Of a stretch of DNA of 36,991 nucleotides, positions 1 through 36,991 are shown one piece after another. The notes below the pieces were generated by a model that worked only from the letters and a program-made list of their open reading frames with translations, did not search any database and was not told the DNA's origin. Source of the DNA: Mariniblastus sp. (lineage in GTDB: Bacteria; Planctomycetota; Planctomycetia; Pirellulales; Pirellulaceae); NCBI GenBank assembly GCA_029247405.1, contig JAQWLH010000255.1, positions 1 through 36,991 on the forward strand, written 5' to 3'. The stretch's first letter is position 1, and every line of letters begins with the position of its first letter. The translations under genes were made by a program, and so were the position numbers.

Positions 1-253
1 CATCCACGACTTGGGAAATTCGTTTGGCATTGTAAATCGCGTGAAAAATCGCCACCAAGGAGGCAACCACCGTTCCACCTAAAATCAGCCAAATGACTTG
101 AGACGTGTCAAACCCCTTCGACTGATTGAGAAAAAAGCACCAAGCGGCGGCAAGCGCAGCAACGGACCAGATCAGCCCCAAGGCGAGCGCGACTCGACGG
201 ATTCGAACTCGACGTAAAACAGGTTCAAGCCGTTTTTGCAGCATTTCATCCAT
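1..253 (-). CDS. Membrane protein, partial (C-terminus beyond window edge)
   Basis: The reading frame begins with ATG at 253..251 on the minus strand and stays open to the window edge, so only the first 84 residues are visible. They start MDEMLQKRLEPVLRRVRIRR, a basic cytoplasmic segment, followed by two hydrophobic stretches (about residues 21-41 and 52-73) separated by a short polar loop, which indicates two membrane helices. The start overlaps the stop of the upstream BatA-like gene by one base (TAATG), so the two are probably translationally coupled. In planctomycete MoxR/DUF58/BatA clusters the next gene is often a large membrane protein of unknown role; this is inference from context. 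The family cannot be named from the visible part. Confidence 0.75.
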   Translation of the reverse strand, partial: MDEMLQKRLEPVLRRVRIRRVALALGLIWSVAALAAAWCFFLNQSKGFDTSQVIWLILGGTVVASLVAIFHAIYNAKRISQVVD

Positions 254-2472
254 TAGCTTAGCTCTCCACTAATTCCACTTGATTGGAATGTCGGTGTTCT
301 TTCTGTCAGCATGCGCGATTCGGTTCTGCCTGCTAACCAGGTTTCACCAATCAATAAAACGATCGCTCCGAAGATCAACCATTTCCAAAATTTTTGTCGG
401 TTTTCGATATCCCGGTCTCGCATTTCCTTCATCATTGCCAATTCATTGGAAGCCGTTTCCTGGTCACCCACTTTGACCTCAAACATTTCCAATTGTTCAA
501 TCGGAATTGTAGCGGTCGCACTTTCAGCGCGGTCAACATTGACCGCAAACTGGAGCTCTCCATTGCGAGTTACATCATTGGCATCTGGAGTCAACGAACT
601 CTTCTCATCGTCACCTCGAACGCGTGACGTCGACGGCTTGGTAAGCAGGCGATAAATCCCCGGTTGATCCACACCATCAAATCGAATTTGATCGGCTTCC
701 ACGACTTCCACTGTTCCATCCGGCTTGATCATTGATCGTTTTGCATTGGTTGGGGCAGCAGGAAACTGAATTGGCATTCCCACCAGAATCGACTTGTTTA
801 GCTCTGGTGCGTTGGCAGCAATTTCGACCAAACTGTTTATCCACGGAACAAACTTCGTGGAAAGTGCCAACTGACTGTCACTTGGATTCCACCCAGAAGC
901 CATTGCGAACACGGTACCCCCTGTTTGGCTTCCAACCCGCCAGACGGCCGGATCATCATTGTCAAATCGGGCTAAAACATGAGCTTTGTCCTCATCAACG
1001 AGGACCCTTGAGTTACGCCAAAACCGAATTCGCGTGAAATCATTAAAACGAGGATTGGCAAATGGCTTGAATAGCTGGCTCGAAAAGTCAATTTCTGCGA
1101 GCATCAAGTAGTTGGTACGGTCTCTCTTCTTTTCAGCTTGCTCGGCCACCGCATGAGCCAGAGTCCATCGTTCGACTGAATCGGCGACCTTCTTGTTGGA
1201 TAATACGAAAAGCACGGTTCCTCCGCCCTCGAGATATTGATCCACCTCTTCCTGCTTGGCTTGGTCAAGGACTGCCCCCACAACCACGAGGGTGGGCGGC
1301 GGCACACCGGGGGCACGCAACAGGTCGCCAACACCAAGTTGTCGCAGTCTAAATTTTCGCGACGGTGTATCGATCAACCCCCGCTTCAAGTAGAACTGAA
1401 GTTGCTCGGCATCGTTCGGACCATCCTCACCGATATAAACAATGTCCAATGCCTGCTGCTCAGTTGGCACGACATAATAGGTGTTGTCGAAGATTTCGTT
1501 GTCTCCTGTGACAACAAATTTGCGTGCGAAGCTTGCCTGATTCGGATCAACTTTCAAGACTCGGCTCGTTCCTGGTGACACATAGAAAGAAACGGGAGCG
1601 GTTTGAGTCGCCGCTGTTTCCTCCGTCCAACTGACCGAAAATTGCTCGTACGATGAATCTTCCGAGTTCAGCACTCGAATCCGAAGCGATGGATCCTCTT
1701 CCTCGGGAACCCGATCGAGCAATTGAACTGTCGCGTTGGAATAATCCTTGGGTTGAACTGTCAGGAATTTGACATACACGTCGGCGGGCCACTGAAACGC
1801 CTGCAGCGCTCCTGTCTTGGATCCTTTTTGCAGATCACTCACTACGACAATTTGAAGTTTCGCCGTCGTCGTACCATCTTTTGCGCGTTGCGAATCGCGC
1901 CAAACATCAAGCCGGTCGGCCACGGAGACGAGTGCCTTTCCCAAGTCGGATCGTTCCCACGAGGGCTCAAGCGTTTGCAGAGCACCACTGATCGCGGACG
2001 CTTGATTCGCGCCAACCTGAGAGCCGTCGCTAAAAGGGACAACCTGACTCACCTTTGAATCGAACGTAAGCAGCGAAACGTCATCACCATCTTCAAGCTC
2101 TGACAAAACCGACACTACATTCGATTTTGCCTGATCCCACAATCCAGCTCGCTGCATGCTGGCGCTGGTATCAAGCAGCACCACGACGCGACGATTGGCA
2201 ATCTCAAATTCAGAAAGCGAATCACTTCCTCGAAAAAACGGCCGCATAAACGCAATCGCCACCAACGCAATCGCTAAGGAGCGCATCAGCAAAAGCAACC
2301 AGTTTTCCAGCCGACTACGTCGCGTCAACGTGGGCGGCGAAGGCTTGAGAAACATCAAAGAGCTGAACTCGGTTTGCCCCTTGGGGGTCCGTCGAATCAA
2401 GTGGAACAGGATGGGGAATGCGATCGCCATCGCCCCCAATCCAAACAGCCAGGTCATCAATCCCAAACCCAT
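253..2472 (-). CDS. BatA-like membrane protein with von Willebrand factor A domain
   Basis: The 739-residue product starts with a BatA N-terminal domain: two membrane helices (about residues 5-26 and 56-80) around the typical LFHLIRR and RSRLENWLLLLMRS segments. A von Willebrand A domain follows, with an intact metal-ion-dependent adhesion motif DTSAS at residues 101-105. A long periplasmic region and a final helix near residues 699-720 complete it. Proteins of this type sit in the envelope and are thought to work with MoxR ATPases in protein maturation or stress tolerance; the substrate is unknown. The ATG overlaps the TAA of the DUF58 gene (TAATG), and its own TAA overlaps the next ATG in the same way. 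Family assignment is firm, function is inferred. Confidence 0.92.
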   Translation of the reverse strand: MGLGLMTWLFGLGAMAIAFPILFHLIRRTPKGQTEFSSLMFLKPSPPTLTRRSRLENWLLLLMRSLAIALVAIAFMRPFFRGSDSLSEFEIANRRVVVLLDTSASMQRAGLWDQAKSNVVSVLSELEDGDDVSLLTFDSKVSQVVPFSDGSQVGANQASAISGALQTLEPSWERSDLGKALVSVADRLDVWRDSQRAKDGTTTAKLQIVVVSDLQKGSKTGALQAFQWPADVYVKFLTVQPKDYSNATVQLLDRVPEEEDPSLRIRVLNSEDSSYEQFSVSWTEETAATQTAPVSFYVSPGTSRVLKVDPNQASFARKFVVTGDNEIFDNTYYVVPTEQQALDIVYIGEDGPNDAEQLQFYLKRGLIDTPSRKFRLRQLGVGDLLRAPGVPPPTLVVVGAVLDQAKQEEVDQYLEGGGTVLFVLSNKKVADSVERWTLAHAVAEQAEKKRDRTNYLMLAEIDFSSQLFKPFANPRFNDFTRIRFWRNSRVLVDEDKAHVLARFDNDDPAVWRVGSQTGGTVFAMASGWNPSDSQLALSTKFVPWINSLVEIAANAPELNKSILVGMPIQFPAAPTNAKRSMIKPDGTVEVVEADQIRFDGVDQPGIYRLLTKPSTSRVRGDDEKSSLTPDANDVTRNGELQFAVNVDRAESATATIPIEQLEMFEVKVGDQETASNELAMMKEMRDRDIENRQKFWKWLIFGAIVLLIGETWLAGRTESRMLTERTPTFQSSGISGELS

Positions 2473-3434
2473 TATCGACCTCCCACTTGCACGGCCCGCT
2501 TGACCGATCGGCCACGATGAGCACGTGCCTGCAACAGGTCAAACAAAGCTACTTCTAAGGGTTGATCCGTTCTAATTTGGAAATAATCAACTCCGAGCTG
2601 GTCACACGTTTTTTTAATCGCTGTTTCATGCTCGTCGAAACCCAGCTTGTAATTCTCGACCGCAGTCTGCGGATCAACGTAAATTTCTTTCCCTGTTTCG
2701 AGGTCTCGGAACATCGTGGCCCGATCGAATTTAAAATCAATCTCGGCAGGATCGAGCGTGCGCAGAATTACAACATCGTGTCCGCGCGAGCGCAAGTAAC
2801 CAAGATTCTTTTCCAACTGTTCGACCGGCGCCAGCAAATCAGAAATCAAAACAACCAGCCCCCGTTTGCTGACGGTTTGAGCAATCTGAGCTAACGGCGC
2901 TGCTAAATCGGTCGAGTTTCCCGAAGTCGCGCGCTCCAAAGTCATCATCAACCGCCGCAGATGACCGGCTCGGTATCGAGGAGGAACCAGATCCAGAATT
3001 CCCTCGCCAAACGTTAGAACTCCGACCGCATCTCGCTGATGATTCAAGAACCAAGCCAACGTCGCGGCCATTGTTTTGGCATATTCTGCTTTACTAAACT
3101 CAAGCGTGCCGAACCCCATCGACTGACTCATGTCCACCAGCAAATAACACCGGAGATTTGTTTCGTCTTCAAAGCGTTTAATGTAGTAACGATCGCGTCG
3201 AGCAAACAGTTTCCAGTCGAGATATCGCAGATCATCGCCCACCGAATATTGACGATAGTCAGTGAACTCGACGGAAAATCCGTGATAGGGGCTGCGATGA
3301 AGCCCAGACAAAAACCCTTCAACGACAATTTTGGCGCGCATCTCGAGGTTCTTGATACGCATAATGGTCTCAGGTGAAACGCCGGAGACTTGGCGATTGG
3401 CTGGAGTTTCGGTACTTGGTTGGATTTCTGACAA
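2472..3434 (-). CDS. DUF58 domain protein (von Willebrand A-like)
   Basis: The 320-residue protein has the DUF58 signature in its first third, with GDDLRYLDWKLFARRDRYYI at about residues 67-86, followed by a von Willebrand A-like fold whose metal motif DMSQS lies at residues 101-105. No signal peptide or membrane helix is seen, so it is probably cytoplasmic. DUF58 proteins regularly lie between MoxR and BatA genes, as here, and are presumed partners of the MoxR ATPase. The frame opens at a TTG (3434..3432); an internal ATG at residue 25 is an alternative start, but upstream residues are plausible coding sequence and a GGAAG lies about 12 bases before the TTG. A 189-base gap separates it from moxR. 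Confidence 0.92.
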   Translation of the reverse strand: MSEIQPSTETPANRQVSGVSPETIMRIKNLEMRAKIVVEGFLSGLHRSPYHGFSVEFTDYRQYSVGDDLRYLDWKLFARRDRYYIKRFEDETNLRCYLLVDMSQSMGFGTLEFSKAEYAKTMAATLAWFLNHQRDAVGVLTFGEGILDLVPPRYRAGHLRRLMMTLERATSGNSTDLAAPLAQIAQTVSKRGLVVLISDLLAPVEQLEKNLGYLRSRGHDVVILRTLDPAEIDFKFDRATMFRDLETGKEIYVDPQTAVENYKLGFDEHETAIKKTCDQLGVDYFQIRTDQPLEVALFDLLQARAHRGRSVKRAVQVGGR

Positions 3435-3515
3435 AAGTTTAAATTACTTCCTCTGATCAAGCGGGCAAATGACAGTGTGCCGAGATTCAGTTTTGTGGTT
3501 GAAGTTCACTCTTTT

Positions 3516-3529
3516 TGGAGACGTCTCCA
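3516..3529. promoter_or_regulatory. 14-bp perfect palindrome between moxR and the DUF58 gene
   Basis: TGGAGACGTCTCCA is a perfect palindrome in the 189-base gap between the two genes. On the minus strand it is followed by a run of A rather than T, so it is not a standard intrinsic terminator for the moxR transcript. A dimeric-regulator operator or an RNA hairpin tuning downstream expression are both possible; this is inference. Confidence 0.35.
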
Positions 3530-3623
3530 GATGCCGGGCCAGATCCTTTGAATACTTTGCTCTAGCTTTTAACACGATTACATTTCTCGGCTTGAATTTG
3601 GATAACTGGGGCCGGGCTTTTGC

Positions 3624-4634
3624 CTAGGCTTCAATTGGTGGCTTCACATGCTCTAAAAGCTGTTCGATAATTTTTTCAACCGTAACTCCATCTGCCTCAG
3701 CACGGTAACTGGGCAAAATTCGGTGACGTAAAACCGGTGCAGCGAGCGCTTGAATGTCTTCCAAATTCACGTGTGAGCGCCCGTTGAACAGGGCCCTCGC
3801 TTTGGAGCCCAAAATCAAATTTTGGCCGCCCCGAAGTCCCGCACCCCAGTTGACAAATTGATTTACAAAATCAGGCGCTCCCTCTCGATTGGGCCGGCTT
3901 GCATCTGCGATCTGAACGGCGTATCGCACCAGCTCCTCGGCGACTGGAACCTTTCGAACAGTCAAGTGAAAACGACGCACATCATCGGCGGAAAACAGCT
4001 GTCCGATAGAGGGACTAAAGTCAGAGGTTGTTTGCTGAACGACTTTGACTTCGTCATCCTGACTCAAATATTCAATTCGAACATTGAACATGAATCGGTC
4101 AAGCTGAGCCTCCGGAAGCGGATACGTACCTTCCATTTCGATTGGATTTTGTGTCGCTAAAACGAAGAATGGCTCTTCGAGTTTGTAACTCGTCCCAGCA
4201 GCAGTCACTTGATGTTCTTGCATCGCCTCCAGCAACGCGGCTTGGGTTTTGGGAGGGGTTCGGTTGATTTCATCGGCCAGAACAACGTTCGAAAAGATCG
4301 GCCCCTTTACAAATTGCATCTGGCGCCCCCCTTCAGCAGTCTCCTGCAAAATTTCGGTCCCGGTAATATCGGCCGGCATCAAGTCAGGGGTAAATTGAAT
4401 GCGACGAAAGTCCAAGTCAAAAATCTGGGCGATACTTCGCACCAGCAACGTCTTGGCCAGACCTGGCGCACCAGTAATCAAACAGTTCCCACCGGCAAAC
4501 AAACTAACCAGCAATTGCTCAATGACGTCTTCCTGTCCGACGATAACTTTGGAAAGCTGTTCAAAGATCTTATCGCGACCTTCACGAATCTGTTGAACGG
4601 CGAGTTGCTCTTCTTCAAAAGTGTTGAGTGACAC
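3624..4634 (-). CDS. MoxR-family AAA+ ATPase
   Basis: The 336-residue protein is a full-length MoxR AAA+ ATPase. The Walker A motif GAPGLAKT lies at residues 55-62 and the Walker B motif VVLADEIN at 117-124, followed by the family-typical NRTPPKTQAALLEAMQE. A second typical stretch, FVLATQNPIEMEGTYPLPEA, lies further on as sensor 1. It is cytoplasmic and probably acts as a chaperone for the von Willebrand A proteins encoded downstream. The frame opens with GTG, supported by a GGAG about seven bases upstream. It follows the DUF4159 gene by 52 bases, in the same operon. Confidence 0.95.
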   Translation of the reverse strand: MSLNTFEEEQLAVQQIREGRDKIFEQLSKVIVGQEDVIEQLLVSLFAGGNCLITGAPGLAKTLLVRSIAQIFDLDFRRIQFTPDLMPADITGTEILQETAEGGRQMQFVKGPIFSNVVLADEINRTPPKTQAALLEAMQEHQVTAAGTSYKLEEPFFVLATQNPIEMEGTYPLPEAQLDRFMFNVRIEYLSQDDEVKVVQQTTSDFSPSIGQLFSADDVRRFHLTVRKVPVAEELVRYAVQIADASRPNREGAPDFVNQFVNWGAGLRGGQNLILGSKARALFNGRSHVNLEDIQALAAPVLRHRILPSYRAEADGVTVEKIIEQLLEHVKPPIEA

Positions 4635-4686
4635 GGACGACTCCGATTGGCATTTAATTAGTGATGTTGCGGTTGTTCTATCAATC

Positions 4687-5544
4687 TCAATGGGTCAACG
4701 CGTAAGTCACGATGTTGATCCCCAGTGGATAGGCGAATGGTTCTGAATAAGTCTCAAAGTATCCACGAGAGACGCCTTCCTGCTCCCAGCCGTCACCCAA
4801 ATCAGTGTTGTGACAAATGAATACCATCATTCGACGGTCATCATCAAAGATGCCGCGATAATGGGCGACTTGAGCGTCATATCGCTCGGTCCGCATGCCA
4901 TTCATGTAATGGCCGATACTTGGAATCTGAGGCTTCTCGTTGAGGTCATAGACAATATGAAAGATATCATGTTCAAGCGGCACTTCCTCGGATTCTCGAT
5001 CAGGGAAAACACGCTTCATTTCAGCATTAAAATTTCGCCACTCATCTTCGCCCCAGAAATCATCAACCATCAGGAACCCACCCTTGGTCAAATATTTCCG
5101 CAACGCGACAACCTCGGCGGGGCTAAACTCCAGATTCCCAGGCTCGATAATGTAAATAAACGGATAATCGAATAGCTCTTCATCAGTAAGCCGAAGGATA
5201 ACTCCGTTGGGATCGACTTCGAGTGATGTCAATTGTTTAAGACGAAAGGAGAGATTCAGATCTGCGTCGGGATAATCGGTGCGCCACTTGCCACCTCGTC
5301 GCCCCCAACCACCCCCGCCCCAGGAATCGTATTGAACACGCACAAAGGTAAACACGTCGTGCTCGAATTCCTGACTCTTTTCCCAGAGGGGGACGCCATT
5401 GCGATCATCATTCGATCTTCGGTAACCATCATTGGCACGGCGATTTCCGCTATAACGGCGCTGGTACTCCTGAGCAAACGCAACCCCGCCAATCAAGATT
5501 GCCATTCCAATCAGCGGCCATTTCAATTTTTGAAAGCCAGTCAC
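4687..5544 (-). CDS. DUF4159 domain protein, exported or membrane-anchored
   Basis: The 285-residue protein has an N-terminal hydrophobic segment (about residues 8-24, ending near AFAQ) that looks like a signal peptide, followed by a short Arg/Asn/Tyr-rich linker. The remainder matches DUF4159, with the Gly/Trp-rich stretch SWGGGGWGRRGG and a central GGFLMVDDFWG. The domain resembles glutamine-amidotransferase-like folds but has no known reaction. The start is GTG, well supported by AAGGAG five bases upstream. The start overlaps the TGA of the TPR gene by four bases (GTGA), so translation is likely coupled. DUF4159 genes commonly accompany MoxR/BatA clusters in planctomycetes. Confidence 0.88.
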   Translation of the reverse strand: MTGFQKLKWPLIGMAILIGGVAFAQEYQRRYSGNRRANDGYRRSNDDRNGVPLWEKSQEFEHDVFTFVRVQYDSWGGGGWGRRGGKWRTDYPDADLNLSFRLKQLTSLEVDPNGVILRLTDEELFDYPFIYIIEPGNLEFSPAEVVALRKYLTKGGFLMVDDFWGEDEWRNFNAEMKRVFPDRESEEVPLEHDIFHIVYDLNEKPQIPSIGHYMNGMRTERYDAQVAHYRGIFDDDRRMMVFICHNTDLGDGWEQEGVSRGYFETYSEPFAYPLGINIVTYALTH

Positions 5545-8165
5545 GGCAACTCCTTTTTAGCCGGAGGTGTTTCGGGCCTCTTGTCACTTGCGGCGGGCAC
5601 TTTCTCTCCGTCAAGCTGCTCCACAATTTTCAGAAATAATGAATGTGCATCGCGGTAGCGAGGTGCTTTGTCGAGCGCCATCATGGCCTGCCGTTTCGCC
5701 AGCACCAGTTGATGTTTTCGAAAATGCGCGGAAGCCAAGCGAAAATGCACATCGGCCGCATCTAAAGGATTCATCTTTGCCAACACGCTGAGCGATTGAA
5801 TCAGCGCTTCGTCATCGTTGGTTTTTTCAGCAGCAATCGAAAGGTAACGGTGAGGCGTAATCAATAGTGGATTGAGCGCCAACAAACGCGTGGCGTATTT
5901 CTTGACCTTCTCCCAATCCTTTTTACCCGTCGTCACCTCCAAGAGTGTTGTGAACAGCTCGACACTATCGGCTTCCATTTCGGCAAATTTCTCAAGAGTT
6001 GCGAACTCTTTTTCCTTCTCGCCGATTTCTCGATAGGCCCGCGCAAGCAGAGGATAAGGAGATTTCGTGACCGGACTCAACTGATTGGCCCGTTCCAAAA
6101 GTGAAATCGTTTTTAGCCACTCTTTATTTTCAAAGCGAACCTGCGCTTCGGCCATTAGCCCAACCAGGTTGTCTGGATGATCTTCATTCCAGCGGGCCAG
6201 CACCTCAACGTTGGGCAGTTTCATCTGCTCCTGCTTGTCCCAGGTGGCATCGGGCGCGAGAGAATCGGCCCGAGCCTGAGCAAATTTAGCAAACTCCTTG
6301 TCGATGAATTCGGGCGGCGCAACATGTCGCCGCAGTGCATCATTGATTGGCGTCCCCAAGCTTAAATCGTCCAGCACTTTCAAGAGAGAAGGCAACCCGA
6401 AATTTTCGATGATATATTCCACCACCAACGATGATTCGTAGTAGGCAAACTGCAGATGCAACGGCGATTTCGGTCTGAGGAAGGCACCGCTCAACTTGCT
6501 CACAGGTGTCAAATCTTCACTGAAAATCATTTCGCGATATTGAACATTAATCGTGTCACCCCAAGCCGGGTTCGCGAGTTTTTCCTCATAGACCGAGATT
6601 CCCTCGCTTAGCCAGCGCGGCATTTTGTTCTTTGTTTTCTGGAGCGTAACCACGTGACAAAATTCATGCCACAGAACCGATTCCCAACTTGTCAGGCCCA
6701 CCCCTTGGGCGGCTGGACTATTCATGGTGATCACTCGACCAAAACAAACCCCCAGAAATCCTGCTCCACCGGGAATGCCAAAGGTTCGGATTGCAAAATC
6801 TGTTTGCCGCGGAAAAATCTCAATGAAGATGGGTGATTCCAGTTCGACCGCGTACTTCTCAACCAACTTGTCATGGGCGGCGGTCACGAGGTCCAATACC
6901 TGTTCACCATAAATACTGGCCTCCTCCGCCTCCATTCGAACTACAAATCCGCCCCGCTTCAAAGTCTTAAAATCGGAAATCTCATCTCGCAAGGTAACTA
7001 AGTTGTGAGCCAAAACGCTGTACTGATCAGCGTCGAAAACTTCATCGGCCAATTCCCACCCCTCTCGCTGCTGCCCCAGCCTTAACAAGTCGTTGGCTAA
7101 CTGCATTTTGGCAGGCAAAAACCGCCGATCGTACACCAGTGCACGGCGCTGGCATTTTTCGCCTTCGGCAAATCGGTATTTTTCGGAAAGCTCGCGACCA
7201 ATGATGTGATCAACGGCTGGATTGTCCTGCCAACTCGACAAAGCCTCGTTGCGAAACTTGGCTTCTTTCTCGGGATCGTTTTGTAGATGTGCGATCACAG
7301 ACTTATAAGCCCACGCTTCGAATTGCTTTGGATTAACCTCAAGGATTGCGTTGAGTGTGTTGGATGCGTCTTCGTAGTTCTCGGAACTAATTTGCCCATC
7401 AGCAACTAAAAGTAAACAAGGCACATGTGCCTTGTTGATCTTCAACGCCGACTGAACCGCAGCATTCATTTTCTCAGAATCACTCGGTTTGTATGCGGTT
7501 GCCAACTGGTAGATCGCGTCAGTGTTCTTCGGTTGCAGTTCCAAGAGTTTAAGAAAATTCTCAGCCGCCAGGCCGTAATCGTGTTTAGCCATCGCCAACT
7601 CGCCAATGGCCAAATAGACAGCCGGATTTTTGGGCTCACGCTTTCTGACGGGAAAAAAATAATCGTCGAGAACCCCCTTGGCATCTCCCCCCAGTTTCAA
7701 AATAAGTTTGCCCAGCAAAATTTGATTGGCTGAGTCTCGATATAGAAATCGATTGGCTGCTACCAATTCGCGCATCTCCTCCATTATCACCAATGCACGC
7801 TTCGTTTGCCCATTAAACCGACACACCTCTTCCCCTACCCAACGAATCCGAATGCTGTTCGGAAATCGCTCAATTGCCGCGTCGACCGTTTCCAGCGCTT
7901 TCGCGTACTCTCCCTGCTCCATCTGAGCCGCGATGATCAGCAGTTGCCATTTTTCCTCAGTGCTAAAATTACTAAGACCCGCTTGAATGAGCTTGGCCAG
8001 TGAAATTGAATCGTCAAATTTTCCTTCATTAAAAAGCCGAATCGCTCGCTCAGCCTCTGTTTCTGACGCTCCCGACTGCGAGTCCTGTTTCTTCATCGCC
8101 AATCTGACACGAGCGGCCGCTGCCGATGAATCTAAAAGACCAATAGCGAACGTCATGCCTAACAT
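5541..8165 (-). CDS. TPR protein with peptidase-MA-like metalloprotease domain
   Basis: The 874-residue protein has tetratricopeptide-like helical repeats in about residues 35-390 and again from about 655 to 850, flanking a central gluzincin-like domain. That domain carries HEFCH (H500, E501, H504) and a downstream PRWLSEG with E521 as the likely third zinc ligand, the arrangement typical of the peptidase MA group. A hydrophobic N-terminus suggests export. The ATG at 8165 gives MLGMTFAIGLLDSS, a short signal. An in-frame CTG at 8222 would add about 19 residues and a positively charged n-region, making a better signal peptide; no ATG, GTG or TTG is available between it and the upstream stop at 8259-8261. 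It is the first gene of the MoxR train. Substrate unknown. Confidence 0.85.
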   Translation of the reverse strand: MLGMTFAIGLLDSSAAAARVRLAMKKQDSQSGASETEAERAIRLFNEGKFDDSISLAKLIQAGLSNFSTEEKWQLLIIAAQMEQGEYAKALETVDAAIERFPNSIRIRWVGEEVCRFNGQTKRALVIMEEMRELVAANRFLYRDSANQILLGKLILKLGGDAKGVLDDYFFPVRKREPKNPAVYLAIGELAMAKHDYGLAAENFLKLLELQPKNTDAIYQLATAYKPSDSEKMNAAVQSALKINKAHVPCLLLVADGQISSENYEDASNTLNAILEVNPKQFEAWAYKSVIAHLQNDPEKEAKFRNEALSSWQDNPAVDHIIGRELSEKYRFAEGEKCQRRALVYDRRFLPAKMQLANDLLRLGQQREGWELADEVFDADQYSVLAHNLVTLRDEISDFKTLKRGGFVVRMEAEEASIYGEQVLDLVTAAHDKLVEKYAVELESPIFIEIFPRQTDFAIRTFGIPGGAGFLGVCFGRVITMNSPAAQGVGLTSWESVLWHEFCHVVTLQKTKNKMPRWLSEGISVYEEKLANPAWGDTINVQYREMIFSEDLTPVSKLSGAFLRPKSPLHLQFAYYESSLVVEYIIENFGLPSLLKVLDDLSLGTPINDALRRHVAPPEFIDKEFAKFAQARADSLAPDATWDKQEQMKLPNVEVLARWNEDHPDNLVGLMAEAQVRFENKEWLKTISLLERANQLSPVTKSPYPLLARAYREIGEKEKEFATLEKFAEMEADSVELFTTLLEVTTGKKDWEKVKKYATRLLALNPLLITPHRYLSIAAEKTNDDEALIQSLSVLAKMNPLDAADVHFRLASAHFRKHQLVLAKRQAMMALDKAPRYRDAHSLFLKIVEQLDGEKVPAASDKRPETPPAKKELP

Positions 8166-8268
8166 CGCGATAAGCGTGGGCCATACGAGTTGGGGCGATC
8201 TGGATAAAATGTGTCTACTCAGCTGCTGATTTGAATTGGCAACGAAAACCCTTAAAGATTAAACGCAT

Positions 8269-8296
8269 TTTTGCATGCAAAGTTACGAATGCAAAA
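8269..8296. promoter_or_regulatory. Cluster of ATGCAAA half-sites in a divergent promoter region
   Basis: A 12-bp perfect palindrome TTTGCATGCAAA (8270-8281) is followed eight bases later by ATGCAAAA (8289-8296). This gives three copies of the half-site ATGCAAA, one inverted and two direct. It also gives an inverted repeat TTTTGCAT/ATGCAAAA with a 12-base spacer. It lies between the divergent TPR gene (8165) and the 8442 gene, where an operator would be expected. No regulator gene is adjacent. Confidence 0.35.
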
Positions 8297-8441
8297 TTGT
8301 TTTCGTCTGTTTTCCGCGTTAACCATCGATTCCTTGATTTCCTATGTGCAATCCATTACTTTTTTGGCTGAAACGGCAAGACGTTCATTCGATTAAGCCT
8401 CGATTAACAAAATCAATTAATTCATCAAGGATGGCCTCAGG

Positions 8442-9167
8442 ATGTGGGCGACTTCAACAGGAGACAGGACGCTGGTGGCAGATGAAGCCCAACTGTTTCT
8501 AAACTCAGTTGGCTACCTTCATGACATGATCACATCTGCAGTTGATCTGGGAGAGGCCTATTCGACTGATGTCGCCATGTTTAATACGCTGCAACCGACT
8601 CAGCAAATGGCGATGCTACATGAGGTGGCGCACGGATTGCTCGATCCAGAGACTCCCATTGTTAAACTGACAGCAGTGCGAGAAGCGACAGTTTACGCAA
8701 TTTATCGCCAGCTGAATTCGCTGCTTGAGATTGAATTTGAAATGTCTCAAATGAACCGGCCTGATTTCTATCATCGCGAAACCATGATTCGAGCTTGCCA
8801 ACAGACCTGCTCGCTCCCCTCTGAGTGGTCTGACGGATTCGAGCCCGAGTTGGCACCCGGGCACGAACCTCCTGATTTGCAATCCGTTGATTTGAATAAG
8901 TGGAAAAACACCGTCGAGTTCCTCGCAGACCAAGTCCTGTGGGATCGAGATTTTGAGCTGGAAGCCGTTTTTGCAGATCACGATCCTCAAAAAGTAAAAG
9001 CCATCAAACAATTCATGGGAATCAACAACGACTACTTTGCAGTCGCTGCTCCGGATGCCAATTCGCAAGAATATATGAAGTTGCACCGGGAGCTTGTTGG
9101 ATTAACTCGCAGCCTCCGGCATCAGCCAAACATGTTCGATAGCGGCGAGTCCACTCCTCCCTTCTAA
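8442..9167 (+). CDS. Hypothetical protein with HEVAH motif
   Basis: The 241-residue soluble, acidic protein was not recognised. It lacks a signal peptide or membrane helix. Residues 60-64 read HEVAH within AMLHEVAHGLLD, which fits the HExxH zinc-binding pattern, and E81 in an AVREATVYAIY helix could be a third ligand as in small gluzincins. The motif could also be chance, because the rest shows no recognisable protease layout. The ATG at 8442 is chosen because upstream sequence lacks another good start. The next gene (9221) runs in the same direction 53 bases later, so the two may be co-transcribed. Confidence 0.7.
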   Translation: MWATSTGDRTLVADEAQLFLNSVGYLHDMITSAVDLGEAYSTDVAMFNTLQPTQQMAMLHEVAHGLLDPETPIVKLTAVREATVYAIYRQLNSLLEIEFEMSQMNRPDFYHRETMIRACQQTCSLPSEWSDGFEPELAPGHEPPDLQSVDLNKWKNTVEFLADQVLWDRDFELEAVFADHDPQKVKAIKQFMGINNDYFAVAAPDANSQEYMKLHRELVGLTRSLRHQPNMFDSGESTPPF

Positions 9168-9220
9168 TGATCGCGCGAAAGCGATGACAACCAAGCAGCC
9201 CCAACCCGAAAAGGCCTCCG

Positions 9221-9655
9221 TTGAGCAATCCCTCCCGTTCACAATTTTCACTGCGGTTTGCTTTGGCGTTGATGGTTGCCGCTTCGATTTCAGCCTACTC
9301 TGTCTCCAAGTATGGATTGGAGGCAAGCGGTCCCTTCATCCTAATGGTCGCGATGTCTTTTGGCTTAACATTGATTGGTAAGTGGTTAGTCGCTGGTGTC
9401 AAACTGACTGAAAACGATCCAACCCGGCCAAAAAAACTCGAGACGTTTAACGACAATTTCCAAGCGTCTGTGCTGGTGAGCCGCCTGCAAGAAAACGATA
9501 TCAAGGCGACCGCGGTAGGTGGCTTTGTTTCAGGATTCCAAGCTGAATCCCCCGGCTATGTCGACGTCGTCGTGATTCAATCTGACTTTGATCGCGCGAA
9601 AGCACTTTACGACCAGTGGCAAGCCGAGGCGGAATCGGTAACGCAGGATTGAATC
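9221..9655 (+). CDS. DUF2007-like membrane-anchored protein
   Basis: The 143-residue protein has two hydrophobic helices in its first third (about residues 10-26 and 37-58), followed by a cytoplasmic domain. That domain matches the DUF2007 putative signal-transducing family: FNDNFQASVLVSRLQENDI leads into a GGFVSGF turn and a VVVIQSDFDRAKALYDQW helix. DUF2007 is a small ferredoxin-like fold without assigned chemistry. The start is TTG at 9221; the frame is closed by a TGA at 9185 and contains no ATG or GTG before it. The TGA stop is at 9650-9652, and an inverted repeat GAATCA/TGATTC begins there. The coordinate given extends three bases past the stop; the gene proper ends at 9652. Confidence 0.78.
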
Positions 9656-9741
9656 AGGTTTTGATTCTAGCCTCGAGGTGCACTGTTCTCCTGCCAAACA
9701 AGCCACCCTGGTCTTGCTGCCACGGACGAGCTTTGGGGTCC

Positions 9742-10206
9742 TTATGAATTTTGACGAGTCCAATTTTTGACCAACAGCCAGGCGAAGAGAATCCCCAAGG
9801 CCCACTGAATGGTGCTGATCCACAAATAGAGCCGGTGCCACTGATAGAAGGTGGCTTTTTGACGGACCGAACGGTTTTCGAAGTCAAGAAATCCATTCAG
9901 AATCCCGTGAATCCAAACGAGCGCCAGCATCAACACCAAAATCGCAATCACCAAAGAAACTGCCAGCATTCTTGAGCGACGATATTTTTTGGGGAACTCA
10001 GCAAACACCTCCCATAACATTAAGACCACAGCAATGGCGGTAATCCAGTTCAAGTGCCAAGTAACCTGCTGAGTGACAAACCCTTGGATCCTAGCCGAGC
10101 CCAACACTTGAGTTCCCGTTGGAACGACCACCGCAATGTAAAACGTAAATCCGCCAAACCAGACCGCGAACATCAGTAAACACAAAAATTGTCGAATTGA
10201 TTTCAT
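9742..10206 (-). CDS. Small integral membrane protein (DUF4149/TMEM205-like)
   Basis: The 154-residue protein beginning MKSIRQFLCLLMFAVWFGGF has four predicted membrane helices, at about residues 7-25, 40-60, 70-95 and 118-140. The WFGGFTFYIAVVVPTG segment in helix 1 and its following loop resembles DUF4149/TMEM205-like proteins; this is a tentative match. A GTG 36 bases upstream would extend the protein by 12 residues, but the ATG at 10206 places the hydrophobic segment near the N-terminus as usual. It converges with the DUF2007-like gene across an 89-base gap. Function unknown. Confidence 0.72.
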   Translation of the reverse strand: MKSIRQFLCLLMFAVWFGGFTFYIAVVVPTGTQVLGSARIQGFVTQQVTWHLNWITAIAVVLMLWEVFAEFPKKYRRSRMLAVSLVIAILVLMLALVWIHGILNGFLDFENRSVRQKATFYQWHRLYLWISTIQWALGILFAWLLVKNWTRQNS

Positions 10207-10393
10207 AGAGATAGCTCGGCCAGTAATAACAGTGTTCACCACAGCACCTAAATCGTGGTCTTCGAGTTAATTGAAGATTAAAACTACGGTTTTCCCCATT
10301 GCGGATTGCTTAGTGCGGAATATTTCTTTATTAACAATCCTACCCAAGTTTTTGGTTGAGACCGTTTCCTTTAAACAGATCGCGAAGTGCTGT

Positions 10394-10471
10394 ATGACGA
10401 AAAAACTCCTACTTGTGGGCTTGTTATTGATAACACCCCTTGCCGGCTGCACATCTCCTTCGGGCGGCTGA
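10394..10471 (+). CDS. Tiny lipoprotein ORF (25 aa) ending in tandem TGA
   Basis: ATG at 10394 opens a 25-residue frame with a textbook lipoprotein signal: two lysines, a leucine-rich core and the lipobox LAGC (Cys19), followed by TSPSGG. It ends at TGA 10469-10471, immediately followed by a second in-frame TGA (10472-10474). Downstream, the same frame stays open for 35 further codons to TAA at 10580 and encodes Ser/Lys/Gln-rich residues typical of a mature small lipoprotein. It is either a genuine minimal lipoprotein or the 5' part of a gene broken at 10469-10474. Confidence 0.5.
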   Translation: MTKKLLLVGLLLITPLAGCTSPSGG

Positions 10472-10582
10472 TGATCTAGCAAAAAAAAGCAGTCCAGTAT
10501 GGACGCTCAGCCAAATCAAACTGTACCCAGTACTCAAACCAGCTCGGCTCATCACGAGCGCGAACAGCAACTGAAAACCTAA
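10394..10582 (+). pseudogene. Possible interrupted small lipoprotein gene
   Basis: Reading through the two adjacent TGA codons gives a 62-codon frame. It would encode signal peptide, lipobox Cys19, a Ser/Gly spacer, SSKKKQSSMDAQ and a Gln/Thr/Ser-rich tail ending HHEREQQLKT. This composition fits small planctomycete lipoproteins, so the double stop may be a recent nonsense or indel event, or a sequencing error. Readthrough is not supported by any other visible signal. Confidence 0.35.
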
Positions 10583-10642
10583 CCTCGCCAGAGTTCTGAA
10601 GGTTCCGACCTGAAAACGCTTAGCTCGACTTGGTTGGCAAGG

Positions 10643-13099
10643 TCAATCGGGGTCGAGATTGCGTTCAGGCGGAGCCATCGGCTGATCGTCGTCCGACTGA
10701 CCGTTTCGCTCTACCTGTGAAATCCTCAGCGGGCTGGCAAGCGTCAACCGCCAAAAATTCTCAACCTCATCATGGGCCTTGGACAACAAGGTGCCCGCGG
10801 GATAAGCTCCCGTGTCTCCGACCCGGCCTGCTTCTGTCCCCGTCATCAATTCGATCGCGTCGTAGATGTTATCCACGGCATAAACGTGAAACTTACCCGC
10901 AGCACAGGCAGCGACGATCTCCTCCCTAAGCATGAGATCTCCGGCATTGGACTTAGGTATGACAACGCCCTGATCTCCCGTAAGCCCAAAGTAATCACAA
11001 GCGTCGTAGAAGCCTTCAATTTTTTCATTGACTCCGCCAATCGCTTCCAAGTGACCGTGCTGATCAATCGCACCAGTCATTGCCATTGATTGCTTGACGG
11101 GAACATTGGTCAAAGCGCTTAACAAACAGACAATTTCAGCGCCTGAAGCAGAGTCACCATCAATACCACCGTAGCTTTGTTCAAATGCCAATGAGGCACT
11201 AAAAGTCATGGGATGTTCGGTTCTTAAGAGGTGCCGCAGCAATCCGCCGAGTATATGAAACCCCTTGGTATGAATCGCCCCGGACATTTGTGCCCGTCCT
11301 TCGATATTAATCAACCCCGCACTTCCGGGACCAATCGTCGCCGTGATACGAGCTGGAAAACCGTAAGTTAATGGCCCGGAATGCATGACGGCCAAACCGT
11401 TGATCTGCCCGACCACCTCGCCTTTGGTTTGAACCATGATGGTTTGGTTTTCGACCATTTCACGAAATTTCCGGGAAGGCAAACTCGCCCGTTCCTTGGT
11501 TCTCTTGATTGCTAATTTGACGTGCTCATCGGTTACATATTCCTCGCTCGCCGCTAAAAAAGCTGCTTCGCGGGCGATGTCTGCAATGCGACCAAAACGG
11601 GCCGACAAACGATTGCGCCGGGCGACAATTCTGGCTCCATGCTCAGCAAGAGCACCGACAGCACTTCGATGAAAGGGAGGAAGCTGTTCTGCAGCTGCCA
11701 GACCAGCCACCACACTGGCATACTGACGAACCCCGTTTGAATCCCTCGGCAATTCACTATCGAAATCGGCCAAAACCTTGAACAACTCACGAAAATCCGG
11801 GTCCCCATGATCAAGCTGATAATAGGTTTTCATGTCACCAATCAAAATCACTCGAACTTGAATTTCAACTGGCTCCGGCTGGGTTACCACCGTTTGACGC
11901 ATCCAGCCGGCTTCCGGCGGAACAATTTCCAATCTCCCCGTCCGCAACGTTCGCATCAAAGCCCGCCACGAACCAGGTTCTAAAAGGACCTCATTGACAT
12001 CGAGGATTAAATAACCCTGATCTGCTTGAAGCAACGCACCGGCTCGGATTCCGCGGTAATCCGAAACCGCCATTCCGCCTGCTCCCCATTCAGGTTCAAC
12101 CGTTCCAAGTAAATTTATGAGGCTTGGCGTGTTCTCCTCGACGACCGGTCGACTCGACAGATCCGAGTGGGACAACACAACATTGACCCCATACAACGCT
12201 TTAAAATTGGGGCGTTTTTCAGGGTCTAATTGCAAACGATTTTCGACAACGTCGTCAATCACTTGGTCGATGTATTGCTTCACCACCTCGCCAGGAAATT
12301 TCTTTAGTAGTGTCGACGTAAATTCCGTCGCCAACGATCTTGCAATACTCTCATTGAACTCGTGAACTTCAAGTGCGGCGGCACGCAGGATATCGTTGAC
12401 CTTGCGACCAATTTCCTGAAGGCGTTTCTGATACTTTGGCAGTGCTTCCTCATAGGCAACCCATTGCTCGGGACTGGCTTTTTCCTCAGCAATGAGGGCC
12501 CGTAACTGATCGGGCGGAACTGGATTACCGTCAACAACAGGCATGATCAAGGTTTGTGAAGCGGGACCTTGTTGCACCGATACCAAGGCCATCCCATTGG
12601 CTTCAATTTCCTGCTCAAGTGGCTCTGTCGATTGTTTAATCTTCGCCTGCACTCGCTCTTGAATCGCTTGCCGCTGTGAATGGTGAGGTTCCGACTCGAG
12701 TGATTTAGTCAGGCCTTCCTCAAAATACTCAGCAACAAGTTGCATTTGGCGACGGAAATCATGCGCCGTCCCTGATGGCAAAGTAATCAATCGCGGATGG
12801 TCCGCGCGGCTGAAGTTATGCACGTAGCAGAAGTCGCGTTTGGATTCCGATTGCGGCTGAAGCTCTTTCAAGATCTGCCGCACCATGGTGATCCGTCCGG
12901 TACCCCGAGCTCCTCGCACATAAACATTCTGACCAGGTGCAAGACACTGGATCCCAAATTTTAATGCTTCATAGGCGGTTGGCTGCCCCACTACGCCATG
13001 GGCCGGATCAATTTCCGAAGTGGTCTCAAATTCCAGACAGTCTTCGATGCACCTCCAACGAAGGAGTTCAGGAGTGACTTCGTTATCTTTTGCAGACAT
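10643..13099 (-). CDS. Lon-like ATP-dependent protease (LonB/YcbZ group, AAA_32)
   Basis: The 818-residue protein combines an N-terminal ATPase with a C-terminal S16 protease domain. The P-loop reads GARGTGRI, with Arg in place of the usual Walker A Lys, a variant I associate with the AAA_32/YcbZ group. The central region carries a long insert (about residues 130-300) with coiled-coil character. The protease domain has GDSASGAE with catalytic Ser650 and Lys693 in GGVNEKIEGF; the 43-residue Ser-Lys spacing equals that of E. coli Lon. A Lon substrate-binding N-domain is absent, which separates it from LonA. It is probably cytoplasmic, degrading or remodelling unknown substrates. ATG at 13099; no clear Shine-Dalgarno sequence. 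Confidence 0.92.
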   Translation of the reverse strand: MSAKDNEVTPELLRWRCIEDCLEFETTSEIDPAHGVVGQPTAYEALKFGIQCLAPGQNVYVRGARGTGRITMVRQILKELQPQSESKRDFCYVHNFSRADHPRLITLPSGTAHDFRRQMQLVAEYFEEGLTKSLESEPHHSQRQAIQERVQAKIKQSTEPLEQEIEANGMALVSVQQGPASQTLIMPVVDGNPVPPDQLRALIAEEKASPEQWVAYEEALPKYQKRLQEIGRKVNDILRAAALEVHEFNESIARSLATEFTSTLLKKFPGEVVKQYIDQVIDDVVENRLQLDPEKRPNFKALYGVNVVLSHSDLSSRPVVEENTPSLINLLGTVEPEWGAGGMAVSDYRGIRAGALLQADQGYLILDVNEVLLEPGSWRALMRTLRTGRLEIVPPEAGWMRQTVVTQPEPVEIQVRVILIGDMKTYYQLDHGDPDFRELFKVLADFDSELPRDSNGVRQYASVVAGLAAAEQLPPFHRSAVGALAEHGARIVARRNRLSARFGRIADIAREAAFLAASEEYVTDEHVKLAIKRTKERASLPSRKFREMVENQTIMVQTKGEVVGQINGLAVMHSGPLTYGFPARITATIGPGSAGLINIEGRAQMSGAIHTKGFHILGGLLRHLLRTEHPMTFSASLAFEQSYGGIDGDSASGAEIVCLLSALTNVPVKQSMAMTGAIDQHGHLEAIGGVNEKIEGFYDACDYFGLTGDQGVVIPKSNAGDLMLREEIVAACAAGKFHVYAVDNIYDAIELMTGTEAGRVGDTGAYPAGTLLSKAHDEVENFWRLTLASPLRISQVERNGQSDDDQPMAPPERNLDPD

Positions 13100-13167
13100 T
13101 CGTTTTTCGTGGTTCTTGGATTCAAATGGGCTTCGGGCCGACTCAACCGCAAGTCAATTCAGGAAAC

Positions 13168-13195
13168 AATTCGCTGACGAAAAATTCGCTGACGA
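13168..13195. repeat. Short tandem repeat (period 15)
   Basis: AATTCGCTGACGA occurs at 13168-13180 and again at 13183-13195, with a degenerate third unit starting near 13198. It lies upstream of the Lon-like gene, within its probable 5' leader or promoter. Confidence 0.6.
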
Positions 13196-13280
13196 GAAAT
13201 TTGCATAAGGAGCGTTTGAGCCTTTTTGACGTAATGGCGAGAGTTATTTTATGACCGCCATTTCATTTGAAAAGGAGAAA

Positions 13281-13394
13281 ATGGCAATTCGTTTTGAATC
13301 GCAACAATTCGAGCGTCATCGGCGCCTTTTAAAACTCAAATCGAATGAAGGCGCCCCAGTGGACACGCAAGGAAATAATTTACGGCCTGTTTAA
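13281..13394 (+). CDS. Possible small basic protein (37 aa)
   Basis: ATG at 13281 is preceded by AAGGAG with a four-base spacer, one of the best ribosome-binding sites in the window. It opens a 37-codon frame ending at TAA 13392-13394. The product begins MAIRFESQQFERHRRLLKLK, is basic and soluble, and has no recognised family. A perfect 8-bp inverted repeat GGCGCCTT/AAGGCGCC (13321-13328 and 13348-13355) lies inside the frame. No visible feature besides the ribosome-binding site proves translation. Confidence 0.4.
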   Translation: MAIRFESQQFERHRRLLKLKSNEGAPVDTQGNNLRPV

Positions 13395-13611
13395 GAGAAC
13401 GTAATCCTTCCCTCGGCGAATCTAAAAAGTAAGACTTACGCGGCACAATCCTAACCCACTGTGGATTATTTCTTTGATCTCTCCTGTATTGCTAGCAATA
13501 AAACGGGGGATTTACGGGCTCAGTAACGCAACGTGAATGCTTCGTTAATCGTCATAGTCTTCGAGGTCGATAAAAAGATGCGAAGCCTTACCGTTTCACA
13601 ATCTGACCCAA
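13395..13611. other. Intergenic region before the efflux genes
   Basis: Together with 13100-13280 this is the non-coding part of the 512-base gap between the Lon-like gene and the TolC-like gene. Apart from the short tandem repeat and the small ORF described separately, I see no RNA gene, terminator or convincing promoter. Confidence 0.4.
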
Positions 13612-14976
13612 TTGAGCATTGTGTTTGAACTGCCGTTGAGGATCGTTATTCGATCTTTCATTTATTGCTGCGCCGCCGTGATCGTTCTTTTAACGTTTGC
13701 ACTGCAGCTTGGCGCGCAAACGCAAGCTCAGAAATCATCTCCAATTGCACTTCAGGGTCTCGCTACGAATCAAACCGAATCTGTCGGGCCGATAAGTGCT
13801 GAGCCAACCGACTCATTGAAACGCTTTGAGCAAATGGCAATGGAGAATCACCCGACGCTTAACGCGGCGCTGGCGCGAATTTTAACGGCCCGCCACGAGG
13901 CCACCCAAGCCGGGCTTCACCCAAACCCAAAGTTGGGCCTGTTTATTGACGAGGCAGGAAACGAAAATGATCCAGGTATCTGGGGAGCGTACCTCCAACG
14001 CCAGCATATTCGCGGCAACAAATTGGCACTGGGCCAGGAAATCAAGGACCGCGAAGCCAGTGTCCTCGAAGTTGAATTTGAAAAGCAGATCTTAAAAATA
14101 AAAACAGACGTTCGATCAGCGTTCTACAAATCACTCATTGCGCACGAAAAGCTTACGCTAACCACTCAGCTTTATCAGGCTCAACAAGATGCAATTGCAA
14201 AATCAAATCAGCTCTTTGAAGCTGGCGAGACTCCCAAGACGGATCTACTGCAGACAGAGCTACAGGCTCAAAAAACAATGATCTTGCTCTCGGAAATCGA
14301 AGTTGCCAAAAAAAGTGCTTGGCGAGAGCTTGCCGCAAGTATTGGGAAGCCCGACCTCCCACCTCAAGACCTTACGGGCAATCTAAATCCAGTTGTAGAC
14401 GAAGTGACCTATCAGGAGTGCCTGTCCCATATTTTGGCTAACAGCCCCGAACTTGTCGCAGCCCAAGCTGAGGTTCAACGCATTCGAAGCACCGTTGACA
14501 AGGAAGTCGCTCAGACAATCCCGGACTTTCAGTCACAACTGACGGTTGGCCGCGACACCACGAGCAATCATTTTTTTACAGGTGTCCAGCTACAGCTTCC
14601 TCTGATGATCTGTGATCGAAATCAAGGCAATATTGCTGCCGCAAAATCGAGGTTAGTCGTCGCCCAGAACGAGATCGAACGCATCAAGCTGAGCCTATCC
14701 AAGCGACTTTCAGTCGAATTCCAGCAGTACCGGTCCTCACTGGTCAAATCCGAAATGTACACGAGCAAACTGCTCCCCAAAGCCCAACAAACGCTGGAAC
14801 TCTTGACGCAAGGCTATCCCGAAGAAGTCAGTTTTCTCCAATTGCTCACCGCCCAGCAAACCGTAATTCAGATCACGCTCGAGTACCTCGACACACTAAG
14901 TCTCGTCTGGCAAAGTCGATTGAAAATCGAAGGATTGCTGCTCGACGATGCCTTGGCCAAAAATACCGTACAATAG
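13612..14976 (+). CDS. TolC-family outer membrane efflux protein (CzcC-like)
   Basis: The 454-residue protein has a hydrophobic signal segment (about residues 10-32, ending LGAQTQAQ) and the two-fold repeated long helical region of outer membrane efflux factors. Diagnostic elements are the NHPTLNAALARILTARHEA helix near residue 80, a GLHPNPKLGL turn, and the second-half NSPELVAAQAEV. It forms the outer membrane channel of a tripartite pump with the adaptor encoded 79 bases downstream and the CzcA-like pump further on. The frame opens at TTG 13612; GTG at 13621 is an equally reasonable start and also keeps the signal peptide. The two genes downstream suggest metal-ion export. Confidence 0.9.
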   Translation: MSIVFELPLRIVIRSFIYCCAAVIVLLTFALQLGAQTQAQKSSPIALQGLATNQTESVGPISAEPTDSLKRFEQMAMENHPTLNAALARILTARHEATQAGLHPNPKLGLFIDEAGNENDPGIWGAYLQRQHIRGNKLALGQEIKDREASVLEVEFEKQILKIKTDVRSAFYKSLIAHEKLTLTTQLYQAQQDAIAKSNQLFEAGETPKTDLLQTELQAQKTMILLSEIEVAKKSAWRELAASIGKPDLPPQDLTGNLNPVVDEVTYQECLSHILANSPELVAAQAEVQRIRSTVDKEVAQTIPDFQSQLTVGRDTTSNHFFTGVQLQLPLMICDRNQGNIAAAKSRLVVAQNEIERIKLSLSKRLSVEFQQYRSSLVKSEMYTSKLLPKAQQTLELLTQGYPEEVSFLQLLTAQQTVIQITLEYLDTLSLVWQSRLKIEGLLLDDALAKNTVQ

Positions 14977-15055
14977 AGCTAGGGAAATTAAATACTCAAA
15001 CGTGCGACTAACTTAACAGCTTGATTTCAATCCATTCCTCCCCAAATCGGGCAAC

Positions 15056-16627
15056 GTGAGTCCTGCTCAAAATGCGTTGGGCGACCCACTCAAGTCCTTG
15101 AATGAACCACTCACTCGGTTTCCAAATACGTTCGAATTTGTCAGCCCGCCAAAGCCACTCATGACACGAAATTTACGAAATATCTGGCCGACCCTTCTCT
15201 TGTGTTCGGCACTCCTGGGAATCGGGGGTGTGGCAGGATTCCTACTTCGACCGCTGATTATCCCAGCCGCCGTCGTGATAGATCAAGAAGAAGAAGAACC
15301 AACGGCAACGAGTCATGGCTCCAATTCAATCGTAGAGTTGAGTGAAACGACTCTGAAGAATATGGAGCTTGAGGTAGGGAAATTTGAATCCCGAAACTAC
15401 TTTCAAACCGTCAGAATTCCCGGCCAAGTCGTGGAGCGAATTCCTCAAAGTCGCCGAAGCGTCACGGCGTCGATTGCTGGCCGAGTCACCAAAGTTTATG
15501 TCGCGATGGGACAAGCCGTACAACCAGGCGAAAAACTTTTTGAGGTTCGGATCACCGACGAGTCAATCGCCACCTCTCAGGTTGCGTTACTCGACGTGTT
15601 TGCAAAACTCGACGTCAATCAAGCAAAACTCGAGCGATTGAAACCCTTGGTTGCATCAGGCGTGACAGCACGAACCAAACTGCTTGATGTAGAATTCGAG
15701 ATTAAAGACCTAACAGACCGACGGGCTGCTCTGTTACAGGAACTGAGCGTTCGCGGCATGGATGATGAGATGATTCAGGATTTTGTCAAAACAAAAAAAC
15801 TGGCTCAGGATGTAACGATCTTCGCGCCTGACATGGAAATGCCAGTTCCCCAAAAAATGAAAGAAACCGCTTTGTTGGATCAGTCAGTGCAAACGATCAA
15901 ACCGGCCTCGACGATCGTTCGCCCAACTACCAAAATCATCGCAGGCGACCAATACTTTACGGTTGAAACCATTTTATCACTCGAAGGATCCAATCTTGAA
16001 CTTGGCGAGACTCTTTGCGAACTGACGCATCACAGCGATTTGTTAATCAGAGGACTCGCATTTGAAAGCGACATTGACAAAGTCGCAGAGGCAAGCGAAA
16101 AGGGCTGGAATTTCACTGCTCAGTTTGGCGAGGGGCCTGACTCTGTCGTTCGCGAACAACTCCCCCTGTATCTCGTGGGGAACCACGTTGATCCGGATTC
16201 TCAGGCGTTTCCAATCTACGTTGAAATCAAAAATGAAATCGTCAATCAAACGACCGACGGTCAAAACCGAACCTATGTCAACTGGCGTTTTAAGCCAGGT
16301 CAACGAGCACATCTTGAAGTCCCGATTGAAAGTTGGGAAGAACAAGTTGTTGCTCCGATTCAATCTGTGGTCCGCGAAGGTCCTGAAACGTTTGTGTTCT
16401 TGAAAATCAGCCACACGCATACAGCAGACGACGGCAGCATCATTCACGAGTTCCAAAAGACGCCCGTGAAAGTTCTTTACGCGGACAAACGCTTCGCCGT
16501 TCTCAAGAAAGACAGTCGGCTCGACATCTACGAACAATACGCCCTTAACCTCTCCTATCAATTGAACCTGGCACTTAAGCAGGCTGCCGGGAGTAGCGCA
16601 GATCCCCATGCAGGTCACACCCATTAG
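15056..16627 (+). CDS. RND efflux membrane-fusion adaptor (CzcB-like)
   Basis: The 523-residue adaptor has an N-terminal membrane segment (about residues 42-63), a split lipoyl/barrel-sandwich domain with GRVTKVYVAMGQAVQPGEKL near residues 141-160, and a helical hairpin around 175-230. Beta-barrel and membrane-proximal domains follow. The C-terminus ends HAGHTH, and several HTHT/HH clusters lie before it, fitting a metal-handling role. It bridges the inner-membrane pump and the TolC-like channel in the periplasm. The start is annotated at GTG 15056; ATG at 15161 (MTRNLRNIW) is an alternative that places the helix close to the N-terminus and may be the true start. The pump gene is displaced 2.2 kb downstream. 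Confidence 0.9.
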   Translation: MSPAQNALGDPLKSLNEPLTRFPNTFEFVSPPKPLMTRNLRNIWPTLLLCSALLGIGGVAGFLLRPLIIPAAVVIDQEEEEPTATSHGSNSIVELSETTLKNMELEVGKFESRNYFQTVRIPGQVVERIPQSRRSVTASIAGRVTKVYVAMGQAVQPGEKLFEVRITDESIATSQVALLDVFAKLDVNQAKLERLKPLVASGVTARTKLLDVEFEIKDLTDRRAALLQELSVRGMDDEMIQDFVKTKKLAQDVTIFAPDMEMPVPQKMKETALLDQSVQTIKPASTIVRPTTKIIAGDQYFTVETILSLEGSNLELGETLCELTHHSDLLIRGLAFESDIDKVAEASEKGWNFTAQFGEGPDSVVREQLPLYLVGNHVDPDSQAFPIYVEIKNEIVNQTTDGQNRTYVNWRFKPGQRAHLEVPIESWEEQVVAPIQSVVREGPETFVFLKISHTHTADDGSIIHEFQKTPVKVLYADKRFAVLKKDSRLDIYEQYALNLSYQLNLALKQAAGSSADPHAGHTH

Positions 16628-16649
16628 GGAATCTCGGCGACGAGCGAGG

Positions 16650-16721
16650 GGGTTGTCAGGAGCACCTTGCTCTGGGTGAAGGCAGCCTTGCTCCGAGTAG
16701 AGGCAGCCTTACTCGGAGCAG
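16650..16721 (+). repeat. Degenerate 21-bp tandem repeat with 11-bp hairpin
   Basis: Three degenerate units of about 21 bases follow each other after the adaptor gene, starting near 16659 (GGAGCACCTTGCTCTGGGTGA), 16681 and 16702. The last two form a perfect inverted repeat TGCTCCGAGTA (16689-16699) and TACTCGGAGCA (16710-16720) with a 10-base loop. No T-tract follows, so it is not a canonical intrinsic terminator, but it lies between convergent genes and may still end or stabilise transcripts. Confidence 0.5.
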
Positions 16722-16849
16722 AAACGTAAGCCCAATCCATGAGGCCACTGACTGGCATTGTTTCTCAGCTACCCCGTCCAACAACCTCGGAAACTGCCGG
16801 GCTGCGGGCAATGAGGACCGGGCTCTTGAAAGCCGTTTCGGATTGTAAA

Positions 16850-17362
16850 TTACTTGGGAGCTTCGAAGGCGAAGTTCGCAACATTATCAACGCCTTGTTT
16901 GACTACAAATTCACCCTCAGCATCGGCTGGAATGACCGCTCTACCTTTGAGCTTTTCAGTCACCGCAGCCATCTGCGCTTTAATATCCTCAGCATCCCCC
17001 TCACCGGACGTTTTGATATCTTCCAGCTCACCCCGAAGCTCCTCCATGACCCCCGCTTCAATATCGCTGTATTGCATCGTCACGATATGGGATCCCACTA
17101 CCGCCCCCTCGTCTCCGTATCGCGTCTTGAGAGTAAAGTCGCCGGCAGCATCTGTGGTCCCAACAGAATAGGGGCCGGGATTCGCGTTCCCTTCAACCAT
17201 TTTCGGGGAAAATATAATTTCGACTCCTGCCATCGGTTCGCCATCAAGTGTTAACTTTCCGGAAACGGGGGAGATCGTCCCACTGGAAGGCCCACATCCA
17301 CAAATAACCAATGCGGCGAGCAAACATGGAATCGACAAATGGATTTTGTAATTCATTTTCAT
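16850..17362 (-). CDS. Small lipoprotein with transthyretin/carboxypeptidase-regulatory-like domain
   Basis: The 170-residue protein has a lipoprotein signal with cysteines at 21 and 23; ICGC with Gly at -1 favours Cys23 as the lipidated residue. The mature part has ISPVSGKLTLDGEPMAGVEI near its start and GTTDAAGDFTLKT later, the layout of the carboxypeptidase-regulatory-like or transthyretin-like beta-sandwich common in planctomycete lipoproteins. These usually sit beside DUF1559 genes, as here: it follows a DUF1559 gene on the same strand after 108 bases, with a strong hairpin between. Function unknown. ATG at 17362 is used; a second ATG two codons later is possible. Confidence 0.82.
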   Translation of the reverse strand: MKMNYKIHLSIPCLLAALVICGCGPSSGTISPVSGKLTLDGEPMAGVEIIFSPKMVEGNANPGPYSVGTTDAAGDFTLKTRYGDEGAVVGSHIVTMQYSDIEAGVMEELRGELEDIKTSGEGDAEDIKAQMAAVTEKLKGRAVIPADAEGEFVVKQGVDNVANFAFEAPK

Positions 17363-17393
17363 TCAAAAAATTAAAAAAAGTTGGCAAGGCAGT

Positions 17394-17446
17394 AAATTTG
17401 AAGCGAAGGCTTGAGCACATTCAAACCTTCGCTTCATTTCAAATTT
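17394..17446 (-). terminator. Strong intergenic hairpin after the DUF1559 gene
   Basis: GAAGCGAAGG (17400-17409) and CCTTCGCTTC (17426-17435) form a perfect 10-bp stem with a 16-base loop, extended by an outer AAATTT/AAATTT pairing across a bulge. In the minus-strand transcript it begins 25 bases after the DUF1559 stop, and a run of T follows only about 16 bases later. It could terminate or process the transcript, so the pseudopilin would be made in excess of the lipoprotein. Confidence 0.5.
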
Positions 17447-17470
17447 CATCGAGAATACGATTCTCAAAAC

Positions 17471-18487
17471 TTAGTAATCCAGAACAACTCGCCCGTCAGC
17501 CATGGCTGCTAATTGCTCAAACGCCTCGATGGCCAAGTTATCACTTAGATAATGTGCGGAACCATCTGCCAGACAAACATTGGCGCCTTGGGGATGATCG
17601 CTCGAAGCAAGTCCTTGTGGAGTACGACGCCCATTGACGCCCCAGTCCAACGCATTGAGGTTGTACACAACACCAAGATTGGCTGCCTCAACTCCTCGCT
17701 CCTGACCATTGGAAGCGCCGTTGGCATAGGTGTTATTTTTACCCAGAAAGCCAGCCCAGATGGCACCAAAAGATACGCGAGGGTTCGGATGCCCTGACTC
17801 AGCTTCGGTGCGACTGCTTCTTTCACCAAGCAGAATAATGTTGCTGGAACCATCTGCCATCGCAGAAAAAGTAGTTCGCGAGTTTCGTGACAAAGGGCCC
17901 CAGTCTTTCGCATTGGAAGTTCGAGCAGATTGATAAATCCAACAGGCTCCCGCGTTGCCAACATAGTTGGAAGCGCCGTAATAGGCAGGCACCAGGTTCT
18001 TGTGTGTGTAGTTAGAGTTAGTGGTACCCTTCGGATCGCTGGGACAATTAAACATTGGGATTTCGTAGGACCCAAGAGGTTTTCCCTCGTTGTCCGTTTT
18101 TAGCCACCAATGGTCATTAAAACTATTGGTCTTTGATGAAAACAGATCATGGAGATTGTTCTGTTCAGCAAAGGGCAAAATATAGACTCCCCAGGCAATC
18201 CACCGGCCTTGGTTGGCATTGCTTGGGCGAGGTGTCACCGGAAGCCCATTATTTCCCCGCACACCGACCTTATTTCGATTCACCCCAGGCGGAAACTCCT
18301 GATGGGCACTTTCGTAATTCATCATCGCCAACCCAAGCTGACGCACATTGTTTGAGCAAGCCGCTCGGCGGGCTGCCTCGCGAACCTGTTGTACTGCAGG
18401 AAGGAGCATTCCGATGAGGATGCCAATAATGGCGATCACCACGAGCAACTCGACTAGCGTAAAACCCCGATGCCTTTTCTTTATCAC
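17471..18487 (-). CDS. DUF1559 protein with type IV-pilin-like N-terminus
   Basis: The 338-residue protein starts with a class III prepilin signal: a short basic leader, then G/FTLVELLVVIAIIGILI with cleavage expected after the Gly at position 8 and Glu at +5. The mature protein continues with LLPAVQQVREAARRAACSNN and the DUF1559 domain, ending with the family's SDHPQGANVCLADGSAHY motif. DUF1559 proteins are hugely expanded in planctomycetes and are thought to form pseudopilus-like or surface structures. The start is GTG at 18487, supported by GGAG six bases upstream. The gene and its lipoprotein partner are inserted between efflux adaptor and pump genes, in opposite orientation. Confidence 0.93.
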   Translation of the reverse strand: MIKKRHRGFTLVELLVVIAIIGILIGMLLPAVQQVREAARRAACSNNVRQLGLAMMNYESAHQEFPPGVNRNKVGVRGNNGLPVTPRPSNANQGRWIAWGVYILPFAEQNNLHDLFSSKTNSFNDHWWLKTDNEGKPLGSYEIPMFNCPSDPKGTTNSNYTHKNLVPAYYGASNYVGNAGACWIYQSARTSNAKDWGPLSRNSRTTFSAMADGSSNIILLGERSSRTEAESGHPNPRVSFGAIWAGFLGKNNTYANGASNGQERGVEAANLGVVYNLNALDWGVNGRRTPQGLASSDHPQGANVCLADGSAHYLSDNLAIEAFEQLAAMADGRVVLDY

Positions 18488-18857
18488 GACGGCTCCAATT
18501 TAATTTATATACCAAAATATCAATGATTACCTTAACCATTCAGTCTCTTGCATTAACCAAAGGGACGCAACAAAATTGAGTTGGTTCAACGCCGTATTCT
18601 GCGAATAACCCTTCCCCACCAAGCCATTAGGGATGCTTAAGCACCATTGGTGACCGCGGGGCCTCAAAAACGGCGAATAACTGCCAAGGAGAAGTGACAA
18701 AACGTGGGGTTTGAACAAATTGAATCGGGTTAACGAGGCCAACTTAGTCGATTAACAATGATGGTTTTGTGATCTTGTTCAACCAACGTTTCAAGATGTA
18801 TCGGCGCCAATCATGACAAGCTTCTAATACACCAACGGCCATCTCCAGTACTTAAAA
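18488..18857. other. Divergent intergenic region, DUF1559 gene / RND pump gene
   Basis: This 370-base stretch separates divergent genes and must contain a promoter for each. It is A+T-rich next to the DUF1559 gene. A 10-bp palindrome TGCTTAAGCA (18634-18643) lies between arms CACCAA (18617-18622) and TTGGTG (18647-18652). I see no metal-regulator gene nearby and no RNA gene. Confidence 0.35.
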
Positions 18858-21800
18858 ATGCTTAACGCCATCATCCAATTTGCACTTCATCGTCGCGCGG
18901 TCGTCTTGTGCATCGCGTTGACAGCAATTGTGCTTGGAAGTATCGCCGTTAAGTCACTCCCCATCGACGTCCTTCCAGACCTGACGCGACCGCGGGTTAC
19001 GATCATCACCGAGTGCATGGGGATGGCCCCAGAAGAGGTCGAGCGTGAAGTCACCGTTCCCTTAGAAGCAGCGGTCAACGGAGCCGCAGGCGTGATCGCA
19101 GTGCGCAGCAAATCTGACGTTGGGCTATCGGTGATCAACGTTGAATTCGACTGGGGCACTGACATTTATCGCTCTCGACAAATCGTGAGCGAGCGAATGT
19201 CACTTGCGCGTGACCAAATCCCTGCAAGGTTCCAACCTCGACTTGGTCCACTTTCGTCTCTACTGGGACAAGTCATGCTAATTGGCATGTGGAGCGAAAC
19301 GGGCGAAACCGACCCTCTGGACATCCGGACCCTAGCTGACTGGACGGTAAAAAAGCGGTTGCAACAAATCCCTGGCATTTCAGAAGTCATCACGATGGGA
19401 GGGGGGCGCAAGCAGTACCACGTACTGATTGATCTTCACGAATTACATAAGTACGACATTGCGCTGTCTGACATTGAGCGTGCCCTGAAACAAAGCAATA
19501 TCAATGTAAACGGGGGGTACGTTGATCAGAACTCTCGCGAATTTCTGGTCCGAGGAATCGGACGAATTAACCAAATTGAAGAATTAAGACGGATTGTCGT
19601 TCGTCAAGATTCTGAGCGTGCTGTCCTACTCGAACATGTCGCGACCATCGAACCGTTGGCGCAAGTCAAAAGGGGCGATGCGACGATCAACGGTAAGCCC
19701 GGCGTTGTTTTAACAATCCAAAAACAACCAACAGCCGATACCCGACTGTTGTCAGATGCGATCGTCTTAGAGCTTGAGGAACTTCGCAAAAAATTACCAA
19801 CCGATATCAAGCTAGAGATTACCTATGAGCAGCGCGAGTTTATCGACCACAGCGTTGGCAATGTAATTGACGCACTGCGTGATGGGTCAATCCTGGTCGT
19901 CCTCGTTTTATTCCTGTTTCTATTTAATGTCCGAACCACCCTGATTACGTTGACTGCGATTCCAGTTTCGATTCTTGTCACCGCACTGGTTTTTCAATAT
20001 TTTCAACTTTCGATCAACGTGATGACACTTGGTGGAATTGCAATTGCACTGGGAGAGCTGGTTGACGACGCTATCGTTGACGTGGAAAACATTTTCCGTC
20101 GTCTCAAACAGAATTCCCGTGCTGAAAATCCGCGCCCGATTCTCAAAGTGATTTTCGAAGCCAGTGTTGAAGTTCGAAACGCAATCATCATCAGCACGAT
20201 ACTTGTGATCGTCGTGTTTTCACCTCTATTTGCACTGAGTGGAATTTCAGGACGAATGTTCATCCCTTTAGGTGTGGCATACCTCGTTTCGATTGTTGCC
20301 TCGACACTTGTTTCACTGACTTTGACGCCTGTCCTCTCTTATTTCCTGCTGGCTCGAACCTCGACCAAGTCCAAAACATCAGACAGCTTTATTGTTCGGG
20401 GGCTCAAAGGCGGATTGGCTCCGATGATAAAGCTGAGCATGACTCGACTTGGGTTTTCGATGCTCTTTCTTTCAACGATCGTCTCGGTGGTGGTTTGCGT
20501 GCTAATGTCCATCCGCATGGGACAGGAGTGGATCCCTAAATTCGACGAGGGCGCCATGCAGATGAATATGTTTGCTGACCCGGGAACTTCACTGGCAACA
20601 TCTTTAAAAATAAGCAGCAACGCCAACATAGAGCTCGCCAAACTGGTCCACAGCGAAGAAAACCCCGCTGGCTTTATCCGCTATTACACCGGACGAACCG
20701 GCCGCGCCGAAAATGACGAGCATGTCATGGGCGTTAACACTACCGAATACACCATTTCGCTCATCGAAAATCACGGAAAAACCCGTCAAGAGGTGATTGA
20801 GATTCTCGAAGAAACCGCTGCGCTGGTTCCGGATGTCGGTAGCGAAACGGATCAACCAATCGCGCATTTGATCAGCCACTTGATTTCAGGCTCCACGGCA
20901 CAGATTGCAGTCAAGATTTTTGGTGATGATTTGGACACCCTGGTTCGAAAAGGGACTGAAATTCGCGATGCCATTTCTCAAATCAAAGGGATCAAACCAC
21001 CCAAACTGGAACAACAGCAGCTGATCCCACAACTTCGCATCGAGCCTGACTATGAGCAACTAGCAGCCTACAAACTGACCGCGGGACAGGTGTTTGAAGT
21101 AATCGAAATAGCCATGCAAGGTCGAGTCGTTTCTCAGATGGTCGAGCGGGAACGGACCTTTGACATTGTCATTCGCTTCCCTGAACGCTACCGGGAGAAC
21201 TTCGAGGAACTTGGGCGCATTCCAATCGATCTTCCCGACGGTGGATCCATCCCACTATCAACCGTTGCAAACATCTACCAATACGGTGGTCCCAACACCA
21301 TTAATCATGAAAACTCCCGTCGGCGAATCATCGTGCGTGTCTATACCGACGACAGTGATTTAGCGACCGCTGTGGCTGACATCCGAAAGGTCGTTGAAAA
21401 GGTCGAATTACCCGAAAACTATTTCGTTCAATATGGCGGTCAGTTCGAAGCCCAGCAGGAGGCAACTCAACAGATTTTGATCCTCTCTATTGTGGCTTTG
21501 TTCGTGGTATTTGTAATTCTGTATTCAAGTTTTTCGTCAATTAACATTGTGTTTCAAATCTTAGTCGCACTACCAGTCGCATTCGTTGGGGGAATTCTGG
21601 CTTTAAATTTGACAGGGCAGGTTTTTACCACCTCGGCAATGGTCGGCTTTATTTCCCTCGGTGGAATTGCGGCGAGAAATGGTCTGCTGCTGGTTTCGAC
21701 TTACTTAAATAACTCCAACTCTGAGGGCGAAATCACCTACGAGAAAATTCTTGAGGGTAGCCTGGAGCGAATGACACCGGTTCTGATGACGGCATTGACG

Positions 21801-21989
21801 ACGGGTATCGGCTTACTGCCTTTGATTATCTCTGGCAGTTTGCCCGGCCGCGAAATTCTTTATCCCGTCGCCACGGTCATTGTCGGTGGTTTGATTACTT
21901 CGACCCTTTGCGAGTTCTTGATTCGCCCGGGTCTGTTTTACTTTTTCGGGCCGACGAGAAAACTGAAAGAAAACGACTGCCTCGAATAA
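18858..21989 (+). CDS. Heavy-metal-type RND efflux pump (CzcA/CusA-like)
   Basis: The 1043-residue protein is a full-length RND inner-membrane pump. The first helix is followed by the family-typical LPIDVLPDLTRPRVTI; helix 4 carries GELVDDAIVDVENIFRRL (about residues 399-416), the charged proton-relay region. Two large periplasmic loops (about 35-335 and 545-865) and twelve membrane helices fit the fold. The acidic pattern in helix 4 places it in the heavy-metal efflux group rather than the drug-efflux group; the metal cannot be deduced. It presumably works with the adaptor and TolC-like channel encoded upstream, despite the two intervening opposite-strand genes. ATG at 18858, without a clear Shine-Dalgarno sequence. 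Confidence 0.93.
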   Translation: MLNAIIQFALHRRAVVLCIALTAIVLGSIAVKSLPIDVLPDLTRPRVTIITECMGMAPEEVEREVTVPLEAAVNGAAGVIAVRSKSDVGLSVINVEFDWGTDIYRSRQIVSERMSLARDQIPARFQPRLGPLSSLLGQVMLIGMWSETGETDPLDIRTLADWTVKKRLQQIPGISEVITMGGGRKQYHVLIDLHELHKYDIALSDIERALKQSNINVNGGYVDQNSREFLVRGIGRINQIEELRRIVVRQDSERAVLLEHVATIEPLAQVKRGDATINGKPGVVLTIQKQPTADTRLLSDAIVLELEELRKKLPTDIKLEITYEQREFIDHSVGNVIDALRDGSILVVLVLFLFLFNVRTTLITLTAIPVSILVTALVFQYFQLSINVMTLGGIAIALGELVDDAIVDVENIFRRLKQNSRAENPRPILKVIFEASVEVRNAIIISTILVIVVFSPLFALSGISGRMFIPLGVAYLVSIVASTLVSLTLTPVLSYFLLARTSTKSKTSDSFIVRGLKGGLAPMIKLSMTRLGFSMLFLSTIVSVVVCVLMSIRMGQEWIPKFDEGAMQMNMFADPGTSLATSLKISSNANIELAKLVHSEENPAGFIRYYTGRTGRAENDEHVMGVNTTEYTISLIENHGKTRQEVIEILEETAALVPDVGSETDQPIAHLISHLISGSTAQIAVKIFGDDLDTLVRKGTEIRDAISQIKGIKPPKLEQQQLIPQLRIEPDYEQLAAYKLTAGQVFEVIEIAMQGRVVSQMVERERTFDIVIRFPERYRENFEELGRIPIDLPDGGSIPLSTVANIYQYGGPNTINHENSRRRIIVRVYTDDSDLATAVADIRKVVEKVELPENYFVQYGGQFEAQQEATQQILILSIVALFVVFVILYSSFSSINIVFQILVALPVAFVGGILALNLTGQVFTTSAMVGFISLGGIAARNGLLLVSTYLNNSNSEGEITYEKILEGSLERMTPVLMTALTTGIGLLPLIISGSLPGREILYPVATVIVGGLITSTLCEFLIRPGLFYFFGPTRKLKENDCLE

Positions 21990-24663
<2,674 letters not shown>

Positions 24664-24713
24664 TGCTCAGGCGGCAAGTGCACACATGCCAAGCCAGGGT
24701 TAAATAAACAATC

Positions 24714-24748
24714 AATGCTCGTCAACACAAAGTTGGCGGGCATTTTTT
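24714..24748 (+). terminator. Rho-independent terminator after katG
   Basis: AATGCTCGTCAAC (24714-24726) pairs with GTTGGCGGGCATT (24732-24744) over 13 positions including two G-U pairs, with a five-base loop. The stem's last two Ts run on into four more (24745-24748). It begins 51 bases after the katG stop and isolates katG from the riboswitch operon. Confidence 0.85.
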
Positions 24749-24851
24749 GTCTACCGACAGTCTGAGAGCGGTTGTAATCTCAAGTGTAATTTACCGTGGA
24801 TAGCTCCACGGATAGACGCTGTCGAAATTGGCAAGTAAACTGTTGTCGTTA

Positions 24852-25030
24852 TTTTGGTGACCGCTGCGAAGCGTTTCGAGCGGTTAAAGGGAATCCAGTG
24901 TGATTCTGGAACGGCCCCGCCGCTGTAATCGGTCAAAAATCATCTCACTCTGTTAAACCATTGTCGGGCCATTCGCTTGCCTGATGAGAAGGTAGATTTG
25001 ATTGGCCGAGAGTCAGAATACCTGCCAAAA
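24852..25030 (+). ncRNA. Cobalamin (B12) riboswitch aptamer
   Basis: The sequence matches the class I cobalamin aptamer at all its conserved blocks. It has a P3 hairpin ACCGCT/AGCGGT (24860-24865, 24879-24884), TTAAAGGGAA (24884-24893), and the P4 stem TCCAG/CTGGA around GTGTGATT (24894-24910). Next come CGGCCCCGCCGCTGTAAT (24912-24929, the B12-box region), GAGAAGG (24986-24992) and GAGTCAGAATACCTGCC (25010-25026). TTTTGG (24852-24857) can close P1 with CCAAAA (25025-25030). It sits in the leader of the downstream DUF1559, DUF4465 and hydrolase genes and should repress them when adenosylcobalamin or another corrinoid is abundant. The upstream katG terminator excludes readthrough control. Identification is by recognition of consensus, not by a covariance search. 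Confidence 0.93.
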
Positions 25031-25039
25031 AGAAACTAG

Positions 25040-25070
25040 CGACATTGTTTTGCGAGGGACAAACAAGTCG
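25040..25070 (+). promoter_or_regulatory. Riboswitch expression-platform hairpin with kissing loop
   Basis: CGAC (25040-25043) plus TTGTTT (25045-25050) pair with AAACAA (25061-25066) plus GTCG (25067-25070), with a single bulged A. The 10-base loop contains GCGAGGG (25052-25058), complementary to CCCCGC in the aptamer L5 (24915-24920) apart from one bulged A. This is the loop-loop contact of class I cobalamin riboswitches. No T-tract follows and the start codon is 16 bases away, so control is likely translational. Confidence 0.7.
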
Positions 25071-25086
25071 GCAATGATTGATTCAA

Positions 25087-25914
25087 ATGTCAAAAAACAG
25101 CTGCCCCTGTGGTCCGCGGGTAAAACCTGCTTGCTCTAAGCGAGCCTTCACGCTCGTTGAACTGCTAGTGGTCATCGCAATTATCGGCATCCTCCTTGGA
25201 ATGCTGCTTCCCGCAGTTCAGATGGTCCGTGAATCGGCGCGAAGAACCACCTGCGCCAACAACCTCCGCCAACTTGGAATCGGACTGCAAGCGTACCACA
25301 GCGGAATTCAATCTTTTCCCATCGGTGTGACCGAATGGCGCGTCCGGGGCAATCCGACCCAACGACAAATCGCGTGGAGTGCTTACCTGCTCCCTTTCAT
25401 CGAACAACAAAATGTCTTCTCCCGACTTGATCTCAAGACGGCTTTTGACAGCGAGTTCAACAAACCGGCTGCCGCCACCATTCTCCCAGTGTTTATTTGC
25501 CCGACCGGCAAACGTGGCGCCCAAACTGTTCAGGGCCGGGGGCCTACTGATTACGGCGGGATTTATGGCGAACGAATCAATGGCCCCAACAACCCGCCCA
25601 AAGGCACACTCGTCCACAATGTCGCGATTGCTTTGCGAGATATTCGGGATGGTTCTAGCAACACCTTGATTGTGGCAGAAGACACTGGTTGGCCAGATGG
25701 CCAATGGATCAATGGGCGAAATGTTTTTGACCAAGCATTTCCGATCAATCAAGCACCTTCTTTTGAAAATGACATTCACAGTGATCACCCCCAAGGTGCA
25801 AACGGAGCATTTTGTGATGGGAGCGTTCGCTTCCTCTCTGAAAACATGGACCTGATTCCTCTGGCTGCAATTTGCACTCGCGATTCGGGTGATTCAACTA
25901 ATGAGCTGGATTGA
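25087..25914 (+). CDS. DUF1559 pseudopilin-like protein under B12 riboswitch control
   Basis: The 275-residue protein has a prepilin-type signal, KRAFTLVELLVVIAIIGILL, with Ala rather than Gly before the cleavage site; this variant is tolerated in DUF1559 proteins. LLPAVQMVRESARRTTCANN and the DUF1559 domain follow, closing with the family motif SDHPQGANGAFCDGSVRF. It is expected to be anchored in the inner membrane or assembled into a pseudopilus-like structure. ATG at 25087 is preferred over TTG at 25078. No Shine-Dalgarno sequence precedes it, but the GAGGG in the loop of the riboswitch hairpin lies 29 bases upstream. It is the first gene of a three-gene unit (58- and 9-base gaps), so its role is probably tied to corrinoids. 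Confidence 0.9.
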   Translation: MSKNSCPCGPRVKPACSKRAFTLVELLVVIAIIGILLGMLLPAVQMVRESARRTTCANNLRQLGIGLQAYHSGIQSFPIGVTEWRVRGNPTQRQIAWSAYLLPFIEQQNVFSRLDLKTAFDSEFNKPAAATILPVFICPTGKRGAQTVQGRGPTDYGGIYGERINGPNNPPKGTLVHNVAIALRDIRDGSSNTLIVAEDTGWPDGQWINGRNVFDQAFPINQAPSFENDIHSDHPQGANGAFCDGSVRFLSENMDLIPLAAICTRDSGDSTNELD

Positions 25915-25972
25915 GTTCGCTCGGCCGCAAGATTGTTTTTCTTTTCTTCCTTTTCAACTTTGTACTTTTCTC

Positions 25973-26860
25973 ATGAAAATAAAATTCTCAATTCCACTGA
26001 CTCTCGTCGTTTTTCTGTTCGCAACCGCTGCGTTAAATGCTCAAACTTCGGTTGTTTCTTTTGAATCCCTCCCTGTCCCAGGAAGTGGTTTCTTTAATGG
26101 TGACACGGCCGGCGGTTCTCCTTACCGAAATAATTTCACAATCACCGGAACCGGCGCGTTTGGCGAGACATTGCAAACTTGGGAAATGGATTCTCTCGAC
26201 TTTTTCAACAGCTTTGAATCCACTTTCGGTTCGTGGAATGGGTTTAGTTGGTCTAACATCAGTGACAACACTACTCCTGGTTTCACCAACCAGTATGCAG
26301 CCTATCCCGGCGGCGGTAGCGACGGGGCAGGGGGGATGAATCTTAACGAAAATTATACCGTCGCTTTCTCCGACGCCAGTTACTTTAATCTTCCAGAGAA
26401 CACCAGTTTGCAATCCGTTGATCTGACCAACACAACCTACGCAGCGCTCTCGATGGCCAATGGAGATAGTTTCGGAAAAACCTTCGGCGGTGAGTCGGGG
26501 AACGAGGAAGATTTTTTCAAAATCAATTTGGTTGGATATGACCAAGTAGATCGGGGAGGCAATCAGACGGGATCGGTTGAGTTTTTCCTTGCCGATTTTC
26601 GTTTCTCAGATAACAGCCTCGACTACATCCTCAACCAATGGGCCACCGTTGATTTGACCTCCTTGGGGAGCGTTCGGTCGGTCGGAGTAACATTCGCTTC
26701 ATCGGACGTCGGCGCCTTTGGTATCAACACTCCGACCTATTTCGCCATGGACAATTTGACTTTCACGACAACCGCCGTTCCAGAACCCAGCGGTCTGTTG
26801 TTTCTCTGGACCGGTCTCATTACGATCTATTTTCGACGGTCCAAGAAGATCTTAGCCTGA
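25973..26860 (+). CDS. Secreted DUF4465-like protein with PEP-CTERM anchor
   Basis: The 295-residue protein has a signal peptide (MKIKFSIPLTLVVFLFATAA, cleavage near LNAQ), a beta-rich globular domain, and a C-terminal PEP-CTERM sorting tail. The tail consists of VPEP, a hydrophobic helix (SGLLFLWTGLITIYF) and RRSKK, the signal for exosortase processing. The globular part starts VVSFESLPVPGSGFFNG and includes GFSWSNISDNTTPGFTNQYA, a layout I recognise as DUF4465. To my recollection, DUF4465 proteins occur in Bacteroidetes corrinoid-uptake loci and include the B12-binding BtuH proteins; this needs checking. ATG 25973 is chosen because it directly precedes the signal peptide; the frame extends upstream into the DUF1559 gene. 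It is likely surface-exposed. Confidence 0.82.
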   Translation: MKIKFSIPLTLVVFLFATAALNAQTSVVSFESLPVPGSGFFNGDTAGGSPYRNNFTITGTGAFGETLQTWEMDSLDFFNSFESTFGSWNGFSWSNISDNTTPGFTNQYAAYPGGGSDGAGGMNLNENYTVAFSDASYFNLPENTSLQSVDLTNTTYAALSMANGDSFGKTFGGESGNEEDFFKINLVGYDQVDRGGNQTGSVEFFLADFRFSDNSLDYILNQWATVDLTSLGSVRSVGVTFASSDVGAFGINTPTYFAMDNLTFTTTAVPEPSGLLFLWTGLITIYFRRSKKILA

Positions 26861-26869
26861 GGCAATTTC

Positions 26870-27775
26870 ATGAAATTTACAGTTCAACAAGTTGGTTTTG
26901 CAGTGACCTTTATTGCGATGCTCTGCGTCACTCCTCATTTGCGCAGCCAACAAGCACCGGCCAAAGAAACCCAGGTTTACAAAAAAGTTGCTGGTCGAGA
27001 ATTGACCATCCACATCTCAAAACCCAAGCTATGGGATGCCTCTGACTCAAGACCGGCAGTCGTCTTTTTTCATGGAGGCGGTTGGGTCGGTGGCAAACCT
27101 GGCCAATTCGACGCGCACTGTGAGCATCTGACTAAACACGGCTTGGTTTGCTTTCAAGTCCAGTATCGCTTACTGAACAAGCCTGCCAAAAAAAAGCAAC
27201 AGAATGGTCCCCAGGCAGAGAAACCGACGTTAGTCGACCGAACTCCGACGCGTTGTATCCATGATGCCAAATCAGCCATGCGGTGGGTGCGCAGCCGCGC
27301 CAGCGAGTTTGGGATCAACCCGAGTAAAATAGCGACGGCAGGCGGATCAGCGGGTGGTCATTTAGCTGCTTTCCTTGGCACGACCGATGGAACTGATGAC
27401 CCCAACGATGATCAGTCCATTCCCGCGCGTGCCAATGCGATGATTTTATTTAACCCCGTTTACGATAACGGTCCCGGAGGGTGGGGAACCAGCCGAGTCG
27501 GCCAGCGGTTTCAAGAATTTTCACCAGCTCACAACATCTCAAAAGATGATGTACCGTCGATTGTATTTTTAGGGACCAACGACAAACTTATTCCGATCGC
27601 GACAGCACAACGATTCCAACAAAAAATGCAAAGTGTCGGAGTCAAAAGCGATTTAAGACTGTACGCGGGCGCTAGCCATGGCTTTTTCAATACCAACAAA
27701 GAAGACGGCCAGTGGTACCCGTATACGATTGACGAAATGGATGAATTCCTTCGATCTCTAGGCTGGCTGAAATAA
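26870..27775 (+). CDS. Secreted alpha/beta hydrolase (esterase/lipase-like)
   Basis: The 301-residue protein has an N-terminal signal segment (about residues 8-26), then an alpha/beta-hydrolase fold. The oxyanion-hole motif HGGGW is at residues 68-72, the nucleophile elbow GGSAGG has Ser160, Asp238 is in GTNDKLIP, and His270 is in ASHGFF; the triad is complete. It resembles the BD-FAE/carboxylesterase group common in planctomycetes. The start is nine bases after the DUF4465 gene, and GAGG overlapping that stop serves as its ribosome-binding site, so the genes are co-transcribed and probably under riboswitch control. Substrate unknown; a corrinoid-related ester or amide substrate is speculation. 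Confidence 0.9.
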   Translation: MKFTVQQVGFAVTFIAMLCVTPHLRSQQAPAKETQVYKKVAGRELTIHISKPKLWDASDSRPAVVFFHGGGWVGGKPGQFDAHCEHLTKHGLVCFQVQYRLLNKPAKKKQQNGPQAEKPTLVDRTPTRCIHDAKSAMRWVRSRASEFGINPSKIATAGGSAGGHLAAFLGTTDGTDDPNDDQSIPARANAMILFNPVYDNGPGGWGTSRVGQRFQEFSPAHNISKDDVPSIVFLGTNDKLIPIATAQRFQQKMQSVGVKSDLRLYAGASHGFFNTNKEDGQWYPYTIDEMDEFLRSLGWLK

Positions 27776-28149
27776 AATTCAGCCTGGCATCCAAGGTCGC
27801 AGGCAAATGACCGCGAGCCAATCCGCTGAAGCAAATGATTTTGAGCCTTAATCGAGAACGAGTTCTCAGACCGTCAGTCCAATGCTTCCTCCAAGCGGAA
27901 TGTTCGAAAAACTGTCGCTCTGCGAGCCTTGCCCTCAGCATTGGCTCGTCACCCATTTCCTAAGAGTGAACCGCGTTGTTCAAATTTGTTGCTGTTGCCA
28001 AGCGGTTGGGCATGAAGCAATGAACAAGGAGGAAAAGATGAAAACAACCTTATTGTTTCACCAATCAGTGAAAAACAAGTTCGATTCAAGCATCACAAAT
28101 GAGACAACAGGCTCAGTTCACTGAGCAAGGCTCATACCGACAACCCAAC
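27776..28149. other. Intergenic region after the riboswitch operon
   Basis: This 374-base stretch between convergent genes contains no obvious terminator. A small ORF with a strong ribosome-binding site (28038-28124) is the only gene-like element and is listed separately. Confidence 0.4.
28038..28124 (+). CDS. Possible small protein (28 aa)
   Basis: ATG at 28038 follows AAGGAGG with a four-base spacer and opens a 28-codon frame starting MKTTLLFHQSVKNKF. The product is short, polar and not recognised. The ribosome-binding site is near-consensus for a genome with few clear ones, but the frame could still be fortuitous or a gene remnant. Confidence 0.3.
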   Translation: MKTTLLFHQSVKNKFDSSITNETTGSVH

Positions 28150-28632
28150 CTAATTGTCTGAATTTGATTCCACTTTTTTCCAAAGGCCCACGATAACGCA
28201 CCCGGCAATTGCGATGGGGATTCCCTCGATTGCAACCCAATAAGTCGGCATCGATGAACTAATATCAATCCCCAACATCGACAAACCAATGGCGATGTGT
28301 AGCCAACCGAACAGCTTGACCAACGGCCAATATCGGTTCATGTCCAACGACACGTAAACCATCAATGAGCCATGCACCGCATACAAGAGGGAAGTTGAAC
28401 GAGCCAAATACAAGACGATGGGAACTTCGGGAAAGTCTCCCAAGCCCAGCCATTCATGTGCCGATGCCATCATTTTAGCTGGAAGGAAAATCGCCAGAGT
28501 CGCGGTCAACAACCCGCAACCGGTAATGAAAAGCAGCCATCGCAGCAATTTAGCCGCTCCCCCATCGAGATGAAGGGACGATTCAGGAAGTCGAGGCGAC
28601 CCCAGTGTTTCGTCAGAAAATTCATTGTTCAA
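28150..28632 (-). CDS. Small four-helix membrane protein, unknown function
   Basis: The 160-residue protein has a polar N-terminus of about 28 residues and four hydrophobic helices near residues 30-50, 73-93, 105-122 and 130-150. No family was recognised. The start is TTG at 28632, the only good start in frame, supported by GGGAG eight bases upstream. It lies 70 bases downstream of dnaE on the same strand and may be transcribed with it. Confidence 0.72.
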   Translation of the reverse strand: MNNEFSDETLGSPRLPESSLHLDGGAAKLLRWLLFITGCGLLTATLAIFLPAKMMASAHEWLGLGDFPEVPIVLYLARSTSLLYAVHGSLMVYVSLDMNRYWPLVKLFGWLHIAIGLSMLGIDISSSMPTYWVAIEGIPIAIAGCVIVGLWKKVESNSDN

Positions 28633-28702
28633 GCTAACGACTCCCGCTGTAATCTTTATCCTATCGCTGAACGTTGCCGAACAACTGAGTCTTCAAAAAC
28701 GA

Positions 28703-31700
28703 CTATCGACCCCACTTTTTTGGTTCTGCTTTAGCCGATAGGGATTTTCGATCAATTAACATTTCAACCGACGTCTTCCCTAGCAATTCAGTGAGACGAC
28801 TTGTCAATTGATCGTTAATATCAATTTTCTTATTGGAGTCCAACTCAACCCGCATCCCATCCTCAAGCACGATTTCGATTTTCAGCTGTCGATTACCGGG
28901 ATAGCCACGCAAAATCTCGTAGGCATTCTTAAGGGCGTCTTCTCCGTGTTGTTGCTGATCAATCATGATCTTGACTCCATGCGTCAAGTTTTGATCAAGC
29001 TGGTTGATTGGAATCACCTTATCGACAATTAAATTGGCCTCATCTCCACCGCGATAATCCAACCTGCCTTGAAGGACAACCACCTCATCAGAGATTACCG
29101 CTTCGCCTTGCGAGGCGAAATCTTGAGGCCACAGAATACAGCGAATGGCCCCATCCACGTCCTCCAAATCAAACATCACGTATTTCGTCGGCGAATTTTG
29201 ATCTCGCGGATTCTTGACATGCGAATGTTTTACCGATGAAATCATCCCCCCCATACTGACTCGGTCACGATCTTTGGTTCCCTCAAGCCCTGAGGTTTTG
29301 TGCGAACAATATCTCGCCAACTGGGCTTCGAATTGAGCAAGTGGATGGCTGGTTAAATAGAACCCCAAGACTTCCTTTTCAGCATTGAGCAACATCCGTT
29401 CTTCCCATTCATCCATCTCGGGAAGAATCACTTCCATCTCCTCGCCGTCATCGCCCTCATCATCGTCGCCACCGAACAGACTTTTCTGGCCACTTTTTTT
29501 ATCGGCAATCACTGCAGCGCCCGATTGCAAAGCCCGATCGACCACAGCCGACAACTGAGATCTTTTTGCGTTAAAACAATCCATTGCTCCGGCTTTGATG
29601 AGAGTTTCAATCGATGAACGATTGCATTTTGAAGACTCAACACGCTCACAGAAGTCGAAAATATCTTTAAACGGGCCATTCTTGTTGCGATCGTCAACAA
29701 TGGCCTGGGCCGCCGAACCGCCACAGCCTTTGATGGCCGACATCGCAAAATGAATCTTGTCATTGGCAACCGTGAACAAGACTCCTGACTGATTGATACA
29801 CGGAGCAATGACTTCAACCTCCATCCGATCGCAATCTTCCATGTGCTCGACCAGGGAGTCTTTGCTGGTAAAGTTTCGTCCCGGAATATCACCGGTCAAT
29901 AAAGCCGCCATGAATTCGACCGGGTAGTGGGTTTTCAAGTAAGCCGTTTGCCAGGCGATCGCGGCATAAGCAGTTGAATGACTTTTATTAAAACCATATC
30001 CCGCAAACTTGAGGATCATGTCCCACATGTCCTGAGCATCTTTTTTCGAGAGCCCCTGTTCAACCGCACCTACCATGTATGCTTCATGGTTATTCGCGAT
30101 GACCTTTTCTTTTTTCTTACTGATCGCCTTGATACACGTGTACGCTGAAGCAAGCGGAATCTGTCCAAGTCGGTTCAGGATCTGCATGACCTGCTCTTGG
30201 TACACCATCACGCCGTGCGTCTCTTCGAGAATCTCTTTCAAAACATCGAGTTTATATTCGGCCGTCTCACGTCCGTTTTTAACTTCGATGTATTGCTTAA
30301 CCATGCCACCTTCGAGTGGACCGGGGCGATAAAGAGCGTTCGTCGCAATGATATCGCGGAAATGGTCAGGCTTCATTTTTTGAAGCAGGTCGCGAATCCC
30401 GCCACTTTCAAGCTGGAACACACCTTTGGTATCCCCACTTTGAAGGAGCTTGAATGTCGCCGCATCGTCCAGCGGAAACTCCAGTGGATCGACTTTTTCA
30501 CCGGTCGTTTGTTCAATCAGTTTGACGGCATTGCTCAAAATCGTGAGGGTTCGCAAACCCAAAAAGTCCATCTTTAAGAGACCTGCATCCTCAACGTCGT
30601 TCATCGACCACTGCGTAATGACATCCTCTTTGCCCGAGACACGAGTCAACGGAACAAAGTCGGTCAGCGGCCCGTCACTGATCACGACCGCAGCAGCGTG
30701 CGTTCCGACATTTCGCGCAAGGCCTTCGAGCTTCAGTGCAAAATCGATCATCTCCTGAACTTCCGGATCACCATCGTAAACACCGCGCAGTTCGTCGCTG
30801 GACTCAATCGCTTCTTCAAGAGAGATCCCCAGCTTGTCAGGAATCATGCCGGTGATTTGGTTGACTCGAGCCAACGGAATCCCCAGCACACGCCCAACAT
30901 CTTTAATGGCTGCGCGAGCCTTCATCGTTCCAAAGGTGCCAATTTGAGCAACACTGTCTTCTCCGTATTTCTCCTTGACATAACGAATGATTTCGCCGCG
31001 ACGCTCTTTGCAAAAGTCGATATCAATATCAGGAGCTTCCAGCCGATTCTCGTCGAGAAACCGCTCAAAGAGCAAACTGTACTTGATCGGACAAACATGG
31101 CTGAGATAGAGCGCGTAGCAAACCAACGCGCCTACTCCGCTTCCACGAGCGGTCGAGGGGATATCACGTTTCCGGGCTTGCTCGACAAAGTCCCAACAAA
31201 TCAAGAAGTAGTTGGCGAACCCCAACTTGTTGATGACACCAAGTTCCCGGTTGAGCCGATCCATCACAACCTGCGAAAGCTCCCCATTGGGTCGCATTTC
31301 CTCGTTATTTAAATAACGGTCGTGTAATCCTTTCATACACAGATCGCGGAGCTCATCCTCGGGAGTTCGTTCTTGAGGCAAATCAAAGACGGGGAAATAC
31401 CGCTCACCTAATTCCAATTGAATATCGACCGTATCGGCGATCTCCTGGCTGCGAGCGACCGCATCGTCAAGCCCCGGAAAATGTCGATACATTTCTTCGG
31501 GAGGGCGAAGATAAAACTGATTGCCTTCCATCTTCATTCGTGCCGCATCCGTTCGGAACTTGCCCATGTTGATACAAAGCATCACATCCTGGGCCTCGGC
31601 ATCATCCTGATCGACGTAATGACAATCACTCGTCGCGACCAAAGGCAAGCCAACACTATTAGCGACTTCCACGGCTCCTTTGAGCTGTGGTTTCTGAATG

Positions 31701-32266
31701 TCAACATTGTTGTTCATGATCTCAATGAAATATCTCTCACCAAACAGATCATGAAACCACTTCGCTACATCTTTGGCTTCATTCAGAGCCTCCTCGGCAC
31801 CGTTGCCACCACGCAAGATGGCTCGGCTAAACTCGCTTGAAACGCAACCACTCAAGCAAATAATGCCCTCGTTGAATTCCTGCAACAGCTCTTTATCGAT
31901 TCGCGGCTTAAAGTAGAAACCGTCGAGACTGGCGTGCGATGCCATTTTGACGAGATTCTTAAATCCGGTGGCGTTCTGACAGAGTAGCGTCAGATGGTAA
32001 CTTGAGTCCTTACCCTTTCCCCCGGACTTTTCTTTGCGACTGCCCGGAGCAATATAGGCTTCGTAGCCAATGATCGGGTTGATCTCTTTGGCTCGACACG
32101 CCCGGTAAAACTCTAACGCCCCATGCATATTTCCGTGGTCAGTCAACGCCAACGCATTCATGCCGTGGTCAACGGTCCGCTGGACAAGCTTCGGAATCGA
32201 GCTCGCCCCATCCAGAAGGCTGTAGTGACTATGACAATGGAGATGAACAAAGGGCTTGTCTGGCAT
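28703..32266 (-). CDS. dnaE: DNA polymerase III subunit alpha
   Basis: The 1187-residue protein is a full-length DnaE replicative polymerase. It begins with a PHP domain (HLHCHSHYSLLDG, residues 8-20) and carries the C-family palm motif PDIDIDF with catalytic Asp413 and Asp415. A third acidic residue is in KMDFLGLRTLTIL. The finger region shows RPGPLEGGM and GYGFNKSHSTAYA. A helix-hairpin-helix segment and an OB-fold domain (near GGMISSVK) occupy the C-terminal third, including an acidic DDDEGDDGEE stretch. It synthesises DNA at the replication fork in the cytoplasm. It is divergent from the coiled-coil protein gene at 32480 across 213 bases. Confidence 0.98.
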   Translation of the reverse strand: MPDKPFVHLHCHSHYSLLDGASSIPKLVQRTVDHGMNALALTDHGNMHGALEFYRACRAKEINPIIGYEAYIAPGSRKEKSGGKGKDSSYHLTLLCQNATGFKNLVKMASHASLDGFYFKPRIDKELLQEFNEGIICLSGCVSSEFSRAILRGGNGAEEALNEAKDVAKWFHDLFGERYFIEIMNNNVDIQKPQLKGAVEVANSVGLPLVATSDCHYVDQDDAEAQDVMLCINMGKFRTDAARMKMEGNQFYLRPPEEMYRHFPGLDDAVARSQEIADTVDIQLELGERYFPVFDLPQERTPEDELRDLCMKGLHDRYLNNEEMRPNGELSQVVMDRLNRELGVINKLGFANYFLICWDFVEQARKRDIPSTARGSGVGALVCYALYLSHVCPIKYSLLFERFLDENRLEAPDIDIDFCKERRGEIIRYVKEKYGEDSVAQIGTFGTMKARAAIKDVGRVLGIPLARVNQITGMIPDKLGISLEEAIESSDELRGVYDGDPEVQEMIDFALKLEGLARNVGTHAAAVVISDGPLTDFVPLTRVSGKEDVITQWSMNDVEDAGLLKMDFLGLRTLTILSNAVKLIEQTTGEKVDPLEFPLDDAATFKLLQSGDTKGVFQLESGGIRDLLQKMKPDHFRDIIATNALYRPGPLEGGMVKQYIEVKNGRETAEYKLDVLKEILEETHGVMVYQEQVMQILNRLGQIPLASAYTCIKAISKKKEKVIANNHEAYMVGAVEQGLSKKDAQDMWDMILKFAGYGFNKSHSTAYAAIAWQTAYLKTHYPVEFMAALLTGDIPGRNFTSKDSLVEHMEDCDRMEVEVIAPCINQSGVLFTVANDKIHFAMSAIKGCGGSAAQAIVDDRNKNGPFKDIFDFCERVESSKCNRSSIETLIKAGAMDCFNAKRSQLSAVVDRALQSGAAVIADKKSGQKSLFGGDDDEGDDGEEMEVILPEMDEWEERMLLNAEKEVLGFYLTSHPLAQFEAQLARYCSHKTSGLEGTKDRDRVSMGGMISSVKHSHVKNPRDQNSPTKYVMFDLEDVDGAIRCILWPQDFASQGEAVISDEVVVLQGRLDYRGGDEANLIVDKVIPINQLDQNLTHGVKIMIDQQQHGEDALKNAYEILRGYPGNRQLKIEIVLEDGMRVELDSNKKIDINDQLTSRLTELLGKTSVEMLIDRKSLSAKAEPKKWGR

Positions 32267-32479
32267 TGGTGATCCTGCTTCAGGCGTTCGATGGAGCCCC
32301 CATGTTACGCGAGGTCATCGACGGTGTCATGGACCCAAATTCAAATGACCGTTGGGTTACAGTTCCAACGATCCTTCGGATAAATCAAAGCCCCAGGAAA
32401 TCGTTTAAAAGTCTGGTTTTTTAATCCAGTCACCTATTCCTAACCTATCTTTCATTGTTATCCGGGAAATTCATCCAAC

Positions 32480-33481
32480 TTGTCCCAAACAAATCCTTCC
32501 GATTTTATGTCCAATCGCACTGAAAAACAGAACACAACTGAGGCGAATCTAAAGCCTCAGGATCAATCTGCGCGAGATGAGGATCCAATCAAATCTGAAT
32601 CCACTGGCACTCCAACACCAGCAAATCTTAAATCTGAAAATTCAGGTATTGATCGGTCCACCCAGATTCTTGCAAACATCGACCTCCTGATCGCACTCCA
32701 TGAAAATGGCGAGCGAAGCGAGGCATCCTCGCCGATTTTTGAAGCAAAAATCGACCAACGATTTGAACAATTAACCGAACAGCTCAAACAGATCGCTGAC
32801 AAAATCCCTTGCCAGCCAGACCCGAAGCTGATGGTAATCAAGAACGATCTAGACCATCGGTTCCACGCCCTTGAGCAGCGTCTTGAGGATATCGCCGACG
32901 CGATGAAAAGTCAGCAACACCCATCGGACCCCCAGGCTCAACCCACCGATGAACTTGCCCCTCGCAACAGCGACACCTCGTCGACTGTCAATCAGATTAC
33001 AAATCCGAAGTCAGAACAGGGAAAAGATCCGGAGGATTCCGATTCACATTGGAGCCGCCAAAAAGCTGCCATGCTTTCCAAATACGGCATCGATCCCGAT
33101 CATCGACCCTCCCTCGAAGCAACCTCACCGGTGCCCACCGCCAAACCTGAACTCACGCCCCCCGAAGTGGACTTTGATAACCTTCAAGAACCGCACAACC
33201 AACAAACTGCGGAAGACGCAAGACGTATCGGTCAACTTAAGGGCGAACTGACGTCCAAGCTACGGGACGCTGAAGTTGAGCTGTCAATTCAACGCGCCAA
33301 ACTGAGTCAATTGAACGCTGAATTAGACCAAAAGAAGACCGAATTGGATCAACGGGAAGCTCAATTAGCAGGCAAGTACGACGAGTACTCCAAGGCAAAC
33401 GCCGCTTCGAGCTCAAGCTTACTCGAACGTCTGAAGCGGCACCTCAACGCAAAAGACCGAAAAAACCTCGATCGGCTTTGA
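32480..33481 (+). CDS. Hypothetical coiled-coil protein
   Basis: The 333-residue protein is highly polar, Pro/Ser/Gln/Asp-rich and not recognised as a named family. A first amphipathic helix with coiled-coil character lies around residues 85-140. A conserved-looking patch HWSRQKAAMLSKYGIDPDHR occurs near residues 190-210, and a C-terminal heptad region (about 250-310) is rich in Leu/Lys/Glu/Gln. It has no signal peptide or membrane helix. The frame opens at TTG 32480; ATG at 32507 (MSNRTEKQ) is an alternative. It precedes the DUF11 protein gene in the same direction, but 329 bases separate them. Confidence 0.75.
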   Translation: MSQTNPSDFMSNRTEKQNTTEANLKPQDQSARDEDPIKSESTGTPTPANLKSENSGIDRSTQILANIDLLIALHENGERSEASSPIFEAKIDQRFEQLTEQLKQIADKIPCQPDPKLMVIKNDLDHRFHALEQRLEDIADAMKSQQHPSDPQAQPTDELAPRNSDTSSTVNQITNPKSEQGKDPEDSDSHWSRQKAAMLSKYGIDPDHRPSLEATSPVPTAKPELTPPEVDFDNLQEPHNQQTAEDARRIGQLKGELTSKLRDAEVELSIQRAKLSQLNAELDQKKTELDQREAQLAGKYDEYSKANAASSSSLLERLKRHLNAKDRKNLDRL

Positions 33482-33810
33482 ATTTAAGCCGACTTATCGA
33501 GACTCAGGCGAGATGCTAGCGAAACGTCAAAATGGCATTTCCGCATCGGCTCTTGGCTTTTCGCCAAGCATCCAACCAGCAAAAAGACAACTGACCTTGT
33601 CCGCCGAGGTTTCAATCTGGTATCCCAATACTGTTAAGTTGCGCCGGACTTGCGCCCGCAAAGCTTTTCAACTTTATTTAATACGGCATGGACGCCGAAG
33701 AGCCACGACGGAAGAACTGTTCATCATTCGACAACAGCTCGACTCGGCACGACCATGTTACACGTTTTCGAATTCTGCAACCCGCAAGAATTCAACTTGG
33801 AAAAAGTGTC
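33482..33810. other. Intergenic region before the DUF11 protein gene
   Basis: I see no gene, terminator or RNA here. Open frames in this stretch read as non-coding composition or as an upstream extension of the DUF11 protein gene, whose likely start is ATG 33811. Confidence 0.4.
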
Positions 33811-36537
33811 ATGTCTGATTCCGATCAAGAAATTGAACAAGAAACTGGCCCACGTTTTAACAAGGCAATCATTGGTCGCCTCGTTGGTGTCGGGATCTTT
33901 ATCGCCTTGGGGACCTTTGCTGTCATCCAAACCATGGACAGCAATGGAAATGAAGAAAACAACGAGACAGCGGTTGCCTCAAAATCAGCCCCTTTGAAAT
34001 CGGACGTTTCCCAAACAGGGGTGGAAGGGATCGAACCAGCGAAGGCCGCCACCAATAAAACGAGCGATGGAGTCAAGTCAGGCGCCACGACCAGTTCGCA
34101 ATTCCAAACAAGCCCATCCGCTTTCGGCAAAAACCAAATCAAGTTGGCTCAAAACACGCCATCTATCAATGCAAAAATCGTCAAACCGACTGGCACGTTT
34201 AACCCGGCCCTACCTGCAGCAAAGTCATCTGGCTCCAACGACAGCAAAATACCCTACGTCCCTTTGACCCCAAAAACCAAACCGCCCGAGAGATTTGCTC
34301 AAGCAGGTGGGCCACCCTTTGGTGCGAACAATGGCTTCCAAGCATTAAAAACCGCCGAGCCCAACAAGTCACCCATTCCAAACATTAAAGTCCCCGTGCA
34401 GACAACACCTGGCGTTTCATCCAAGACGGCAACACAAACGCCAGGTTCAAACACAGCCCCCCTCGGTAAACGACCGGAGAAATCGACCGCCCAATTAGCC
34501 GAAGACCTGTTGCAAAAAGCCAGCGACAAGGCAGCCGCAAACAAGAAGGTTGCCAAGGGAGCAGGTACGATCACCCCCCCTAATCAAACCCGAAAATCGT
34601 TTGCGCCTCCAACGGTTCAATCTGGATTTGGTAGCGCTCCCAAAACTGGGTTTAAGCCAAATGTAACTGCCGGTGGCTTGGGGGCAACTCGTCAACCAAA
34701 CATTGGGGGTAATTTCAATTCGAACAGCAATTCAGCGAGCAGACTCGCCCCGATCAACGGCTCCCAAAGTAGCACCAATTTGGGAGGGTTCAAACCACAA
34801 GCCTCATCGTTTGAATCCAATCAAGTCTTTGAACCTCGCCAACCGGTCAAGACCACCCCCAATCCGCCCTCAAGTTTAAGAAACAACAGCGCGCCTGCTC
34901 TAAGCGGACTCGGGCAGACACCCAGCCCAAACAAGACTCGGCAGTCGGCCACTTCAACCTCTCCCTTCGGGAATCGAAGTTCGCAAGGCTCCACCCTTCA
35001 AAAGAGTGCTTTCCCGAACAACAACGTCAATCAGGCGGCAAAAACCAGCTCCGCGCCACTCAGCAATAACAATCGCCCTACCAGTCGGCTCAATACGATC
35101 CCGATGCCCACCTCTTCTGCGACCGCCTCCCTCACCAAAAATATTCCTGGTGAAAGACAGCTCGAAGGTGTAAGGGCACCGGCACTCATCGTTGAAAAAA
35201 TTTCTCCGCAAGAAATCCAAGTCAATACAACTGCCGATTTCCAGTTGATTATCAAGAACGTCGGGCGAGTTTCTGCCGAAGACGTAACGGTGTCTGATCA
35301 AATCCCCAATGGAACTCAGTTCCTCGGTGCCTCTCCCGAGCCAACGCTCAACCAAGGGAGCAATCTCCAGTGGAAGATCGGCAAACTTCGACCCGGGCAG
35401 GAAAAACGAATCAAGATCCAACTTAAACCCATTCGTCACGGCGAAATAGGTAGCGTAGCCCAAGTAACATTTGCCACTCAAGCCTCCATGCGAACCTTGG
35501 TAACCAAGCCAGTGCTTGAGATTTTGCATCAAGCTCAAGCGATTCACTTGATTGGTGACGACATCAAATTTGATATTACCGTCAAGAACAAAGGAGATGG
35601 GCCAGCAACCAACGTAATGATCCAACAAGATGTCCCCAAGCAGCTTGAGTTCCTCGATGGTAGTCAAGGAATCGAGTACGAAATTGGAACGTTAATGCCG
35701 GGTCAATCTCGCCGAATCAAACTTGCCTTAAAAGCGGCGCAAATTGGAAAGATTCAAAACGTTATGTTTGCTTCCGCGGACGGCGGGCTTCAAGCGAAAC
35801 ATGAACTGCCACTTGAAGTCGTTGCACCTAACCTGGTCACAAAAACCGATGGGCCGACGATTCGACACCTCCAACGAAACGTTAGCCACAAATTCTCCGT
35901 CTCCAACAACGGAACCGCAACAGCAACCAATGTGGAGCTGGTGGCGCGGTTACCCAGTGGCCTAAGATTTGTCAGTGCAAACAACCAAGGCCGTTACCGA
36001 CAAACAGACCACTCCGTTTTTTGGAGCTTGGCCAAACTGGATCGCGATGTCAGTGCATCAGTTGAATTAAAAACCACTCCTGTTGAGGTGGGTAACCAGC
36101 CCATCAAATTCGAGTCCTTTGCCGACCTCGAAGTTAGCTCAAGCGTGGTGCAGCCCTTATCAGTTGAACACCTGGTTGATGTCTTTTTTGATATTGATGA
36201 CGTTATCGACCCAATCGAAATCGGTGCTGACACAAAATACAAAGTCCGCGTGGTCAATCAGGGAACCAAGGCAGCGACGAATGTCCAGCTCCAAGTCGAC
36301 TTCCCGCAAGGCCTTCAACCCATTTCAATCGATGGTTCGATCCGACACAAAATCAACGGACAAAGGATCTCTTTTGAGCCAATCAACAGCATGAGTCCGG
36401 GTGATGAAATCAATTTTGTCATTCATGGAAAGGGAACCGCTCAAGGAGATCATCGAGTGAAAATCAACATGCAAACCGACGGTCGTCAAACTCCTGTTTC
36501 CAAAGAGGAAACCACACGAGTTTACTCCGACCGATAG
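33811..36537 (+). CDS. Membrane-anchored DUF11-repeat protein with long disordered linker
   Basis: The 908-residue protein starts MSDSDQEIEQETGPRFNK, followed by one membrane helix (about residues 19-41). A very long Ser/Thr/Pro/Asn/Gln-rich low-complexity region (about 45-450) follows, then four consecutive DUF11/conserved-repeat-domain beta-sandwiches (about 455-905). Each repeat has the signature pattern of VKNKGDGPATNV, PKQLEFLDG and GTLMPGQSRRI. The repeats are probably extracytoplasmic and adhesive or structural. ATG 33811 is preferred because the upstream extension to 33688 has no family-like sequence and would precede the membrane anchor with a 41-residue polar tail. It is a single gene with no related neighbour. 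Confidence 0.85.
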   Translation: MSDSDQEIEQETGPRFNKAIIGRLVGVGIFIALGTFAVIQTMDSNGNEENNETAVASKSAPLKSDVSQTGVEGIEPAKAATNKTSDGVKSGATTSSQFQTSPSAFGKNQIKLAQNTPSINAKIVKPTGTFNPALPAAKSSGSNDSKIPYVPLTPKTKPPERFAQAGGPPFGANNGFQALKTAEPNKSPIPNIKVPVQTTPGVSSKTATQTPGSNTAPLGKRPEKSTAQLAEDLLQKASDKAAANKKVAKGAGTITPPNQTRKSFAPPTVQSGFGSAPKTGFKPNVTAGGLGATRQPNIGGNFNSNSNSASRLAPINGSQSSTNLGGFKPQASSFESNQVFEPRQPVKTTPNPPSSLRNNSAPALSGLGQTPSPNKTRQSATSTSPFGNRSSQGSTLQKSAFPNNNVNQAAKTSSAPLSNNNRPTSRLNTIPMPTSSATASLTKNIPGERQLEGVRAPALIVEKISPQEIQVNTTADFQLIIKNVGRVSAEDVTVSDQIPNGTQFLGASPEPTLNQGSNLQWKIGKLRPGQEKRIKIQLKPIRHGEIGSVAQVTFATQASMRTLVTKPVLEILHQAQAIHLIGDDIKFDITVKNKGDGPATNVMIQQDVPKQLEFLDGSQGIEYEIGTLMPGQSRRIKLALKAAQIGKIQNVMFASADGGLQAKHELPLEVVAPNLVTKTDGPTIRHLQRNVSHKFSVSNNGTATATNVELVARLPSGLRFVSANNQGRYRQTDHSVFWSLAKLDRDVSASVELKTTPVEVGNQPIKFESFADLEVSSSVVQPLSVEHLVDVFFDIDDVIDPIEIGADTKYKVRVVNQGTKAATNVQLQVDFPQGLQPISIDGSIRHKINGQRISFEPINSMSPGDEINFVIHGKGTAQGDHRVKINMQTDGRQTPVSKEETTRVYSDR

Positions 36538-36798
36538 CACATTTTGTTGAATCCATGAGAGGTTTGGAGCATATTTTGCAAACTTGGATTGGCCTCGGCT
36601 CCCGCATCGATGTTCGGCCTGCGAGGTCGTTGAATGCAAAGAGCCTCGTCTGAGCCCCCCAAATGCGTCATCAGACTGATTTGGTACGCAAAAACGCGAA
36701 GTGATTTTGGCCATTAAGTAAACGCGGGCCTTCTGTTAGAATACGCGATTCGATTTTTGCCCCAACCACCACAATCTTTCAATTGTCCTGGAGAAGCT

Positions 36799-36991
36799 GT
36801 GAGACGTCCTTTAATTGCCGGAAACTGGAAGATGAATTTGAATCGTGCAGATGCCGTTGCACTTGCACGAGAACTGGCCGTTGCCGAATGTGGCTCTGAA
36901 ACTGACGTCTGGATTTCACCATCGAATGTCTATCTTGACGCCGTCTCAGCAGCGATCGCGGATTCTGGAATCGCCGTCGGGGCTCAGGACG
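36799..36991 (+). CDS. tpiA: Triosephosphate isomerase, partial (5' end only)
   Basis: The frame starts at GTG 36799, preceded by GGAG with a five-base spacer, and reads MRRPLIAGNWKMNLNRADAV; the window ends after 64 codons. The N-terminal GNWKMN motif, with the active-site Asn and Lys, is diagnostic. The enzyme interconverts dihydroxyacetone phosphate and glyceraldehyde 3-phosphate in glycolysis. Confidence 0.95.
   Translation, partial: MRRPLIAGNWKMNLNRADAVALARELAVAECGSETDVWISPSNVYLDAVSAAIADSGIAVGAQD

Follow-up and report, generated by a model that had tools for sequence, protein, structure and literature searches.

A probable corrinoid-scavenging operon behind a cobalamin riboswitch in a Pirellulaceae planctomycete: a DUF4465 binder with a dedicated DUF1559 partner

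Introduction

DUF4465 has been published as a B12-binding domain (BtuJ), and PMC13398666 reports B12 binding for eight of its members, one of them from Mucisphaera calidilacus, a planctomycete going by the title of PMC8882080. BtuJ1 and BtuJ2 of Bacteroides thetaiotaomicron share the DUF4465 family, the fold and the key tyrosines with the protein described here, and their operons are under cobalamin riboswitch control (PMC12751083). However, they are predicted lipoproteins encoded beside btuB and btuG, and in operon 2 also btuFCD, according to the same paper, whereas the protein studied here ends in a PEP-CTERM-like tail and is encoded next to DUF1559, in a genome where no TonB plug was found. 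Cobalamin binding has been shown for the DUF4465 proteins 'Pan' of M. calidilacus and D5EK51 of Coraliomargarita akajimensis; as a difference from the present system, the paper describes TonB and ABC transporter neighbours (PMC13398666). The words 'planctomycet' and 'PEP-CTERM' do not occur in its text.

No paralog group in Planctopirus limnophila is larger than DUF1559 (SBP_bac_10, PF07596), with 68 copies, two of them essential, whose function is given as unknown in PMC10632474; Rhodopirellula baltica has 74 members (PMC2754498). Our literature search found no paper treating DUF1559 together with cobalamin. Planctomycetes have pili-like fibres to which dextran binds, and the mechanisms that bring macromolecules into their periplasm are described as unclear (PMC5394234).

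The locus described here lies in a stretch of 36,991 nucleotides from Mariniblastus sp. (the window). We consider it probable that this Pirellulaceae planctomycete uses the locus as an operon for scavenging corrinoids, controlled by a cobalamin riboswitch and consisting of a DUF4465 binder and a dedicated DUF1559 partner, with a hydrolase gene as passenger. A sequence-only reading had proposed a corrinoid-capture system of all three genes; its riboswitch and its DUF4465 corrinoid binder were supported, and its inclusion of the hydrolase was not.

The riboswitch and the gene unit

The RF00174 covariance model matched positions 24838–25043 of the + strand over its full length (model 1–189 of 189) with 89.9 bits against a gathering cut-off of 31.5 (E 3.7e-21), bearing out the cobalamin riboswitch called earlier from the sequence. 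No other RF00174 match was reported in this genome, which is 83.7% complete. An intrinsic-terminator-like stem of 13 pairs with a T tail (24714–24744, +) follows katG and precedes the aptamer, in agreement with the claim that a terminator isolates the riboswitch from katG; the scan of 3.6 kb that found it returned 8 such sites, compared with 5.1 in shuffled sequence. The same scan found no + strand terminator between the aptamer and the first gene. Folding of 24838–25110 gave an ordinary minimum free energy (MFE; z −1.10) and no clear hairpin in the 3' flank that could act as expression platform. As the plain MFE is not unusual, the evidence for the riboswitch is the covariance model and conservation.

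The aptamer leads into three tightly spaced co-directional genes, whose identities by Pfam agree with those first assigned. The open reading frame at 25078–25914 matched DUF1559 (155.7 bits) plus N_methyl, that at 25889–26860 matched DUF4465 (PF14717, 163 bits against a cut-off of 25), and that at 26870–27775 (+) matched BD-FAE/Abhydrolase_3, an alpha/beta hydrolase. Reading the sequence, the likely start of the DUF1559 gene is the ATG at 25087 (25087–25914, +) rather than the listed TTG at 25078, and that of the DUF4465 gene is the ATG at 25973 (25973–26860, +) rather than the listed GTG at 25889, leaving a gap of 58 bp between the two. Only 9 bp separate the end of the DUF4465 gene from the hydrolase.

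Recurrence of the locus

Across 296 genomes of the host's order, 131 DUF4465 matches were merged into 117 loci where they lay close together. An upstream RF00174 match on the same strand was present at 107 of these, and six of the other ten have less than about 1.3 kb before the contig end. DUF1559 lies between riboswitch and DUF4465 at 84 of the 107 riboswitch loci; of the 85 with a gap above 1 kb, all but one have this arrangement. At the remaining 23 it follows within 1.4 kb (10 loci), follows further on (3) or is absent from the fetched stretch (10). The order of riboswitch, DUF1559 and DUF4465, which the sequence-only reading had proposed to look for in related genomes, thus recurs in the host's order and is more than a chance arrangement. 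Further, RF00174 was found at all 14 named planctomycete loci tested, each with DUF1559 nearby; these 14 were picked from 46 planctomycete loci, and each of the 14 already had a DUF1559 match. The set of 46 derives from the best 80 of 566 by likeness to this DUF4465, which correspond to 79 loci; 3 loci without a named phylum were excluded from the groups of 46 and 30, and planctomycete positives in the set numbered 36, of which 5 score 100 bits or less.

These counts bear on the idea that RF00174 has matched a genuine element that no longer functions, or one that is part of a read-through unit and has nothing to do with the downstream genes. Several P1 pairs are non-standard in the alignment of 24838–25043, the fold z-score is modest, and the interval from aptamer to first gene carries no identified terminator or other platform. 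Nevertheless, the position ahead of the same genes is kept at 107 of 117 loci, and all 14 named loci carry the aptamer, making a non-functional element or an unrelated unit highly improbable. Nine proteins were scanned from other riboswitch loci of the order; among them are MetE, an NrdA-type reductase, CobQ, a BtuB-like receptor, and DUF6580 accompanied by a periplasmic binding protein.

The DUF4465 protein as corrinoid binder

DUF4465 is present as a single copy in the 83.7% complete genome, at this locus. Its sequence relatives in the PDB are all DUF4465 entries, including BtuJ1 (9fct) and, in complex with B12, 9hmu and 9qpm. The AlphaFold model (mean pLDDT 86.6) has the augmented beta-jellyroll fold of DUF4465/BtuJ and superposes on 9hmu and 9fct with TM scores of 0.80–0.81 by target and 0.62–0.64 by query. 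Two tyrosines attract attention. Tyr156 of the DE helix, counted from the ATG at 25973 (codon 26438–26440, +), aligns with the TNTTY stretch of BtuJ1 and is taken as the probable counterpart of Y146. Similarly, Tyr256 of the HI loop (codon 26738–26740, +) lies in NTPTYF, aligned with the corresponding stretch of BtuJ1, and is the putative counterpart of Y245. The role of the BtuJ1 residues, contact with B12, is taken from PMC13398666, and the match of numbering is our own assignment from the alignment. Among 131 DUF4465 domains, the DE tyrosine is kept in 114 and the HI tyrosine in 124.

The protein begins with a signal-like N terminus and ends in a PEP-CTERM-like tail (26777–26857, +) made up of VPEPSG, a hydrophobic stretch (helix 274–294 in the model) and a basic end, RRSKK. 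This tail scored 14.4 bits with TIGR02595, whose cut-off is 16. Simple ORF calling recovered the DUF4465 gene at 108 of the 117 loci, and 92 of these 108 proteins have the letters PEP within their last 45 residues.

The fold of a published B12-binding domain is thus retained in this protein, as are its two key tyrosines, which supports corrinoid capture for the DUF4465 gene and upholds the proposal of a secreted-type corrinoid binder. The accompanying claim that no gene of the unit is a classical B12 gene is outdated, DUF4465 being a published B12 binder (PMC13398666). For this particular protein we infer binding, as we do the regulation of the operon and the role of DUF1559.

The hydrolase

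The hydrolase had been read as the secreted enzyme of the system, one that frees corrinoids. It is on the same strand, 9 bp from DUF4465, with an N terminus that is signal-like by eye. However, none of the other 116 DUF4465 loci has a homolog (tblastn, 1e-5), and in four close relatives (L271, L272, L273 and L056) DUF4465 is kept and orf160 and dnaE come next, without an intervening hydrolase gene. The synteny tblastn covered loci L100–L349; loci L033–L099 are among those searched in the 1e-5 tblastn, and L056 was also read from its ORFs. Membership of the hydrolase in the system was therefore rejected, and a single three-gene system is very unlikely. The gene looks like a lineage-specific or even species-specific passenger, probably a recent insertion with no conserved role here.

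The DUF1559 partner

The DUF1559 gene has the PF07596 domain, a prepilin-type N terminus and the H-X9-DG motif. In a tree with 33 genomic paralogs, a branch with local support of 90 separates 98 of 100 operon DUF1559s from all of these paralogs. The operon set had been reduced from 102 by dropping L068 and L095, which were too short or contained X. The paralogs were kept from 58 loci by requiring a motif, a length of 170–460 aa and no duplicates, and come from five genomes (G000, 13; G164, 8; G230, 5; G285, 4; G017, 3). Among top matches to this DUF1559 type, 130 of 138 examined follow a riboswitch. For this survey at most 8 candidates per genome were scored and the best 150 matches, all of at least 264 bits, were typed; 32 of the 150 were unpaired with a riboswitch, of which 20 were fetched and 12 lie outside the 138. 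Three of the 20 fetched strong matches (L355, L358, L359) have more than 2 kb upstream and no riboswitch, and in three of the eight examined negatives (L352, L362, L364) the sequence stops no more than about 300 bp ahead of the gene. Linkage and grouping together show the DUF1559 gene to be a dedicated riboswitch-linked partner; within the DUF1559 family, it is this formation of a riboswitch-linked group that sets the operon members apart.

What the partner does is less clear-cut. It may be only a secretion helper for the DUF4465 binder, a type II-secretion-like pseudopilin that is not itself involved in the handling or uptake of corrinoids. Of 31 members scanned, 30 have the N-terminal prepilin motif, which is consistent with this, as are the different PEP-CTERM proteins that follow the gene in different genomes, a pattern of a general exporter. 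Yet what the subfamily keeps company with is the cobalamin riboswitch rather than a particular cargo, pointing to a role specific to B12, and the 33 paralogs of the tree lie outside the operon group. On balance, a pure secretion helper is plausible, at somewhat below even chances. Alternatively, the DUF1559 protein could itself bind corrinoid, with DUF4465 as another binder, either accepting corrinoid or passing it on. The Pfam name SBP_bac_10 and the term solute-binding proteins used for the family in PMC2754498 point that way, as does the dedicated group formed by the operon members. The family name, however, is possibly historical, and the structure search gave no meaningful match to a known B12 binder: no PDB entry reached E 0.001, type IV pilins over about 57–75 columns came closest, and BT1487 (a BtuK according to PMC12751083) appeared only at E 5.8 and worse. 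A corrinoid-binding DUF1559 protein is thus unlikely.

The proteins encoded beside DUF1559 vary in sister operons. The A1 alignment (six sequences) of a second PEP-CTERM family matches 8blw_B 391–496 (E 3.2e-5). This entry we take to be a BtuG-BtuH fusion. The A1 family thereby resembles BtuH/BtuGH of B. thetaiotaomicron; such a gene is missing from the present operon. Searches against the PDB gave no match for the related alignment A2, no B12 relative for families A and C (one member each), and nothing for family B as single sequence or alignment. Several sister-operon PEP-CTERM proteins lacking known domains become candidate corrinoid binders. What is new is the dedicated riboswitch-linked DUF1559 partner, combined with PEP-CTERM-tailed binders that seem to be interchangeable.

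Cobalamin uptake and use in the genome and order

In contrast to Bacteroides-type Btu loci, no TonB-dependent receptor stands beside the binder in this unit of DUF1559, DUF4465 and hydrolase genes, and no TonB plug domain was found in the 83.7% complete genome. The notion that TonB receptors and DUF4465 are mutually exclusive across the order was rejected (Fisher p 0.80): of 296 genomes, 37 have both plug and DUF4465, 71 DUF4465 only, 68 plug only and 120 neither. Riboswitches in this survey were taken from among the matches listed, one per genome; the loci fetched were those of the best-scoring 40 of 70 DUF4465-negative candidates and of another 20 riboswitches in genomes that have DUF4465. 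Regarding cobalamin use, the B12-binding domain PF02310 appeared only below cut-off in the 83.7% complete genome, and no B12 consumer was found there. FecCD gave one match (41.5 bits), and the NrdJ model a weak match only (5e-16). Scores from the NrdJ model call for caution, since two riboswitch-controlled reductases of relatives, at 388 and 391 bits just under its cut-off, pass the cut-off of an NrdA-type model.

Proposed mechanism and implications

Collectively, the following sequence of events can be proposed. Low intracellular cobalamin would let the riboswitch permit expression of the operon, judging from the riboswitch family. The DUF4465 protein would be secreted, presumably retained at the envelope through its PEP-CTERM-like tail, and would bind corrinoid in a conserved aromatic loop pocket, a function published for the family and compatible with the fold and residues seen here. 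The prepilin-like DUF1559 protein would most likely belong to the envelope or to a pseudopilus, serving to export the binder, to display it or to move it across the outer-membrane region, in a cell with no detectable TonB plug.

More speculatively, and with considerable doubt, corrinoid capture in planctomycetes might be modular, pilin-based and TonB-independent, with an unvarying chassis, made of the cobalamin riboswitch and the dedicated DUF1559 prepilin, that carries interchangeable PEP-CTERM binders (DUF4465/BtuJ, BtuH, the uncharacterised A/D and NHL-like proteins). The operon bears on how corrinoids could enter cells without detectable TonB receptors. Further, a riboswitch-tied subfamily beside a B12-binding domain places one branch of DUF1559 in a likely ligand context and gives it a role that can be tested. 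If the modular scheme is true, the whole DUF1559 family may consist of envelope devices that each capture a specific ligand.

A conserved riboswitch-linked unit

The sequence-only reading had placed a class I cobalamin riboswitch in the window, and the Rfam model RF00174 indeed finds a full-length match at 24838-25043 on the plus strand, the sole match in the window at Rfam curated cut-offs. The katG gene ends at 24663, and a terminator-like stem of 13 pairs lies 3' of it (24714-24744). The unit itself comprises a DUF1559 gene with a prepilin motif (likely start 25087), a DUF4465 gene (25973) and an alpha/beta hydrolase gene (26870), with intergenic gaps of 58 and 9 bp. The draft genome containing the window (G000; 4.83 Mb, 83.7% complete) yielded one DUF4465 domain and one RF00174 match, both at this locus. 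Among named genomes, the closest DUF4465 belongs to a Mariniblastus sp. MAG (56% identity), with an adjoining dnaE that is 86% identical, which places the host among planctomycetes of the Pirellulaceae.

Of 296 genomes of the order, 108 carry the DUF4465 domain (PF14717); once hits close to each other are merged, these amount to 117 loci, counting the one in the window. A same-strand RF00174 precedes DUF4465 at 107 of them (39 among the RF00174 matches listed and 68 of the 78 remaining loci by Rfam), and six of the ten loci without it have less than about 1.3 kb to the contig end. Further, all 14 hand-chosen planctomycete loci from named genomes carry RF00174. The riboswitch in the window is supported by both model score and conservation.

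DUF1559 as a dedicated partner

The order riboswitch-DUF1559-DUF4465, which the earlier reading expected in relatives, recurs. A profile built on 34 operon members and searched in six frames places DUF1559 between the riboswitch and DUF4465 at 84 of the 107 loci with a riboswitch; these make up 84 of the 85 whose gap exceeds 1 kb. As for the remaining 23, ten have it within the following 1.4 kb, three further on and ten nowhere in the stretch; it is also upstream of DUF4465 in six of the ten loci lacking a riboswitch. Chance adjacency would be rare, because G000 has only 30 matches to the DUF1559 model (PF07596) in 4.83 Mb. Among the 46 planctomycete and 30 other loci picked by similarity to the window DUF4465 (best 80 of 566), pairing within 2.6 kb was seen in 36 of the former (31 at 241 bits or more) and in only two of the latter, both weak and both from Verrucomicrobia.

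In a FastTree analysis of 100 operon DUF1559s and 33 paralogs from five genomes, 98 operon members and no paralog fell on one side of a branch with a local support of 90. The two outliers (L039, L066) have their DUF1559 more than 2.1 kb past the start of the DUF4465 domain. The reverse test, in which the operon-type profile was run against the 296 genomes with at most eight candidates scored per genome, agrees with the tree. A known riboswitch lay upstream of 118 of the 150 tabulated matches of at least 264 bits, and 20 of the remaining 32 were fetched, revealing a riboswitch in 12, one exactly at the cut-off (31.9 bits), for a total of 130 among the 138 examined. Of the eight negatives, three reach a contig end, and L355, L358 and L359 have ample sequence upstream of DUF1559 with no riboswitch in it. 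Collectively, this DUF1559 subfamily is genetically tied to the unit as a dedicated partner. A second DUF1559 gene in the window (17471-18487, minus strand) has no riboswitch found nearby.

The hydrolase had also been proposed as part of the system, a role the relatives do not bear out: no homolog occurs in the other 116 DUF4465 loci. In L271, L272, L273 and L056, each with a riboswitch, orf160 and dnaE come after DUF1559 and DUF4465, with no hydrolase. Within L271-L273 the cusA homolog lies on the upstream side, and a katG homolog was not found there. Both genes, katG and that of the hydrolase, seem to have been added in the window's species.

The DUF4465 protein

According to PMC13398666, eight DUF4465 members, one of them from Mucisphaera calidilacus, bind B12, and conserved tyrosines sit on the DE helix and in the HI loop (GTPAYF/NTPAY). 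The window protein matches in sequence the solved members 9hmu, 9fct (BtuJ1 of B. thetaiotaomicron) and 9qpm, and its predicted model (mean pLDDT 86.6) gives a TM score of 0.80-0.81, relative to the target, against 9hmu and BtuJ1. Across the order, the DE tyrosine is present in 114 and the HI tyrosine in 124 of 131 domain matches. By family, fold and residues, the window protein is a predicted B12 binder.

Six loci (L071, L072, L073, L075, L078 and L080, respectively G276, G216, G180, G117, G252 and G113) encode giant proteins (about 1,080-2,020 aa) 3' of a riboswitch and a DUF1559 gene. Each has two or three DUF4465 domains, lying within or adjoining one open frame, and these proteins are possibly multivalent corrinoid binders. 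In proteobacterial loci (L288-L290, L313, L321, L327, L330, L334, L339, L340, L344), a protein matching the profiles of partner families B and E lies just upstream of DUF4465.

A wider cobalamin regulon

In genomes without DUF4465, a DUF1559 gene lies within 1.2 kb of a riboswitch in 24 of the best 40 of 70 candidates, and the same holds for nine of the 20 additional riboswitches taken from DUF4465-positive genomes. Against the operon profile, 14 of these 24 DUF1559s score 244-390 bits and ten, of a different type, 94-176 bits. A downstream protein with PEP near its end is found in 12 of the 14 high-scoring loci; ten such proteins from riboswitch loci showed few or no Pfam domains apart from PEP-CTERM. 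In G267, from the window's genus and without DUF4465, the riboswitch and an operon-type DUF1559 are instead accompanied by a PEP-CTERM-like protein of 205 aa.

One partner family, E (alignment A1), was detected on the same strand at 21 of the 117 loci with DUF4465 and matches residues 391-496 of PDB 8blw_B (E 3.2e-5), which we take to be the B. theta BtuG1 structure. BtuG1 is a BtuG-BtuH fusion that binds cobalamin with both halves (PMC12751083). Families A (L233, L238, L239, L241, L249, L263) and D (L228, L231, L235), joined by L368 on inspection by eye, are PEP-CTERM-like proteins without a known domain, with motifs like 'SFADIEFWxGSGxN..ALxIDW'. They are encoded directly 3' of riboswitch and DUF1559, either where the genome lacks DUF4465 or as an additional unit, and are candidate new corrinoid binders.

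The other riboswitch targets scanned are canonical: MetE, an NrdA-type reductase, CobQ, a receptor whose best model, scoring below its cut-off, is the TonB B12 receptor, and DUF6580 accompanied by a periplasmic binding protein. Riboswitch-controlled DUF6580 membrane proteins occur in L232 and L255 (L253 by eye); in L255 a Peripla_BP_2 protein is next, a possible corrinoid transport pair. In L221 a lower-scoring DUF1559 gene (176 bits) stands between the riboswitch and the cobyric acid synthase CobQ of B12 synthesis. A separate B12-regulated DUF1559 unit is found in L212, L213, L217, L256 and L257, where the riboswitch precedes a lower-scoring DUF1559 (98-113 bits) and then a small protein that contains cysteine pairs and ends like 'CPKTG..'. 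Divergent, back-to-back cobalamin riboswitches occur in L294 of Zavarzinella formosa (2583-2784 and 2927-3130) and likewise in G173:C418.

Implications for corrinoid capture

Earlier work already covers B12 binding by DUF4465, its control by a riboswitch in Bacteroides and an example from a planctomycete. Within partial literature coverage, nothing was found joining DUF1559 with cobalamin, or planctomycetes with the cobalamin riboswitch by that name, and passages of PMC2667541, one of the papers that mention planctomycetes, vitamin B12 and riboswitches, do not treat this; the new part is therefore the DUF1559 partner.

No TonB plug was found in G000 at its 83.7% completeness; across the order it occurs in 105 of 296 genomes, independently of DUF4465. 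The incomplete G000 carries the putative B12 capture operon despite having no match over cut-off to PF02310, the B12-binding domain of enzymes; the NrdJ model gave only a weak match.

Low cobalamin would open operon expression, the DUF4465 binder would be exported and then anchored by its tail, and DUF1559 may serve as an exported pilin-like part in display, secretion or transfer. Planctomycete pili-like fibres bind dextran, and how macromolecules get into the periplasm is unclear (PMC5394234), which makes a pilin-type capture part plausible.
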